From Chlorobiota bacterium (lineage in GTDB: Bacteria; Bacteroidota; Ignavibacteria; Tepidaquicellales; OLB5), in NCBI GenBank assembly GCA_022616535.1, contig JAKEEM010000012.1, forward strand, positions 1 to 57,041: a DNA stretch of 57,041 bases. The letters are read 5' to 3'. This document shows, in pieces, positions 1-57,041 of this stretch. Position 1 is the first letter of the stretch; each line of letters opens with the position of its first letter. A model generated the notes under the pieces. The model searched no databases. It was not told the origin of the DNA and saw only the letters and a program-made list of their open reading frames with translations. A program made the translations under genes and the position numbers.

Positions 1-230
1 GCACCCGGGTCTTCATCAAACTGAACATAAACAATTATAACAGGAAAATAAGCACCTTGTTCTGATGTATAATTGTCAATACTTTCGGGCTTATATAAGC
101 CGCCAATCAGGTCAGGCACCGCTTCCGGCGGGTCCTCGGGCATAGTGCACTCAAACCAGTATGGCGCGTAAACCTGTGATTTAATGCATAAGGAAATAAG
201 CATTAAAATGATGATTGATATTGTTTTCAT
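1..230 (-). CDS. Secreted protein, N-terminal part only (cut by window edge)
   Basis: An open frame starts with ATG at 228-230 and runs off the left edge after 76 codons with no stop. The first 20 or so residues (MKTISIIILMLISLCIKSQV) look like a signal peptide ending near SQVYA, so the protein is probably exported. The mature part begins APYWFECTMPEDPPEAVPDL and reaches PVIIVYVQFDEDPG at the edge. A hydrophobic strand followed by QF-D resembles the start of the catalytic region of some secreted M6-type metallopeptidases, but the catalytic motif would lie outside the window, so the function stays open. Confidence 0.6.
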   Translation of the reverse strand, partial: MKTISIIILMLISLCIKSQVYAPYWFECTMPEDPPEAVPDLIGGLYKPESIDNYTSEQGAYFPVIIVYVQFDEDPG

Positions 231-301
231 GATATTTCTATTTGAATTTTTATTAAAATTCTGTTTATTTAAGTTTGAATAATTAAGGCAGGCAAAAGGG
301 C

Positions 302-324
302 GTAAATCCGCTTTGCGGATTTAC
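302..324. repeat. Intergenic perfect hairpin; rest of 231-491 non-coding
   Basis: GTAAATCCGC, a TTT loop and GCGGATTTAC form a perfect 10-bp inverted repeat. Further right (378-399) a second imperfect palindrome has ATTCT and AGAAT arms around GAGCGTAAGCGA; a related core (GAGCGTAGCCGA between ACCCT and AGGGT) recurs at 5117-5138. No open frame is supported between 231 and 491. The segment lies downstream of the YCF48-like gene on the minus strand, so the hairpin could also help end transcription, although no clear T-run follows it. Confidence 0.6.
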
Positions 325-491
325 TTTAATTCCTAAACTTCGCGGTCTCGGAATGCCCATGCTTGCCATTTTTTATCATTCTGAGCGTAAGCGAAGAATC
401 TCATCGAAAACCTTAAGATTTTTCACCTCACTCTGAACGACAAGTGTTCGTAATTTCTATGGCGGTCGTATCATTTTAAACCTCCTTTCTG

Positions 492-1757
492 TTACTTAAT
501 TAAAACCATTGTTTTTGAAATTTGCATTTTCGATGTTATCAGGTTACATATATAAACACCGCTACTAAAATTTTCACCGTTAAAAATTATTTTATACTTG
601 CCCGGATTCAACTTTTCACTCACTAATACTTCCACTTTCCTGCCCAAAATATCATACACTATTATTTCAACGTTATCTACAAAAGCTACGTCGAAAATTA
701 TATTAGCAATAGGATTGAAGGGATTAGGATAAATATTTTGTAGATTGTGTTTTATTGGGATTTCCGAGCTAATATTTACGATGCTTACAAACTGCCCGCC
801 TGTTGTTGTCTTAAAAATTTGACCGCCGCCTCCAACAACCCAACCGACAGTATCATTTACAAAATTAAAGTCCCTCCTGAACCCCCCGCCGGTAATTACC
901 TGCTGATACCAATTAAACCCTCCGTTCGTTGATTTAAACAAATAACCGGCTGTTCCTCCTGCATAACCCGTATTTAAACTTGAAAAGAAAACGGAATAAT
1001 TCAGTTCATTATTTGGATATGGCACTCTGGCAATACTGTCCCAGTTACTGCCGAAATTAGTGGTTCTGAAAACCATTCTTCCTAAACCAGATTCCCCCCC
1101 CTCACCTATTGTCCACCCAAAATCTCCTACAAAGCTTAGTCTGTATAAATTAGGAGCGCTTGTAAGCAGTGGTAAAAATATCTGATTCCATGTTATTCCT
1201 CCGTCGGTTGATTTCATAACCCAAGCACCATTTCCGCATAAAACGCCGTTTAACGGGTCTTTAAAATAAATATCTCTGTTAAAGCTGTTATTGGTAAAGG
1301 TTGAGTCAAAGCTTAGCCCACCGTTTGTTGTCCTTAAAACATAACCCCCAAGACTTCTCAAAAGCCACCCTGTATTTGCATTTAAAAAATAGCATTTAAA
1401 AAAGCTTGGGTCCGGCGGGCTAACCTGCCCGTCTCTTATTATGAGCCAGTTCGTCCCGCCGTTTGTTGATTTCAGTATTGTTTGGAACCAGCCCACGCAG
1501 TAAAGCGTGTTAGCATCAACAGCATCTATACCTTCAAGCCGTTTTAACACTTCGCTTGCCTGCTGCACCCAGTTTAAACCTCCGTTAGTGGTTTTAAGTA
1601 TCACGCCGTTATCGCCGCAGGTCCAACCGGTATTGGCATTAATGAAATCAATATCAAGCAAGCTTGTTGTTACGCCGCTTACTTGTTGAAGCCATTGAGA
1701 TACGGCGAACTGATGAAATAGTGAAATAGTGAGTAGTGTGTAAATTATTTTTTTCAT
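492..1757 (-). CDS. YCF48-like beta-propeller protein with T9SS C-terminal sorting domain
   Basis: A 421-residue secreted protein. Residues 1-20 form a signal peptide (MKKIIYTLLTISLFHQFAVS). The body is a series of about 50-residue repeats with KSTNGGTNW, RTTNGGLSF and KSTDGGITW, the BNR/YCF48 (photosystem II assembly factor HCF136-like) propeller signature. In non-photosynthetic Bacteroidota-Chlorobiota such proteins are secreted or surface proteins of unknown ligand. The last 85 or so residues hold YPNPFNP, YDILGRKVE and SSGVYICNL, the classical type IX secretion sorting domain, so export across the outer membrane and surface attachment or release are expected. The ATG at 1757 is only 4 bp from a TAAGTTTG box. 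A long homopolymer lies further upstream. The family call is firm; the biological role is unknown. Confidence 0.9.
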   Translation of the reverse strand: MKKIIYTLLTISLFHQFAVSQWLQQVSGVTTSLLDIDFINANTGWTCGDNGVILKTTNGGLNWVQQASEVLKRLEGIDAVDANTLYCVGWFQTILKSTNGGTNWLIIRDGQVSPPDPSFFKCYFLNANTGWLLRSLGGYVLRTTNGGLSFDSTFTNNSFNRDIYFKDPLNGVLCGNGAWVMKSTDGGITWNQIFLPLLTSAPNLYRLSFVGDFGWTIGEGGESGLGRMVFRTTNFGSNWDSIARVPYPNNELNYSVFFSSLNTGYAGGTAGYLFKSTNGGFNWYQQVITGGGFRRDFNFVNDTVGWVVGGGGQIFKTTTGGQFVSIVNISSEIPIKHNLQNIYPNPFNPIANIIFDVAFVDNVEIIVYDILGRKVEVLVSEKLNPGKYKIIFNGENFSSGVYICNLITSKMQISKTMVLIK

Positions 1758-1761
1758 AATT

Positions 1762-1769
1762 CAAACTTA
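1762..1769 (-). promoter_or_regulatory. Putative -7 box (TAAGTTTG) next to the start codon
   Basis: Read on the minus strand, TAAGTTTG fits the Bacteroidota sigma consensus TAnnTTTG and ends 4 bp before the ATG of the YCF48-like gene. Transcription would then begin at or within the start codon. No TTG at the usual distance upstream was found, so support is the box only. Confidence 0.35.
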
Positions 1770-1814
1770 GTAATAAAGTATTAAGTAAATATTATTATCC
1801 GAGGGCTTTTCATC

Positions 1815-1834
1815 TTTTTTTTTGGGGGGGGGGG
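1815..1834. other. Homopolymer tract T9-G11 upstream of the secreted protein gene
   Basis: Nine T followed directly by eleven G on the plus strand (C11-A9 in the direction of the YCF48-like gene), 58-77 bp upstream of its ATG. This is by far the longest G run in the window. It falls at or just upstream of the promoter region and may be a slippage-prone (phase-variable) tract or a sequencing artefact. The remaining intergenic sequence (1770-2023) has no supported gene. Confidence 0.8.
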
Positions 1835-2023
1835 TAACATCTCAACCTCCTTAATGCTTATTCCAAATATAAAGTAAAAGTCTTACGTGTGCAAGAACAT
1901 TTTTTGCCAAATGTTGCTTAATTAGCTAACTGAAAGAGCTATATGAGTTCTTAAGCTAAAATTAATTAATTAGTTGAAAGAAAAATTTTAAAAAAAAGAG
2001 TTGCTTATTGATATAACCATATA

Positions 2024-2560
2024 TCAAATCTTCTGAAAGCCCTGCCCTTTGTTAAACTCCTTATACTGCTTGCAGTAAAATAAATAATTCTTTGCGTTTT
2101 GTTTAATCTTTTCTATTTCCTCCGGTTTTAAGTCCCGAATGATTTTCGCGGGAACTCCCGCAGCAAGCGTGCCCTCCGGAACGACGAATTTTTCCTTTAC
2201 AACCGAGCCGGCTGCAACAAGCGAGCATGATTTTACATACGCATCATCCAATATTTTTGCGCCAATGCCTATTAAAGCAAAATCCTCAATCCTGCACCCG
2301 TGTATCACCGCGCTGTGCCCGATTGAAATATCGCTGCCGATAAAAGTGGGAAATTTTTTGTACGTAACGTGCACCATCGTCAAATCCTGAATATTCGTCC
2401 GCTCCCCGATACGAATGAAATTAACATCACCCCTCACAACCGTGTTAAACCATATGCTTGAATCCTTCCCGATTTCAACATCGCCGATAACGTGCGCGCC
2501 TTCGGCAACCAAAACTGACTCGTGTATTTTGGGGTATTTATTTTGGTATGGCAGTATCAT
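2024..2560 (-). CDS. Gamma-carbonic anhydrase-like hexapeptide-repeat protein (YrdA/PaaY type)
   Basis: About 178 residues from the ATG at 2560. The sequence begins MILPYQNKYPKI and continues with the left-handed beta-helix repeats typical of the YrdA/PaaY gamma-carbonic anhydrase family: AHVIGDVEIGKDSSIWFN, VRGDVNFIRIGERTNIQD, MVHVT, IGHSAVIHGC. The three metal-binding histidines appear to be present (MVHVT, IGHSA, VIHGC), so a Zn/Fe enzyme or metal-binding trimer in the cytoplasm is likely. Whether it is a true carbonic anhydrase cannot be told from sequence. An ATG 24 bases upstream (2584) would add a hydrophobic octapeptide but overlaps the hairpin repeat at 2576-2640. The MILPY start matches the family length better. 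Confidence 0.88.
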   Translation of the reverse strand: MILPYQNKYPKIHESVLVAEGAHVIGDVEIGKDSSIWFNTVVRGDVNFIRIGERTNIQDLTMVHVTYKKFPTFIGSDISIGHSAVIHGCRIEDFALIGIGAKILDDAYVKSCSLVAAGSVVKEKFVVPEGTLAAGVPAKIIRDLKPEEIEKIKQNAKNYLFYCKQYKEFNKGQGFQKI

Positions 2561-2575
2561 AATTAATATAAGTAG

Positions 2576-2640
2576 GACAGACATTCTTGTCTGTCATTAA
2601 CTTTCTTTTTTATTCGATAGACAGGCAGGAATACCTGTCC
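2576..2640. repeat. Twin-hairpin intergenic repeat, copy A
   Basis: Two hairpins in tandem: GACAGACATTCTTGTCTGTC (2576-2595, arms GACAGACA/TGTCTGTC) and GACAGGCAGGAATACCTGTC (2620-2639). The same pair recurs at 47364-47414 with near-identical sequence, also between genes. Here it sits between the DUF3108 gene and the gamma-carbonic anhydrase-like gene and overlaps the latter's alternative upstream start. Confidence 0.85.
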
Positions 2641-2655
2641 TATTGGGAGAGAATT

Positions 2656-3453
2656 TCAATATTTTGGGGGCGACCAGCTTCCCCGCTTCCACCATTTTAA
2701 TTCAAGGGTAATGCTTCCTATTTCAACCTCAAGCTTTGCCTTTAGGGGTATTCGAGCCGCATCATTTGAAAACCAGCCGGAGAACTCACCCGTTAAACCG
2801 AAAACTGCTTTAAAATATGAAAAGCCGTCAAGAAATAATGATGAAATATCGTAATCAACTTCACCAATTGAAACCTCAGTTTTCTTATTGCTGAAATTAA
2901 TTTGCATCAGCGCCGTATCTACGTGCATTATCACTGGCACGTTACGGCTCTCATTTTTATTAGCGTAATATCTGGCGTAATATAGAATAGAAAGCCCGTC
3001 CTGAAACAATGTCGATGTGTAAATTTTCTTATCAATCTCCGTATTACCATCGAATCCTATTTTTTTAATGTAAATGTAGTTTGAATCGTAGTGGAAGTCG
3101 TGTGTAATTGTTAGCTTTTTGTTATCCTTATACTGGTAAGCGGTGAATTTGTGCGGCATTACCCTGCCGCCTGTTACTTCGATTTCACTTATAAACTCAT
3201 AGTTAACATTGACAAAGGGCAGCGCTTCGTTTGATTTTAGCGTTGCATAGGTTTTAAAATAATTCGATTTGCCGCTGACACGCTCTGTATAGAACTTCGT
3301 CCACCCGATGTTTATAAATGAGTAATAAACCTCGTAATAAAGCTCTTCTCCGTCTTCAAATACCTCTGTTTGCGAAAAAGTCCTGCCGTTAAATGCTAAC
3401 AGCAGGACTAATGCAGCAGTGTACACAAAAGTGTAATATTTTAATTCACTCAT
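2656..3453 (-). CDS. DUF3108 domain protein, exported
   Basis: A 265-residue protein with an N-terminal hydrophobic segment and cleavage-like site (LLLAFNGRTFSQ). The mature part matches the DUF3108 family: a start like FEDGEELYYEVYYSFINIGW, the YEFISEIEVTGGRVMPHKF region and the FQDGLSILYYARY helix. DUF3108 proteins are periplasmic or outer-membrane-associated, of unknown function. The gene overlaps the upstream S41 protease gene by 4 bases (ATGA), so the two are co-transcribed and translationally coupled. That suggests a joint envelope role. A closing Trp-rich tail (ELKWWKRGSW) is visible. Confidence 0.85.
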   Translation of the reverse strand: MSELKYYTFVYTAALVLLLAFNGRTFSQTEVFEDGEELYYEVYYSFINIGWTKFYTERVSGKSNYFKTYATLKSNEALPFVNVNYEFISEIEVTGGRVMPHKFTAYQYKDNKKLTITHDFHYDSNYIYIKKIGFDGNTEIDKKIYTSTLFQDGLSILYYARYYANKNESRNVPVIMHVDTALMQINFSNKKTEVSIGEVDYDISSLFLDGFSYFKAVFGLTGEFSGWFSNDAARIPLKAKLEVEIGSITLELKWWKRGSWSPPKY

Positions 3454-5042
3454 CTGAGTTGTGCAAGCTTTTCCGCCTCGGGAAAAAGCTGCATTGCTTT
3501 TTCAAACTGTCTGTCGGTTGCAAGCCAAACAGCCATGCTACCGTTATTGCCCCAAATGTCTCTTGCGAGTATAGATTTAATGCTCGTTTTAATAAAGTCA
3601 ATATCCCTTGACCAGTGCTCATCATTAAACGCTACCCCTTTAACTGAAGCAAGCGATTTAAAATCATCAAGCATATTCTGCGACACGTGGAAATTATCCC
3701 TGAAGTTAATGTAATCGGAATAGCTTGATTTCAAATTTTCCTTGTTTGCATCGTAATACGCGTTGGAGTATTCAAGAAATAAGTTTAACCTTCTCAGCTG
3801 AACCGAGTATTCGGTAAGTGTATCAAGCTTCATTATGAAATCGGGTGTAATCCCTCCTCCTCCGTAAACAGTTCTGCCGCCCATTGTTTTAAATTCAGGA
3901 CGCGTAGTGTCTTTTGATTCCTTATCGTGAAATATGTTTTCGCCTTCGTCGGGATTCAATAGCATCTTTTTGTATTCACCGCCGTCATAGGGTTTCTGAA
4001 TCAGCCTGCCGGAGGGGGTGTAGTATCTTGACGTTGTAACCCTCATTGCTGAGCCGTCGGATAAGTTATACTGGCGCTGGACAAGTCCTTTGCCGAAAGT
4101 ATTCTCGCCCACTATAATTCCCCTGTCCCAGTCCTGAATAGCGCCTGAAACAATTTCGCTTGCCGAAGCAGAGCCGTCATTCACCATTACAACTAAAGGT
4201 ATCTTTGTATATTCGCCGCCCTCTGATGAATACTCTTCGCTGTACTGGGGAATTCTGCTTTTGGTGTAAACAATCTTTTTCCCTCGTTCGATAAACATGC
4301 TTGCCATTTTAAACGCCTGGTCAAGGTAACCGCCGGGATTATTTCTTAAATCAAGCACAAGCTTTTTCATTCCACTTTGCTTCAGCTCGCCGAGCGCTTT
4401 GGAAAACTCATCATACGTGTTTGCGGAAAACCTTGTAACTCTAACATAGCCGATTTCATCTGTTACCATAAACGAAGCATCGACACTGTAAAGGGGAATT
4501 TTATCACGCGTGATTTCAAAATCGATTAGCTCAGGCATTCCCGCCCTGTAAACGGATACAGTGACCTTGGTTCCTTTCGGTCCGCGGAGCTTTTTGGGAA
4601 CATCCTCCCTTGACATACCAACTGAGGAAACGCCGTCTATTTTTACAATCTTATCGCCGGCTAAAATACCAAGCGCCTCCGATGGACCGCCTGAAATCGG
4701 CGTAACTATTGTAATCGTATCGTTTACGACATCGAATTCAACTCCGATTCCCTCGAAGCTGCCCTGAAAATCCTCGTTAATTCTTTTAAGCTGCTCGGGT
4801 GTTATGTAAGTCGAGTGCGGGTCAAGCTGGTCAAGCATGCCTTTTATTGCGGCTTCCGTAAGCTTATCAGTGCTGACTTCATCCACATAGTTTTTCTGGA
4901 CAAGTGTGAGGGCTTCGTTGAATTTCTTAACGTTATCAAATACGTCGCCGTCAGATGCAACGGTATCGACCTTCATTCCCACCAGAATTCCTATGGAAAC
5001 AAGCATTAAGAATATCGGAATCAGATATTTACGTTTTTGCAT
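3450..5042 (-). CDS. S41 family C-terminal processing peptidase (CtpA/Tsp type)
   Basis: A 530-residue protein with an N-terminal membrane anchor (residues about 8-23). Then come a helical region containing DQLDPHSTYITPEQ, a PDZ domain (about 90-165, GGPSEALGILAGDKIVKIDG) and the protease core. The core has DLRNNPGGYLDQA, MVNDGSASASEI and ENTFGKGLVQ, which place the catalytic Ser near 293 and Lys near 318, 25 residues apart as in E. coli Tsp. The protein should act in the periplasm, trimming or degrading envelope proteins from their C-termini. The extension after the core (about 400-530) is longer than in minimal CtpA. It overlaps the following DUF3108 gene by 4 bases. Confidence 0.95.
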   Translation of the reverse strand: MQKRKYLIPIFLMLVSIGILVGMKVDTVASDGDVFDNVKKFNEALTLVQKNYVDEVSTDKLTEAAIKGMLDQLDPHSTYITPEQLKRINEDFQGSFEGIGVEFDVVNDTITIVTPISGGPSEALGILAGDKIVKIDGVSSVGMSREDVPKKLRGPKGTKVTVSVYRAGMPELIDFEITRDKIPLYSVDASFMVTDEIGYVRVTRFSANTYDEFSKALGELKQSGMKKLVLDLRNNPGGYLDQAFKMASMFIERGKKIVYTKSRIPQYSEEYSSEGGEYTKIPLVVMVNDGSASASEIVSGAIQDWDRGIIVGENTFGKGLVQRQYNLSDGSAMRVTTSRYYTPSGRLIQKPYDGGEYKKMLLNPDEGENIFHDKESKDTTRPEFKTMGGRTVYGGGGITPDFIMKLDTLTEYSVQLRRLNLFLEYSNAYYDANKENLKSSYSDYINFRDNFHVSQNMLDDFKSLASVKGVAFNDEHWSRDIDFIKTSIKSILARDIWGNNGSMAVWLATDRQFEKAMQLFPEAEKLAQLR

Positions 5043-5116
5043 TATTTTGGGTTAATTTTTTGTTCTTTCTTTACTTTTAATACACTAATATATAGAAATA
5101 AGTTTCAAATTATAGT

Positions 5117-5138
5117 ACCCTGAGCGTAGCCGAAGGGT
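5117..5138. repeat. Small intergenic palindrome (ACCCT...AGGGT)
   Basis: ACCCT and AGGGT arms enclose GAGCGTAGCCGA. The core resembles the palindrome at 378-399. It lies in the otherwise empty 150-base gap upstream of the S41 protease gene, and nothing else was recognised in that gap. Confidence 0.5.
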
Positions 5139-5193
5139 GGTATTCTCTTAGAAATAGCTTTTATATTCGGGCATATTTGAAGTCATGAAGAAT

Positions 5194-5541
5194 TTAGCAT
5201 TTAACAAATAGTACCGCAAGGAATATTAATATAATTGTTAAGCAAATCATACCTATTACAAGAGCGTAGTTGAATTCAGCTTTCCGAAGTTCAATTATTT
5301 TTTGTTCAGGATTTTCTGATTTCATTTCTCCTTTGATGAAATCTTTTAGAACTTCACTGGCTTCGTTAAGTTTATCCTGAGTTACCTCAATCACTAATTC
5401 CCCGCCATATGCTAAATCTAAATTTTCCCCTTTGGTATAATATTCAACACCCGCATTATCTAACATTGATTTTGCTATTAAAAATAATGCTTTGTTGGGG
5501 GCAGTGTAAACTCTAACTAATATTTCGTTAGTATTCTGCAT
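5194..5541 (-). CDS. DUF2007 domain protein with C-terminal membrane helix
   Basis: A 115-residue protein. Residues 8-70 match DUF2007 (putative signal-transducing protein family): VRVYTAPNKALFLIAKSML, then GVEYYTKGENLD and GGELVIEVTQDKLNEASEVL. A single transmembrane helix follows (LVIGMICLTIILIFLAVLFV), so the domain is probably tethered to the inner membrane facing the cytoplasm. It starts 2 bases after the stop of the ytxJ-like gene and is clearly in the same operon. No ligand is known for the family. Confidence 0.8.
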   Translation of the reverse strand: MQNTNEILVRVYTAPNKALFLIAKSMLDNAGVEYYTKGENLDLAYGGELVIEVTQDKLNEASEVLKDFIKGEMKSENPEQKIIELRKAEFNYALVIGMICLTIILIFLAVLFVKC

Positions 5542-5543
5542 AT

Positions 5544-5879
5544 TTAATTCCTAAACTGTTTAACATTTGAAACCAAAACCTTCCCGTGTGACGCGCTGAA
5601 CACACACTTCCCTTTTTCGATAACCAGAATCTGGGGCGAAGCGTGTTCGACCCCTAACTCACTTGCGATTTTATCGGACAGCTCCTTGTATTCTCTCACG
5701 TTTAATAAGTATGTTTCCATTTTCATAGCTTCTTCATGCCACTCGCGTTCAAATAATGTCCGCATTAAATAGCTCACAACGCAGCGGGGGCTGTATTTAA
5801 AAATCAAAACCCGCCCGTTTTGCGATAATTCCTTTATTTCCCTGATTTTTGCCTCAGAATTTATTTTGAGCCAGTTCAT
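5544..5879 (-). CDS. ytxJ: YtxJ-like monothiol bacilliredoxin-family protein
   Basis: A 111-residue thioredoxin-fold protein of the YtxJ family (bacillithiol-linked). The active-site segment is KYSPRCVVS with a single Cys (Cys33), where many members have TCPIS. Downstream are VREYKELSDKIA, the cis-Pro region ASPQILVIEKGK and a closing ASHGKV. The family is proposed to reduce bacillithiol-mixed disulfides on cytoplasmic proteins, which implies this organism makes bacillithiol. No bacillithiol biosynthesis gene is in the window. First gene of a two-gene operon with the DUF2007 gene. Confidence 0.85.
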   Translation of the reverse strand: MNWLKINSEAKIREIKELSQNGRVLIFKYSPRCVVSYLMRTLFEREWHEEAMKMETYLLNVREYKELSDKIASELGVEHASPQILVIEKGKCVFSASHGKVLVSNVKQFRN

Positions 5880-5893
5880 CGATATAAAATAAA

Positions 5894-5913
5894 ATCCCGA
5901 TGTTCATCGGGAT
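5894..5913 (-). terminator. Rho-independent terminator
   Basis: ATCCCGATG-TT-CATCGGGAT is a perfect inverted repeat. On the minus strand it is followed by TTTTATTTTATA, so it should end the transcript of the 56-codon membrane-protein gene and separate it from the ytxJ operon. Confidence 0.75.
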
Positions 5914-5941
5914 AAAAAGTCATCTTATGAAGATGCAGGAA

Positions 5942-6112
5942 TCAGAACGGAATTTTAAAGAAAATTCCCAAAACTGCAAATACAATAATAACGTAAACTA
6001 CAAGGAATCCGAGCGCGAAACCCAGACTCGGACCAGCTTTTGCGTAAGTCACTTCGGTTACTTCGTTTTCTTCTTCTGTTTTTTCTACATCAATGTTTTC
6101 TATTTCTGCCAT
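5942..6112 (-). CDS. Small single-pass membrane protein, 56 residues
   Basis: Starts at ATG 6110-6112 and stops at TGA 5942-5944. The sequence is an acidic N-terminus (MAEIENIDVEKTEEENEVTE), then VTYAKAGPSLG, then a clear transmembrane helix (ALGFLVVYVIIVFAVLGIFF) ending FKIPF. Support is a TAAATTTG promoter box 5 bp before the ATG, a strong terminator just after the stop and sensible composition. It is an independent small transcription unit. The function is unknown. Similar short acidic one-helix proteins occur in Bacteroidota, but I do not recognise a named family. Confidence 0.7.
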   Translation of the reverse strand: MAEIENIDVEKTEEENEVTEVTYAKAGPSLGFALGFLVVYVIIVFAVLGIFFKIPF

Positions 6113-6117
6113 AATTG

Positions 6118-6125
6118 CAAATTTA
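6118..6125 (-). promoter_or_regulatory. Putative -7 box (TAAATTTG) for the small membrane protein gene
   Basis: The minus-strand TAAATTTG matches TAnnTTTG and ends 5 bp before the ATG, again predicting a leaderless or nearly leaderless transcript. No TTG at 19-21 bp was found. Confidence 0.35.
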
Positions 6126-6129
6126 GCAA

Positions 6130-6843
6130 TTATTTTCCTGAAATGTAATTCTTTAATTCTTCAACGCTTGAATCGAAATCGAATGCTTCATAAACCTTAA
6201 AGAAATTCTTTTTATCGCAAACCTTTTTATATGAGTGCTTGGCAATATCCAGCTTATTGGATTCAAAGGTAAAATAACCTAAAAGCTCCTTAATCTGCTC
6301 ACTTGCAAAGTAATTATTATCGATTGCCGTCTTTACAATGCTTATATTTGTTGATTCAAAATTGCGGTTGTTTATTGAGCTTTTCAAATCGCTAAAGCTT
6401 TCTTTGCTGATTATTTTATACCTGCAGTCATCGGTAACGTTAAGCTCCTTTTCCTTGTATCCGGTTTTGCTTCCGCATTTCCTTCTTGTTTCACATTCAC
6501 AAACGCATCGGCATGCACCTTGTTTGACTTTCTTGTAAATCACAAACTGACTGTATTCGTCTATTACAGCGTAGCAGTCAAATCCGGCGGGGATTTTTAT
6601 CTTCCCGTCGAAAACAACATCAGCCGTAGGTGGAACATTAACGCCGGACTTAATGACTTTAAGCGAATGTTCGCCCGCAGAAATATTTTCAAACTCGGCA
6701 AAGTTGCCTTCGGAAAGCTCGGTATTATCAAAAACTACGGAAAATATCTCATCATCATACAGCGAAAGCTGAAGATAAGAACTCTGCGAGTAAGCTATTG
6801 AAGCAAAAAGAAAAGCTATGAATACTATTTTAGTTTTGTTCAT
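6130..6843 (-). CDS. Exported DUF4476 domain protein with Cys-rich middle
   Basis: A 237-residue protein with a signal peptide (MNKTKIVFIAFLFASIAYSQ). The N-terminal half looks like a beta-rich PEGA-like module (SAGEHSLKVIKSGVNVPP). A short Cys-rich stretch follows (GACRCVCECETRRKCG), which could bind metal or form disulfides. The C-terminal 95 or so residues match DUF4476 (FSDLKSSINNRNFESTNIS, IDNNYFASEQIKELLGYF, DIAKHSYKKVCDKKNFFKVY), a helical domain common in secreted Bacteroidota proteins. The role is unknown. Confidence 0.82.
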   Translation of the reverse strand: MNKTKIVFIAFLFASIAYSQSSYLQLSLYDDEIFSVVFDNTELSEGNFAEFENISAGEHSLKVIKSGVNVPPTADVVFDGKIKIPAGFDCYAVIDEYSQFVIYKKVKQGACRCVCECETRRKCGSKTGYKEKELNVTDDCRYKIISKESFSDLKSSINNRNFESTNISIVKTAIDNNYFASEQIKELLGYFTFESNKLDIAKHSYKKVCDKKNFFKVYEAFDFDSSVEELKNYISGK

Positions 6844-6925
6844 TATTTTTTATTTATGTTAAATTTTATTTTTAAAAAATCCGGCGGGTTTTTCCATTAC
6901 CAATTATTTATTACTATTTATTTTA

Positions 6926-8281
6926 TTACAGTCCCCCTTTTGCTTTTGCATCAAGGTAAAATGGCTTGAGCTTATCGCTTAAAGCGGGATTATACTTCAT
7001 GGCATTTTCGAAATCAGAAGCCGCCTGGCGGAAAAACTTTAAATTATAATAAGCTATTCCGCGGTTTTCATAAACTGCAATGAAATCCTTATCGGCACTA
7101 AGCGCCTTATCATAATATCTTATTGCATCCTGGTATTTTTCCTGGTTGAAGTATAAATTGCCCATCGCGTAAAGAGTATTCGCATCTTTTGGAGCGAGCT
7201 CGACCGCTCTTTTTAAACGCATTGTTGCCGAATCATTCTGCCCCCTGCTTAAATAAAGCATTCCCATATATGTTAATCCGGTCGGATTGGCGCTGTCAAG
7301 CTCAAGTGCAATTCTGAAATCCTCGTATGCAAGCGAGTCGTTATTGGCTTCAAGAAAAATTTTCCCCCTTGTAAGATAAGCAAGCGTATCATCGGAATTC
7401 ACGCTGATTGCAAAATCCAAATCATTCATTGCGTTTGCGTAATCGCCGTATTTCTTGTTGACAATTGCCCTTTCCGTATAAAGAACTGACGGTGAGAGCC
7501 CCGATTTTTCCACTTCGATAGCCTTGCTGTAGTTATAAATCGATGAGGAGTAGTTCTTCAAATCAGAATACACTCTGGCAAGCGTATAGTAACCCTCGGC
7601 AAAATTTTTATCAAGCTCGATGGTCTTATTTAAGAAATTAAGTGCGTTAACAGTATCTTTAACTATGTAAAATGCAAGACCGGCGGAATAATAATAATTA
7701 ATATCGTTCGGCTTCAGCTCAACTGCCTTTTTATAATATGCAATTGCTTCACCAGTTTCATTTAAAGCAAGCGATGTCTCACCCAGCTTCAGCCATACGT
7801 GAGGCATATTCTGCTCTAAATCAATCGCTATTCTGTAATAATCCTGCGCTCTTCGGTAATTCTTGACTTGGGTGTATAGGTCACCCAGCTCTGAATAAGC
7901 CTCAGCATAATCGGGATTTATCCAAATTGCAATTTTCTGCGCGCTAATTGAGCCCTGGTAATCCTTTCGCTTTAAGTATGCCAGCCCAAGCTTGTAATAC
8001 AGCTCTGGATTTTCATATTCAAGCTCGGATGCAGTTTCATAATCCAAAATAGCACTGTTGTAGTCGCCCTTTTCGTAGTAAGCATTCCCCCGCTGGAAAA
8101 AACCTTCCTTGCTTTTTGTATATAATGTCAAATAACGTGTAAGAAGGCTGATTGCTCCATCGTAATTCTTATTCTGAATTTCCATTAACGCTTTGGTATA
8201 CTCCGATGAAGTGGTATCAGCAAAAACGCCTTGCAGATTAAAAAATATAAATAGTAACACAGCAGGAAACAGGAATTTCAT
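6926..8281 (-). CDS. Exported tetratricopeptide-repeat protein
   Basis: A 451-residue protein with a signal peptide (MKFLFPAVLLFIFFNLQGVFA). It is then almost entirely TPR units (about eleven), with the usual spacing of G/A-Y-Y and A-x-x-x-Y/F-x-x-A-L positions, for example GNAYYEKGDYNSAILDYE and GNLYFNQEKYQDAIRYYD. It should be a periplasmic or outer-membrane-associated scaffold for protein-protein contact. No catalytic domain is fused to it. It is followed 82 bases later by the DUF4476 gene on the same strand. Confidence 0.9.
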   Translation of the reverse strand: MKFLFPAVLLFIFFNLQGVFADTTSSEYTKALMEIQNKNYDGAISLLTRYLTLYTKSKEGFFQRGNAYYEKGDYNSAILDYETASELEYENPELYYKLGLAYLKRKDYQGSISAQKIAIWINPDYAEAYSELGDLYTQVKNYRRAQDYYRIAIDLEQNMPHVWLKLGETSLALNETGEAIAYYKKAVELKPNDINYYYSAGLAFYIVKDTVNALNFLNKTIELDKNFAEGYYTLARVYSDLKNYSSSIYNYSKAIEVEKSGLSPSVLYTERAIVNKKYGDYANAMNDLDFAISVNSDDTLAYLTRGKIFLEANNDSLAYEDFRIALELDSANPTGLTYMGMLYLSRGQNDSATMRLKRAVELAPKDANTLYAMGNLYFNQEKYQDAIRYYDKALSADKDFIAVYENRGIAYYNLKFFRQAASDFENAMKYNPALSDKLKPFYLDAKAKGGL

Positions 8282-8304
8282 GATTAAAAATTTTTAATTA
8301 AATC

Positions 8305-8541
8305 TTAAAACGGTTCTTTTTCTCCGGAAGAGCTATCGCCTGCGCCGTCTCCCGTGTTATCCCCTTTGTTATCGCCGGTGTTATCGCCAAGACTTTCGCC
8401 GTTTGTTTCGACGAACTTTTTAATTGCATCGATGTTTTCCAGAATCATCTTCGCTTTGCTGAGTCCGAAAGAAAAAGTAAACTTTGAGCCCGGGTTTAAG
8501 CAGATTAATTTGTTGCCTTTGTATTCGGTAATTTCAGGCAT
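8305..8541 (-). CDS. Small protein with acidic GDN repeat tail
   Basis: A 78-residue protein. Residues 1-48 are a compact domain (MPEITEYKGNKLICLNPGSK, FSFGLSKAKMILENIDAIKK). Residues 52-70 are a tandem GDNT/GDNK/GDNT/GDGA tract, so the DNA shows short 12-bp-like repeats. It starts just upstream of the TPR gene (24-base gap) on the same strand and is probably co-transcribed. I do not recognise a characterised family. The tail suggests a flexible acidic linker or divalent-cation binding. Confidence 0.6.
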   Translation of the reverse strand: MPEITEYKGNKLICLNPGSKFTFSFGLSKAKMILENIDAIKKFVETNGESLGDNTGDNKGDNTGDGAGDSSSGEKEPF

Positions 8542-8552
8542 ATTGATATAAG

Positions 8553-8788
8553 TTAATGTTTAGAATTTTTTGCAATTCTTCTTAAATAATCGGGACAAAA
8601 GTCATAACCGTTAGGCCACATTATACCCCCGCCACTTCTTTCTTTACTCTTTTGAAATATGACTGATTAAGTAAAGCTTTTGAAATACCTTTTCCGATGT
8701 ATGGTTTGAAATTTACAACGGACTCAAAGCCGTCATTAAATTTGATTTTAAAGTCCCTAATAACTTCTATGTTCTTTACTTTAGTCAC
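8553..8788 (-). pseudogene. DUF2442 gene with one-base frameshift
   Basis: Reading from GTG at 8786-8788 gives a DUF2442 domain: VTKVKNIEVIRDFKIKFNDG, then VNFKPYIGKGISKALL and SYFKRVKKEVAG. The frame then hits TAA, but the next frame continues as GGIMWPNGYDFCPDYL, exactly the conserved DUF2442 ending, to a stop at 8553. Adding one base to the C5 run at 8626-8630 (G5 in the gene) restores a 78-residue protein. The gene has no ATG in frame; GTG is the best start. DUF2442 proteins are often partners of DUF4160 proteins in toxin-antitoxin-like pairs; no such partner is seen here. It is either a real pseudogene or a sequence error in the G run. Confidence 0.75.
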
Positions 8789-8974
8789 TTTTGAAAGCTC
8801 AATAAAATTTCCTTCTGAGTTTATAAAACCGCCCTTAATATTCTAAAATTCCGCAGGAATTATAAAAATTTTCTTAATTATCGGGTAAATTTAAGAATAT
8901 ATTAATCAATAAAAAACCAATTAATACACCTTTAATCATCGATTTTTGGGATTAAATATAAATTTCTAAAATAC

Positions 8975-8982
8975 TATCTTTG
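8975..8982 (+). promoter_or_regulatory. Putative -7 box (TATCTTTG) for the S9-folD-prmA-ppx unit
   Basis: TATCTTTG matches TAnnTTTG and lies 31 bp before the ATG of the S9 peptidase gene, leaving a leader of about 25 bases. No TTG at 20 bp spacing was found; a TTTTTGG is 27 bp away. Confidence 0.35.
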
Positions 8983-9013
8983 ATTTTGCACAATTTCATT
9001 AACCTGCTATAAA

Positions 9014-10831
9014 ATGACATCTTTAGATAAGCCAAAAGAGTACCGGGTTGAGCAATTTTTTGCTATCAGGCAGATTTCGGGTTTAAGTCTTTCACCAAAC
9101 GGGAAAACTATAGCATATATAACCAATACAAACGGTCTTCCGAACATATGGACTATACCAATCGAGGGCGGATGGACATCCCAGATAACACTTGAAGAAA
9201 ACGCAGTAAGGTGGCTCTCCTATTCCCCAAAGAAAAAAGAATTAATTTTTCAATCGGATTTTAACGGTGATGAAAACCTCCAGCTGTTCCTAGTGGCTGC
9301 CCAGGGAGGCGAAGTAAAATATATTACGCCCGCCCATAAAGGGTCCCAGGTTCAATTTTGCTGCTGGAATAAAAAAGGTACTAAAATCCTTTATTGCTCA
9401 AATAAAAGAAAAAAAGGATTTTTTGACACTTATATTTATGACTTTGAAACCGAAAAAGAAGAATGCATTAATGAATGTAATGATCTTTATCCGGATATTG
9501 CCTCGGCGTGGAGCAAAAACGAAAGATACATTCTTTTCGTTAAGTTTTACAATAATTCCAATCAGGATGTTTTCTTATTTGACATTGAAACCAAAACCAG
9601 ACTCAACATCTCTGAACACAAAGGCTCTATGAAAAATTTCGGGGCTGATTTCAACAAAAAAGCCGATACAGTATATTTTCTTTCGGATTATGAGAGGGAA
9701 TTCTTAGGGCTTGCTTATTACAAGGTTAAAAGCGGCGAAATCGGATGGTTAATTCTGGAAAACTGGGACATAACTAACTACAGTCTCTCTGAATCGGGGA
9801 AATTCATTCTTTACTCCATTAACGAAAACGGAAGCACGAGATTAAAGCTTAAAAACTTAAAATCGAATAAGACCAAATCATTAAAACTTCCCAAGGGAAA
9901 TTGCCTTTGGTTTGATTTCACTCCCGATGAGAAAAAAATTGTTCTTGTTTACGATTCACCCCAAAATCCAAACGACATTTACGTTTACGATATTAAAAAG
10001 GAAAAGCTGAAGCAAATCACTTTTTCGATGATTGGCGGCATACCCAAAAACGAATTTATTGTGCCGCAGGAAGTAAAATATAAAAGCTTCGACGGGCTGG
10101 AAATTTCCGCCTACCTTTACATTCCAAAATGGATGAAAAAAGTCGGCTCAAACCCGGTTATTGTTTGGCCGCATGGCGGACCGGAGTGGCAGGAAAAAAA
10201 TATTTTCAACAAATATTTCCAGATTCTTGCTAACCGAGGGTATATAGTTATTGCACCTAATTTCAGAGGCAGCACTGGTTACGGAAAATCATTCCAGAAA
10301 ATGATTTACAAGGACTGGGGCGGTGCGGAATTTAAAGATGTACTTGGAGCTTATGACTATCTTGTAAATTCAGGATACGCCGATAAATCAAAAATAGCAG
10401 TTGTCGGCGGAAGCTTCGGGGGATTTATGACTTTAACATGCGTTACAAAAGCTCCCGAGCTTTGGAGATGCGCAGTCGATATTTTCGGTCCTTCGAATCT
10501 TGTAACATTTCAGGAATCTATTCCTGAACACTGGAAGCCGGGCGTTGTTGAGCTTATCGGTGACCCTGAAAAGGATAAAGAGCTTTTAAACGACCGCTCA
10601 CCCATAAATTTTGTAGATAATATCAGATGCCCGATTTTTATAGTTCAGGGAAAGCACGACCCGCGGGTTGTGCAGGCAGAATCCGACCAAATCGTTGAAA
10701 AACTCCGCTCGCAAAACAAAACAGTTGAATACATGGTTTTGGAAGATGAAGGGCACGGATTTTCAAAAGTGCCGAATCAAATCAAAGTGTGGGAAATGAT
10801 TTGCAGTTTTCTGGATAAGCAAATGAAATAG
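9014..10831 (+). CDS. S9 family peptidase (acylaminoacyl/prolyl oligopeptidase type)
   Basis: A 605-residue protein without a signal peptide, so cytoplasmic. The N-terminal 360 or so residues form a WD/TolB-like propeller (LSLSPNGKTIAYITN, FTPDEKKIVLVYD). The C-terminal alpha/beta hydrolase domain starts near KYKSFDGLEISAYLYIP and contains PVIVWPHGGPEWQ, APNFRGSTGYGKSF and GGSFGGFMT. The catalytic triad reads Ser467 (GGSFGG), Asp549 (GKHDPR) and His581 (EGHGFS), all intact. Family members cleave short peptides or remove N-acylated residues. It is the first gene of a plus-strand unit; folD follows 4 bases after its stop. Confidence 0.93.
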   Translation: MTSLDKPKEYRVEQFFAIRQISGLSLSPNGKTIAYITNTNGLPNIWTIPIEGGWTSQITLEENAVRWLSYSPKKKELIFQSDFNGDENLQLFLVAAQGGEVKYITPAHKGSQVQFCCWNKKGTKILYCSNKRKKGFFDTYIYDFETEKEECINECNDLYPDIASAWSKNERYILFVKFYNNSNQDVFLFDIETKTRLNISEHKGSMKNFGADFNKKADTVYFLSDYEREFLGLAYYKVKSGEIGWLILENWDITNYSLSESGKFILYSINENGSTRLKLKNLKSNKTKSLKLPKGNCLWFDFTPDEKKIVLVYDSPQNPNDIYVYDIKKEKLKQITFSMIGGIPKNEFIVPQEVKYKSFDGLEISAYLYIPKWMKKVGSNPVIVWPHGGPEWQEKNIFNKYFQILANRGYIVIAPNFRGSTGYGKSFQKMIYKDWGGAEFKDVLGAYDYLVNSGYADKSKIAVVGGSFGGFMTLTCVTKAPELWRCAVDIFGPSNLVTFQESIPEHWKPGVVELIGDPEKDKELLNDRSPINFVDNIRCPIFIVQGKHDPRVVQAESDQIVEKLRSQNKTVEYMVLEDEGHGFSKVPNQIKVWEMICSFLDKQMK

Positions 10832-10835
10832 CAAA

Positions 10836-11720
10836 ATGGCAAATAGTAACAGCAAAATCATCGACGGAAAGCTAATATCTTCTCAAATTATTGAAGAAAT
10901 AAAAACCGAACTAAAAACCCTTGCAGTTAAACCCGGGCTTGCTTTAATTCTTGCCGGCAATAATCCCGCCTCAGAAATATATGTGAGGAATAAAGAAAAA
11001 AAGTGCAAAGAACTTGGGTATTATTCAATTGTTGAACGACTCGATAAAGCAATTTCAGAAGCCCAATTGCTTGATTTAATTGATAAATTAAATAAGGATT
11101 CAAAAATTCACGGCATTTTAGTCCAGTTTCCCCTTCCAAAACATATAAGCGAAATGAACGTGCTTGAGGCGGTCGATTACAGAAAAGACGTTGACGGCTT
11201 TCACCCTATTAACTCAGGAAGGCTTGTAATTGGCGAGAAATGCTTTCTTCCCTGCACTCCTGCGGGAATACACGAATTATTAAAAAGACGTAAAGTGCAG
11301 ACTTCCGGCAAAAATGTAGTCGTTCTAGGCAGAAGCAATATTGTGGGCAAACCGATTGCGGGTATACTGATGCAGAAAAACAAAAATGCAAATGCAACTG
11401 TAACCATATGCCACAGTGCTACTGAAAATATTTCGGATTATACCAAAAGAGCCGATATAATAATTGCTGCAATCGGAAAAGCAAATTTTCTGAAAGGTGA
11501 TATGGTTAAAAACGGAGTTGTCATAGTTGATGTAGGAATAAACAGAATCGAAGATAAAGCTTCCGAAAAGGGTTATAAAATAGTAGGGGATATAGATTTT
11601 GATGAGTGTTATCCGAAAGCTTCTCTCATAACCCCGGTACCGGGCGGCGTGGGACCTATGACAATTGCAATGCTTATGAAAAATACACTTGATTCAGCCG
11701 CAAAAAAAATTTACAATTAA
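10836..11720 (+). CDS. folD: Bifunctional methylenetetrahydrofolate dehydrogenase/cyclohydrolase
   Basis: A 294-residue FolD. It interconverts 5,10-methylene-THF, 5,10-methenyl-THF and 10-formyl-THF with NADP(H) in the cytoplasm, supplying one-carbon units for purines and formyl-Met. Visible motifs: NPASEIYVRNKEKKC (active-site Lys53), QFPLPKHI, the FHPINSGRL loop, LPCTPAGIHELL, the nucleotide-binding VVLGRSNIVGKP, and TPVPGGVGPMTIAMLMKNT at the end. The length is normal and all key residues are present. It is tightly coupled to the S9 peptidase gene upstream. Confidence 0.97.
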   Translation: MANSNSKIIDGKLISSQIIEEIKTELKTLAVKPGLALILAGNNPASEIYVRNKEKKCKELGYYSIVERLDKAISEAQLLDLIDKLNKDSKIHGILVQFPLPKHISEMNVLEAVDYRKDVDGFHPINSGRLVIGEKCFLPCTPAGIHELLKRRKVQTSGKNVVVLGRSNIVGKPIAGILMQKNKNANATVTICHSATENISDYTKRADIIIAAIGKANFLKGDMVKNGVVIVDVGINRIEDKASEKGYKIVGDIDFDECYPKASLITPVPGGVGPMTIAMLMKNTLDSAAKKIYN

Positions 11721-11730
11721 TTTTTTTTAG

Positions 11731-11757
11731 TTGTCATTCCCGCAGGCGGGAATCCAG
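11731..11757. repeat. Dispersed palindromic repeat (TTGTCATTCCCGC...), copy 1
   Basis: TTGTC, then ATTCCCGC-AG-GCGGGAAT, then CCAG. The same element occurs in inverted orientation at 24728-24757 and, degraded, at 48518-48547. Here it sits between folD and prmA, and its TTG creates a false upstream start in frame with prmA. Confidence 0.85.
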
Positions 11758-11772
11758 ACTTTGTTTTTAATA

Positions 11773-12624
11773 ATGAAACCATCCTACCTCGAATTAGAAA
11801 TATCTTCTAATAACGAAAATCACGAAGCAATATACAACCATCTTTATATCGAAGGAATTAATACATTTCTAGAAGAAAACGGTATCATAAAAATCTATTT
11901 TCCTGAAACTGATTTTAAAAACGCAGAAAAAATTAAAAACGATTTAATCCACAAGTTAAACATTACGCATTCAAATATTCACCTTGCGAAGTTTGAAAAT
12001 CATAACTGGAATAAAGAATGGGAAAAGACCATTGGGCCGGTTTATATAAAGGATAAAATCATAATTTTCCCTTCATGGAAGAAAAGTAAATTAAAAAATA
12101 CAAAGGGCAGGATTTTAATACAAATCGACCCAAAGATGTCATTCGGCACCGGACATAATGAATCAACCCAGTTAATACTCGAAATAATGATGGATTATAT
12201 GGACGAAAAGGATAATTACATGCTTGATTACGGCTGCGGAACGGGAATACTCTCAATTGCCGGCGTTAAGCTTGGTCTAAATAAGGTTATAGCTATCGAC
12301 ACTAATAACGACGCTATTGAAAACGCCAAAGAAAATTTTGAAATTAACGGTGTTTCTGAAAATACAATGTTGAATAAGGCCGATATAACTGAAATAAATG
12401 AAACAAATTTTGATGTAATTTCAGCTAATATTTCAATCGGAGTTATATCTGCTAATCTCAAAAACATTTACAACAAACTTAAAACCGGCAGGAAATTATT
12501 TGCTACGGGAATATTAACCGAAGAAAAAGACGAGTTTGCAGAACATTTGGGAAATAATAACTTCTCAATAGTCGTTATAAAAGAAAAAGCCGATTGGGCG
12601 GGATTTTACTGCATTAAAAAATGA
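11773..12624 (+). CDS. prmA: Ribosomal protein L11 methyltransferase
   Basis: 283 residues from the ATG at 11773 (MKPSYLELEISSNN). A TTG 42 bases upstream would extend the frame into the repeat and is unlikely. The N-terminal substrate-recognition part is followed by the class I SAM methyltransferase fold: QIDPKMSFGTGHNESTQL, the glycine loop MLDYGCGTGILSIAG, IAIDTNNDAIENAKEN, and the NPPY-equivalent VISANISIGV. PrmA trimethylates Lys residues of L11 in the cytoplasm. It lies in the same unit as folD and Ppx/GppA. Confidence 0.92.
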   Translation: MKPSYLELEISSNNENHEAIYNHLYIEGINTFLEENGIIKIYFPETDFKNAEKIKNDLIHKLNITHSNIHLAKFENHNWNKEWEKTIGPVYIKDKIIIFPSWKKSKLKNTKGRILIQIDPKMSFGTGHNESTQLILEIMMDYMDEKDNYMLDYGCGTGILSIAGVKLGLNKVIAIDTNNDAIENAKENFEINGVSENTMLNKADITEINETNFDVISANISIGVISANLKNIYNKLKTGRKLFATGILTEEKDEFAEHLGNNNFSIVVIKEKADWAGFYCIKK

Positions 12625-12646
12625 GATTAAAAAAAGAAAGCTTTAA

Positions 12647-13600
12647 ATGAGAAAAACAGTAATTGATATCGGGACCAATACAATCCTAATGCTAATTGCT
12701 GATTTTGATAAGCAAAATTCAGTAATCAAGCCTTTGCTGGATATTCAAAAAATCCCGCGCCTCGGCAAAGGAGTCGATAAAAACAGGAATATTCCGCCTG
12801 AATCGGTAGAAAAAGCAATTGAAATATTGAATGAATACAAAAAAATCAGCAATGAACATAAATCAGAACAAATAATAACGACTGCGACAAGCTTTATCCG
12901 CGATGCTAATAATAGGGATGAATTTATCAAAAGTGTAAATGAAAGCACAGGAATTAAAATTGAAATCCTAAGCGGCGAGGATGAAGCAAGGTGGACATTT
13001 TGGGGAGGAGTTTATGACAAATTAAAAATTACAAATTACAAATTACGAATCGCATCTATCGATATCGGAGGAGGCAGCACCGAAATCACAACGGGGACTG
13101 TCAAACAATTGCCAATAAGCGATAAAGTCCTAAAAGAAACTGAAATCACTTCCAAAAGTCTTGATATTGACTCCGTAAGAGTAAATGAAAGATTCTTAAG
13201 CTCTCATCCTCCGGCATTTGAAAGCGTTGCAGAGGCGGAAAACTTCATAAATGAACATTTCAGGCAAATTGATTTTAATTTAACCAACACACATTTAATC
13301 GGAGTAGCGGGAACAATAACAACGCTTGGAGCGGTAAAACTCAAACTGGATAAATTTGAATCAGCGAAAGTTGACGGACTTGTCATAACAATCGATGAAA
13401 TAGAGCATATTCTCAGCACGCTCAGCGCTCAATCACTCGAAGAACTCTACTTAATGGGAGACTATATGACAGGCAGGGCTGATATTATTATTCCGGGAAT
13501 TTTGATTTTGAAATGCTTCATTAGAAAATTCGGATTTGAAAAAATTACAATCAGCACGAAAGGATTGAGATATGGTATTTTTTTAAGAGAGGTACTGTAA
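12647..13600 (+). CDS. Ppx/GppA family exopolyphosphatase/pppGpp phosphatase
   Basis: 317 residues, the short single-domain form. Motifs of the ASKHA fold: VIDIGTNTILMLIAD at the start, TTATSFIRDANNRDEF, the SGEDEARWTFWG loop, the phosphate-binding SIDIGGGSTEI and GVAGTITTLGAVKL. It hydrolyses polyphosphate or pppGpp; which one cannot be decided from this form. It lies 22 bases after prmA. The 3' end is followed by two hairpins and then by a diverged duplicate of its own last 25 or so codons (13646-13720). Confidence 0.9.
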   Translation: MRKTVIDIGTNTILMLIADFDKQNSVIKPLLDIQKIPRLGKGVDKNRNIPPESVEKAIEILNEYKKISNEHKSEQIITTATSFIRDANNRDEFIKSVNESTGIKIEILSGEDEARWTFWGGVYDKLKITNYKLRIASIDIGGGSTEITTGTVKQLPISDKVLKETEITSKSLDIDSVRVNERFLSSHPPAFESVAEAENFINEHFRQIDFNLTNTHLIGVAGTITTLGAVKLKLDKFESAKVDGLVITIDEIEHILSTLSAQSLEELYLMGDYMTGRADIIIPGILILKCFIRKFGFEKITISTKGLRYGIFLREVL

Positions 13601-13602
13601 GT

Positions 13603-13637
13603 CGAAACGCTGTTTCGAAACCGAATCGTCGATTCGG
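13603..13637. repeat. Twin hairpin between ppx and its duplicated 3' end
   Basis: CGAAAC-GCT-GTTTCG (13603-13617) and CCGAATC-GTC-GATTCGG (13621-13637) are both perfect inverted repeats, framed by GTAAG and TTTAC. This is the same twin-hairpin architecture as the elements at 2576, 25308 and 47364, but with a different sequence. Confidence 0.7.
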
Positions 13638-13645
13638 ATTTACAA

Positions 13646-13720
13646 AGAAGGCTCGGTTTTGAAAAAATTACAATAAGCACAAAGGGATTGAGATACGGTA
13701 TTTTTTTTAGGGATTCTCTT
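13646..13720 (+). pseudogene. Orphan, diverged copy of the 3' end of the Ppx/GppA gene
   Basis: Read in frame, this gives RRLGFEKITISTKGLRYGIF. The end of the intact gene gives RKFGFEKITISTKGLRYGIF (from 13523). The two DNA segments differ mostly at third codon positions (ATC/ATA, ACG/ACA, AAA/AAG, TAT/TAC), so the copy comes from a related ppx allele that evolved under selection, not from a fresh tandem duplication. No upstream part of this second gene is present. Confidence 0.8.
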
Positions 13721-13726
13721 AATGGT

Positions 13727-15409
13727 TTAATTTATCATACAATATTTTAATACTATAATTCCAAGCCCGTCTACATACATTCCGTTTACATTTTTTTGTT
13801 TAAGGTAAATATACTGGTTATAATAAACAATCATCCACGGCGCATCTTCAATTATTATCTTATCAATTTCCCTGTAGACTTTCATCCTTTCATCAAAATT
13901 CGTAAGCTTTAAGCCAAGCTCATATAATGAATCAACCTTAGAATTTTTATAGTGCGTGGTGTTGGGACCAATTGGCGCTTCGTTCTTGCTGTAAAATAAA
14001 GCGTAATAATTTTCCGGGTCATAGTAATCCGCGCCCCAGTTAGCCCTCCAAAATGTAAGTTTACCTTCGTTCTGTCCAGTTCTGTGCGTAGCGCCGAGCA
14101 TTTCTTCGATTTCCATATTAACCCCGATATCCTTAAACTGCGCCTGAAGCGCTTCGCAAAGCTCACGCTGTGATTCGTCATTATGGTAAACAAGCTTCAA
14201 GCTTAGTCCTTTGCCGTCAGGATAGCCCGCTTGCTTCAGGAGCTCCTTAGCTTTCTCTCTATCATAAGTTAATCCTTTAACTTCCTCGGAAAACCCGGGC
14301 ATTCCCTTTGGCAATGGACCGTTGACTCCCGGAGTCCCTTTACTTTTTAAAACAAACTTTACGATTTTTTCCCTGTCCATAGCATAGCTAAGCGCCTGTC
14401 GCAGCTTTGTATTATTGCCTAGGGGATTATTCTTTCCGCCTTCCATTTTTGGATTCATCATCGTAGTAAGGTAAACCGTATTAAGATACGGCTGCTTAAC
14501 CAGCTCAAAATTATACTCTGGCTTAAGATTTCCGTTTTCATCGGCAATTTGACCGTAAACATCTATTGACGGCTTCTGAAAATCAAGCTTGCCTTCATTG
14601 AAATCAAGGAATTCGGTTTCAGTGCTTCTGATAAACGAAACCTTAAAGCCGTCAATGTATGGCAGCTTTGAACCGTCTTGAGCTTTTGCCCAGTAATTCG
14701 GATTTTTCTCGCAAACAAGTTCCTTATCTATCTCCCACTTAACAAATTTAAACGGTCCCGTTCCAACAATATGAAAACCGAAATTTTCACCGTAATGCTC
14801 AACGGCTTCTTTTGCATACACGTAACCATAAGGCATTGTCAGTATGCTTATAAATGGAGCAAACGGCTGTTTGAGCTTGATTTGGAAAGTTGAATCGTTA
14901 ACAACAATAAAACCTTTTATCTCTTTTACCTTATCGGGTGCATCGGCAAATTCCATTGCACCATCGACTTTATCCCTGTATACCCAGAGTCCCCGTGTTT
15001 TCACCCTTGTATCGCACACCCTTTCATAGCAGTATTTAAAATCCTTTGCAGTTACCTTTCTTCTTTTTCCGTTTGAAAAGCATTCATCATCGTGAAAATA
15101 AACATCAGTTCTTAAATTAAATGAGTAGGTCAGTCCGTCTTCGGAGATTGAATAGTCCTTTGCAAGAAGCGGTTTTAGTTTTGCTTCCTTGTCATACTCA
15201 ACAAGTCCCTCGCAAGTATTAATCAATACATGCAGTGCGGGATAGTTGTTTGCTGTAATGGGGTCAAGACTTTCGATTCCGTTGGGCTCGTTATAGCGGA
15301 AAATTTTATCGGATGATTGTTTTTGAGAACATGAAAAGAAATGAAAGCACATTAAAGCAAACGCAAAAACCAATAATCTTTTAATTCTAATTAAATTATC
15401 TGTATACAT
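13727..15409 (-). CDS. Oligopeptide-type ABC transporter substrate-binding lipoprotein (SBP_bac_5)
   Basis: A 560-residue extracytoplasmic solute-binding protein of the DppA/OppA family. The N-terminus has a hydrophobic stretch and a lipobox-like FFSC with Cys27 as probable lipidation site. Family signatures are clear: GIESLDPITANNYPALHVL, CEGLVEYDKEAKLKPLLAKD, LSYAMDREKIVKFVLK and EKAKELLKQAGYPDGKG. No permease or ATPase gene lies nearby. The only ATG start (15409) lies 14 bases inside the upstream RelE-type toxin gene, so expression may be coupled to the toxin-antitoxin operon. Confidence 0.92.
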   Translation of the reverse strand: MYTDNLIRIKRLLVFAFALMCFHFFSCSQKQSSDKIFRYNEPNGIESLDPITANNYPALHVLINTCEGLVEYDKEAKLKPLLAKDYSISEDGLTYSFNLRTDVYFHDDECFSNGKRRKVTAKDFKYCYERVCDTRVKTRGLWVYRDKVDGAMEFADAPDKVKEIKGFIVVNDSTFQIKLKQPFAPFISILTMPYGYVYAKEAVEHYGENFGFHIVGTGPFKFVKWEIDKELVCEKNPNYWAKAQDGSKLPYIDGFKVSFIRSTETEFLDFNEGKLDFQKPSIDVYGQIADENGNLKPEYNFELVKQPYLNTVYLTTMMNPKMEGGKNNPLGNNTKLRQALSYAMDREKIVKFVLKSKGTPGVNGPLPKGMPGFSEEVKGLTYDREKAKELLKQAGYPDGKGLSLKLVYHNDESQRELCEALQAQFKDIGVNMEIEEMLGATHRTGQNEGKLTFWRANWGADYYDPENYYALFYSKNEAPIGPNTTHYKNSKVDSLYELGLKLTNFDERMKVYREIDKIIIEDAPWMIVYYNQYIYLKQKNVNGMYVDGLGIIVLKYCMIN

Positions 15410-15656
15410 CCTTACGATGTTTAATGGAAAGAATGTGAACTACTTTTTGAGTTTTATTAATTTCATATATAACTCTGTAATCACCTATTCGGTATCGATA
15501 CAAATTCATAAATTTACCTGTAAGTATTTTTATATTGTTGCTTTCATAAGGATTGTTTTCAAGATACAAGAAACACTTTCTCAATTTCTTGGAGAGAGTT
15601 GAATTAGCTTTTAAATAAATTTTTAATGCACTTGAAGATAATTTAACCTCATACAT
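15396..15656 (-). CDS. RelE/ParE-superfamily toxin
   Basis: An 86-residue RelE-fold protein: YEVKLSSSALKIYLKANSTL, then KILTGKFMNLYRYRIGDYRV and IYEINKTQKVVHILSIKHRK. The basic C-terminal IKHRKDVYR with the RIGDYRVIYE strand is typical of ribosome-dependent or free mRNA interferases. It overlaps its antitoxin gene by 8 bases (antitoxin first), the usual order for RelBE-like modules. Its 3' end overlaps the start of the peptide-binding protein gene. Confidence 0.88.
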   Translation of the reverse strand: MYEVKLSSSALKIYLKANSTLSKKLRKCFLYLENNPYESNNIKILTGKFMNLYRYRIGDYRVIYEINKTQKVVHILSIKHRKDVYR

Positions 15657-15882
15657 CTTTTGGAACCTTGCGCCAATTCACACCTTTGCCTTCCTTAAAT
15701 TCCTTTTGAGCTTTTTCTAACTCAGATAATAAACCGGGTATAGCCATTAATTCTTTAGTGGCTTCATTTTCTTCATCCCTGTCAGCTAAATATGAAACAA
15801 AATCATCAACTACCTGAAGTTTTTCTTTTGGGAGTTTCTTTATTGTTCTATTAATTCTCTTTTTTAGAGTTGTCGTCGTCAT
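15649..15882 (-). CDS. Antitoxin of the RelE-type pair
   Basis: A 77-residue protein: MTTTTLKKRINRTIKKLPKE, then LQVVDDFVSYLADRDEE, then an acidic helical tail EKAQKEFKEGKGVNWRKVPK. A short N-terminal DNA-binding/dimerisation segment with a charged C-terminal toxin-neutralising part is the normal plan. It overlaps the toxin gene by 8 bases. A full TTG-N20-TAATTTTG promoter ends 4 bp before the ATG, so the transcript should be leaderless. Confidence 0.82.
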   Translation of the reverse strand: MTTTTLKKRINRTIKKLPKEKLQVVDDFVSYLADRDEENEATKELMAIPGLLSELEKAQKEFKEGKGVNWRKVPKDV

Positions 15883-15886
15883 ATAC

Positions 15887-15917
15887 CAAAATTACTAACA
15901 AATAGAAAATTATGCAA
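15887..15917 (-). promoter_or_regulatory. Promoter of the RelE-type toxin-antitoxin operon
   Basis: On the minus strand, TTG (15917-15915), a 20-bp spacer and TAATTTTG (15894-15887) match the Bacteroidota TTG-N19/20-TAnnTTTG consensus. The box ends 4 bp before the antitoxin ATG at 15882. Confidence 0.6.
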
Positions 15918-16013
15918 GTTATAGCCGAATCTAGGAAAAAAATCATTTCAAGAAAAAAAACTCATAGCTAAAGTCTGATTTAAGAGATTGAAAGAAATGA
16001 ACTGCGTGATTGG

Positions 16014-16385
16014 CTAACCCCGCTCCGGAATCTGCTGCAGTGACCATTTATTCCCGTCGGGGTCTTCGAAAAAAACGAATGAACCCCACGGCATAACCTG
16101 AACTTCGCCGGCATTGACACCATTTTGGAGAAGTAAATTACGCGCTGCCTGTGCGTCTTTAACAACCATCTGCAGTCCTTTTTGTGAACCCGGCGCCATC
16201 TCTGTAATCCCATCCCCGATTACAATTGAACATGCTGAACCCGGCGGTGTCAGCTGAACAAATCGTAACCCCGGCTTAACCTTGTGGTCATGGTCGGCAT
16301 TAAATCCTACTTTATCAACGTAGAATGATTTGGCGCGGTCAACATCACGCACTGGCACAGGGACTAACTCAAGTTTCATTTCCAT
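16014..16385 (-). CDS. VOC (glyoxalase/bleomycin-resistance) family protein
   Basis: A 123-residue protein with the paired beta-alpha-beta-beta-beta modules of the vicinal oxygen chelate fold: LELVPVPVRDVDRAKSFYVD, then RFVQLTPPGSACSIVIGDG, VVKDAQAARNLLLQNGV and GSFVFFEDPDGNKWSLQQI. Metal-ligand positions (the closing FFEDPDGN strand) are preserved. The substrate is unknown; such stand-alone proteins are often dioxygenase-like or antibiotic/toxin-binding. It is cytoplasmic and monocistronic, with tRNA-Lys upstream on the same strand. Confidence 0.9.
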   Translation of the reverse strand: MEMKLELVPVPVRDVDRAKSFYVDKVGFNADHDHKVKPGLRFVQLTPPGSACSIVIGDGITEMAPGSQKGLQMVVKDAQAARNLLLQNGVNAGEVQVMPWGSFVFFEDPDGNKWSLQQIPERG

Positions 16386-16519
16386 ATTATTTTTTTATAA
16401 TTTTTTTAAAAAAGTTAATCAGATTCTATTGTAAAGCTGTTCTCAAAACAAAATAAAAAAATATCCTTATATGATACCAAGTAAAGCAACCCGTTATGTA
16501 TTTTAAACCAAAAGAAAAG

Positions 16520-16593
16520 TGCCCCCGGAAGGATTCGAACCCTCGACCAACTGATTAAGAGTCAGCTGCTCTACCAACTGAGCTACAGAGGCA
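16520..16593 (-). tRNA. tRNA-Lys (anticodon CUU)
   Basis: A 74-base cloverleaf on the minus strand: acceptor TGCCTCT pairing with GGGGGCA (with wobbles), D arm GCTCAGTTGGTAGAGC, and anticodon arm GCTGA-CTCTTAA-TCAGT with anticodon CTT at 16559-16557. The T arm contains GGTTCGAATCC. CCA is not encoded. It decodes AAG. Confidence 0.95.
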
Positions 16594-16736
16594 AACGTAA
16601 ATAAAATGTGGTGCAAATATGCGTTTATTTGAGTTTTCTAACAATCCATTTGACTTTACCCTTTACCAAATAGATTAACGCAACCCTTTTAAGCGCTAAT
16701 TGATTTATTAAAATAAATGAATTAAATTCCAACTCA

Positions 16737-17810
16737 ATGCTGCATTTAGATTTAAAATCACGGGGAGCTGGCCTCAACACACCGAACAGGTTTGAACCGC
16801 TTTACATAGATTATTCCGATGAAAACCTCGAGGAATACTTTGATGATTCGGAAAATACAAAAAGAATAAAGACACAGTTTTTCAATGATACAACCAGGAC
16901 AATCCTAGCTAAAAATGACAGCCCCGATTTAGGTTTTACCTACAGCATAAATCCCTACCGCGGGTGCGAGCATGGATGCATTTACTGTTACGCAAGACCG
17001 ACTCACGAATACCTCGGATTCTCAGCCGGGCTGGATTTTGAAACTAAGATTATGGTTAAACGCGACGCTGCGAAGCTGCTTGGGGAAGCATTCACCAAGA
17101 AAAGCTGGGAACCGCAAACGATTATGTTTTCGGGAAATACAGATTGCTACCAGCCGGTTGAACGTAAGCTTAATATAACAAGGGCATGCCTTGAAGTCTT
17201 TCTAAAATTCAGAAATCCTGTTGGAGTTATTACCAAAAATGCACTGATTCAAAAAGACATAGACATTTTAAAACAGCTTTCAGAGTTAAATCTAGTTTCG
17301 ACTGTTATTTCAGTTACAACATTAAAACGGGAATTATCCCGCAGACTTGAACCGAGAACATCGGTTCCTAAAAAGCGGCTTGAAACAATTTACAAGCTCT
17401 CATCAGCGGGCATTCCAACGGGAGTGAACGTTGCGCCTATAATTCCGGGACTTAATGACGAAGAAATACCTTCAATCCTCAAAGCCGCATCAGACCACGG
17501 TGCAAAATTTGCAGGCAGAATTATTTTACGCCTTCCCTACTCAGTTAAAGATTTATTTTTGGACTGGCTCAAAAGAAATTACCCGGAAAAAGCATCTAAG
17601 ATTATTAACAGAATACACGACGTTAGAAAAGGCCAGTTAAACAGCGCTGAGTGGAGCAAGCGGTTTTCGTGTGAGGGCGAATATGCCGAACATATCCATA
17701 AATTGTTTAAAATAAGCTGCGAAAAATACAGTTTGAATAAGGAGAAGTTTAAAATCAGAACTGATTTATTCAGGCGGGTTAAGATGCAGCAGGAAGAGCT
17801 ATTTGGATAA
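16737..17810 (+). CDS. PA0069-family radical SAM protein
   Basis: A 357-residue radical SAM enzyme. The cluster-binding motif is C-x3-C-x2-C in NPYRGCEHGCIYCYARPTHE, preceded by the family-typical SRGAGLNTPNRFEPL and followed by MFSGNTDCYQPVERKLNITR and GVITKNALIQKDIDIL. It belongs to the spore photoproduct lyase-like/PA0069 group, whose substrate is not established. DNA repair has been proposed because of the similarity to SplB. The start (ATG 16737) is supported by the family N-terminus. Confidence 0.92.
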   Translation: MLHLDLKSRGAGLNTPNRFEPLYIDYSDENLEEYFDDSENTKRIKTQFFNDTTRTILAKNDSPDLGFTYSINPYRGCEHGCIYCYARPTHEYLGFSAGLDFETKIMVKRDAAKLLGEAFTKKSWEPQTIMFSGNTDCYQPVERKLNITRACLEVFLKFRNPVGVITKNALIQKDIDILKQLSELNLVSTVISVTTLKRELSRRLEPRTSVPKKRLETIYKLSSAGIPTGVNVAPIIPGLNDEEIPSILKAASDHGAKFAGRIILRLPYSVKDLFLDWLKRNYPEKASKIINRIHDVRKGQLNSAEWSKRFSCEGEYAEHIHKLFKISCEKYSLNKEKFKIRTDLFRRVKMQQEELFG

Positions 17811-17830
17811 TTTATTAAACATAAATTCAA

Positions 17831-17838
17831 TAAATTTG
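17831..17838 (+). promoter_or_regulatory. Putative -7 box (TAAATTTG) upstream of glgB
   Basis: TAAATTTG matches TAnnTTTG, 32 bp before the glgB ATG. The nearest TTG upstream is at 25 bp spacing, longer than usual, so this is weak evidence. Confidence 0.3.
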
Positions 17839-17870
17839 TAAATCCAATTTAATTTTATTATTCCCGCATA

Positions 17871-20018
17871 ATGTCTGGCGATAAAGACTTAAACACGAGT
17901 GTCGAGCTTTCAAAAATTAAATCCATTATCGAAGAAGCAGCTAAGCGCCATAAATCCATTGAGGAAAATTTAGACCCCTCGCTTAAAACAGAACCTGTCA
18001 TCCAAAAACAATTTGAAGAAACTCCAAAAGAAGAGGAACTTCCCATAACGATTCAGGTTTCTGATGAAACCACGCCAAAACCCGATGACTTTGAAATAAC
18101 GGATTTCGACCTGCACCTTTTCCAAAATGGAACGTATTATAAAGTGTTCGAAAAATTCGGTGCGCACCTTTGCACAAAGGGCGGTGTAAGCGGGGTCCAG
18201 TTCACAACTTGGGCGCCCAATGCAAACAGCATAAGTGTAATAGGTGAGTTTAACGGATGGCAGGAAGGATTGAACGAAATGGAAAAAATTCACGAGGGCG
18301 GAGTGTGGTCATGCTTTGTTCCGAATCTAAAAGCAGGCGATACTTACAAGTATTCAATAAACTCAAATGTGGACCTGCCCGTTCCGCAGGCGGGTAATCA
18401 ATACAAAAGGAAAATCGACCCGTACGCTTTCCGCAGCGAGCTAAGACCAAAAAACGCTTCGGTTGTTCACAATATAAACAAATACAAATGGAATGACAGC
18501 GATTGGCTTGAAAAGAGAAAATCACATACGTTTAAAAACTCGCCCATAAACATCTATGAGCTTCATCTCGGCTCATGGAAAAGAAATTACGACAACAACG
18601 ATTTTCCCAACGAGTGGGGATATTTGAATTACGGACAGCTCGCACACGAAATCGTTGACTACGTAAAGAAAATGGGTTACACGCATATTGAGCTGATGCC
18701 TGTTATGGAGCACCCGCTCGATATTTCGTGGGGATACCAGGTTACGCATTACTTTGCGCCGTCGAGCCGCTTCGGTCTGCCGGAGGATTTTATGTACTTT
18801 GTTGACCACTGCCACCAAAACGGAATCGGTGTGATACTTGACTGGGTTCCGGCTCATTTCCCTGCTGACGAGCACGGGCTGGCTTTTTTTGATGGCAAGC
18901 AAATATACGGCTATGAAAGCTGGAAAAAGGGTTTTCATAAGGACTGGAACACTTACATTTTCGATTACGGACGCCCGCAGGTGCAGAATTTTCTGATTTC
19001 AAGCGCGCTGTTCTGGCTTGAGAAATACCACGCTGACGGTCTAAGAGTTGACGCAGTAGCAAGCATGCTGTATTTGGATTACTCACGCGAGCACGGCGAG
19101 TGGGAGCCGAACATTCACGGCGGGAGGGAAAACCTTGAGGCAATTGAGTTTTTGAAACACTTAAATGACGTTGTCCACAAATATCACCCTGATACAATGA
19201 TGATTGCGGAGGAATCAACCGCCTGGCCCGGAGTTTCGCATCCTGTCACAGAAGGCGGGCTTGGGTTTGATATGAAATGGAATATGGGCTGGATGAACGA
19301 TATGCTGCTTTATTTCAGCAAAGACCCGGTGCATAGAAAATACCATCAGGGTAAAATTACGTTCTCGCTTTGGTATGCGTTTAGTGAAAATTTTGTTTTG
19401 CCTGTTTCGCATGACGAGGTTGTGCACGGAAAAAAATCATTGCTTGAAAAAATGCCAGGCGACTCATGGCAAAAGTTTGCAAATCTCAGACTTTTCCTTG
19501 GATTTATGTTCGGGCACCCGGGCAAAAAGCTGAATTTTATGACTACCGATATTGCACAGTATAACGAGTGGAACTCCGAAACCCCGCTTGAGCTGAACCT
19601 GCTTGAGCTTGATATGAATAAAATGCTTAACCTGTATGTAAAAGATTTAAATAACCTGTACAGCTCACACCCTGCGTTTTATGAAGTTGATTTCGGGCAT
19701 GATGGATTTCACTGGGTAGATTTTTCCGATGCAGCGAGCAGTATTCTTTCGTTTTACCGCATATCGAAGGACAAAAAGCAAATACTGCTGTTTACGCTGA
19801 ATATGACTCCCGCCGTGCGGTATGATTATTTATTTGGCGTGCCTGAGGCGGGATTTTGGAAGGAAATATTTAACAGCGACGCTGAAACCTACGGAGGTTC
19901 GGGAATAGGCAATATGGGCGGCGTGAAGTCCGAGCTCGTTGAATATAAAAACTGGAAGCACTCAATTAAAGTCACCCTCCCCCCACTTGCCGTGAATGTG
20001 TATGAGAGGGAGAAATGA
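17871..20018 (+). CDS. glgB: 1,4-alpha-glucan branching enzyme (GH13, CBM48)
   Basis: A 715-residue glycogen branching enzyme; it makes alpha-1,6 branches by moving short alpha-1,4 chains. Residues 1-70 are an unusual acidic, probably disordered extension. Then come a CBM48 domain (FTTWAPNANSISVIGEFNGW) and the GH13 barrel with IYELHLGSWKRN, ELMPVMEHPLDISWGYQ, nucleophile Asp394 (GLRVDAVASML), acid/base Glu447 (MIAEESTAWPGV) and PVSHDEVVHGKKSLL. The spacing of the two catalytic residues (53) equals that of E. coli GlgB. The C-terminal beta domain ends VTLPPLAVNVYEREK. A diverged copy of the last 23 codons lies at 20709-20778. Confidence 0.97.
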   Translation: MSGDKDLNTSVELSKIKSIIEEAAKRHKSIEENLDPSLKTEPVIQKQFEETPKEEELPITIQVSDETTPKPDDFEITDFDLHLFQNGTYYKVFEKFGAHLCTKGGVSGVQFTTWAPNANSISVIGEFNGWQEGLNEMEKIHEGGVWSCFVPNLKAGDTYKYSINSNVDLPVPQAGNQYKRKIDPYAFRSELRPKNASVVHNINKYKWNDSDWLEKRKSHTFKNSPINIYELHLGSWKRNYDNNDFPNEWGYLNYGQLAHEIVDYVKKMGYTHIELMPVMEHPLDISWGYQVTHYFAPSSRFGLPEDFMYFVDHCHQNGIGVILDWVPAHFPADEHGLAFFDGKQIYGYESWKKGFHKDWNTYIFDYGRPQVQNFLISSALFWLEKYHADGLRVDAVASMLYLDYSREHGEWEPNIHGGRENLEAIEFLKHLNDVVHKYHPDTMMIAEESTAWPGVSHPVTEGGLGFDMKWNMGWMNDMLLYFSKDPVHRKYHQGKITFSLWYAFSENFVLPVSHDEVVHGKKSLLEKMPGDSWQKFANLRLFLGFMFGHPGKKLNFMTTDIAQYNEWNSETPLELNLLELDMNKMLNLYVKDLNNLYSSHPAFYEVDFGHDGFHWVDFSDAASSILSFYRISKDKKQILLFTLNMTPAVRYDYLFGVPEAGFWKEIFNSDAETYGGSGIGNMGGVKSELVEYKNWKHSIKVTLPPLAVNVYEREK

Positions 20019-20022
20019 AGGG

Positions 20023-20053
20023 TTGATTATGGTTCACTAATTAGTTAACTTTA
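20023..20053 (+). promoter_or_regulatory. Putative promoter of the HigB-type toxin gene
   Basis: TTG (20023-20025), a 20-bp spacer and TAACTTTA (20046-20053), one mismatch to TAnnTTTG, end directly at the ATG (20054). The spacing is the same as for the other two TTG-N20 promoters that end at start codons in this window (15887, 51402). It predicts a leaderless toxin mRNA. Confidence 0.4.
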
Positions 20054-20338
20054 ATGCCTAGAAAAATTGAATTTTACAAGCATTATTTTTACGAATTTTT
20101 TAACGAGCAGGCCGAAAAGATAAAAGAAAAAATTGATTACGTACTGGATTTAATTTCTGCAGTAGACCGTATCCCTGAAAAATTCTTAAAACATTTGGAA
20201 AGAACAAGCGGTTTATATGAAATGAAGGTCCAGCATGGAAATAATATCATAAGGATATTTTGTTGTTTTGATGAAGGAAATATTGTTGTCGTATTTAATG
20301 GCTTTCAGAAAAAAACAAAAAAAGACACCCAAAAATGA
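20054..20338 (+). CDS. HigB/RelE-type (Gp49-like) toxin, C-terminus frameshifted
   Basis: The open frame gives 94 residues: RKIEFYKHYFYEFFNEQ, then YVLDLISAVDRIPEKFLKHL, TSGLYEMKVQHGNNIIRIFC and NIVVVFNGFQKKTK. This is the phage-derived Gp49-like/HigB family, which cuts mRNA at ribosomes. The family normally continues KTP-x-x-EI-x-x-A. Here that sequence is present in another frame (KTPKNEIEKALKIKNEYFKE) and runs to a stop at 20415-20417, overlapping the antitoxin start by 17 bases. An extra A in one of two A7 runs (20309-20315, 20317-20323) explains the break; the intact protein would have 120 residues. The tail may be dispensable, so activity cannot be excluded. Confidence 0.85.
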   Translation: MPRKIEFYKHYFYEFFNEQAEKIKEKIDYVLDLISAVDRIPEKFLKHLERTSGLYEMKVQHGNNIIRIFCCFDEGNIVVVFNGFQKKTKKDTQK

Positions 20339-20400
20339 AATCGAAAAAGCATTAAAAATAAAAAACGAGTATTTCAAGGAAAAATTAAAAAACATAAATA

Positions 20401-20700
20401 ATGGCAAAAAAAAATAACATAACAACATTTGAGGAACATCTTGAAAAACGTTACGGAAAAATAGGGACGAAAAGAAGGAAAAATTTTGAACTGAAATCAA
20501 AGACTTTTATAATAGCAGAAATGATAAAGGATGCCCGGCGCAGAGCAAAGTTAACACAGAATGAACTTGCAATAAAATCAAGGACAAAGAAAAGCTATAT
20601 ATCCCGTATTGAAAACGGACAAAGTGATATACAGCTTAAAACCCTTTTTAAAATTATCGAAGACGGGCTTGGAAAACAATTGACTTTACGAATAAAATAG
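20401..20700 (+). CDS. HigA-type XRE-family antitoxin
   Basis: A 99-residue protein with an XRE helix-turn-helix: FIIAEMIKDARRRAKLTQNE, LAIKSRTKKSYISRIENG, SDIQLKTLFKIIEDGLGK. The N-terminal FEEHLEKRYGKIGTKRRKNF segment is typical of antitoxins paired with Gp49-like toxins. It neutralises the toxin and represses the operon. Toxin first, antitoxin second is the HigBA order; the repaired toxin frame would overlap this gene. Confidence 0.9.
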   Translation: MAKKNNITTFEEHLEKRYGKIGTKRRKNFELKSKTFIIAEMIKDARRRAKLTQNELAIKSRTKKSYISRIENGQSDIQLKTLFKIIEDGLGKQLTLRIK

Positions 20701-20708
20701 CTTTTAAA

Positions 20709-20778
20709 AAAACCTCCAAGCATTCTGTTAAGCTCACCCTCCTTCCCTTGCAGTGAATGTGTATGAGTGGAGAAATAA
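20709..20778 (+). pseudogene. Orphan, diverged copy of the 3' end of glgB
   Basis: Aligned with 19948-20018, the segment reads K-T-S-KHSVKLTLLPL and then, after a one-base deletion, AVNVYEWRN. The intact gene ends KNWKHSIKVTLPPLAVNVYE. The shared tract includes GTGAATGTGTATGAG exactly. The copy is not attached to any gene. It lies on the far side of the HigBA-type module, so the module is bracketed by the real and the orphan glgB ends. Confidence 0.8.
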
Positions 20779-20793
20779 TCAATTTCAAAATAT

Positions 20794-22590
20794 TCAAGCG
20801 TGATAATAAGCAGGAAAGTTTTCGAAACCTAAAGTAAATTTCATATTAATTCTACTGTTCAAATGGTTTAAAATTTTATTTAAATCGTCAATTTCACTTT
20901 TACCAATTTTACCCCACCCGTTGTTGATACTGTTAAATACTGAATCAACCTTATCAAAAAATTTTTGAAATAATTCTTCTGTTACATTATCAAAATCCGA
21001 ACCAGTTTTAGTCTTGTAAGATAGATAATAAACAATAATTTGATTGTTTTTATTAAATATAATACTTCTAAATCTTTGATATGATTCGAATATTGAGCCA
21101 ACTGTAAATCCTAATATATTTTTACTTGGTAATTCGATCAGAGTTAAACCAAATTGAAAGTCCAATTCTCTTTTTTTTCCAGTATGCATTATTAAGTGCA
21201 GATTATTTGACTCCATATTAATTTCTAAAAAATATTCTTTATGCGAAAAATATCGGCCAAAAAATTGTGCATAATGAGGACTCTTAAAATATAATATCGG
21301 TAGCTTAAATTTTTCATAAATTTGTTTTAAATCCTTTCTTGTCGCTTTACCCAACCATTTATAGTACTTTTCTTGATAATCACGACTAAATTTTCTAATT
21401 CTAAACTCATCAGTAACATATAGGAAAATTTTCTTTTTTTTAAGAAGATTCTTTAACGTAATAAACTTGCCTTTTTGATTATTAAAAATTTGAACAATTA
21501 TATGCTTTATTAAAATATTTTCGTTAGTAATTAATGAATAGTTACTAAAATAATGTCCTATCAAATTAAGTATGTTGATATATTTTTCATTTAATGAATC
21601 TTTCTTCCATAAATTAAATAGTTTTCTTAGAATATGATTTGTGATTAATCCACGTATCTTACTTTGGGTAGCATCTGAATCTACAAAACCATGCCGGCTA
21701 ATCAATAAATTTATATTTTTTTTGACATTAATATTTCCGTAGCATCTTTCGAGGGCAAATTGGTCTGGTTGATAACTTCCGACAAATATTCCCTTTTGAG
21801 AAACGTCTATTTTTAAATTTCCCATATTATTTCTTTCATAACAAAGCTCGATTCCTTTACCTACTGAATATTTTTTATTTACTTTACCAATTATTAACCC
21901 TATACTTCCTTCAAATAAAGTATTATTAAATTTGAACTTTAGTACTTTCAAATTTTCTATCTCATTAACTTTGTCAAAAGAAATCAAGGAACCTAAGATT
22001 TCATTTTCGTTTTCAATATCTATTTTTCTCTTTGTTACAACATTTAATCGTTCTTTTTCTTTCTTTTCACAGATATAAATAGGTATATCAACGTATCTTA
22101 TATAACCAGTAACAATCTCAACTAAGTTTTCATAATCAAAATTATTACTTATTTCTTTACTTAAATATAAAGTGATTTGAGTTCCAATTTCATTAATATA
22201 GTCGGTATCAAAAAAGCGAAAACATGTTTTAGGACGTTTAAATGCTCTAAAGTGTAATGGTTGCTCATTTTCCATCCTTGTATTCACATCAAAAAAGTCA
22301 CAAAGCAAAAAATAGGAAAAAACCCCTACTCCAAATTGTCCAATTGACTCATAACCTTTTTTTTGGTAATAATTCTCTGATGCTAGTTGTGCAAAAAAAT
22401 TTGTTAAAATAAATTCATTCATACCAAGACCATTATCACTAATAATTATCTTATCATAATAATTTGGGTCTTTTTCGTATTCGATCCGTATTTTTGGAGT
22501 GTAATCCTTTTCAAAGTTTTTTTTATAATTACAACTATCTATCGAATTCTGGAGTACTTCTCTTAATGAATCGTATTTATAGTATAACCT
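20794..22590 (-). CDS. GHKL/Hsp90-type ATPase part of a split HD-GHKL conflict protein
   Basis: The frame is open from 22590 down to 20794. Its first ATG (22422) lies after the ATPase N-box and would give a broken domain. Reading the whole frame gives YDSLREVLQNSIDSCNYK (Mg-binding Asn), IIISDNGLGMNEF (G1) and ESIGQFGVGVFSYFLL (G2), a complete Hsp90-like GHKL ATP-binding site. About 450 residues of AT-rich, poorly recognisable sequence follow. No start codon exists in the extra segment, and the preceding HD frame ends within it, so this is the C-terminal half of one protein (see 22563-23558). The base composition is clearly more AT-rich than in glgB or the genes to the right, which suggests horizontal acquisition. 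Confidence 0.8.
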   Translation of the reverse strand, partial: RLYYKYDSLREVLQNSIDSCNYKKNFEKDYTPKIRIEYEKDPNYYDKIIISDNGLGMNEFILTNFFAQLASENYYQKKGYESIGQFGVGVFSYFLLCDFFDVNTRMENEQPLHFRAFKRPKTCFRFFDTDYINEIGTQITLYLSKEISNNFDYENLVEIVTGYIRYVDIPIYICEKKEKERLNVVTKRKIDIENENEILGSLISFDKVNEIENLKVLKFKFNNTLFEGSIGLIIGKVNKKYSVGKGIELCYERNNMGNLKIDVSQKGIFVGSYQPDQFALERCYGNINVKKNINLLISRHGFVDSDATQSKIRGLITNHILRKLFNLWKKDSLNEKYINILNLIGHYFSNYSLITNENILIKHIIVQIFNNQKGKFITLKNLLKKKKIFLYVTDEFRIRKFSRDYQEKYYKWLGKATRKDLKQIYEKFKLPILYFKSPHYAQFFGRYFSHKEYFLEINMESNNLHLIMHTGKKRELDFQFGLTLIELPSKNILGFTVGSIFESYQRFRSIIFNKNNQIIVYYLSYKTKTGSDFDNVTEELFQKFFDKVDSVFNSINNGWGKIGKSEIDDLNKILNHLNSRINMKFTLGFENFPAYYHA

Positions 22591-23558
22591 CTACTGAAAA
22601 AAGTTTCGAATAATCTAGTTAGATTAAAGCTAAACCCTATTTTTTTAGGAATAAAACCTATCGCAACAAATTTTTCTTCAACGTCGTTCACTTTCAACTT
22701 TAAGTTTCTGTTCATGGTACGGGGTAACGTACTAATAACTTTTTGACAATATTTTACAACTCTGAGAACTTTCTCATAATTTTCAAATAATGCATCATAT
22801 ACATTTTCATCCGTTGTTCTAGCCCTGTAAATTAATTTATTGTCTAATTTATTTATTCCATATGTACTTTTTTGTTTAGTCCATTCGATCCGACTTTTCT
22901 CATTTTCAGGTAAGAAATCTTCATAAAGTAAGTCTGGAACTCTCAAATAAGTTACATCCATTTCATCAGCTATTCTGATGATACAAGCTAAGTATGGTAT
23001 ACAAACATAATCACTTCCCGTTGGTTTAATTAAAAACCTAACATTAGATTCGTTCATATATTCTTCTTGATCAAGCAAATTAACTTTACGGTGAGCTTTT
23101 GCTACTAAAGCAATAGCATTTGCATAGTCTTCATTTTCGATTTTTAACTCTTTCCATTTCTTTAAAATAAATTCGTAACTCAATTCATGGTGTATTTCCC
23201 TAATATAATCTTCAATTTTACATTGTGGATTGTTTTGCTTATACTCAATGAATTCTTCTTTTTTGCGATATTCCAATAAATTTTTTTTGGGTACGCACAT
23301 CCCTATATCGTGTAAATAACACGCCATTAATAAAATATAAAGTTCGTCTGGATTTAGTAAATTTATTTCTTGTTGTTCTAATAAATCAGAAGCATTTTGT
23401 GCTACCATTTCAACATGTTCAAATGAATGATCTGTAAATTCTACAAAGTTTAATTTATAATTCTGTAAGTATAATTTTATTTGACTTTTACGGTTCTTAA
23501 GGCTTGCAAAAAGTATACTGTCTTTTGACTTAAGTCTATCTTCTAATCTATTTTTCAT
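22563..23558 (-). CDS. HD-domain (phosphohydrolase) part of a split HD-GHKL conflict protein
   Basis: 331 residues. HD signature: EFTDHSFEHVEMV, then LLMACYLHDIGMCVPKK, KAHRKVNL and IIRIADEMDVTYLRVPD, which supply the His, His-Asp and Asp metal ligands. The C-terminal part (IGFIPKKIGFSFNLTRLFET, FFSRG) resembles the linker that in fused homologues runs directly into LREVLQN of the ATPase. One extra base near 22586-22587 joins this frame to the ATPase frame and gives a 921-residue protein. Such HD plus Hsp90-type ATPase proteins are predicted bacterial conflict (anti-phage) effectors. The nuclease or nucleotidase role of the HD domain is inference. Confidence 0.8.
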   Translation of the reverse strand: MKNRLEDRLKSKDSILFASLKNRKSQIKLYLQNYKLNFVEFTDHSFEHVEMVAQNASDLLEQQEINLLNPDELYILLMACYLHDIGMCVPKKNLLEYRKKEEFIEYKQNNPQCKIEDYIREIHHELSYEFILKKWKELKIENEDYANAIALVAKAHRKVNLLDQEEYMNESNVRFLIKPTGSDYVCIPYLACIIRIADEMDVTYLRVPDLLYEDFLPENEKSRIEWTKQKSTYGINKLDNKLIYRARTTDENVYDALFENYEKVLRVVKYCQKVISTLPRTMNRNLKLKVNDVEEKFVAIGFIPKKIGFSFNLTRLFETFFSRGYTINTIH

Positions 23559-23686
23559 AATATTAAATGATTAATGTTTAAAGCAATAATATATATAAAT
23601 TTACAGTAGTTAAACCTATTTCTTAATACAATTTCCCTATCAAATTATATTATCTATTTTTACTTTCGTAAAACAATAAAATTGTT

Positions 23687-24375
23687 ATGAAAATAAAATT
23701 TAAGGTTATATTAGCTGCCATTACAGTTTCTCTAAGCAGTGTGGTTGCTCAAGACCAAGCTGTAACTCAAACTCTTGAATCACAGCAAAAAACAAGTCCA
23801 ACAGATGCATTACAAATGCTTAAGGACGGAAATCAAAGGTTTATTGAGGGCAAAATGTATCACAGGGATTTAATCGGGCAAATAAAGGCAACGGCTAAAG
23901 GCAGTACCCTTACGCAGTTGTGCTTAGCTGCATCGATTCGCGCGTTGCGCCGGAGCTGGTTTTTGACCAGGGCATCGGAGATATTTTTGATGTGCGCATT
24001 GCCGGAAACTTCGTCAACGAAGATATACTGGGCAGTCTTGAGTTCGCCTGCAAGATTACGGGAGCCAAACTGATTCTGGTTATGGGGCATACTAACTGCG
24101 GGGCAATCAAGGGAGCAATCGATAACGTTCAGCTCGGCAACCTTACAGAGATGCTGAATAAAATAAAACCCGCTGTGGAAGTAACTAAATATGAGGGCAA
24201 TAAATCTTCAAAGAACCACGCGTATGTTGATTTGGTTTCAAAAGAAAACGTCCTTCGCTCAATTGAGCTGATTAAGCAAAACAGTAATGTGCTTAAGGAA
24301 ATGCTTGAAAAGGGTGAAATTTCAATCGCCGGATGCATGTATGACCTTGATACAGGCACAGTTGAGTTTTATTGA
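23687..24375 (+). pseudogene. Periplasmic beta-carbonic anhydrase, one-base frameshift
   Basis: The first frame starts at 23687 with a signal peptide (MKIKFKVILAAITVSLSSVV) and the beta-CA N-terminus ALQMLKDGNQRFIEGKMYHR. At about 23900 the frame must shift by one missing base. The next frame then reads QYPYAVVLSCIDSRVAPELV, FDQGIGDIFDVRIAGNFVNE and LVMGHTNCGAIKGAID to a stop at 24375. Zn ligands (Cys and Asp in SCIDSR, His-x2-Cys in GHTNC) are all there. The repaired protein is 229 residues, the normal length. It would interconvert CO2 and bicarbonate in the periplasm. GTG at 23920 opens a shorter frame without signal peptide, unlikely to be a real gene. Either a pseudogene or a sequence error. 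Confidence 0.88.
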
Positions 24376-24458
24376 TGTTTTACTGATTATTAATTACTAA
24401 TTGTAATGACTTACATTGTATTTCATAAACTGAATAAAGAATAAGGAACATTTTATAA

Positions 24459-24466
24459 TATTTTTG
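24459..24466 (+). promoter_or_regulatory. Putative -7 box (TATTTTTG) for the HicB-like gene
   Basis: TATTTTTG matches TAnnTTTG, 36 bp before the ATG at 24503. No upstream TTG at the right distance. Confidence 0.25.
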
Positions 24467-24502
24467 TAATTATTATATTGCAAGAATTAAAACATTTATA
24501 AA

Positions 24503-24670
24503 ATGGAAAAACACACATTTTCAGCAATAATTCATAAAGAAGATGATTTATATGTAGCCGAATGCCCCGAAGTTGGAACTGTCAGCCAGGGCAATACAAT
24601 TGAAGAAGCTGTTGAAAATTTACGGGAAGCTACAGAATTATATCTTGAAGAATTTCCTTTGACCGTGTAG
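24503..24670 (+). CDS. Orphan HicB-like protein, 55 residues
   Basis: ATG 24503 to TAG 24668-24670. The sequence KHTFSAIIHKEDDLYVAECP, then EVGTVSQGNTIEEAVENLRE, is a textbook HicB partial RNase H fold (the antitoxin half of HicAB). It ends shortly after LYLEEFPL, where many family members carry about 15 more residues, and there is no HicA gene on either side. It may be a solitary regulator or a remnant of a HicAB pair. Confidence 0.8.
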   Translation: MEKHTFSAIIHKEDDLYVAECPEVGTVSQGNTIEEAVENLREATELYLEEFPLTV

Positions 24671-24727
24671 CCCTCATACGCAACTAAAATCTTAACTAAA
24701 AAATTATCAAAATATTATTAATTATTA

Positions 24728-24757
24728 ATCTGGATTCCCGCCTGCGCGGGAATGACA
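24728..24757. repeat. Dispersed palindromic repeat (TTGTCATTCCCGC...), copy 2, inverted
   Basis: CTGG, then ATTCCCGC-CTGC-GCGGGAAT, then GACAA: the reverse complement of the element at 11731-11757 with two extra loop bases. It ends 7 bp before the ATG of the DUF1697 gene. Confidence 0.85.
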
Positions 24758-24764
24758 AAGAAAA

Positions 24765-25301
24765 ATGACTTATATCGCATTCCTGAGGGGAATTAACGTA
24801 TCGGGACAGAAGCTGATTAAAATGGAAGGGCTGCGGAAAATGTTCGGAAAAATGGGCTATAAAAACGTGCGGACATACATACAAAGCGGCAACGTTGTGT
24901 TTGAATCACCCAAATCAAAAAATGAATCACTTGCCAAAAAGATTGAATCGGGTTTAGAAAAATCTCTCGGCTATGACGTTACGGTTGTAATCAGAACAAA
25001 AGAGGAAATCGAAAGTGTGATTAAAAATTTTCCCTTCAGCAAAGTAAAAAATATCGAAAGCTTTAAAACCGATGTAGCGTTTCTGGCAACGGGGCCGGAT
25101 AAGTCAGCGGTTAAGGAGCTTGAATCACTCAGCACAAAAGACGAAATGTTTAAAGTCACAGGAAACAACGTTTATTCGCTTCGCAGTCTTGCAAAGGGTT
25201 TTCAGGAAACGCTGCTTGGTAAAAACATACTTGAGAAGAAATTAAAAGTCCGAGCAACAGTACGTAATTGGAACACTGTTAATAAAGTTTTAAACATTTA
25301 A
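24765..25301 (+). CDS. DUF1697 family protein
   Basis: A 178-residue protein. The family signature is at the N-terminus (TYIAFLRGINVSGQKLIKME, RKMFGKMGYKNVRTYIQSGN), followed by SLGYDVTVVIRTKEEIESVI and VYSLRSLAKGFQETLLG and a short C-terminal RNWNTVNKVL. DUF1697 proteins are small cytoplasmic two-domain proteins of unknown function, widespread in bacteria and often horizontally mobile. The ATG follows the palindromic repeat directly, with no obvious ribosome-binding site. Confidence 0.92.
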   Translation: MTYIAFLRGINVSGQKLIKMEGLRKMFGKMGYKNVRTYIQSGNVVFESPKSKNESLAKKIESGLEKSLGYDVTVVIRTKEEIESVIKNFPFSKVKNIESFKTDVAFLATGPDKSAVKELESLSTKDEMFKVTGNNVYSLRSLAKGFQETLLGKNILEKKLKVRATVRNWNTVNKVLNI

Positions 25302-25307
25302 CCTGTC

Positions 25308-25364
25308 ACCCTGAATTTATTTCAGGGTCTTACTGCAAAACAGATGCTGAAACGAGTTCAGCAT
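25308..25364. repeat. Twin-hairpin intergenic element
   Basis: ACCCTGAA-TTTAT-TTCAGGGT (25308-25328) and ATGCTGAA-ACGAG-TTCAGCAT (25344-25364) are two perfect 8-bp-stem hairpins 15 bp apart, between the DUF1697 and DinB genes. The arrangement is as in the elements at 2576 and 47364; the sequence is different. Confidence 0.8.
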
Positions 25365-25380
25365 TTCAACTTTAGGGATT

Positions 25381-25854
25381 ATGACAACGCTTAAAAAGCA
25401 ATACGAGCTTATAAAGAGCTCCCGTGAAGTAGTTTTAAATTACTGCGAAACAATTAGGTCAGAGGATTTAACAAAGCAAATCGAAAACTTCAACAAAAAC
25501 AGCATTTGCTATTTGCTTCTGCATATTGCAAACACATATATTTTCTGGCTTAAGCGGTTTGCAGAGAATGAAGGAATGAAGTATTTCAAAGTTGAAAACG
25601 CTAAAGATGTTAATGATATAAGAAAGGCGTTTGATGAGGTCAATATAATTGTTGAAAATTTTCTGAACAAGCATACCGATTTTAGTACACCCATCGAAGG
25701 CGAAATATTCTGGCTTAAGAAAAATATGACATACACGGTACTTGAATTATTCACTCATGTTATAACACATGAATTTCACCATAAGGGGCAAATTATGACT
25801 ATGAGCCGAATCCTTGGGTGCACTCCCCCCGATGCGGATGTGATTAGGTTTTAA
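25381..25854 (+). CDS. DinB/YfiT-like four-helix protein
   Basis: A 157-residue protein of the DinB superfamily. The three metal-binding His positions are visible: CYLLLHIANTYIFW (first) and VITHEFHHKGQIMTM (second and third). Family members include putative thiol-dependent S-transferases that use bacillithiol or similar low-molecular-weight thiols, which fits the ytxJ-like gene at 5544. The substrate is unknown. It is one of three DinB genes in this window. Confidence 0.88.
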   Translation: MTTLKKQYELIKSSREVVLNYCETIRSEDLTKQIENFNKNSICYLLLHIANTYIFWLKRFAENEGMKYFKVENAKDVNDIRKAFDEVNIIVENFLNKHTDFSTPIEGEIFWLKKNMTYTVLELFTHVITHEFHHKGQIMTMSRILGCTPPDADVIRF

Positions 25855-25958
25855 CCTGTCTTTATATCCTATCTTATTTGTAATTGTATTTTTAGTTTTG
25901 CAAATCAATAATTCGCCTGTCAGCAGCAGGCAGGTAATTCTTAATTTCTAATTTTTAA

Positions 25959-27482
25959 TTGATTAATATTTGCATACACGGACATTTTTATCAGCCGCCG
26001 AGGGAAAATCCGTGGACAGGCAAAATTGAGCTCCAGCCGAGCGCCAAGCCGTATCATGACTGGAACGAAAAAATCTATGATGAATGCTATAAACCAAACA
26101 CAGAAGCAGATATAATTGACGATACGGGAAATTTAGTCCACGAAGTAAATAATTTTGAGTTTATAAACTTCAACTTTGGTCCAACTCTGCTTGCCTGGTT
26201 AAAAAACAAACATCCGCAAACTTATAAAAGGATTATTGAGGCAGATAAAAAATCAATTACACTGCACAATGGACATGGAAATGCAATAGCAATGTGCTAT
26301 AACCATATGATAATGCCTCTTGCAAATTTTAACGATAAGATTACCCAAATTAAGTGGGGGCTGGCTGATTTCAAATACCACTTCGGAAGAGATTCAGAAG
26401 GAATATGGCTTCCTGAGACTGCCTGCAATGAAGAAACAATTGAAGTTTTAATCAGCGAAGGAATTAAATATATAATACTCGATACAAGCCAGGCTGAGAA
26501 AGTAAGAAAACCCGGTGATGAAAAATGGATTGGCGTTAACGCGGGTTCAATTAATCCCAAACATCCATACAGGTGTTTTTCGCATATTAACAGGAATAAT
26601 TACATTAATATTTTTTTTTACGATGGTCCAATATCAAAAGCAGTGGCATTCGATGACGTGCTGACAAGCTCTCAAAAACTGCTTGAGAAAATCTTTGCCG
26701 CGGAGGATAAAAAAACTAACTCCGACCAGCTTATAAGCGTTGCAACTGACGGTGAAACATTCGGGCACCATAAAAGCAATGCTGAAAGAACACTTGCATT
26801 TTTTTTAAAATCACTTGCGCCTCTGAACAATTTTAAAATTGTAAACTTTGGCGAATATCTTGAGCAGCATCCGCCTGAATATGGAATAAAAATAAAAGCA
26901 GGGGAAAACGGCGAAGGAACATCGTGGAGCTGTCCCCACGGTGTTAAGCGCTGGAAGGAAGATTGCGGCTGCGGAGGAGGAGGCGGCTGGCATCAGCAAT
27001 GGAGAAAACCGCTTAGGGAATCACTCAACTGGCTCAGAAACCAGATGATAATAATTTACGAAAATTTCGGCAGCCATTTATTTAAAAACGTATGGAAGGC
27101 AAGGAACGATTATATTTATTTAATGCTTGATAATTCTGATGACGGCAAAATGAGATTTTTCAATGAAAACGCTGTTAGGGAGCTGAGTGAAACAGAGAAA
27201 AATATATCCATCAAGCTTCTTGAAATGCAGAAGTTTGCAATGTTTATGTTTACAAGCTGCGGATGGTTTTTTTCGGAAATCTCAGGCATCGAAACGGTGA
27301 AAATTCTTGAATATGCATCAAGAGCAATGGAGCTATCCAGAGATATTTCGGGTATTGCACTTGAAGATGAATTTTTAAAAATGCTATCCGAAGCTAAAAG
27401 CAACATTCCGGCATACAAAAACGGACAAATAATTTACGAGAAGCTTGTTAAGGCTTCTAAATCAGCAAGGATAACCACCTAA
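25959..27482 (+). CDS. GH57 family glycoside hydrolase (DUF3536-containing)
   Basis: A 507-residue GH57 protein. It opens directly with the family motif ICIHGHFYQPPRENPWTG. Later: GHGNAIAMCYNHMIMPLAN, DFKYHFGRDSEGIWLPETAC (nucleophile region with Glu), VATDGETFGHHKS (acid/base Asp region) and the Cys/Gly-rich GTSWSCPHGVKRWKEDC, CGCGGGGGWHQQW. GH57 includes alpha-amylases, branching enzymes and 4-alpha-glucanotransferases; the subtype with the Cys-rich loop is usually annotated as alpha-amylase/alpha-mannosidase. The start is TTG at 25959, as no ATG fits. It ends 2 bases before malQ and forms an alpha-glucan operon with it. Confidence 0.9.
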   Translation: MINICIHGHFYQPPRENPWTGKIELQPSAKPYHDWNEKIYDECYKPNTEADIIDDTGNLVHEVNNFEFINFNFGPTLLAWLKNKHPQTYKRIIEADKKSITLHNGHGNAIAMCYNHMIMPLANFNDKITQIKWGLADFKYHFGRDSEGIWLPETACNEETIEVLISEGIKYIILDTSQAEKVRKPGDEKWIGVNAGSINPKHPYRCFSHINRNNYINIFFYDGPISKAVAFDDVLTSSQKLLEKIFAAEDKKTNSDQLISVATDGETFGHHKSNAERTLAFFLKSLAPLNNFKIVNFGEYLEQHPPEYGIKIKAGENGEGTSWSCPHGVKRWKEDCGCGGGGGWHQQWRKPLRESLNWLRNQMIIIYENFGSHLFKNVWKARNDYIYLMLDNSDDGKMRFFNENAVRELSETEKNISIKLLEMQKFAMFMFTSCGWFFSEISGIETVKILEYASRAMELSRDISGIALEDEFLKMLSEAKSNIPAYKNGQIIYEKLVKASKSARITT

Positions 27483-27484
27483 GC

Positions 27485-29299
27485 TTGCCGTACGATTACT
27501 TTAAATACACGCATACAAAAGACAAATGGGAAAAAATCGGCTTAAGAAGGCGTGCGGGCGTTGCCGTTCCATTGTTTTCGCTTTATTCGAATAACAGCAT
27601 AGGCATCGGCGAAATTCCCGATTTGAGGCTGCTAGTTGACTGGTGCTGTAAAACCGGAATGAGTATCATCCAGCTTTTGCCTTTAAATGATGTAGGCTCC
27701 GACTTCGCTCCATACAATTCTGTTAGCTCATTTGCACTTGACCCAATGTATCTATCACTTAAGAATTTAAAAAATGCAAACACAAATGATTTCGGAGATT
27801 CAATAGCAGGGCTCAGGAAAAAATACCGCGCGAAATTCGGAAAAGTGAATTACAAAATAAAAAAAGCAAAATGCGAGCTATTATGGGAAATTTATAAATC
27901 AATTAGAACAGATAACATTGACGAGTTTAAAAATTACATCGAACAAAATCGCTATTGGCTGAAGGATTACGCGTTGTATAAAGTCATTAGTGAATCGATT
28001 CCAATTGCAAGCTGGGACCAGTGGAACCATTCAATCAAATACAGGCAGTTTGAAGCGTTGAATGAAATAGAAATTAACAATTATGAAAGGATTATTTTCT
28101 ACTCGTGGCTTCAGTGGCAGCTTTATGAGCAGATGAAGGACGTAAAAAAATACGCCAATCAGCGGGGCGTTTTACTAATGGGCGATTTGCCGTTTTTGGT
28201 TTCAAGAGAGAGCGCTGAGGTTTGGTCGCACCAAAATTATTTCCGGCTTGAGCTATCATCAGGCGCGCCGCCGGATATGTATTTTGCAACGGGACAAAAA
28301 TGGGGAATGCCTCCCTATAACTGGGACGAGATTGCAAAAGATGATTTTGTTTACATAAAGGAGAAGCTCTCGTATGCCGAAAATTTTTACGATATGTACA
28401 GAATCGACCATTTTGTCGGCTTATTCAGAGTTTGGACGATTCCGGTAAACGGAACTAAAGATGCAATTTCTGGAAGCTATTTGCCTGCGGAGGAATACTT
28501 ATGGGAAGCTCACGGAAGAAAAATCATTGATGTTATGGTTAATTCTACTTCAATGCTGCCCTGCGCAGAGGATTTGGGAACACTCCCCCATTGCTCAAAC
28601 AATGTTTTGTATGAGTACGGCATAACGGGCATCGATTTCCAGCGATATTGCAAGGGGAATTTTCATTTTAAACATCAGCTTGAATACAGAATTAACTCAA
28701 CTGCTGTGCTTTCAACACATGATTCAAGCTTCTTCGTAAACTGGTGGCAGTTTGAGGCGGGCACAATTGACGAAAAGCTATTTGAGCTTATGTGTGAGTC
28801 TACAAATATGGATTACAGGCATTACAAATACTCAAAGTCAGTTTTATTTGACAAAAACCTCTCCAAAAACGGCAGGCTTTACTGGAACGAAAATATTCTC
28901 ACACATGAAATTATGCTGGGCATCCTCCGGCCGGCGCAGGATAAAGCCAATGATTTTATCTATCTTTACCTTGACAGCTTTGATGAAAAAAAGAAATTTA
29001 TGTCATACTTAGAGGAACCTCAAGAATCAAGCAATATTTCACCTGCCTTTATGTACAAATGCCTGGAAAAAATCAATCAATCGGCATCTATATTCAGTAT
29101 TCAATTAATACACGAATACCTGTGTTTGGATGAGAAACTTCTCGAAAAAATGGGAAAATGGAGCTGCAGAATTAACTTCCCCGGAAGGGTTAGCAAAAAT
29201 AACTGGTCTCTAATTTTGCCTGTTCCACTTGAAGAATTACTGAGATTGGACATAAACTCCGCAATAAATGAGATAATCCTTAAAACTGAAAGAATATAG
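27485..29299 (+). CDS. malQ: 4-alpha-glucanotransferase (amylomaltase, GH77)
   Basis: 604 residues starting at TTG 27485, 2 bases after the GH57 stop. GH77 motifs: GIGEIPDLRLLVDWC, LPLNDVGSDFAPYNS, LMGDLPFLVSRESAEVW, GAPPDMYFATGQKWGMPPY, the nucleophile region MYRIDHFVGLFRVW, acid AEDLGTLP and STHDSSFFVNWW. It moves alpha-1,4-glucan segments and recycles maltodextrins released from glycogen. With glgB at 17871 and the GH57 gene it makes an alpha-glucan metabolism set. Both genes of the pair use TTG starts. Confidence 0.93.
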   Translation: MPYDYFKYTHTKDKWEKIGLRRRAGVAVPLFSLYSNNSIGIGEIPDLRLLVDWCCKTGMSIIQLLPLNDVGSDFAPYNSVSSFALDPMYLSLKNLKNANTNDFGDSIAGLRKKYRAKFGKVNYKIKKAKCELLWEIYKSIRTDNIDEFKNYIEQNRYWLKDYALYKVISESIPIASWDQWNHSIKYRQFEALNEIEINNYERIIFYSWLQWQLYEQMKDVKKYANQRGVLLMGDLPFLVSRESAEVWSHQNYFRLELSSGAPPDMYFATGQKWGMPPYNWDEIAKDDFVYIKEKLSYAENFYDMYRIDHFVGLFRVWTIPVNGTKDAISGSYLPAEEYLWEAHGRKIIDVMVNSTSMLPCAEDLGTLPHCSNNVLYEYGITGIDFQRYCKGNFHFKHQLEYRINSTAVLSTHDSSFFVNWWQFEAGTIDEKLFELMCESTNMDYRHYKYSKSVLFDKNLSKNGRLYWNENILTHEIMLGILRPAQDKANDFIYLYLDSFDEKKKFMSYLEEPQESSNISPAFMYKCLEKINQSASIFSIQLIHEYLCLDEKLLEKMGKWSCRINFPGRVSKNNWSLILPVPLEELLRLDINSAINEIILKTERI

Positions 29300-29316
29300 A
29301 TTATACATTAGGGTAT

Positions 29317-30225
29317 TCAATTATCTTCCTTTAAAATAATGTTCTTAACCTTATTTAACTCCGCTTTTTCTATGTCACTGACCTTCGGGTATGAAAGATT
29401 TAGCTCCTCGAGTGTTCCGACAATAATATCACCCACTGCTGCCCGCATAAACCACTTGCGGTCAGCGGGAATAACATACCACGGCGCATAATCGGTAGAT
29501 GTATTGTTAATTGCATCCTCATAAGCTTCCATATAACTCTCCCAAAACTGTCTCTCCTTAACATCTTTAGCTGAAAATTTCCAGTTCTTTTCGGGTTCTT
29601 CAATTCGAGCCAAAAAACGTTCCTTCTGCTCATCTTTTGAAACATGCAGAAAGAATTTTAGTATTACAGTCCCACTATCCGCTGTATGTTTTTCAAAATC
29701 ATTGATAGATTCATATCTTTTCATCCAAAATGAGCTATCAATCTTATCAATGGAATTTATCCCGGGTATATTTTGGTAAAGTATGTATTCAGGGTGAACA
29801 CGGGTTACTATGACTTCTTCATAATGAGAGCGGTTGAAAATACTAATCATCCCCCTTCTCGGAAGAGCTTTGTTTACTCTCCAGAGGTAATCGTGTTCAA
29901 GTTCTTCCGTCGATGGCTGTTTGAAGCTTGTCACTACACAACCCTGCGGATTTACACCTGACATAACATGCTTTATCGTTCCGTCTTTGCCTACTGCGTC
30001 CATTGCCTGAAATATTATTAGTAAGGAATATTTATTGTAAGCATACAGCATATCCTGAAGCTCTGCAAGGCGTTAAACGTCCTGCTCGAGCATTTCCTGT
30101 GCATCGTCTTTATCTTTAAATCCCGCAGTGTATTTGGTATCAAATTTCCTTAAATCAACTTTTGAGCGCGGCTTTACTAAAAGATTCTCATCAAGCCGTA
30201 AATAATTGTCCGTGCTTTTCGGCAT
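29317..30225 (-). pseudogene. ppk2: Polyphosphate kinase 2 interrupted by an in-frame stop
   Basis: From ATG 30223-30225 the frame reads MPKSTDNYLRLDENLLVKPR, then AQEMLEQDV, then TAA (30073-30075), then RLAELQDMLYAYNKYSLLII without any frame change. The rest is a normal PPK2 domain: Walker A FQAMDAVGKDGTIKHVMSG, GCVVTSFKQPSTEELEHDYL, IFNRSHYEEVIVTRVHPE, and the WYVIPADRKWFMRAAVGDII ending. PPK2 phosphorylates AMP/ADP or GMP/GDP with polyphosphate. A single change (AAA or CAA to TAA) explains the stop. The uninterrupted protein would have 302 residues. The Met of DMLYAYNK (30051) could reinitiate and give a 244-residue protein that still has Walker A and B but lacks the N-terminal helices. 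Confidence 0.88.
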
Positions 30226-30246
30226 TAAAATATCCTTTTATAATCA

Positions 30247-30254
30247 CAAATATA
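30247..30254 (-). promoter_or_regulatory. Putative -7 box (TATATTTG) for ppk2
   Basis: The minus-strand TATATTTG matches TAnnTTTG and lies 21 bp upstream of the ATG at 30225. It supports 30225, not 30051, as the original start of the gene. Confidence 0.4.
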
Positions 30255-30302
30255 CATTTTAGTTATAAATAGTTTGTACAGGTAATCTGACTATTTTTAT
30301 GA

Positions 30303-31304
30303 TTACTTAAAATAACTATCGATGCTTAATTTATCTTTTAAGTATAAGTCATTCCATTTCGGATTAACCTTGTCCAAAATCATTCCCTCAAGCGCTCCCA
30401 AAGTATAAAAGCACGCTCTTTTGCTTGTTCTTAAATCCAGCAATTCTGCATTTTCCATTAAATTGTTTATCACTCTCACATAAAAAGAATCTATGTCCTT
30501 ATAATCTGTTAATGAACGGAACTCATCACTCGGCTGATACTTAGCATCCTTCATAATCTGAATCATCTGGTTTTCAGTATACTGGGCAATCCCCTCCTGC
30601 CAAATTTGAAACGAAAAATACCTATAATCTTTCTCTGAAAGCAGGTTTTTAAACTTCTCCCTTTCTTTGCGATATAAATTATAATTATTCTCAAAATCCT
30701 TGCCTCTCTCGGCAAACGCAGTATTCTTTGCGGCAAGAGTTAAGGTTCTGTATTGCCCTGCAACTTTATCTTCTTCGTATGGAAAAGGATAATTCAGCAT
30801 CCACATTCCCGTTGAATCATCCCCTGCCAAATCGAGCACTTTTGTCTTTTCAACATAGTCAGCTTGTGAATACTGATACTGGTGAAAATGCTCGTGAAGC
30901 AGCGCCTTCAACCATCCTAAAGACGAACGCCCCGCATTTTCCGGCTGTCCAACTACAACTGTTGGAATATTGCTCACTGCATTAAAAGTTGCAAGAAAAT
31001 TTGTTGGGAACTTTCGCCCTCTTGTGTAGATATCAGTGCTTAATACGCTGTCGAATCCAACAAGCTTAAACTCTTCGCCCGGATTTGGATGGTTAATCAG
31101 GTATTCATTATTGCTTGTTACAAGCAGAATTCCAAAGGTTGATTTATCCCAATCATTCCATAACTTGTGTCCGTACCCGTTGAAGAAATTAATAGCTTCT
31201 TTGATTCTTATTTTATCCTCAAATCGGAAATCCTGATTTAAACTTTGCGTAAATGAAAAACCTGAAACAAAAAGCAGCATTATAACATATTTCAATAATC
31301 TCAT
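30303..31304 (-). CDS. Secreted protein with HExxH zinc-peptidase-like motif, unknown family
   Basis: 333 residues with a signal peptide (MRLLKYVIMLLFVSGFSF). The stretch SLGWLKALLHEHFHQYQYSQ contains HEHFH, a canonical HExxH motif, and about 90 residues later SFQIWQEGIAQYTENQM offers a Glu that could be the third zinc ligand of a gluzincin-type site. The protein is otherwise unlike families I can name. It is probably an exported metallopeptidase or relative. It follows the TPR gene (24-base gap) on the same strand. Confidence 0.7.
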   Translation of the reverse strand: MRLLKYVIMLLFVSGFSFTQSLNQDFRFEDKIRIKEAINFFNGYGHKLWNDWDKSTFGILLVTSNNEYLINHPNPGEEFKLVGFDSVLSTDIYTRGRKFPTNFLATFNAVSNIPTVVVGQPENAGRSSLGWLKALLHEHFHQYQYSQADYVEKTKVLDLAGDDSTGMWMLNYPFPYEEDKVAGQYRTLTLAAKNTAFAERGKDFENNYNLYRKEREKFKNLLSEKDYRYFSFQIWQEGIAQYTENQMIQIMKDAKYQPSDEFRSLTDYKDIDSFYVRVINNLMENAELLDLRTSKRACFYTLGALEGMILDKVNPKWNDLYLKDKLSIDSYFK

Positions 31305-31327
31305 TTTCTTTCCTGAAAGCTATTAAA

Positions 31328-32248
31328 TTATTCCCCCAATTTTTTTAATCTTTCGAGTCTTTCCTTCTCATTTTCCTGAAGCCAAATGTCCTTTGATAAT
31401 AGCTCATAAGCCTTTTTAAAATACGGCTTGGATTCATCGGTTCGGTTCAATGCAAGCAGACACTCGCCTATTTCTTCGCTGTTGTAGCCGTCCTCGTCCA
31501 GGCCGATTTCACGGTTAAATGCGCTGAGCTCAATTTGTTTTTCAAGGGCTTCCTCATTTCTGCCGAGTGAGCGGAGTGTTCGTGCAACGCACCATTTGGC
31601 AATCGATAAGCCCTGCTTCGTGTTCCTTTGGGTATGCCAGATAACATTTCTTTCGAAAAGCTCAAGCGCTTTATTGTAATCGCCCATATCGTGGTATGTC
31701 CACCCCGTATTGTTGTAAAGTGAACCGAGCCACTTCTTTGCATCTTCATCTTTGGACTGTTCCGCGTGTTTCATTGCAATTTCATTCCATTTAAGTGACT
31801 CCTCTGCTTTCTCAACAATCCCCATCATATGCGCGGCATCCACTGTTAGATTATCTTCTCCTGTTTTAAGTCCAAGCTCATATGCTTTTATGAATAACTC
31901 CCGTGCCTTATCATAAACTTTGGATGAATTGTAAGTCCGCCCTCTTTCAAGCAAGTACCTGATTTGCGCTCTGTGTTGATTATCCTTTAAAAGCTTTTCG
32001 GCATCATCCAAAATCCTGTGCGCTTCGTCAAATTTCATCTGCAGTCCCTGCGTGCGGGCGATTTGAGTCAGCAGCTCTGCATAATATGCGGTATCGCCTG
32101 AGGCTTTAATTTCATCTTCAACTTCGCGGAATTTTTTTTCGGTTTCCGCGGGATTATTGTAATCCCACAGCTTATCAAAATCCGGTATTGTATCTGCCAT
32201 AATAGATGTATTTATAAAGATTATAATTATTACAAATGATTTAAACAT
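31328..32248 (-). CDS. Exported TPR-repeat protein
   Basis: 306 residues; short signal peptide (MFKSFVIIIIFINTSIMA), then a helical repeat array with TPR-like units such as YNNTGWTYHDMGDYNKALEL and IGECLLALNRTDESKPYFKK. It lies 7 bases after the DinB gene and 23 bases before the HExxH protein gene, all on the minus strand, so a three-gene unit is likely. No specific function is visible. Confidence 0.82.
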   Translation of the reverse strand: MFKSFVIIIIFINTSIMADTIPDFDKLWDYNNPAETEKKFREVEDEIKASGDTAYYAELLTQIARTQGLQMKFDEAHRILDDAEKLLKDNQHRAQIRYLLERGRTYNSSKVYDKARELFIKAYELGLKTGEDNLTVDAAHMMGIVEKAEESLKWNEIAMKHAEQSKDEDAKKWLGSLYNNTGWTYHDMGDYNKALELFERNVIWHTQRNTKQGLSIAKWCVARTLRSLGRNEEALEKQIELSAFNREIGLDEDGYNSEEIGECLLALNRTDESKPYFKKAYELLSKDIWLQENEKERLERLKKLGE

Positions 32249-32255
32249 TAATGCA

Positions 32256-32702
32256 TTACTTTATAGCACCTTCTTTTCCTGCAATTCTTCTAAGCAGTCC
32301 CGTTTGTCCAGCGTGGTAAGCTTCATGAAATGAATAAAATGCAAGCTTTCTCGCTCTTTGCTCGTCATCCTTTAAATCAATCTGCTGAATTTTTTCCTCA
32401 AGTTTCTTCTGCGATTCATTGAGCATTTCCAATAGTTTTTCTAATTTTACTGCGTTCATAGATGTAATAGGCTTCGAACCTCTTTTATAAAAATTTATCA
32501 TATCCTCACTGCATATCTTAGGCAAACCCAATAGCTCATTAACATTGTCTCTGCTTACCAGTATATGACCTATCACCCAGTTTATTGAATTGCCTCCTTC
32601 GGCAGGCGATTTTAAGCTGTCTTCGTGGGTCAAACCTTCTGTGTTTGTGTGTATGACTCCGTGATTAAAATTATAAACGGTGAATATTTCGATATTATTC
32701 AT
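32256..32702 (-). CDS. DinB-like four-helix protein
   Basis: 148 residues of the DinB superfamily. Metal-binding His residues are in NWVIGHILVSRDNVNE and FYSFHEAYHAGQTGLLRRI. The start has a good Shine-Dalgarno (AGGAG, 7 bases upstream) and a TATATTTG box (32718-32725) further upstream. It is the first gene of the DinB-TPR-HExxH unit. The function is unknown beyond the family's proposed thiol-linked chemistry. Confidence 0.88.
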   Translation of the reverse strand: MNNIEIFTVYNFNHGVIHTNTEGLTHEDSLKSPAEGGNSINWVIGHILVSRDNVNELLGLPKICSEDMINFYKRGSKPITSMNAVKLEKLLEMLNESQKKLEEKIQQIDLKDDEQRARKLAFYSFHEAYHAGQTGLLRRIAGKEGAIK

Positions 32703-32766
32703 AACTTACTCCTTTTGCAAATATAGCCCTGCTATTAACACATGACTTCTTAAAAACTGCTGAATT

Positions 32767-33804
32767 TTAGGCCGCAGCAAAATATTTTTTCTTAAAGAAC
32801 AATGCCGCATTAACCAGCAGAATCAGTACAGGCACTTCAACCAAGGGACCTATAACCGCCGCAAACGCCTCGCCTGAGTTTATGCCGAACACCGCTATTG
32901 CCACGGCAATGGCAAGCTCAAAATTGTTGCTGGCAGCGGTGAATGATAAAGTAGTCGTTTTAGGATAATCGGCGCCGAACTTCCTTCCCATATAAAACGA
33001 AACGAAAAACATAATTACAAAATAAAAAACGAGTGGAACTGCGATTCTTAAAACATCCAACGGGATTTTCAGGATATACTCGCCCTTTAAAGAGAACATC
33101 AAAAATATCGTGAACAGCAGCGCAATCAAAGTTATCGGACTTATTAACGGAATGAATTTCGTTTCATACCACTGCTTGCCTTTGAGCTTAAGTAAAATAA
33201 GCCTCGTGAACATTCCACCGAAAAACGGAATTCCCAAATAAATAAAAACACTCTCTGCAATTTGCGATATTGTTATATCGACTTTGAATGTGCCCAATCC
33301 AAACCACGGGGGCAAAACAGTTAAAAATATGTAAGCAAATAACGAGAAAAACAAAACCTGAAAAATCGAATTAAAGGCAACAAGTCCCGCTGCGTATTCC
33401 CTATCGCCCCGAGCCAAATCATTCCATACAATTACCATTGCAATACATCTTGCAAGCCCGATTAGAATTACTCCAGCCATGTATTCGGGGTAATCATGCA
33501 AAAAAATAATTGCAAGAAAAAACATTAAAACGGGACCTATTATCCAGTTCTGAACCAGCGAGAGCACAAGAATTTTAACATCTTTGAACACCCTGCCGAT
33601 TTCCTCGTACTTAACCTTGGCAAGCGGAGGATACATCATCAATATCAGTCCGATTGCAATCGGTATATTAGTCGTTCCGCTTTGAAACGTATTCAAGAAA
33701 TCAGTAATGCGCGGGAATAAATACCCCGCAAGCACCGCTAAAGCCATTACTGAAAATATCCATAGGGTTAAAAACCTGTCTAAAAACTTTAATCTCGCCT
33801 TCAT
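32767..33804 (-). CDS. acr3: Arsenite efflux transporter, ACR3 family
   Basis: 345 residues with ten predicted membrane helices. It carries ACR3 features such as [40 protein letters not shown] (with the conserved Cys required for As(III) transport) and [20 protein letters not shown] (conserved Glu). It exports arsenite (and often antimonite) across the inner membrane using the proton-motive force. It follows the aquaporin gene after 20 bases. No arsR or arsC is in the window. Confidence 0.95.
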
Positions 33805-33824
33805 CTAACTCTGATGCATAGTTT

Positions 33825-34448
33825 TTATTTAGCTTCATCCGGATTCATTACTTTATACATAACTCCAGCAGCCAAACCGCCTGCAAGCGGCCCAATTAAA
33901 TATAAAGCAAGGTTGCTGACTGAATTTCCGCCGCTGATTGTATCAACAATTATGGGACCAATCGCGACTGCCGGATTGAAAACTCCCCCTGAAATCGGAC
34001 CAACTGCAAAAGCTCCCGCCATTACCGTGAAACCGATTGCAAGACCGAAATAACTGTTGCCTGCCGATTTAGGGTTTGTCGCAGTGTTTAAAACAACCAA
34101 TACCAATGCGAAGGTGAATATAAACTCGGCAATTAAGGATTTTAAAAAAGGCATATCAAATCCAGTAGCGGGGGCAAACTGCCTGCCGGAGAGATAAAGA
34201 AAAATTAATGCAGCTATTAATCCCCCGATAATTTGAAAAGCCGAATAAATCAGAAAATCATTTAACGAAAGCTTGCCCCTTATATAGACTCCCAAACTTA
34301 CAGCGGGATTGTAATGTCCCCCCGAAATCGGACCGCCCATATAAACCATCACCATTAATATAGCCCCAATTGCAAGCGGATTGCCCGTTAAAGCAATAAC
34401 AAAAACAAGAAAAAACGCCCCGATTAATTCCGTTATGTATTTATTCAT
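33825..34448 (-). CDS. MIP family aquaporin, probable arsenite/glycerol channel
   Basis: 207 residues, six helices and two NPA boxes: GGPISGGHYNPAVSLGVYIR and GAFAVGPISGGVFNPAVAIG. It is clearly an aquaporin. Because it is in one operon with ACR3 it is likely an AqpS-like metalloid channel that lets As(III) pass, giving a second exit route when As(V) is reduced inside. Substrate range is inference from context. It is preceded by a TAATTTTG promoter box. Confidence 0.92.
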   Translation of the reverse strand: MNKYITELIGAFFLVFVIALTGNPLAIGAILMVMVYMGGPISGGHYNPAVSLGVYIRGKLSLNDFLIYSAFQIIGGLIAALIFLYLSGRQFAPATGFDMPFLKSLIAEFIFTFALVLVVLNTATNPKSAGNSYFGLAIGFTVMAGAFAVGPISGGVFNPAVAIGPIIVDTISGGNSVSNLALYLIGPLAGGLAAGVMYKVMNPDEAK

Positions 34449-34476
34449 ATCTCCCTTAGTTTGATTTGCGGATTGA

Positions 34477-34484
34477 CAAAATTA
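34477..34484 (-). promoter_or_regulatory. Putative -7 box (TAATTTTG) of the aquaporin-ACR3 operon
   Basis: The minus-strand TAATTTTG fits TAnnTTTG, 28 bp before the ATG at 34448. No TTG at 20 bp. Confidence 0.3.
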
Positions 34485-34521
34485 CTTAAAATAAATAATT
34501 AATCCCATATAAAATAAAAAA

Positions 34522-34537
34522 GCGGGCTTTAACCCGC
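34522..34537 (-). terminator. Rho-independent terminator of the E2-to-acyl-CoA dehydrogenase unit
   Basis: On the minus strand, GCGGG-TTAAAG-CCCGC is followed by TTTTTTATTTTATA, 31 bases after the stop of the acyl-CoA dehydrogenase gene. Confidence 0.75.
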
Positions 34538-34567
34538 CTCTAATTCGTAATTCTTAATTCCTAATTT

Positions 34568-35758
34568 TTAATTGCTCTTCTCATCTGCCCTAAACGCCGG
34601 AATACCTGTTATATCCTCACCGATAATTAATGTATGCATTTCGTGAGTGCCTTCGTAGGTTTTTACCGATTCAAGGTTGTTCGCATGCCGCATTACGGGG
34701 TATTCGTCGAGTATTCCGTTAGCTCCGAGTATTTCGCGCGCCATCCTGCAAACGGTTAAGGCGAATTCGCAGTTGTTCCTCTTTGCCATCGATACATGTG
34801 TATGCTTCAGCGTTCCCTCATCCTTCATTCGCCCAAGTTTATAGCACATCAACTGACCTTTGGTGATTTCATTCAGCATCCACACAAGCTTTTCCTGTGT
34901 TATCTGGAATGCGGCAATGGGTCTATCGAACTGTATTCGCGAAAGCGAGTATTCAAGAGCCGTAACATAACATTCCATAGCGGCGCCGAGAACTCCCCAC
35001 GCAATTCCGTATCTCGCCTGGTTCAGGCAGGAAAGCGGTCCTTTGAGGCCAGTGACATTCGGCAAGCGGTTTTCTTCGGGCACAAAAACATCCTGCAAAA
35101 TAATTTCTCCCGTGATTGATGCTCTAAGGGATAACTTGCCCTTCATTTCGGGAGTTGAAAAGCCCTTAAAATCACGTTCAACCAGAAATCCGTTCACAAC
35201 GCCGTCAAGCTTTGCCCAAACAACGGCAACATCGCTTATTGGCGAGTTCGTAATCCACATTTTTGCTCCGTTTAAAATATAACCGCCATCGGATTTCTTT
35301 GCAGTGGTTATCATCCCGCCGGGATTTGAGCCGTAATCCGGCTCGGTTAACCCAAAGCAGCCGATCTTCTCTCCCTTTGCCATAGCAGGAAGCCATCTTT
35401 TTTTCTGCTCCTCGCTGCCATAAGTATAAATGGGATACATTACAAGTCCCGACTGCACGGATGCAAAGCTCCTTAAGCCAGAATCCCCCCTTTCAAGTTC
35501 CGCCATCATAAGTCCGTATGCAACGTTATTCATACCAAGCCCGCCGTATTCGGCAGGCAGTGTTGGACCGAAAAATCCAAGCTCTGCCATTTGAGGAATC
35601 AGCTCTTTTGGAAAAGTCATCGCTTGGTTATGATGCTCAATAATAGGTATTACTTCCTTGTTAACAAAATCGCGCGTGGTTTCTCGAATCATTTTCTCTT
35701 CTTCTGATAAAAGCGCATCGATGTTAAAATAATCAACCCCTTTAAAATTAGCCGACAT
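34568..35758 (-). CDS. Acyl-CoA dehydrogenase, glutaryl-CoA dehydrogenase-like
   Basis: 396 residues, three-domain flavin acyl-CoA dehydrogenase. Motifs: LPAEYGGLGMNNVAYGLMMA, the FAD-binding GCFGLTEPDYGSNPGGM, MWITNSPISDVAVVWAK, FDRPIAAFQITQEKLVWMLN and the C-terminal catalytic segment VKTYEGTHEMHTLIIGED, with the Glu in the position used by glutaryl-CoA dehydrogenases. It oxidises (and, if a true GCDH, decarboxylates) an acyl-CoA and passes electrons to ETF. It lies 3 bases after hflX. A link with lysine breakdown is possible because a lysine 6-aminotransferase gene lies at 53462, but that is inference. Confidence 0.92.
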   Translation of the reverse strand: MSANFKGVDYFNIDALLSEEEKMIRETTRDFVNKEVIPIIEHHNQAMTFPKELIPQMAELGFFGPTLPAEYGGLGMNNVAYGLMMAELERGDSGLRSFASVQSGLVMYPIYTYGSEEQKKRWLPAMAKGEKIGCFGLTEPDYGSNPGGMITTAKKSDGGYILNGAKMWITNSPISDVAVVWAKLDGVVNGFLVERDFKGFSTPEMKGKLSLRASITGEIILQDVFVPEENRLPNVTGLKGPLSCLNQARYGIAWGVLGAAMECYVTALEYSLSRIQFDRPIAAFQITQEKLVWMLNEITKGQLMCYKLGRMKDEGTLKHTHVSMAKRNNCEFALTVCRMAREILGANGILDEYPVMRHANNLESVKTYEGTHEMHTLIIGEDITGIPAFRADEKSN

Positions 35759-35761
35759 CGC

Positions 35762-37117
35762 CTATGCAAATTCCTTTCTGGATTTATTTTGAGTTATTCC
35801 GCTAACAAGTCTGCGTAACTCATTTTTATTGCCTCTGATTTTAAGCCTGATATGCTTCGATAAATATTTCGTATCAACTATTTCGGTCTGCAGGTGAAGC
35901 TTATTAATAATTTTATAAGCGTCATCGTTTGCAGGGATTTTTATTTCAATCTCTTCAATTGATGAGCTTATAATCTCATATATCTTGTCGTATAAACTGC
36001 CCAGATTAATTCCCTTGGATGCAGAAATAAAAACCGAATTCGGAAACTTTTGCTTTAAATCGGGAATAATGTGCTCTTTTTCCGATTCAACAAGCATATC
36101 AACTTTATTGAAAACGGTAATCACCGGTTTCGCATCAGCGCCTATTTCCGATAAAGTTTCCTCTACAACTTTAATCTGCTCGTCAAAGCTTTCGGACGAT
36201 ATATCAACTACGTGAAGCAAAATATCCGCTTCAACAACTTCAGCGAGAGTGCTTTTAAATGACTCGATTAAATCATGAGGCAGATTCCTTATAAAACCAA
36301 CAGTATCGGAAATTAAAACATTCTGCGGAAGCTTTTTCCCGTTAATTTCCTTTAATACTTTTGTGGAAGTATCCAGTGTTGCAAAGAGCTTGTTTTCCAC
36401 TAGCACTCCGGCATCGGTAAGTATGTTAAGCAGCGTTGACTTGCCGACGTTAGTATATCCGACCAGTGCAATCCTTGTAAAGTTAGCTCTCTGCTGGCGC
36501 TGGGTTTTTCTCTGTTCTTCGATTCTCTTAAGCTTTTCCTTAAGCATTGAAATTCTGTTGCTGATTAAACGCCTGTCTGTTTCAATCTGTGTTTCACCGG
36601 GACCCTTAGTTCCGGAAGGACCGCGTGTGCCTATTCCCCCCGCCTGTTTAGATAAGTGCGTCCACGCCCTTGTTAAACGCGCCTGCATGTACTGCAATTG
36701 GGCAAGCTCGACCTGTGTTTTGGCTTCGGCGGTTCGTGCGTGTGTTGCAAAAATATCAAGAATCAAAGCGGGCTTATCGATAACCTTGCATTTAATAATC
36801 TTTTCAAGGTTCCTTATCTGCGTAGGCGAAAGCGAGTTTTCAAATATCACTAAATCGATATCCTCTTCTTCAACTTTGCCTGCAATTTCCTCCGCCTTGC
36901 CTTTGCCTATGAAAAACGAGCTGTCAATCTTATCTCTTTCCTGGTAAAACTTATCGATAACGACCGCACCGGCTGTTTGGGTTAAAAACTCAAGCTCATC
37001 AAGATGCTCTTTGTAAATCCTCTGCTTAACGGATTTAGCCGTTCCCGATTTCGGAATCGCAGTGCAGACAAGAATCGCTCTTTCTTCTTCCTTATGTGTT
37101 GATATTAATTTCTGCAA
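35762..37117 (-). CDS. hflX: Ribosome-associated GTPase HflX
   Basis: 451 residues. The HflX N-terminal domain (GAVVIDKFYQERDKIDSSFF, GKGKAEEI), the GPGETQIETDRR signature in RGPSGTKGPGETQIETDRRL, a coiled coil (KLKRIEEQRKTQRQQR) and the G domain: G1 ALVGYTNVGKSTLLN, G3 DTVGFIRNLP, G4 VFNKVD, G5 FISAS. It splits stalled or hibernating 70S ribosomes. Spacing to its neighbours (24 and 3 bases) indicates one operon. Confidence 0.97.
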   Translation of the reverse strand: MQKLISTHKEEERAILVCTAIPKSGTAKSVKQRIYKEHLDELEFLTQTAGAVVIDKFYQERDKIDSSFFIGKGKAEEIAGKVEEEDIDLVIFENSLSPTQIRNLEKIIKCKVIDKPALILDIFATHARTAEAKTQVELAQLQYMQARLTRAWTHLSKQAGGIGTRGPSGTKGPGETQIETDRRLISNRISMLKEKLKRIEEQRKTQRQQRANFTRIALVGYTNVGKSTLLNILTDAGVLVENKLFATLDTSTKVLKEINGKKLPQNVLISDTVGFIRNLPHDLIESFKSTLAEVVEADILLHVVDISSESFDEQIKVVEETLSEIGADAKPVITVFNKVDMLVESEKEHIIPDLKQKFPNSVFISASKGINLGSLYDKIYEIISSSIEEIEIKIPANDDAYKIINKLHLQTEIVDTKYLSKHIRLKIRGNKNELRRLVSGITQNKSRKEFA

Positions 37118-37141
37118 TTAAAATAAACCTAATAAATAAAC

Positions 37142-38947
37142 TTAATAAATTGCAAGTTCCCTCGTCTCGTGGTCAATATAAAAAAACTTTTGGGGCGCAT
37201 TGAACGGAACTGTTATAGATTTTTCCAAGTCCGAAGCTGAAAAATAAAAACTTATACTCTCTGATTTCAAGTCAAATGGCACTGATACCGAATATCCACC
37301 TGAATTTGTTTCGTTTTCCTTTTCTTCAAGCCCCATTAACAGCCCCCTGTACTCACCTCCGTTTAATGAATAATGCATTTTTACAGATTCAGGATTTACG
37401 GAATTTTTAGAAACAACATAAATTGTAATTTTGGTATTATCACCTACTTCCTCAATCTCTGGTTTATTGCTCATAATAATGCCGTGATATAAAACCGCAT
37501 CATAAGCATTAACAAGTCCCCACCCGTAAACGTTATTGGGGTTCTCCTTATTATTTGCAGTCATTTTCAAAGCTTCCGTTACCTGCCCGGGAATTAGTTC
37601 AGGGTGAGCGGAAAGAATAAGTGCACACACCCCTGCAACCAGCGGAGCGGAAAAAGAAGTTCCGTTTGCAAACATGTAGCCCGCAGTATCATAAGTCGAT
37701 GAATATGAAACTGCAGTATAAACGTCCATGCCCATTGCTACTACATCCGGCTTAGTTCTTCCGTCGCTTGTCGGTCCGTTTGAGCTGAAGTAAGCAATAT
37801 TACCTGAGCTATCCACAGCACCGACTGCAATCACATGCTCACCGTCGGGAGGCGAAACTATGCTCGGCGGGTCAGTCTGCCTTTCATTTCCCATTGAGTT
37901 AACGACGACAACTCCCAATAATGAGGCGTGCTCGGCTGCTCTTACAATGATTGTGGTTTTACCGTTCATATCAGCGTATATATACTGATTATGCGGCAAA
38001 TCGAACGGCTTATAAATTAATGAACATGATATTACCTCAATGCCCTGTGATTCCATCCATTCCACCGCTTCGACCCAATAATCTTCCTCAACGGGTGTCT
38101 CAGTTGGGTTATATTCTGTTTTACTCAAATAAAACTCCGCATCGAAAGCCGGACCGATTAATTGCCCCGGGTAAAAGCCGCCAATGGTTGAAAGCGTTGC
38201 CGTTCCGTGGTCATCGTGGTCAAAGGGGTCGCTTGGTATCTGATTCGGTGATACCTGATACTGAACTGAGTCGTCCTTGTTTATCCAGTCGTATTCATCC
38301 ATAACTTTTCTCGTTTTCAGCGCCTGATGCATTCTCCAGTTGAAGCAGTCATCACACACTCCAACCGTAACACCATAGCCTGTTATTCCGTAATTATGAA
38401 GAACGGGCACGTTAATCTGCCTGTTCTGCCAGTATGAAATTCCGTAATTATACTTAAATTCATTTTCCGGCTGAACAGTAAATGTATCAATTATTTTTTT
38501 ATAACTTGGAATCTTAACATACTCCAGAAAATTCACACCTTCGATTTTATCGACAAAACCGAGTCGTTTCACCATATCAAGTTTATCTTTCTTTGCCGTT
38601 ACGCTAACTGCATTGAACCACTTTGAAACTGCGTGCGGAACAAGGCCGATTTTTTTAATCTCGTCGATGTATTCAGAATTAACCGGAATGTCATCATAAT
38701 TAATTACACGCTCATCCGGCAAAACTTTCGAACGCCGCCAGATGGCTTTTTCGGTCAATTCGGATTTTGCAACTTCATACGCCTCGCTGCCCGGCAATAG
38801 TATTTCAACCGGCTTGAACTTGCCTTTATCTTTGAAGAAAATCCAATACCTGTATTCGGTCGTTTCAGGATTAAGCTTCTGTGAATTTGCTTGTAAGGAT
38901 AAAAACAGAATTAAGAAAAGTGAAAATAAAAAATGTTTTCTATTCAA
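37142..38947 (-). CDS. Secreted S8 family subtilisin-like protease
   Basis: 601 residues. Signal peptide (MNRKHFLFSLFLILFLSL, cleavage near ANSQ), a propeptide region (WIFFKDKGKF, WRRSKVLPDERVINYDDIPV), then the catalytic domain with Asp in VTVGVCDDCFNW, His in FDHDDHGTATLSTIGG and Ser in FANGTSFSAPLVAGVCALIL. All three residues are there. A C-terminal beta-sandwich domain follows (about 490-600). No type IX sorting motif is at the end, so it is probably periplasmic or released by another route. Confidence 0.93.
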   Translation of the reverse strand: MNRKHFLFSLFLILFLSLQANSQKLNPETTEYRYWIFFKDKGKFKPVEILLPGSEAYEVAKSELTEKAIWRRSKVLPDERVINYDDIPVNSEYIDEIKKIGLVPHAVSKWFNAVSVTAKKDKLDMVKRLGFVDKIEGVNFLEYVKIPSYKKIIDTFTVQPENEFKYNYGISYWQNRQINVPVLHNYGITGYGVTVGVCDDCFNWRMHQALKTRKVMDEYDWINKDDSVQYQVSPNQIPSDPFDHDDHGTATLSTIGGFYPGQLIGPAFDAEFYLSKTEYNPTETPVEEDYWVEAVEWMESQGIEVISCSLIYKPFDLPHNQYIYADMNGKTTIIVRAAEHASLLGVVVVNSMGNERQTDPPSIVSPPDGEHVIAVGAVDSSGNIAYFSSNGPTSDGRTKPDVVAMGMDVYTAVSYSSTYDTAGYMFANGTSFSAPLVAGVCALILSAHPELIPGQVTEALKMTANNKENPNNVYGWGLVNAYDAVLYHGIIMSNKPEIEEVGDNTKITIYVVSKNSVNPESVKMHYSLNGGEYRGLLMGLEEKENETNSGGYSVSVPFDLKSESISFYFSASDLEKSITVPFNAPQKFFYIDHETRELAIY

Positions 38948-38968
38948 TAAACATTCTCCGTTTTTAAT

Positions 38969-39883
38969 TTATACTGCCTGTTCATCAGCGTGGTAGGAGC
39001 TTCTTACCAGCGGACCTGATTCAACATGATTAAATCCCATTTCAAGTCCGCGAACCTTATACTGCCTAAACATTTCGGGATGAACATATCTTTGAACAGG
39101 CAAATGGTTTTTAGTCGGTCTTAAATACTGCCCGATTGTAATAATATCGCAGTTAACCTTTCTTAAATCTTGCATCAGCTCAAAGACTTCATCCTCTGTT
39201 TCGCCAAGTCCGACCATAAACCCGCTTTTTGTTGCCAGCCCGCTCTGTTTTGAGCGGCTCAAAAGCTCAAGCGTTCTCCGGTAATTTGCCTGAGGCCGCA
39301 CGAAATGATACAATCTCGGCACTGTTTCTATGTTGTGATTCAGTATATCCGGCTTTGCTTCAATCACAATATCAAGCGCTTCCCATACTCCCCTGAAATC
39401 AGGTATTAAAACTTCGACTTTGCACTGGGGAACAATCTCCCTGATTTTATTTATCGTCATTGCAAAAATATCCGCACCGCCGAGCTTCTCATCATCGCGA
39501 TTCACCGAAGTTATTACTGCGTGCTTTAATCCAAGCTCTTTTACGGATTCAGCAACGCGTCTCGGCTCATCATAATCCTTCGCGTCCGGCTTGCCGAGTT
39601 TAACGGAGCAAAATCCGCATGAGCGTGTACATACTTCGCCGAGAATCATAACTGTTGCCGTCTTTCGTGACCAGCATTCAGCCATATTGGGACAGCGCGC
39701 ATCCTCGCAAACGGTGTTAAGCTTTTTTCTGCTTACAAGATTTTTGAGAAAGGCATAATTCTCCCCCGTTGGCAGCTTTACCTTAAGCCACTGGGGTCTG
39801 CGGGTGTTTTCAATCTCGGGATTTTCAACCGAGTGCTTGCGCTGGTGTGTGTTAATATATTTTATTTGAACAAGCTCTGACAT
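38969..39883 (-). CDS. lipA: Lipoyl synthase
   Basis: 304 residues. The LipA auxiliary cluster motif C-x4-C-x5-C ([20 protein letters not shown]) and the radical SAM C-x3-C-x2-C ([17 protein letters not shown]) are intact, and the protein contains [19 protein letters not shown] and ends with the conserved SSYHADEQ. It inserts sulfur into octanoylated lipoyl domains. The operon also contains a lipoyl-domain E2 gene (40371), its likely substrate. It overlaps the DUF4870 gene by one base. Confidence 0.97.
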
Positions 39884-40344
39884 TAGTGATTTATTCCGTA
39901 AACTCTTTTATATACCATATTACCTATTACCGGATATTTGATATAACTGCCTCCGTAAGATTTAATTCCCATATAAATAGCATAACCCATTGCCCCGAAA
40001 ATGAACAAAAAGAGTAACGCATAAAACGCTATCATAATTATTATCAGCAAAACGGACATTTCCTTGCCGCCTGAGCCCATTGCACCGAATCCAACTCCGC
40101 CGACTACCGTAGCAAGTGCCAAAACAATAATAAAAACGACTATCAAGCCAACATATGCAATATGAAACCACAGCGCCTGCAGTGAGTGAAAAGTTACGAA
40201 TTTAGATTTATCCTTATTTAAAAGCCAGAATATCAGAGGAATGAGTAACCCTCCCATAAAAAGAGAAAGATGCGAAAACAGCGCAAACATTCTCTCTTCT
40301 GGTTGTATTGTGTTTATATTCGAAGCAGCGAAGGTATTATCCAT
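39883..40344 (-). CDS. DUF4870/Tic20-like membrane protein
   Basis: 153 residues with three to four hydrophobic helices. It has the DUF4870 pattern: [40 protein letters not shown], then two more helices. These are small inner-membrane proteins of unknown function. It sits between the E2 gene (26 bases) and lipA (one-base overlap) in the same unit. Confidence 0.88.
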
Positions 40345-40370
40345 TATAAATATTTTTTAAGAAATATTTT

Positions 40371-41753
40371 TTAAGCTGAGTAATTTTCCAAATACTCGAC
40401 AATTCTCATCAAAAACTTTCCGCCAAGCGCGCCGTCGATTAACCTGTGGTCAAACGCGTGAGTTAAAAACATTATCGGCTTTATTACAATTGCGTCACCC
40501 TCGGAAGTCTCAACAACTACAGGACGCTTTTTAATTGCTCCAGTGCCGAGTATCGCTAGCTGCGGCTGGTTTATTATCGGCGTCCCGATAATATTGCCGA
40601 ATATTCCGTAATTTGTAATCGTAAACGTTCCTTCCTGTATTTCATCAAGCGTCAGCTTCTTAATCCGCGCGCGTTTTGCCAAATCGTTAATATCTCTTGC
40701 TAAGCCAACAAGATTTTTTGAATCTGCGTCCTTAATCACGGGAACAATCAGCCCGCCGTTATCCATTGCAACGGCTATCCCTAAGTTTATAAAACTCTTC
40801 ACAAGAATATTTGTTCCGTCAATCGATGCATTCACCAGCGGATACTCCTGCAGCGCCTTAACAACCGCTTCGCAGATAAACGGCATATACGTAAGCTTGA
40901 ATCCTTCGCGCCGCAAAAACTCACCCGCCATTGATTTGCGCGCTTTATCAACAGCCGACATATCGCACTCGGCGATAGCCGTAACGTGCGGTGAGGTGTG
41001 AACGCTCATCACCATATGCTCAGCCATCTTTGCCTGAAGGTTATCCATCGGGACGACTTTAACTCCGGGCAGATTATACATGCTGGTAAGCTCGGGTGAT
41101 TCTTTTATCTCCGGTTTCTTGTATTCAAATGTTTTCTTCTCAACCGTAGCAGTTTTTGCGGTTACGGGCTGTGATACCTTCTCGGTCTGAGCCGTAACTG
41201 TCTGCGCATAGACTTTCCCCGACTTCCTGTCTTCAACATAGACAAGTATATCCTGCTTTCTTACTCTTCCTCCCGCTCCCGTTCCTTTAATGTTCGAAAG
41301 CTCCTGCATCGAAACGCCCTCTTTTGATGCAATATTCAGCACAAGCGGCGAGAAAAATCCCGCACCGTTGCCGCTTTTACCGGAAACCGGTTCCGGCTCG
41401 GGTTTCTTTTGCTCGACTTTGGGTTCTGTTTTAACCTCTTGGACTTTCGGTTCTTCTTTCTTGGTTTCGGTCTTTGCGGATGCCCCGTCGGTTTTTACCT
41501 TAGCATTTGCAGCAACGGTTTCGATTCGCGCTACAACATCGCCGACATTTGCTGTATCACCCTCGTTAAACAAAAGCTCAACGACAACACCGCCCTCTGC
41601 TGAGGGGACTTCCGTATCGACTTTATCTGTGGAAATTTCGAACAATGTCTCGTCCTTATCAACTTTATCTCCCGGCTTTTTATACCATTTCAAAATTCTG
41701 CCGTCCATTATGGATTCGCCCATTTTGGGCATTACTATATCAACTACTGACAT
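40371..41753 (-). CDS. 2-oxo acid dehydrogenase E2 (dihydrolipoyl acyltransferase)
   Basis: 460 residues. One lipoyl domain (1-77) with lipoylated Lys44 in EISTDKVDTEVPSAEGG. Then an Ala/Lys/Glu/Pro-rich linker, the peripheral subunit-binding domain (SPLVLNIASKEGVSMQELSN, GGRVRKQDIL) and the catalytic domain ending MFLTHAFDHRLIDGALGGKF, with the active-site His and Asp of HxxxDG. It transfers acyl groups from E1 to CoA. Whether the complex is for pyruvate, 2-oxoglutarate or branched-chain acids cannot be told; E1 and E3 genes are not in the window. First gene of the six-gene unit with a full promoter upstream. Confidence 0.94.
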   Translation of the reverse strand: MSVVDIVMPKMGESIMDGRILKWYKKPGDKVDKDETLFEISTDKVDTEVPSAEGGVVVELLFNEGDTANVGDVVARIETVAANAKVKTDGASAKTETKKEEPKVQEVKTEPKVEQKKPEPEPVSGKSGNGAGFFSPLVLNIASKEGVSMQELSNIKGTGAGGRVRKQDILVYVEDRKSGKVYAQTVTAQTEKVSQPVTAKTATVEKKTFEYKKPEIKESPELTSMYNLPGVKVVPMDNLQAKMAEHMVMSVHTSPHVTAIAECDMSAVDKARKSMAGEFLRREGFKLTYMPFICEAVVKALQEYPLVNASIDGTNILVKSFINLGIAVAMDNGGLIVPVIKDADSKNLVGLARDINDLAKRARIKKLTLDEIQEGTFTITNYGIFGNIIGTPIINQPQLAILGTGAIKKRPVVVETSEGDAIVIKPIMFLTHAFDHRLIDGALGGKFLMRIVEYLENYSA

Positions 41754-41796
41754 TATAAAATCTCCGTTATTTTTTTTATTTTTTTAATTAATTTCA

Positions 41797-41827
41797 CAAA
41801 AATAGCTAATTTTTAAGGAAATTGCAA
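41797..41827 (-). promoter_or_regulatory. Promoter of the E2-lipA-hflX unit
   Basis: On the minus strand, TTG (41827-41825), a 20-bp spacer and TATTTTTG (41804-41797) match the Bacteroidota consensus. It leaves a leader of about 40 bases before the ATG at 41753. Confidence 0.55.
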
Positions 41828-41874
41828 TTGTCCAAAGGGCTCCTTTCGGAGGTTTTTAATATAAATATAACAAA

Positions 41875-41898
41875 AAAGGCATCTGATTAGATGCCTTT
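41875..41898. terminator. Terminator, bidirectional in form
   Basis: AAAGGCATCT-GATT-AGATGCCTTT is a perfect 10-bp stem with A/T-rich ends on both sides. On the minus strand it follows the DUF1579-like gene (stop at 41926) and continues into TTTTTTG. A smaller hairpin (CTCC-TTTC-GGAG, about 41840) lies next to it. Confidence 0.8.
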
Positions 41899-41925
41899 AA
41901 TAGTTAAAAGGTATATAAATAATCC

Positions 41926-42441
41926 TTACTTCTTATGATAGGTATACGTGTAATTTGAAGTTGTTTCCTTGCCGTCGGCGCCTTTCATTGTAAACGTTGC
42001 CTTGTGAACCATGGTATTGCCGTTGATTTCAATTTCCCTTACTTCGGAGCCCCAGTCGCTCTTCCCCGTAAGCGATATTTTATTGCCTTTTACAGTCCCG
42101 CTGTATGAACCCACCATCCCCCAGTCATCGAACGCCCAGCCGGTGAAGCTGCCGTCCATTGCCGGTTTAATTATTACTGTCCCGCTGTAAGTCTGCCCTT
42201 TATCGTCTTTGGCATCAATATCAACAAACATAAATTGCCCGTATTTCATATAATGGTTTGCCGTTTCATTCCATTTTGAGCCCATCATCTCATACGGCTC
42301 AGCTTCCCATACACCCATAAGCATATCAAAGGTCGCGCTTTTAACCGGGTCGGGTTTTTTCATATCCTGTGCATTTACGCCGGATATTATTGTAAGGCAA
42401 AATACAATTAAAACAAGCTTAAAAGAAAAAATTGCTTTCAT
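41926..42441 (-). CDS. Exported DUF1579-like protein
   Basis: 171 residues with a signal peptide (MKAIFSFKLVLIVFCLTIIS, cleavage near GVNAQD). The mature part starts with MLMGVWEAEPYEMMGSKW and has repeated short beta strands (GSFTGWAFDDWGMVGSYSGT, GKSDWGSEVREIEINGN), like the DUF1579/lipocalin-type beta-barrel proteins. A ligand-binding barrel in the periplasm is likely. The start has a strong ribosome-binding site (AAGGAGG, 7 bases upstream). It is a single-gene unit with its own terminator. Confidence 0.8.
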   Translation of the reverse strand: MKAIFSFKLVLIVFCLTIISGVNAQDMKKPDPVKSATFDMLMGVWEAEPYEMMGSKWNETANHYMKYGQFMFVDIDAKDDKGQTYSGTVIIKPAMDGSFTGWAFDDWGMVGSYSGTVKGNKISLTGKSDWGSEVREIEINGNTMVHKATFTMKGADGKETTSNYTYTYHKK

Positions 42442-42541
42442 TTTCCTACCTCCTTATGTTTTATAAATTAGACTATTTAGAATTGTTATATAAAAATAAT
42501 AAATTAGATTTTGACAAGCAAGAAGAATTTAGCACCATAAA

Positions 42542-44293
42542 TCACTTCCCTTTGGCAATTTCAACCGATATCCTGCTTCCTTTAATCTGGTTATCATTCA
42601 TAACTTCAAGCACTTCATTAACATGCTTTTTGTCAACTTCCACAAATGTGAACTTATCATATATATCAATCCCGCCTATAGATTTACCCGGGATTCCCGT
42701 TTCACCAACGAATGCGCCAAGTATATCCTTTGCCCCGATATTATTTTTTCTTCCGGCGTTAACATATAACCTTACCATTGAACCGTCAGACGGCTTGAGG
42801 TAATTGCTTTTCTTCTCATATTTATAGTCATTATCCTTCTTAAAGCTTCTGTCGCGATTATATGTTCTGTCAAGATTATATGTTCTGTCGCGATTAAAGC
42901 TTTTATCTTTTTTGTGATTTCTGTCTTTTTTATGTTCCCTTCCGTTTGAACTGTGCTCTTGCCGCCTGTCTTCTTTAAATCCGTTAGCGGAATCCGTTTC
43001 TTCTTTGCTTAAAAGCATCTTAACAAGACCCGCAGCTATTTCAAATGAATTATATTCCTCAGCCATAAGCTTTTCTATATAATGCTCGTATTTTTTTAAA
43101 TCATTGCCTTCACCTATTGCGGATTTAATTTCATCAAGAAATGACGATGCCCTTACTTCCGCAACATCTTCGGTGCTTGGAGCGTCTTTTCTTACAATTT
43201 TTGATTTCGTATAACGCTCGATATCCCTTATTTTATAAAACTCATTTCCGGCAACAAACGTGTGTGAATGCCCCGCCCTGCCTGCGCGCGCTGTTCTGCC
43301 GATTCTGTGCACGTAATACTCTTCATCCTGCGGCATATCGTAATTAAAAACCGCGTCTATATCATCTACGTCAAGCCCGCGGGCGGCAACATCGGTTGCA
43401 ACAAGGATTTCCAGCTTCGAATTTCTGAATTTTGCCATAACCCTATCACGCTGGTTTTGGCTCATATCCCCGTGGAGACCTTCGGATAAATAACCTCTTG
43501 CCTGGAGGTGTGAAACAAGCCCGTCCACTGCGCGTTTGGTGTTGCAGAATACAAGCGAAAGCTTCGGGTTATGAAGGTCAATTAACCGTGATAAAATCTC
43601 GAGCTTCATATTGGGTTTCAGCTCATAATAAAACTGCTGTATGCTGGGAACGGTAAGCTCCTTGTGAACAACCTTAACGTGTTCGGGATTTTTTAAATAC
43701 TTCCCTGCAAGCTCCAGAATCTCCTTTGGCATTGTAGCGGAAAACAGTATCGTCTGTCTTTCTGAGGGAACCCGTTTCAAAATAATTTCTATGTCATCCC
43801 TGAAACCCATATCGAGCATTTTATCGGCTTCATCAAGAACAACGGTATTGACGTTTTCAAAGCTCATTGTTTTTCTCTGCAAGTGGTCAATTAACCTGCC
43901 CGGAGTTGCAATGATTATCTGAACTCCGTTTTTTAATGCGCGTATTTGCCTGTCGATTGACTGCCCCCCGTAAACGGGAAGAACGTGAATCCCTTTTTTG
44001 TATTTAAGCAGGTCGCTGAATCCTTCGGCGACCTGTATGGCAAGCTCGCGGGTGGGGCAAAGCACAACCGCCTGCGTATTTTTGGCAGTTGAATCAATCT
44101 TTTCGATAACGGGTATGCCGAAAGCGGCCGTTTTGCCTGTTCCGGTCTGTGCCTGCCCGATTAAGTCCCTGCCCTCCATTAAGCGGGGTATCGACTGCGA
44201 TTGTATGGGTGTTGTTTCTTCATAGCCTAAGCCGGCAATTGCCTTAATAAGCTCTTTTGAGAGGTTTAACTCATCAAACTTTAATGTTGTCAT
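42542..44293 (-). CDS. DEAD-box RNA helicase, DeaD/CsdA type
   Basis: 583 residues. Q motif and helicase motifs are complete: GYEETTPIQSQSIP, AQTGTGKTAAFG, PTRELAIQ, TPGRLIDHL, VLDEADKML, FSATMP, ATDVAARGLDVD, HRIGRTARAG. A charged tandem repeat region follows (about 455-495, DRTYNLDRTYNRDRSFKKD), then a DbpA-type RNA-binding domain (MVRLYVNAGRKNNIGAKDIL, GIPGKSIGGIDIYDKFTFVE). It unwinds structured RNA in ribosome assembly and mRNA decay, often under cold stress. The DNA of the repeat region (42850-42910) shows near-identical 18-21 bp units. Confidence 0.95.
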   Translation of the reverse strand: MTTLKFDELNLSKELIKAIAGLGYEETTPIQSQSIPRLMEGRDLIGQAQTGTGKTAAFGIPVIEKIDSTAKNTQAVVLCPTRELAIQVAEGFSDLLKYKKGIHVLPVYGGQSIDRQIRALKNGVQIIIATPGRLIDHLQRKTMSFENVNTVVLDEADKMLDMGFRDDIEIILKRVPSERQTILFSATMPKEILELAGKYLKNPEHVKVVHKELTVPSIQQFYYELKPNMKLEILSRLIDLHNPKLSLVFCNTKRAVDGLVSHLQARGYLSEGLHGDMSQNQRDRVMAKFRNSKLEILVATDVAARGLDVDDIDAVFNYDMPQDEEYYVHRIGRTARAGRAGHSHTFVAGNEFYKIRDIERYTKSKIVRKDAPSTEDVAEVRASSFLDEIKSAIGEGNDLKKYEHYIEKLMAEEYNSFEIAAGLVKMLLSKEETDSANGFKEDRRQEHSSNGREHKKDRNHKKDKSFNRDRTYNLDRTYNRDRSFKKDNDYKYEKKSNYLKPSDGSMVRLYVNAGRKNNIGAKDILGAFVGETGIPGKSIGGIDIYDKFTFVEVDKKHVNEVLEVMNDNQIKGSRISVEIAKGK

Positions 44294-44377
44294 TAATAAT
44301 AATTTTTCTTTTCTAACTGTTGATTTTATCTTCGGATTGGAACAACTAACTATTAGAGGTCGCCCTGTGTGTGCAGA

Positions 44378-44395
44378 CCTGCCTTCGCCGGCAGG
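44378..44395. repeat. Hairpin between ctlX and the helicase gene
   Basis: CCTGCC-TTCGCC-GGCAGG in the 200-base gap 44294-44496. The arms resemble the GGCAGG/CCTGCC elements elsewhere in the window. No gene is supported in the gap. Confidence 0.5.
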
Positions 44396-44496
44396 TAAAT
44401 CAGAAGGTTTTAATTACTGCAAAGATACGGATAATTAATGACATATGTTGTGTAATTTATTATGGGTTCACAATACAAAATCTATGTGTTCAGAAT

Positions 44497-45441
44497 TCAA
44501 ACTAATTGACGCGGTAAAAATATTTCAGCCATCATGCATCTTGCGCTGCCGCCTCCCGTTTTTTCTATCGTGTCTATATTTACTGCAATAATTTTGCCGT
44601 AATTGCTTAGCTTTGAAATTTGTTCGCTGTTAAATGCATTTTTTGCATTTTCTGACATTACTATTAATGATTGCCCTGCGTTGGATTTTACATTCAGCAG
44701 ATTACCGCAAAACGCCTTCAACTGCGCGTAATTAATTGTAATTACGTCAAGCGAGAGCTGCTTAAGCTTATAGAGTACTTCGGTTTTTTCATTCTTATCC
44801 GCGATGCACTCATCACAAACCACGGCAAACCCTTCACCAATGCTCATTATTACATTTGTGTGGTAAATCGGCGAGCCGCTTTCATCAACCGCGTGAAAAA
44901 ATATCCTGCTTGCAGGCGAAATTTTCATCTGATTGCAGTAATTATCGAACATTTGCTTTGTTGTGCGCTCGGATTCGACAGCGAAAACCGCATTGTTTTT
45001 CCTGTCAAGCACCAGACTCCCGGTTCCTTCCAAAAACAGGTTTTCATTTTCGTATGGCGATAAATCAATCAGTTTTTTTGCTTCAAATCCTGCGAGCTCA
45101 AATGTATTTTCGATTATATTTTTGTCACGTTCTTTTCTTCTGTTTGGTGTGAGCATCGGAAATAAAATCACGGTTGCGTCTTCGTAAGTCGCAAACCAGT
45201 TATTTGGAAAAACCGCATCGGGCAAATCTTCTTCGGTATCGTTTCCAAGCACGTATACATCAATACCGTTTGAATTTAAAGTGCTGACCATTGCTTTAAA
45301 TTCACCCATTACTTTTATACGCAGAGTTTCCGTATCGTAATTAAGCTCTTTTTGGAAAGTATTAGACTCGACGGTTTGCCTGTTGTATGCAAACGAATCG
45401 GGTGAAACCATTAGTATTGAGTTTGTTAATTGTTCAGCCAT
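44497..45441 (-). CDS. ctlX: Citrulline utilization hydrolase CtlX-family (amidinotransferase-like)
   Basis: 314 residues of the arginine deiminase/amidinotransferase superfamily, COG4874 type. Visible: LPDAVFPNNWFATYEDATVI, LFPMLTPNRRKERDKNI, FLEGTGSLVLDRKN (Glu), FHAVDESGSPIYHTNVIMSI (His) and the C-terminal catalytic Cys in KTGGGSARCMMAEIF. Members of this group hydrolyse citrulline or related guanidino/ureido compounds. It overlaps the terC-like gene by one base and is downstream of it. Confidence 0.87.
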   Translation of the reverse strand: MAEQLTNSILMVSPDSFAYNRQTVESNTFQKELNYDTETLRIKVMGEFKAMVSTLNSNGIDVYVLGNDTEEDLPDAVFPNNWFATYEDATVILFPMLTPNRRKERDKNIIENTFELAGFEAKKLIDLSPYENENLFLEGTGSLVLDRKNNAVFAVESERTTKQMFDNYCNQMKISPASRIFFHAVDESGSPIYHTNVIMSIGEGFAVVCDECIADKNEKTEVLYKLKQLSLDVITINYAQLKAFCGNLLNVKSNAGQSLIVMSENAKNAFNSEQISKLSNYGKIIAVNIDTIEKTGGGSARCMMAEIFLPRQLV

Positions 45442-46163
45442 TATAAATTTTTTTCTTTAAGCTTTACGGGTTCAGCTTTTTTATTTCTTATTTTCAGATT
45501 AATCATTTCAACAAAAACAGAAAACGCCATTGCAAAGTAAACATAACCTTTGGGAATGTGCCGGTCTAATCCGTCAGCAACAAGCATTACTCCAATTAAC
45601 AGTAAAAAGCTGAGTGCAAGTATTTTAATTGTCGGGTGCTTATGAACGAAATCACTTACGGAGCCGGCGGTGAACATCATAAAAATCACTGCTGCCACGA
45701 CTGCAGTCACCATCACCCAAAGCTGGTTCGCCATCCCGATTGCGGTAATTACGGAGTCAAGGGAAAAAACTATATCAAGCAGCATAATTTGAATGATTAT
45801 GCTTCCGAATGAAATCTTTTTTTTCCCCTGGGATTGTATTCCTTCATCTCCTTCAAGCTTTTCGTGAATTTCAAATGTGCTTTTTGCGATTAAGAACAGT
45901 CCGCCCGCAATTAAAATTAAATCTCTTCCGGAGATTTCATTGCCAAAAACTGAAAACAGCGGTTCAGTCAGCATCATAATAAGAGAGATTGAAAAAAGAA
46001 GCAGTATTCTCATTATCATTGCAAGGCTTAAACCGGTAATACGTGCTTTCTTGTGCTGGTTTTCAGGCAGCTTTCCCGCAAGTATCGATATAAAAATAAT
46101 ATTATCGATACCGAGAACGATTTCGAGTGCAATTAAGGTAATTAACGCAATAGCTATTTCCAT
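45441..46163 (-). CDS. TerC family integral membrane protein
   Basis: 240 residues, seven helices. TerC signature with conserved acidic residues in helices: ALEIVLGIDNIIFISILAGK, LLDIVFSLDSVITAIGMANQ and FLLLIGVMLVADGLDRHIPK. The family is linked to tellurite resistance and, in better-studied members, to Mn2+ export or metalation of secreted proteins. First gene of the terC-ctlX pair; a head-to-head gene on the plus strand starts at 46265. Confidence 0.93.
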   Translation of the reverse strand: MEIAIALITLIALEIVLGIDNIIFISILAGKLPENQHKKARITGLSLAMIMRILLLFSISLIMMLTEPLFSVFGNEISGRDLILIAGGLFLIAKSTFEIHEKLEGDEGIQSQGKKKISFGSIIIQIMLLDIVFSLDSVITAIGMANQLWVMVTAVVAAVIFMMFTAGSVSDFVHKHPTIKILALSFLLLIGVMLVADGLDRHIPKGYVYFAMAFSVFVEMINLKIRNKKAEPVKLKEKNL

Positions 46164-46248
46164 ATACTTTACTGAGAATTATTTAATGCAACATAAATAA
46201 AATCCTGCAACAAAATCAACGTATATTTTATTTGCATAATTACTTTAT

Positions 46249-46256
46249 TAACTTTG
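46249..46256 (+). promoter_or_regulatory. Putative -7 box (TAACTTTG) for the two-helix protein gene
   Basis: TAACTTTG matches TAnnTTTG and ends 8 bp before the ATG at 46265. The predicted transcript would have only a few bases of leader. Confidence 0.4.
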
Positions 46257-46264
46257 TAAAAACA

Positions 46265-46627
46265 ATGTTCGAACACAGGAAATCGTATTTAGCTCCAAAG
46301 CGGATATTTCGAATGCGATTGATTAGCGCGGGGTTTCTGAGCCTCGCTATTTTTGCTTTCTCGCTTTTAGTAGGAATTTTCGGTTACCACTATCTTGCCG
46401 ATTTATCATGGGTCGATTCCTTCCTTAATGCTTCGATGATTTTAGGTGGAATGGGACCGGTCGATATACTGAAAAACGATGTATCAAAAATTTTCGCAGG
46501 TTGCTATTCTTTGTTCAGCGGTGTGGCTTTTCTTTCAAGCATGGCGATATTTTTAACTCCGATTTTACACAGGTTTTTGCACAAATTTCACCTTGATGTT
46601 GAAGATACCGAAACAAATAATGAATGA
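46265..46627 (+). CDS. Small two-helix membrane protein with channel-like topology
   Basis: 120 residues from ATG 46265 (MFEHRKSYLAPKRIFRMRLI). An upstream in-frame ATG at 46232 lies before the promoter box and is unlikely. Helix 1 is LSLAIFAFSLLVGIFGYHYL. A short re-entrant-like segment follows (DSFLNASMILGGMGPVDILK), then helix 2 (FSGVAFLSSMAIFLTPILHR). The TM-pore-TM order with GGMGPVD at the place of TVGYGD resembles the pore module of two-helix K+ channels, but the selectivity filter is not canonical. Its end overlaps the start of the HAD gene by 8 bases. Confidence 0.75.
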   Translation: MFEHRKSYLAPKRIFRMRLISAGFLSLAIFAFSLLVGIFGYHYLADLSWVDSFLNASMILGGMGPVDILKNDVSKIFAGCYSLFSGVAFLSSMAIFLTPILHRFLHKFHLDVEDTETNNE

Positions 46628-47345
46628 ACTAAAAGCTGTCCTGTTTGATTTAGATGATACACTTTTTGACCACCGCTATTCTTCCCGGGAGGGTCTTAAA
46701 GCAGTTTGGAAAAGATATACTTGCTTCCACAATATTACGATTGATGAATTTGAGCAGGAGTATGTTAAGTTATTGGAAAAAATTCATTTCTCGCATGTCC
46801 TATTCGGAAAGCTTACACTTGAAGAAGCAAGAACAGAAAGGTTTAAACATGCTTTCTTAAATCAGGGTGTGCAGGTTGATTACCATACTGCAAGCAATGC
46901 AGCGGCAATTTACAGAAATAAATATAAATCCCAGAGAAGAAAAGTTAAAGGCGCTGAGGAGCTTGTAAAAGCCCTGCATAAAGATTATAAAATCGGCGTA
47001 ATATCAAATCATACAATTGCTGAGACAAAGGAAAAACTGCACTATCTTGGGTATGAAGAATATCTTGATTCATTCACAACGGCTGAAGAAGTTGGCGTTC
47101 CCAAACCTACACCGCGTATTTTCAGAATTGCGCTCGAAAAGCTTGAAGTAAAGCCAAGTGAAGCTGTAATGGTGGGCAACTCATGGGATGCAGATATTGT
47201 TGGCGCGCATAATCTTGGAATCAGATGTATATGGCTTAACATTTACGGAGAAACGTGTCCGGACCCGTCCAGAGCTGTTGAAATTAAATCACTTGGGAAC
47301 ACTGAAAAAATTTTGAGACTGATTAAAAGGTATTCTGAACATTGA
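46620..47345 (+). CDS. HAD-superfamily hydrolase (YjjG-like, subfamily IA)
   Basis: 241 residues from ATG 46620 (MNELKAVLFDLDDTLFDHRY). Motif I is DLDDT, motif II GVISNHTIAE, motif III Lys in EEVGVPKPTPRIF, motif IV VMVGNSWDADIVGA. A helical cap lies between motifs I and II. This is a cytoplasmic phosphatase of the kind acting on nucleotides or sugar phosphates; the substrate is unknown. It is translationally coupled to the membrane protein gene (8-base overlap). An alternative earlier Met would lie deep inside the previous gene. Confidence 0.92.
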   Translation: MNELKAVLFDLDDTLFDHRYSSREGLKAVWKRYTCFHNITIDEFEQEYVKLLEKIHFSHVLFGKLTLEEARTERFKHAFLNQGVQVDYHTASNAAAIYRNKYKSQRRKVKGAEELVKALHKDYKIGVISNHTIAETKEKLHYLGYEEYLDSFTTAEEVGVPKPTPRIFRIALEKLEVKPSEAVMVGNSWDADIVGAHNLGIRCIWLNIYGETCPDPSRAVEIKSLGNTEKILRLIKRYSEH

Positions 47346-47363
47346 TTAAGATTCAATCAGTAA

Positions 47364-47414
47364 GACAGACATTCTTGTCTGTCATTTATATTGGACAGGC
47401 AGGAATGCCTATCC
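47364..47414. repeat. Twin-hairpin intergenic repeat, copy B
   Basis: GACAGACATTCTTGTCTGTC (47364-47383) is identical to the first hairpin of copy A (2576-2595). The second hairpin is GGACAGGCAGGAATGCCTAT (from 47393), ending CC at 47414. The spacer is shorter than in copy A (9 versus 24 bases). Confidence 0.88.
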
Positions 47415-47445
47415 ACTATTTTCTAAGTATATGAGGGAGGGTCCA

Positions 47446-48426
47446 ATGAAAAATTTAATATTTCTTTTCTTCTTAATTTTTACATTCAACATTATGTCAC
47501 AGGTTTTCGATAAATCTTCACCTTTGGTATCAACATACTCCATAGTTGCACTTGATACCGTCACTGGTGAAATGGGTGTTGCAGTGCAGTCACACTGGTT
47601 TAATGTGGGCGCAATAGTCGGCTGGGGCGAGGCGGGGGTCGGAGTTATAGCAACACAGTCATTTGTAAATGTTTCGTTCGGTATTCGCGGGCTTGAGCTG
47701 CTTAAGCAGGGAAAATCTCCGAAGGAAGTCGTCGATGAGCTGATTGCTGGCGATGAAGGGCGTGATTTCCGCCAGCTTGCCGTGCTTGATGCAAAAGGCA
47801 GAACCGCATCTTACACCGGGAAAAAATGCATCGACGGTGCGGGCAATATTGCAGGTGAAAATTATTCCGTGCAGGCAAATTTAATGCTGAATACTCAAGT
47901 CTGGGGAGCTATGGAAAAAGCGTTCCTTGAAACGGAAGGTCCCCTTGCAGAACGTATGGTTGCCTCGCTTGAAGCCGCGCAGGATGTTGGAGGCGATATC
48001 AGGGGAATGCAGTCGGCTTCGATTATGACTTTCCGCGGTATTTCCACAGGTGAGCAGTGGAAGGATAGGTTAATCGACCTCCGTGTCGAAGACCATGCGA
48101 ATCCCGTTGCAGAACTTAAACGGCTGCTCAAGGTTCAGCGAGCGTATGACCATATGAATGCGGGCGACCTTGCCGTCGAAAAAAGCGATATGTCACTTGC
48201 AATGGATGAATACAAAGCAGCAATGCAGATGTTCCCCGATAACCTTGAAATGAAGTACTGGACGGCGGTTACTCTTGTAAACAATAAAAGACTTGATGAA
48301 GCGATGCCATTATTCAAGGAAGTATTTGAAAAAGACAAAAACTGGCATGAGCTCACTCCCCGCCTTCGGAGATCCGATCTGCTGAATGTAAGCAAAGAAG
48401 ATTTGGAAAGGATAATGAGTCAATAG
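47446..48426 (+). CDS. DUF1028 (Ntn-hydrolase-like) protein with TPR-like C-terminus, exported
   Basis: 326 residues from ATG 47446, which has a good ribosome-binding site (GGGAGGG) and opens a signal peptide (MKNLIFLFFLIFTFNIMSQ). An ATG 15 bases upstream overlaps that site. Residues 25-230 are DUF1028: STYSIVALDTVTGEMGVAVQ, VGWGEAGVGVIATQSFVNVS, FRQLAVLDAKGRTASYTGKK, MLNTQVWGAMEKAF. The C-terminal part (AYDHMNAGDLAVEKSDMSLA, MPLFKEVFEKDKNWHEL) looks like two to three TPR units in place of the peptidoglycan-binding domain found in some homologues. Activity is unproven for the family. Confidence 0.9.
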   Translation: MKNLIFLFFLIFTFNIMSQVFDKSSPLVSTYSIVALDTVTGEMGVAVQSHWFNVGAIVGWGEAGVGVIATQSFVNVSFGIRGLELLKQGKSPKEVVDELIAGDEGRDFRQLAVLDAKGRTASYTGKKCIDGAGNIAGENYSVQANLMLNTQVWGAMEKAFLETEGPLAERMVASLEAAQDVGGDIRGMQSASIMTFRGISTGEQWKDRLIDLRVEDHANPVAELKRLLKVQRAYDHMNAGDLAVEKSDMSLAMDEYKAAMQMFPDNLEMKYWTAVTLVNNKRLDEAMPLFKEVFEKDKNWHELTPRLRRSDLLNVSKEDLERIMSQ

Positions 48427-48517
48427 AAAAATGGTCTGTGGTCAACTGGTCAATTTAGGAGGATATTTGACCCCACCCATTAATTACCGTTGTTGTTGTT
48501 ATCACCAACAACAAAAA

Positions 48518-48547
48518 CTGGATTCACGGCCGCGGGAGAATGACAAG
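48518..48547. repeat. Degenerate copy of the TTGTCATTCCCGC palindrome
   Basis: CTGGATTCACGGCCGCGGGA, then GAATGACAAG, keeps the outer bases of copies 1 and 2 but has lost the symmetry of the stem. It overlaps the 3' end of the DinB gene (stop at 48548). Confidence 0.6.
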
Positions 48548-49051
48548 CTACATCGGCGCTTCCATTCCGTACTGTGCCCATTCTTCGAATGAGGGACCGT
48601 AAAAACCAGGGACTTTCAATCCCGACTGGCGCATTAAAACTGTCATCTGCCCCCTGTGGTGAATCTGATGTGTTATCAAATTGTAAAGAGTAAAGCCGCG
48701 TCTCCACATTTCACCGTACATATTGTCCTCCTGTATTAAAGTTTCGTCCGTCCAAGCGGATTTTAATTTTTCAACCAAAGATTCCGATGCATTTTTGTAG
48801 CATTCTTTTAAATCTGCCGCGCTGGATTGGTTATAGTGAGACATGTCGGGCGAGAAAACCTTTAATCCCGTTCTTCCCATCATCTCACCGAGTGTTTCGG
48901 TTATGTGCCAACCGATAAATCCGAGTGAGCGCCCCTGTTGAGTAACTTTCTGGCTTAAGGATTCACCGGTTAAATTATTAATAACTTTTTGAGTTGCTTC
49001 GCTTTCGTAAGCCCAGTCGTTTAAAAACTCCTTAATTGATTTATAAGTCAT
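48548..49051 (-). CDS. DinB-like four-helix protein
   Basis: 167 residues, DinB superfamily, with metal-binding His in GFIGWHITETLGEMMGR and TLYNLITHQIHHRGQMTVLM. It ends FYGPSFEEWAQYGMEAPM, a common ending for this group. It is a single-gene unit preceded by a TAAATTTG box. Role unknown; third DinB gene of the window. Confidence 0.9.
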   Translation of the reverse strand: MTYKSIKEFLNDWAYESEATQKVINNLTGESLSQKVTQQGRSLGFIGWHITETLGEMMGRTGLKVFSPDMSHYNQSSAADLKECYKNASESLVEKLKSAWTDETLIQEDNMYGEMWRRGFTLYNLITHQIHHRGQMTVLMRQSGLKVPGFYGPSFEEWAQYGMEAPM

Positions 49052-49082
49052 GGTTAAAATTGAATTTAATTTTTAGAATTTA

Positions 49083-49090
49083 CAAATTTA
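49083..49090 (-). promoter_or_regulatory. Putative -7 box (TAAATTTG) for the DinB gene
   Basis: The minus-strand TAAATTTG fits TAnnTTTG, 31 bp before the ATG at 49051 and just downstream of the preceding terminator. Confidence 0.35.
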
Positions 49091-49112
49091 GAAAACCTAT
49101 TTTAAATAAAAA

Positions 49113-49132
49113 AGCGGGTTATGAAACCCGCT
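49113..49132 (-). terminator. Rho-independent terminator of the outer-membrane barrel gene
   Basis: On the minus strand, AGCGGGTT-TCAT-AACCCGCT is followed by TTTTTTATTT, 36 bases after the stop of the barrel gene. Confidence 0.85.
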
Positions 49133-49168
49133 CCGTAAATTTATTTTTCCCCCTGCTTGGTCGTTAAG

Positions 49169-49954
49169 CTACTTGTATTTTAACGGCAGTGTTATTCCGG
49201 TTACAACCTGCATATAGATTATGTCTTTGCGGCTCATTAATTCAATACCGCTGTTGCTTTTGGAGTCATTAATATATGTATCGTACGGTTGGCTTGTGTA
49301 TGAATTATTCCTGGGGAATAAATTTGCCCAGACGCCTCTAATTTCTACAATCAAATCCATTTTCCTGCTTAAACGGAATTCCATACCGGCGGTTGCAGCC
49401 ATACCCAGTCTGCTTGCAGGACTGAATTTAGTGTATATGTTCGAAAGATAGCCGTCGGGATACAGAATATCGGATTGCCAAGCCCCGAATGTTAAAGTAT
49501 AGTCAAGCTCATAGCCGACAAAAAGTCTTTGCCTTTGTTTGGGAGTAAAATGATATTCAACCCCCGCCCCGAGGTTGAAAATATGCCATTTGGTTCTGTT
49601 TCTTCCTCTGTCTTCGCTGTTGTAAAATAAGTTATAGCCCAAAGTTCCGGTGATTCTTGTTTTCTTTTTCTTGTCAATTGCAACTTTTCCAACGGTCATA
49701 ATTCCATACCCCTGCTGCATTCCAAGGTTATCGGAAATAAATAAGTTTCCGCCGGGTAGGTTATATTGTGATGTGAACCCCCTGCCGTCGCCGTTTGCTG
49801 ACCCTAATACATATCCGAATCCGCCCATAAATGAAATTGAATATTTCGGAACTTTTCTGGAAGTAGTTTTTATTTTGGATTTTTGCTGGCTGGCTGTTTC
49901 GCTTAAAAGAAAGAAAACTAATGCAACAATTAAGAATAACTTTAGGAACCCCAT
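49169..49954 (-). CDS. Probable outer-membrane beta-barrel protein
   Basis: 261 residues with a signal peptide (MGFLKLFLIVALVFFLLSET). The mature part alternates polar and aromatic residues in strand-like pieces (KYSISFMGGFGYVLGSANGD, TRITGTLGYNLFYNSEDRGR, LFVGYELDYTLTFGAW, LGMAATAGMEFRLSRKMDLI) and ends in VVTGITLPLKYK. Eight to ten strands would fit the OmpA-like/porin-fold barrels typical of Bacteroidota. The function is unknown. Confidence 0.8.
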   Translation of the reverse strand: MGFLKLFLIVALVFFLLSETASQQKSKIKTTSRKVPKYSISFMGGFGYVLGSANGDGRGFTSQYNLPGGNLFISDNLGMQQGYGIMTVGKVAIDKKKKTRITGTLGYNLFYNSEDRGRNRTKWHIFNLGAGVEYHFTPKQRQRLFVGYELDYTLTFGAWQSDILYPDGYLSNIYTKFSPASRLGMAATAGMEFRLSRKMDLIVEIRGVWANLFPRNNSYTSQPYDTYINDSKSNSGIELMSRKDIIYMQVVTGITLPLKYK

Positions 49955-50064
49955 AATTCCCCCCTCTTATAATTTATATATACAATAATAATTCCGGAAA
50001 TTCAATGAAATTATGACGTAATCGGAGATTTATTTGGTATGAAAATTGTCAGGAAAACGGCAGG

Positions 50065-50868
50065 TTATGAATGCTCTATTGCTACTTTTGATGTAATTGT
50101 AGGGTCATATTTCACAAAAATTTCCTCGCCCGCCTGATATTTCTGGACTGAGGTGTCTTTTATAACTCCGTAAACTGCTGCTCTGAACGAAGGCCTGTCC
50201 TGCGGGAGAACTTCTATTTCCAGTTCAACGGCGGGATTTTGTCCGTTTACATAAATTCCAAGCCATGTATACTTTGTAACAATTGCTCTTAATGAAACAC
50301 CATAGGTTAATATTTCTTTATTTTTGTTATCGATATCATACAATTTTTTTTGTGCTTCGTCGCTGCTTATTCCAGCCCAGGGACCAACCAAAACTTTATT
50401 GGTTTTAAAGTTAGAATTACCTGAAGCGGGTGCTTTATCATCGCCATAATCAAATGCGATTAAATCTTTGTTATTAGGGTCAATTTTCACAGGTAAAATA
50501 TTCCCGGGCTGGAAAGAAGGAATTTGCAGCCTTGAAATATATTGTTTTGTTTGAACCATGTAAGTCTGTCCCATTGGGGGATAAACTTCGAGTAAAAGCT
50601 TAACTTGCGGATCATTATTCAGGGTAACACCCGTATCGTGCAGTTCAATAATTTTAGCAGTGGCGGAGACTCCGACTTTATTGAGTCTGCTGGTAATCAT
50701 CATAGGCTTAATCAAAAATGACCAGAAAACCCCGCCAAAAACCAGGGCGAAAACTAAAGCCATAATTAAGCCGGGTATTCCTCCAAAAATTGCAGCCGAT
50801 GCCAAGCCTACGAGACCGCCAAGTCCCCCAATAATCAAACCAATCATTCCACCTTTACTGAGTTTCAA
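50065..50868 (-). CDS. Membrane protein with two copies of a beta domain, unknown function
   Basis: 267 residues. A Gly-rich double transmembrane region (GLIIGGLGGLVGLASAAIFG, LIMALVFALVFGGVFWSFLI) is followed by two related beta units. Unit 1 (about 68-145) is ATAKIIELHDTGVTLNNDPQ to LPVKIDPNNKDLIAFDYG. Unit 2 (about 195-267) is LRAIVTKYTWLGIYVNGQNP to IFVKYDPTITSKVAIEHS. Both have the order A-x-I-x-x-x, V-x-L-x-x-x-V-x-P, PG/AG-x-x-x-V-K-x-D-P. Similar repeats occur in DUF3592-like membrane proteins. Substrate and role are unknown. Confidence 0.75.
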   Translation of the reverse strand: MKLSKGGMIGLIIGGLGGLVGLASAAIFGGIPGLIMALVFALVFGGVFWSFLIKPMMITSRLNKVGVSATAKIIELHDTGVTLNNDPQVKLLLEVYPPMGQTYMVQTKQYISRLQIPSFQPGNILPVKIDPNNKDLIAFDYGDDKAPASGNSNFKTNKVLVGPWAGISSDEAQKKLYDIDNKNKEILTYGVSLRAIVTKYTWLGIYVNGQNPAVELEIEVLPQDRPSFRAAVYGVIKDTSVQKYQAGEEIFVKYDPTITSKVAIEHS

Positions 50869-50922
50869 AATTTATTTATAAAATTGGTGCAAAATACTAA
50901 AAAATTTTTAAAAATAAAAAAA

Positions 50923-50946
50923 ATAGGACAGTCAAAGCTGCCCTAT
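50923..50946 (-). terminator. Rho-independent terminator of the 82-residue protein gene
   Basis: On the minus strand, ATAGGGCAG-CTTTGA-CTGTCCTAT (one mismatch) is followed by TTTTTTTTATTTTTA. It lies 36 bases after the stop at 50982. Confidence 0.8.
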
Positions 50947-50981
50947 ATTAATCAAATATCGAAATTAGCTAAAAAGCTTAA

Positions 50982-51230
50982 TTAAGCTCTCTTTTTGTTT
51001 GTTTTACCTGATAAATTATTTATTTTATAGGTAAGTTCTTCTGAAACATGGCTAATTATTTCCTGAAATAAAACGAATTTATCCAAATCCAGCTTAGAAA
51101 GCTCCGGAAAATGTTTCCAGGCTTCATCAGTAATAACTTTGCTTATGTTAATTTTAAAGGTCTTGATTTTTTCCCTGCCAATTTCAGCTTCTTCTTTGGA
51201 GAAGAATACCTTATTTTCGCCTGCTCTCAA
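50982..51230 (-). CDS. Small charged helical protein, 82 residues
   Basis: The sequence FFSKEEAEIGREKIKTFKIN, then EAWKHFPELSKLDLDKFVLF and a Lys/Arg-rich end (GKTNKKRA), is helical and charged. It has its own terminator. I do not recognise the family. A weak start context and short length keep the confidence moderate. The 205 bases upstream to purM hold promoter sequence only. Confidence 0.55.
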   Translation of the reverse strand: MRAGENKVFFSKEEAEIGREKIKTFKINISKVITDEAWKHFPELSKLDLDKFVLFQEIISHVSEELTYKINNLSGKTNKKRA

Positions 51231-51401
51231 GTTATTTGGTTAGTTAATTTCTGGACTAAATTACCAATATTTAACTAAAAGTCCCCTCACTAAAATCCGT
51301 TATTTTAAATAAAAACACTAAAAATACCGAGTTTTGACTATGAACCTCATTTGTTAAAAAAGGTTAAAAAATTGAGAATTTAATACATTTATCTAATTGA
51401 A

Positions 51402-51432
51402 TTGTTAATAATTTTAAATTTCGATATATTTG
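51402..51432 (+). promoter_or_regulatory. Promoter of purM, ending at the start codon
   Basis: TTG (51402-51404), a 20-bp spacer and TATATTTG (51425-51432) are a full match to the Bacteroidota TTG-N20-TAnnTTTG form. Only three bases separate the box from the ATG at 51436, so the mRNA should begin at or next to the start codon. Confidence 0.65.
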
Positions 51433-51435
51433 TAA

Positions 51436-52431
51436 ATGTATTCTGCGTATTCCTCATCCGGTGTTAATATTAATGAAGGGGATAGATTCGTAAAAATAAT
51501 AAAACCCTTAATAAAATCAACTTTTACGAAAAACGTTCTTGGTGGAATTGGCAATTTTGGAGCTTTTTTTAAGATTCCTGAAAATTTTAAAAGCCCAGTT
51601 TTCGTATCAAGCACCGATAGTGTCGGAACAAAGATAAAAGTTGCAATTGCATCAGGCAGGCATGAGACTGTCGGTGAAGATATAGTTAATCATAGCGTCA
51701 ACGATATTGCTGTTTGCGGTGCAGTTCCTTTATTTTGCCTGGATTATCTTGCTTTTGGAAAACTGAGAGCAAAAATTGCAAAAGATATTGTGAGGGGTCT
51801 GGTTCGCGGATGTAAAAAGAATAATTGTTCTTTAATTGGCGGCGAAACTGCGGAAATGCCCGATATATACGACATAAATGATTATGATATTGCCGCAACA
51901 GTTATTGGAGTCGTTGAAAAAAAAAGAATTATAGACAATCGCAATGTCAAATCCGGTGATATACTTATAGGACTCGCTTCAAACGGATTGCATACAAACG
52001 GCTACTCTCTTGCCAGAAAAGTTCTTTTAAAAAAATTCAAATTGAACAGTTATATTCCGGAATTAAATACAACATTGTTAAATGAGCTTTTAAAAGTTCA
52101 TAAATCATATTTAAACATAATCCAGGGTGTTACTAAAAATTTTAACGTTCATTCAATATCGCACATAACCGGCGGAGGAATAATCGGGAACACCAAAAGG
52201 GTTGTTCCGAAAAATTTAAAAATAAAAGTCGACTGGAATTCGTGGAAACGAAACCAGATTTTTAACTTGATTCAGAAAACCGGTAAAATTTCAGAAGCTG
52301 AAATGAGGAAAGTTTTTAATTTGGGAATTGGATTAATTTTAATTGTAAGTAAAAATGATACTAATAGGATTTCAAATTATTTCAAACGTAAGAAGGAAAA
52401 GCATTTTATAATCGGAGAAATTACAAAATAA
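51436..52431 (+). CDS. purM: Phosphoribosylformylglycinamidine cyclo-ligase
   Basis: 331 residues, AIR synthetase. It forms the imidazole ring of purines (FGAM + ATP to AIR). Motifs: SSGVNINEGDRFVKIIKPLI, VFVSSTDSVGTKIKVAIASG, GEDIVNHSVNDIAVCGAVPL, SLIGGETAEMPDIY, IGLASNGLHTNGYSLARKVL, HITGGGIIGNTKRVVPK. Full length. The start is set by the family N-terminus, and the promoter box sits 3 bp before it, so translation is probably leaderless. It overlaps asd by one base (TAATG). Confidence 0.95.
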   Translation: MYSAYSSSGVNINEGDRFVKIIKPLIKSTFTKNVLGGIGNFGAFFKIPENFKSPVFVSSTDSVGTKIKVAIASGRHETVGEDIVNHSVNDIAVCGAVPLFCLDYLAFGKLRAKIAKDIVRGLVRGCKKNNCSLIGGETAEMPDIYDINDYDIAATVIGVVEKKRIIDNRNVKSGDILIGLASNGLHTNGYSLARKVLLKKFKLNSYIPELNTTLLNELLKVHKSYLNIIQGVTKNFNVHSISHITGGGIIGNTKRVVPKNLKIKVDWNSWKRNQIFNLIQKTGKISEAEMRKVFNLGIGLILIVSKNDTNRISNYFKRKKEKHFIIGEITK

Positions 52432-53432
52432 TGAGATTACATGATATAGCAGTTGTAGGCGCGAGCGGGCTTGTAGGAAGGAAAATCCTGCAAGTATTGA
52501 ACGAAAGAAAATTTGAAGTAGGAAAAGTTGTGCCGATAGCTTCGGATGCTTCAGTTGGTAAAGAAGTTAATATTCAGGGAAAGCAATACAGAATCCAAAA
52601 GCTTACACCCGAGGCATTTCGCAATATTGAATTTGCTTTCTTCAGCGCGGGGGGTGCAGTTTCAAGCGAGTGGGCGCCAATCGCTGCAAATGAAAGATGT
52701 CTGGTTATCGATAACAGCAGTGCCTTCAGAATGAAGGACGACGTGCCTCTTGTTGTAACGGAGGTTAATCGTGCCGATATCTTTAAGCATAAAGGAATTA
52801 TTGCAAATCCCAACTGCTCAACAATACAGTTAGTTGTTGTTCTCAAACCGCTTGATGAAGAGTTTAAAATAAAAAGGGTGGTTGTTTCTACCTATCAAAG
52901 CGTTTCAGGAGCCGGGCATAAAGGGATTTCCGCCTTGGAAAACGAAATAACAAAGATTGATAGTCTGGCTAGCAGAAGCCCTTTCCCGTATCAAATTGCT
53001 TATAATGCAATTCCGCAGGTTGATGTATTTTTCGACGACGGCTATACTAAGGAAGAGCTGAAGATGATTAACGAAACAAGGAAAATTATTGGCAAAAAAG
53101 ATTTGAATATAACCGCTACCTGTGTCAGAATTCCGAGCTTAGTTGGACACGGGGAATCCGTTAATATCGAATTTGAAAAAAAGGTCACAGTTGATGATGT
53201 TAAAAAACTATTAATTGGCTCAAAAGGCGTAAAAGTAGTCGATAATCCTGTAAACAACATCTACCCAATGCCGATTGATTCTGTGGAAAAAGATGATGTG
53301 TTTGTAGGCAGAATCAGGACGGACAACTCAGTTAAGAACGGTATTAACCTGTGGATTGTTGCCGATAATGTAAGAAAAGGGGCTGCCACTAATGCAGTTC
53401 AGATTGCAGAAGAGTTTTTAAAAGGAAAGTAG
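52431..53432 (+). CDS. asd: Aspartate-semialdehyde dehydrogenase
   Basis: 333 residues. NADP-binding VVGASGLVGRKILQVL, FSAGGAVSSEWAPIA, the active-site Cys in GIIANPNCSTIQLVVVLKPL, TYQSVSGAGHKGISALENEI, and the catalytic His region CVRIPSLVGHGESVNIEF. It reduces aspartyl phosphate to aspartate semialdehyde, the branch point to lysine/DAP, threonine and methionine. Start overlaps the purM stop by one base. The downstream lysine 6-aminotransferase gene follows after 29 bases. Confidence 0.96.
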   Translation: MRLHDIAVVGASGLVGRKILQVLNERKFEVGKVVPIASDASVGKEVNIQGKQYRIQKLTPEAFRNIEFAFFSAGGAVSSEWAPIAANERCLVIDNSSAFRMKDDVPLVVTEVNRADIFKHKGIIANPNCSTIQLVVVLKPLDEEFKIKRVVVSTYQSVSGAGHKGISALENEITKIDSLASRSPFPYQIAYNAIPQVDVFFDDGYTKEELKMINETRKIIGKKDLNITATCVRIPSLVGHGESVNIEFEKKVTVDDVKKLLIGSKGVKVVDNPVNNIYPMPIDSVEKDDVFVGRIRTDNSVKNGINLWIVADNVRKGAATNAVQIAEEFLKGK

Positions 53433-53461
53433 AATTCAACTTTAAGAAAGGAAAGCTTTCG

Positions 53462-54826
53462 ATGAATAACATTTTAACCAAATCGGCCGAAGTATCGAAA
53501 ATTATGAAGGACGATCACGTTCACCCCGATGCTGTTATGGAAACCCTGCGTAATTATATGTACATCGATGGTTTCGATGTTATTATGGATTTGCAAAAAT
53601 CGCAAGGTGCATATATTTATGATTCAAGAAATAACAAGGTGTATCTTGATTTATTCTCTTTTGTTGCTTCAAATCCTTTGGGGATGAACCATCCCAAGAT
53701 GAATAACCCCCATTTCATCGAATACATCGGTAAAATTGCTCTTAACAAGCCGTCTAATTCCGATATTTACTGCGCTGAAATGGCAGAGTTCGTTAAAACT
53801 TTTTTCAATATCGCTGTTCATCCGCATTTTAAATATGTATTTTTTGTTGAAGGCGGAGCAGTTGGAGTCGAAAATGCTCTTAAAACAGCTTTTGACTGGA
53901 AAGTCCGCAAGAACTTTAAAAAAGGTTATAATAAAGAAACAGGTCATCAGGTCATTCATTTCAAGCAGGCATTTCACGGAAGAACCGGCTACACAATGTC
54001 ATTAACCAATACAGACCTGAACAAAACGGCGCTGTATCCCAAATTCAGCTGGCCAAGAATAACAAATCCCAAAATTATTTTTCCTCTGAATGAAAATAAC
54101 CTCGACGAAGTAATCAGGCTTGAAAATCAGGCAATTGGTGAAATCAAACAGGCAATTAAGGATAACAAAGATGATATTGCTTGTATGATTATAGAACCCA
54201 TTCAGGGCGAAGGCGGGGATAACCACTTCAGAAAGGAATTTTTTGAACAGCTGAAAACAATCTGCGATGAAAACGAAATACTTTTTATAGTTGACGAGGT
54301 GCAGACCGGAGTTGGAATGACCGGCAAATGGTGGTGCCATGAATATTTTGTGCAGCCGGATATAGTTGCCTTCGGCAAGAAGGCCCAGGTTTGCGGAATA
54401 CTTGTTTCAAAAAGAGTAGATGAAGTCGATGAGAACGTATTCCACTCACCGAGCAGGATTAATTCAACCTGGGGCGGAAATCTTACTGATATGGTGCGTT
54501 CCAAAAAATACCTTGAAATCATAAAGGAAGAAAACCTTGTCGAAAACGCCCGTATTGTTGGTGAATACCTGCTTTCAAAGCTGAATGAATTACAAAGCAA
54601 ATACCCAAAAACTTTGAGCAATGCCAGAGGGCGCGGACTTTTTTGCGCAATCGATGCTCCAAACGGCGATATGAGAAAGAGCATAATTCAAAAAGTGTTC
54701 GATAAAGGCGTTATACTTCTGGGTTCAGGTGAAAAAAGCATTAGATTTCGTCCGGCTTTAAATATCAAGAAAGAACATATCGATGAAGGTATTTCGGTTA
54801 TTGATTCGGTTGTAAAAGATATTTAG
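53462..54826 (+). CDS. lat: L-lysine 6-aminotransferase
   Basis: 454 residues, class III PLP aminotransferase of the LAT group. Motifs: HPDAVMETLRNYMYIDGFDV, LFSFVASNPLGMNHPKM, FVEGGAVGVENALKTAFDWK, HFKQAFHGRTGYTMSLTNTD, IEPIQGEGGDNHF, FIVDEVQTGVGMTGKWW and the PLP-Lys motif VAFGKKAQVCGI. It moves the epsilon-amino group of lysine to 2-oxoglutarate, giving aminoadipate semialdehyde (piperideine carboxylate). A Shine-Dalgarno-like GAAAGGAAAG precedes the ATG. A terminator follows. Confidence 0.95.
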   Translation: MNNILTKSAEVSKIMKDDHVHPDAVMETLRNYMYIDGFDVIMDLQKSQGAYIYDSRNNKVYLDLFSFVASNPLGMNHPKMNNPHFIEYIGKIALNKPSNSDIYCAEMAEFVKTFFNIAVHPHFKYVFFVEGGAVGVENALKTAFDWKVRKNFKKGYNKETGHQVIHFKQAFHGRTGYTMSLTNTDLNKTALYPKFSWPRITNPKIIFPLNENNLDEVIRLENQAIGEIKQAIKDNKDDIACMIIEPIQGEGGDNHFRKEFFEQLKTICDENEILFIVDEVQTGVGMTGKWWCHEYFVQPDIVAFGKKAQVCGILVSKRVDEVDENVFHSPSRINSTWGGNLTDMVRSKKYLEIIKEENLVENARIVGEYLLSKLNELQSKYPKTLSNARGRGLFCAIDAPNGDMRKSIIQKVFDKGVILLGSGEKSIRFRPALNIKKEHIDEGISVIDSVVKDI

Positions 54827-54857
54827 CATTTATTGAATTACGAATTAATGAACTGTT

Positions 54858-54889
54858 AAAAGGGTGCCTTATTTGGTGCTCTTTTTTTA
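54858..54889 (+). terminator. Terminator of the purM-asd-lat unit
   Basis: AAAGGGTGCC ... GGTGCTCTTT forms a ten-pair stem with wobbles and a 5-7 base loop, followed by a T-run (TTTTTTTATTT). It lies 32 bases after the stop of the aminotransferase gene. Confidence 0.7.
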
Positions 54890-55051
54890 TTTCTTTAATT
54901 TAACAAAATCAATGATTATTTGATTCATCAATACCCTTTTGTTACATTATTTTACAAAATTTTACCGCCGAATTTGCAAAATTATTGTATCTTAAATTGT
55001 TAAAAAAGTTGCAAATGCAAGTAATCTAATCACTGCAAAGGAGTAACAAAT

Positions 55052-56335
55052 ATGAATACTCTAAAATTATCCTTCGCATCATTAATTTTGGCTGCTATCT
55101 TTTATCCGTTTAAAACAATTGCTGAAAATTATGACTACAGTTCCTACTATGTAAATGATACAGATTTAACGATAGATAAAATCCAAACTGAGCTCTCCGA
55201 GGACGGCGAATGGATTAAAATTAACCCAAGCGAGATTGACCCCGAAAGCGTAACAGACGGCTCCGACGATATAGACGAGGATGTTAACACGGACTGGGTT
55301 TGGCGTCCCTACAATGTTGAACCGGCGTGGTCGCCTTACACCAACGGCTACTGGAAATACACCAATTGCGGCTGGATGTGGGTTTCATATTACCACTGGG
55401 GATGGAGGCCTTACCACTACGGACGCTGGTGGTGGTCGCCCGTTTACGGCTGGGTTTGGTCGCCGGGTTACGTTTGGGCGCCTGCATGGGTCGTATGGTT
55501 TTTCCATCCGAGTTACTGCGGGTGGTATCCCCTGCCCCCGAGAGCCTGCCGCTACAACTACCGCAGGTACTATTGCCATAACATTCGTTTCCGGGTGAAG
55601 CACTGGACTTTCTGCCCGACGTATAACTTTACGACAATTATTATCAACAATACTGTGATTGTGCCGCCGGAGCAAAATGTTATTATAGTAAAAGAAGCAG
55701 CGTTTGAGCCGGGTGTTGTTGTTGAAGGAAGCCGTGTTATTAACAACGGTCCTGAAGTTAAGATAATCGAGGAATCTGCGGGCCAAAAATTTACGCCCGA
55801 AAACGCTGACAAGTACAACAACATAAGCAGGGTCACCGATTCAAAACGTAACGATGTATACTCAAAGCGCGATGATACAAAAACAAAAGAAGATAAGCGT
55901 TATTATAACAACGAGACACGAAGCAATGAAAAATCACGCGGCGAAGAAAAATCACGCAGCGAAGATATAAACAAAAACCGCGAATCGAAGCAGGATAAAA
56001 CATACGAGAGCAGAGATTATGAAAAGCGAAACGAAAACAAAAGCTATGAATCAAGAGATTACGAAAAGAAATCAAATGATAACCAAAAGAGCAGAAATGA
56101 TAATTCGCAAAAACAGCGTGAATATAAGAAGGAGAATCAACAGGAAAAACGTCAGGAATATAAGCGCGAAGACAATAATCAGAACCGGAACAATGAAAAC
56201 CGTAGCAATGATAACAAGCGAAGCGGGGAAAAAGAATCACCACCACCGGAAAAGAAAAATGACAGCGATAACGGAAGCAGAAATAACGATTCTCAGAAAA
56301 ATGACAACGGCTCAAGAGGCAACGGAAAAAGATAA
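55052..56335 (+). CDS. DUF6600 Trp-rich exported protein with charged low-complexity tail
   Basis: 427 residues; signal peptide ([20 protein letters not shown]). Residues 45-175 are the DUF6600 Trp/Tyr/Pro-rich repeat: [72 protein letters not shown]. Residues 240-427 are an extremely polar Asn/Lys/Arg/Glu/Asp/Ser tract with the unit YESRDYEK twice. The family is predicted to be envelope-associated. A good ribosome-binding site (AAAGGAG) precedes the ATG, and a terminator follows. Function unknown. Confidence 0.88.
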
Positions 56336-56396
56336 ATGCCAATAGTCAATAGGACAATAATCAATAAGTCAATATTGTTTATCACCTGATTTAAAG

Positions 56397-56424
56397 AGGC
56401 GTTCAGAAATGGACGCCTTTTTTT
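56397..56424 (+). terminator. Terminator of the DUF6600 gene
   Basis: AGGCGTTC-AGAAAT-GGACGCCT followed by TTTTTTTATC, 62 bases after the stop. Confidence 0.85.
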
Positions 56425-56880
56425 ATCGCTGATTTCGGATTGCCGATTTAGGATTAACCTTATTAAAATTTGTCAGATTAATCAAATTTGTCAAATTCAT
56501 AAGATTCAACAACCCATATTTTTTGGCGAGGTGACCCGCCATAGGCGGGCAGGCTCTCACCACTACTTTTGTTTATTTACTATTTATTTTTTACTCTTTG
56601 ATATTTGATATTTATTTGTCATTTGAGCTTTGTCGTTTGACATTTTGCTTTTAAAAAATACCACCCAGGTGGATTTGTAACATCCCGCACATAAACTATG
56701 TACGGGATAGGTTTTGAAAGTGGGATTGTGACTCCTGCCTGCCTTGTGGGCGTACCTTGTGAGTTGGCAGCTATACTTGACTGTTGGAGACTCGCCCCGA
56801 TTGCCCGGGGGACAATAAATCATAAGCTTTGGAGCCATGCTGTCCGAAATAAATTCGGGACAAGCAACGGTTCTTCCAAA
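56425..56880. other. Non-coding, hairpin-rich stretch
   Basis: No credible gene. Simple-sequence text (several TTTGA/TTTAT words) at 56580-56640 is followed by small palindromes: CCAC-CCAG-GTGG (56664-56675), an imperfect ATCCCG...CGGGAT hairpin (about 56683-56708), CCCCG-ATTG-CCCGGGG (about 56796-56811) and GTCCGAA...TTCGGGAC (about 56850-56872). The density of hairpins and the change to GC-rich text suggest the edge of a mobile or repeated element leading into the structured RNA at 56884. Confidence 0.5.
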
Positions 56881-56883
56881 AAT

Positions 56884-57041
56884 CTCACGTTAGCTGGGTG
56901 TGAGTGAAACCCCGCCTGAGGCGGGCAGTCTTATACTTTAGAGTCGTCGCCTTAAGAGCCCTAAGCTTTCGCCCGCCGCCGGAATACCCCAATGCTGACG
57001 GAAAGTTTACTCTTAAGACCAAGCTTAGCCAGTTGTACAAA
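56884..57041 (+). ncRNA. Candidate structured RNA with pseudoknot (HEARO/omega-RNA-like), cut by window edge
   Basis: GC-rich, non-coding and full of exact complementarities. CTCAC (56884-56888) pairs with GTGAG (56900-56904), and CCCGCC-TGA-GGCGGG is at 56911-56925. CTTAAGAG (56951-56958) is an exact reverse complement of CTCTTAAG (57010-57017), and CTAAGCTT (56961-56968) of AAGCTTAG (57021-57028). The order a-b-a'-b' is that of a pseudoknot. The layout (5' hairpins, large pseudoknotted domain, sequence continuing straight to where an ORF could begin) resembles HEARO RNAs (Rfam RF02033), the guide RNAs of IscB in IS200/IS605-like elements. The family assignment is inference; the pairings are seen directly. 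Exact ends are unknown. Confidence 0.5.

What the first reader, a model, noticed from the sequence alone, without database searches (positions are those of the whole stretch)
56884..57041. Pseudoknotted RNA at the window edge, possibly the omega RNA of an unseen IscB system
Two pairs of exact 8-bp complements lie in the order a-b-a'-b' (56951/57010 and 56961/57021), plus a perfect 6-bp hairpin at 56911-56925 and a 5-bp stem at 56884-56904. None of this is expected by chance in a 160-base non-coding stretch. HEARO/omega RNAs are about this long, are pseudoknotted and sit directly upstream of the IscB gene. For IscB the guide comes from the 5' flank, so the sequence just left of about 56880 could be the natural guide.
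Basis: partly seen in the sequence, partly recalled or inferred. Interest (0 to 1): 0.82.

Follow-up and report, generated by a model that had tools for sequence, protein, structure and literature searches.

The report
Multicopy structured RNA gene, opposite strand
The folded RNA at the window's edge is real, but it lies on the opposite strand and is one of about 15 dispersed copies of a previously undescribed, roughly 460-letter non-coding RNA gene found so far in a single Ignavibacteria genome; it has nothing to do with an IscB gene-cutting system.

Summary
The window (contig C28 of an Ignavibacteria MAG) ends inside a repeat with about 15 copies in that genome. In seven aligned copies, 41 proposed pairs are 96% kept, 13 with two-sided changes (0/500 shuffles; slid controls at most 3). 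So a structured RNA is well supported. Helix a (56951-56958/57010-57017) covaries. Pseudoknot b keeps a ~4-bp core without covariation. The 6-bp hairpin is an insert present in only some copies.

The RNA is on the minus strand: folding favours minus; all 14 copies with this end carry a terminator-like stem and T-run there; 14 of 15 copies readable on the other side carry TTG-N20-TAnnTTTG, a Bacteroidota-type promoter, before a ~370-520-nt RNA.

It is not an IscB omega RNA: no Rfam hit, whereas the same scan finds HEARO (107 bits) beside a true IscB in a relative; no full copy or right part has an IscB ORF, and this genome has no IscB above cut-off.

No relative was found in 390 other genomes of the class, nor by pattern in GTDB and viral contigs or BLAST of phages and plasmids. 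Best reading: a lineage-specific, dispersed ncRNA gene family, spread like a non-autonomous mobile element; molecular function unproven.

The parts
56653..57041 (-). 3' part (about 389 nt) of one copy of the structured RNA; the 5' end, promoter and palindrome lie beyond 57041
   Evidence: Alignment with complete copies C24, C41, C70, C72, C48L and the C9L+C33 join; better folding on minus
56653..56672 (-). terminator-like end: CCACC-TG-GGTGG then TATTTTTT
   Evidence: A stem plus T-run of this form on the minus strand in all 14 copies that reach this end; single match in the window, 0.01 expected. Stem is short (4-5 bp)
56682..56708 (-). variable 3' hairpin; several other copies have CCGUC-UUCG-GACGG here
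56730..56734 (-). 3' arm (GAGTC on minus) of the long-range helix closing the inner domain
   Evidence: Pairs with 56941-56945; GACTC/GAGTC in most copies, GACC/GGTC in C72
56735..56770 (-). hairpin d: arms 56735-56739 and 56766-56770 (CTGCC/GGCAG), CCGCC/GGCGG in C41
56779..56783 (-). 3' arm (CAGTC on minus) of long-range helix B, partner 56926-56930
   Evidence: GACTG/CAGTC in A and B subfamilies, GATTG/CAATC in C72
56884..56904 (-). hairpin 1, stem CTCAC/GTGAG (CCTTG/CAAGG in C41, C70)
   Evidence: 3 pairs with two-sided change
   Evidence: Missing in C24, C48L, C9L, C72
56926..56950 (-). most conserved block; holds the 5' arms 56926-56930 (helix B) and 56941-56945 (long-range helix)
56951..57017 (-). 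helix a (56951-56958 with 57010-57017) and the domain it closes
   Evidence: 5 of 8 pairs with two-sided change
56961..57028 (-). pseudoknot b (56961-56968 with 57021-57028); shared core GCTT 56965-56968 / AAGC 57021-57024
   Evidence: 89% of cells paired, no two-sided change; core 96%; degenerate in C41

Best explanation
56653-57041 (minus strand) is the 3' part of one copy of a dispersed, stand-alone non-coding RNA gene. From 5' to 3' on the minus strand the unit is: a palindrome (CACCTCAT-N9-ATGAGGTG, exact in most copies, a candidate operator), a Bacteroidota-type promoter (TTG-N20-TAnnTTTG), a ~370-520-nt RNA with long-range helices and a likely pseudoknot, and a short terminator-like stem with a T-run. 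About 15 copies in three subfamilies lie in unrelated intergenic sites. Shown: copies, covariation, strand preference, conserved promoter-like and terminator-like signals. Inferred: that it is transcribed, that the palindrome binds a regulator, and that copies spread as a non-autonomous mobile element moved in trans by an enzyme not identified. How the RNA acts (mobility substrate or trans-acting regulator) is open; I think amplification as a mobile element is more likely (about 0.6 given the rest).
For: Copies. Covariation in 7 copies: 41 pairs, 96.4% kept, 13 two-sided, 0/500 shuffles, slid controls at most 3; 8-copy core likewise. Strand: consensus energy -162.8 (minus) vs -139.6 (plus) and better in each of 3 segments; minus has the better z-score in 6/6 RNAs; terminator-like end in 14/14 copies; TTG-N20-TAnnTTTG before the RNA in 14 of the 15 copies that reach that side, C62 being cut off, matching the published -7/-33 consensus (PMC7366714). 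Dispersal: different flanking genes; recA-linked region free of the element in related Ignavibacteria; no hit in 43 other genomes of the order and 390 of the class.
Against: No transcript data. All copies come from one MAG, so shuffles overstate independence. The terminator stem is short and the palindrome's regulator unknown. No exact empty site or target duplication was found and no mobilising enzyme is linked to the element. Folding z-scores of single copies are modest to strong (-1.3 to -5.5).
Confidence: 0.75

Rival explanations
1. It is a host-functional multicopy regulatory RNA (a regulon of similar RNA genes under one regulator), not a mobile element.
For: Promoter, palindrome, terminator and structure kept across subfamilies only 61-69% alike; palindrome found only at these loci among fetched sequence.
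Against: Absent from all other genomes searched; truncated and mosaic copies (C51, C24R, C72) and unrelated sites look like mobile repeats.
Confidence: 0.3
2. Omega RNA of an IscB (HEARO) or other RNA-guided nuclease system.
For: Multicopy, structured, non-coding; HEARO RNAs can occur without their ORF (general knowledge).
Against: No RF02033 hit although a true HEARO/IscB pair in a relative is found by the same tools; no IscB or TnpB in the genome; no IscB ORF next to complete copies or right parts. The HNH protein beside copy C17 matches PD-T4-1 and restriction families, not IscB.
Confidence: 0.02
3. ORF-less group I or group II intron, or an IStron.
For: Large structured RNA in many copies.
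Against: No Rfam intron hit on either strand at E up to 10; intergenic; own promoter-like and terminator-like ends; no reverse transcriptase in the genome.
Confidence: 0.03
4. Cis-regulatory leader or 3' UTR element of neighbouring genes.
For: The left-hand gene is co-oriented with the window's plus strand in 12 of 14 copies.
Against: The RNA is on the minus strand, so it is convergent with those genes; genes on the other side have mixed orientation and unrelated functions.
Confidence: 0.05

Closest known systems
HEARO / IscB omega RNA (Rfam RF02033; PMC9755519)
   Same: Large structured non-coding RNA, many dispersed copies
   Different: No RF02033 similarity, no IscB beside it, own promoter-like and terminator-like ends on the other strand
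Large ornate bacterial RNAs (OLE, ROOL, GOLLD; PMC12286853)
   Same: Several hundred nt, complex and pseudoknotted, no known protein partner for ROOL
   Different: No Rfam match; those RNAs are not described in that paper as ~15 dispersed copies per genome
Stem-loop-containing interspersed repeat families (PMC2267715) and REPINs (PMC3116915)
   Same: Dispersed non-coding repeats with conserved structure
   Different: Often simple stem-loops; here a ~460-nt multi-helix RNA gene with promoter-like and terminator-like ends

Membership tests
HEARO / IscB omega RNA | Match to covariance model RF02033 | tested here: not met
   No hit; positive control L180 107 bits
HEARO / IscB omega RNA | Adjacent IscB ORF (split RuvC, HNH) | tested here: not met
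   No IscB ORF beside complete copies or right parts; NF040563 best in own genome 65.7 bits vs cut-off 175. PF14239 was uninformative: its controls did not ring. The window's own right neighbour is unresolved
HEARO / IscB omega RNA | RNA-guided cleavage with a guide next to the RNA | not testable with these tools
   Needs an experiment
TnpB/IS200-IS605 omega RNA element | TnpB in the element or genome | tested here: not met
   PF07282: 0 in genome, controls ring
IS110 bridge RNA element | IS110 recombinase | tested here: not met
   PF01548: 0 in genome, controls ring
Group I/II intron | Rfam intron model match | tested here: not met
OLE, ROOL, GOLLD and other Rfam large RNAs | Rfam model match | tested here: not met
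Non-autonomous mobile repeat (MITE/REPIN-like) | Dispersed copies in unrelated sites | tested here: met
Non-autonomous mobile repeat (MITE/REPIN-like) | Empty sites, target duplication, cognate transposase | tested here: inconclusive
   recA-linked region is element-free in relatives but too diverged for an exact empty site; five Y1 transposase genes exist, none flanked by the element

The most novel reading that the evidence does not exclude
A bacterial SINE-like element: a complete promoter-RNA-terminator unit whose large folded RNA, or its DNA, is what gets copied around the genome under control of a palindromic operator.
Probability: 0.2. Interest if true: 0.85.

Novelty: new variant of a known kind. 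Interest (0 to 1): 0.55.

Why it matters
Large structured bacterial RNAs without known partners are few and mostly unexplained. One that exists as about 15 dispersed copies, each with promoter-like and terminator-like ends and, in most, an exact palindrome upstream, confined so far to one lineage, offers a natural set for mapping structure and for asking how an RNA gene multiplies in a bacterial genome. It also warns that covarying helices look alike on either strand: the reading direction has to be tested.

Tried and rejected
IscB/HEARO; TnpB, IS110, reverse transcriptase; Y1 transposases as cognate enzyme: element not found in their flanks. Pattern scans of GTDB contigs and IMG/VR, and BLAST of phages and plasmids: nothing. 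DNA search of relatives gave mainly short matches to AT-rich low-complexity stretches. I first took the plus strand as sense and linked the window to contig C33 (recA) by a 60-nt overlap; the C9L-C33 overlap is 101 nt, the overlap length seen elsewhere in this assembly, and gene order in a relative fits C9L, so that link was dropped. A right-half hairpin tested alone did not covary significantly (one search was the same test with a mis-set structure). Left ends of 60 further contigs gave no new copy. Integron attC arrays were considered and set aside on size and dispersal, not tested.

Full report
Observation. Two exact 8-bp stems in a-b-a'-b' order appear in 0.25% of dinucleotide shuffles of this stretch, yet about eight other places in the window also show them, so comparison was needed.

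What the stretch belongs to. A search of the window's own genome (2.89 Mb, 77 contigs, 98% complete) returned many partial and some full copies. Complete copies lie on C24, C41, C70 and C72; ten contig ends, the window's among them, stop within the left part, eleven within the right part, and C51 holds a fragment, which gives about 15 copies. Contig ends share exact 101-nt overlaps (C9L with C33, and several pairs with each other), so the window ends at 57041 because assembly stopped inside the repeat. What follows 57041 cannot be named: C33 overlaps it by only 60 nt and C67 by 37. Related records are titled Ignavibacteria.

RNA structure. In eight copies helix a has five pairs changed on both sides and hairpin 1 three, with no shuffle reaching the covariation score. 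In seven aligned RNAs the 41 named pairs are 96.4% kept, 13 with two-sided change, against at most 3 when partners are slid. This includes two long-range helices, GACTC/GAGTC (GACC/GGTC in C72) and GACTG/CAGTC (GATTG/CAATC in C72). Pseudoknot b is kept at 89% but shows no two-sided change. Because all copies come from one genome, shuffle counts are not probabilities.

Strand. Complementary helices cannot tell strand by themselves. Consensus folding is better on minus for each of three segments and for the whole RNA (-162.8 vs -139.6), and minus has the better z-score in six of six RNAs. On minus, all 14 copies that reach the left end show TCCACC (or a variant), two bases, GGTGG, then TATTTT or longer. 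On the other side 15 copies can be read (C13, C17, C20, C21, C24, C29, C30, C33, C41, C47, C62, C66, C67, C70, C72). Fourteen have TTG, 20 nt, then TAnnTTTG just before the RNA start; C62 is cut off before the TAnnTTTG. The published Bacteroides consensus is TAnnTTTG at -7 and TTTG near -33 (PMC7366714). The palindrome CACCTCAT-N9-ATGAGGTG is exact in nine of these fifteen (C13, C17, C20, C30, C33, C47, C62, C66, C72), and C21, C24, C29, C41, C67 and C70 carry imperfect versions. The resulting RNAs are 371-521 nt. A regulator and transcription are inferred.

Not IscB. Rfam gave no hit on either strand. In a same-family genome the IscB model NF040563 scores 355 bits and the same Rfam scan places HEARO at 107 bits beside it, so the tests work in this group. 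This genome's best NF040563 score is 65.7 bits, under the cut-off of 175. ORF calls around the complete copies and right parts show no IscB; one HNH protein 465 nt from copy C17 matches PD-T4-1 and restriction families.

Distribution and spread. The R1 model, built from the plus-strand alignment but searched on both strands, found 11 places in this genome and none in 14 other genomes of the family, 43 of the order or 390 of the class; exact patterns found nothing in GTDB or viral contigs. The element is absent from recA-linked regions of related Ignavibacteria. Flanking genes are unrelated; the left gene points at the element in 12 of 14 copies (two-sided binomial p 0.013, longest-ORF calls). 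I read this as recent spread within one lineage, by an enzyme not found; a host-functional multicopy RNA remains a serious rival.

Verdict. A real, structured, multicopy RNA gene, misread in strand and partner. The RNA family is well supported; its action is not known.

Noticed in passing
L180 (G009:C1) 1222-1439 and L181: Same-family Ignavibacteria genomes hold true IscB genes (355 and 296 bits), one with a HEARO RNA at 107 bits.
   Followed up: partly
L085 636-1802 (C17): 388-aa HNH protein near one copy, matching PD-T4-1 and phosphorothioate/type IV restriction families.
   Followed up: partly
L093-L097: Five Y1 (IS200/RAYT-like) transposase genes in the genome; the element is not in their flanks, they may serve the small palindromic inserts.
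   Followed up: partly
window 56519-56580: Another hairpin-forming repeat (GGCGAG...CTCTCACC) lies left of the element in several copies, followed by a T-rich simple-repeat tract.
   Followed up: no
window 56397-56425: Apparent terminator (AGGCGT...ACGCCT and T-run) of the gene 55052-56335, facing the RNA's 3' end.
   Followed up: no
L085, L086, L019, L083 right flanks: A second, related palindrome lies roughly 200 nt further from the RNA start in several copies.
   Followed up: no
L174 and L175 (left ends of C67 and C68): Two contigs start with the same unrelated repeat (ACCTCGACCAAATCTAAATTGG...).
   Followed up: no
window 16520-16592: A tRNA gene on the minus strand (Rfam).
   Followed up: no
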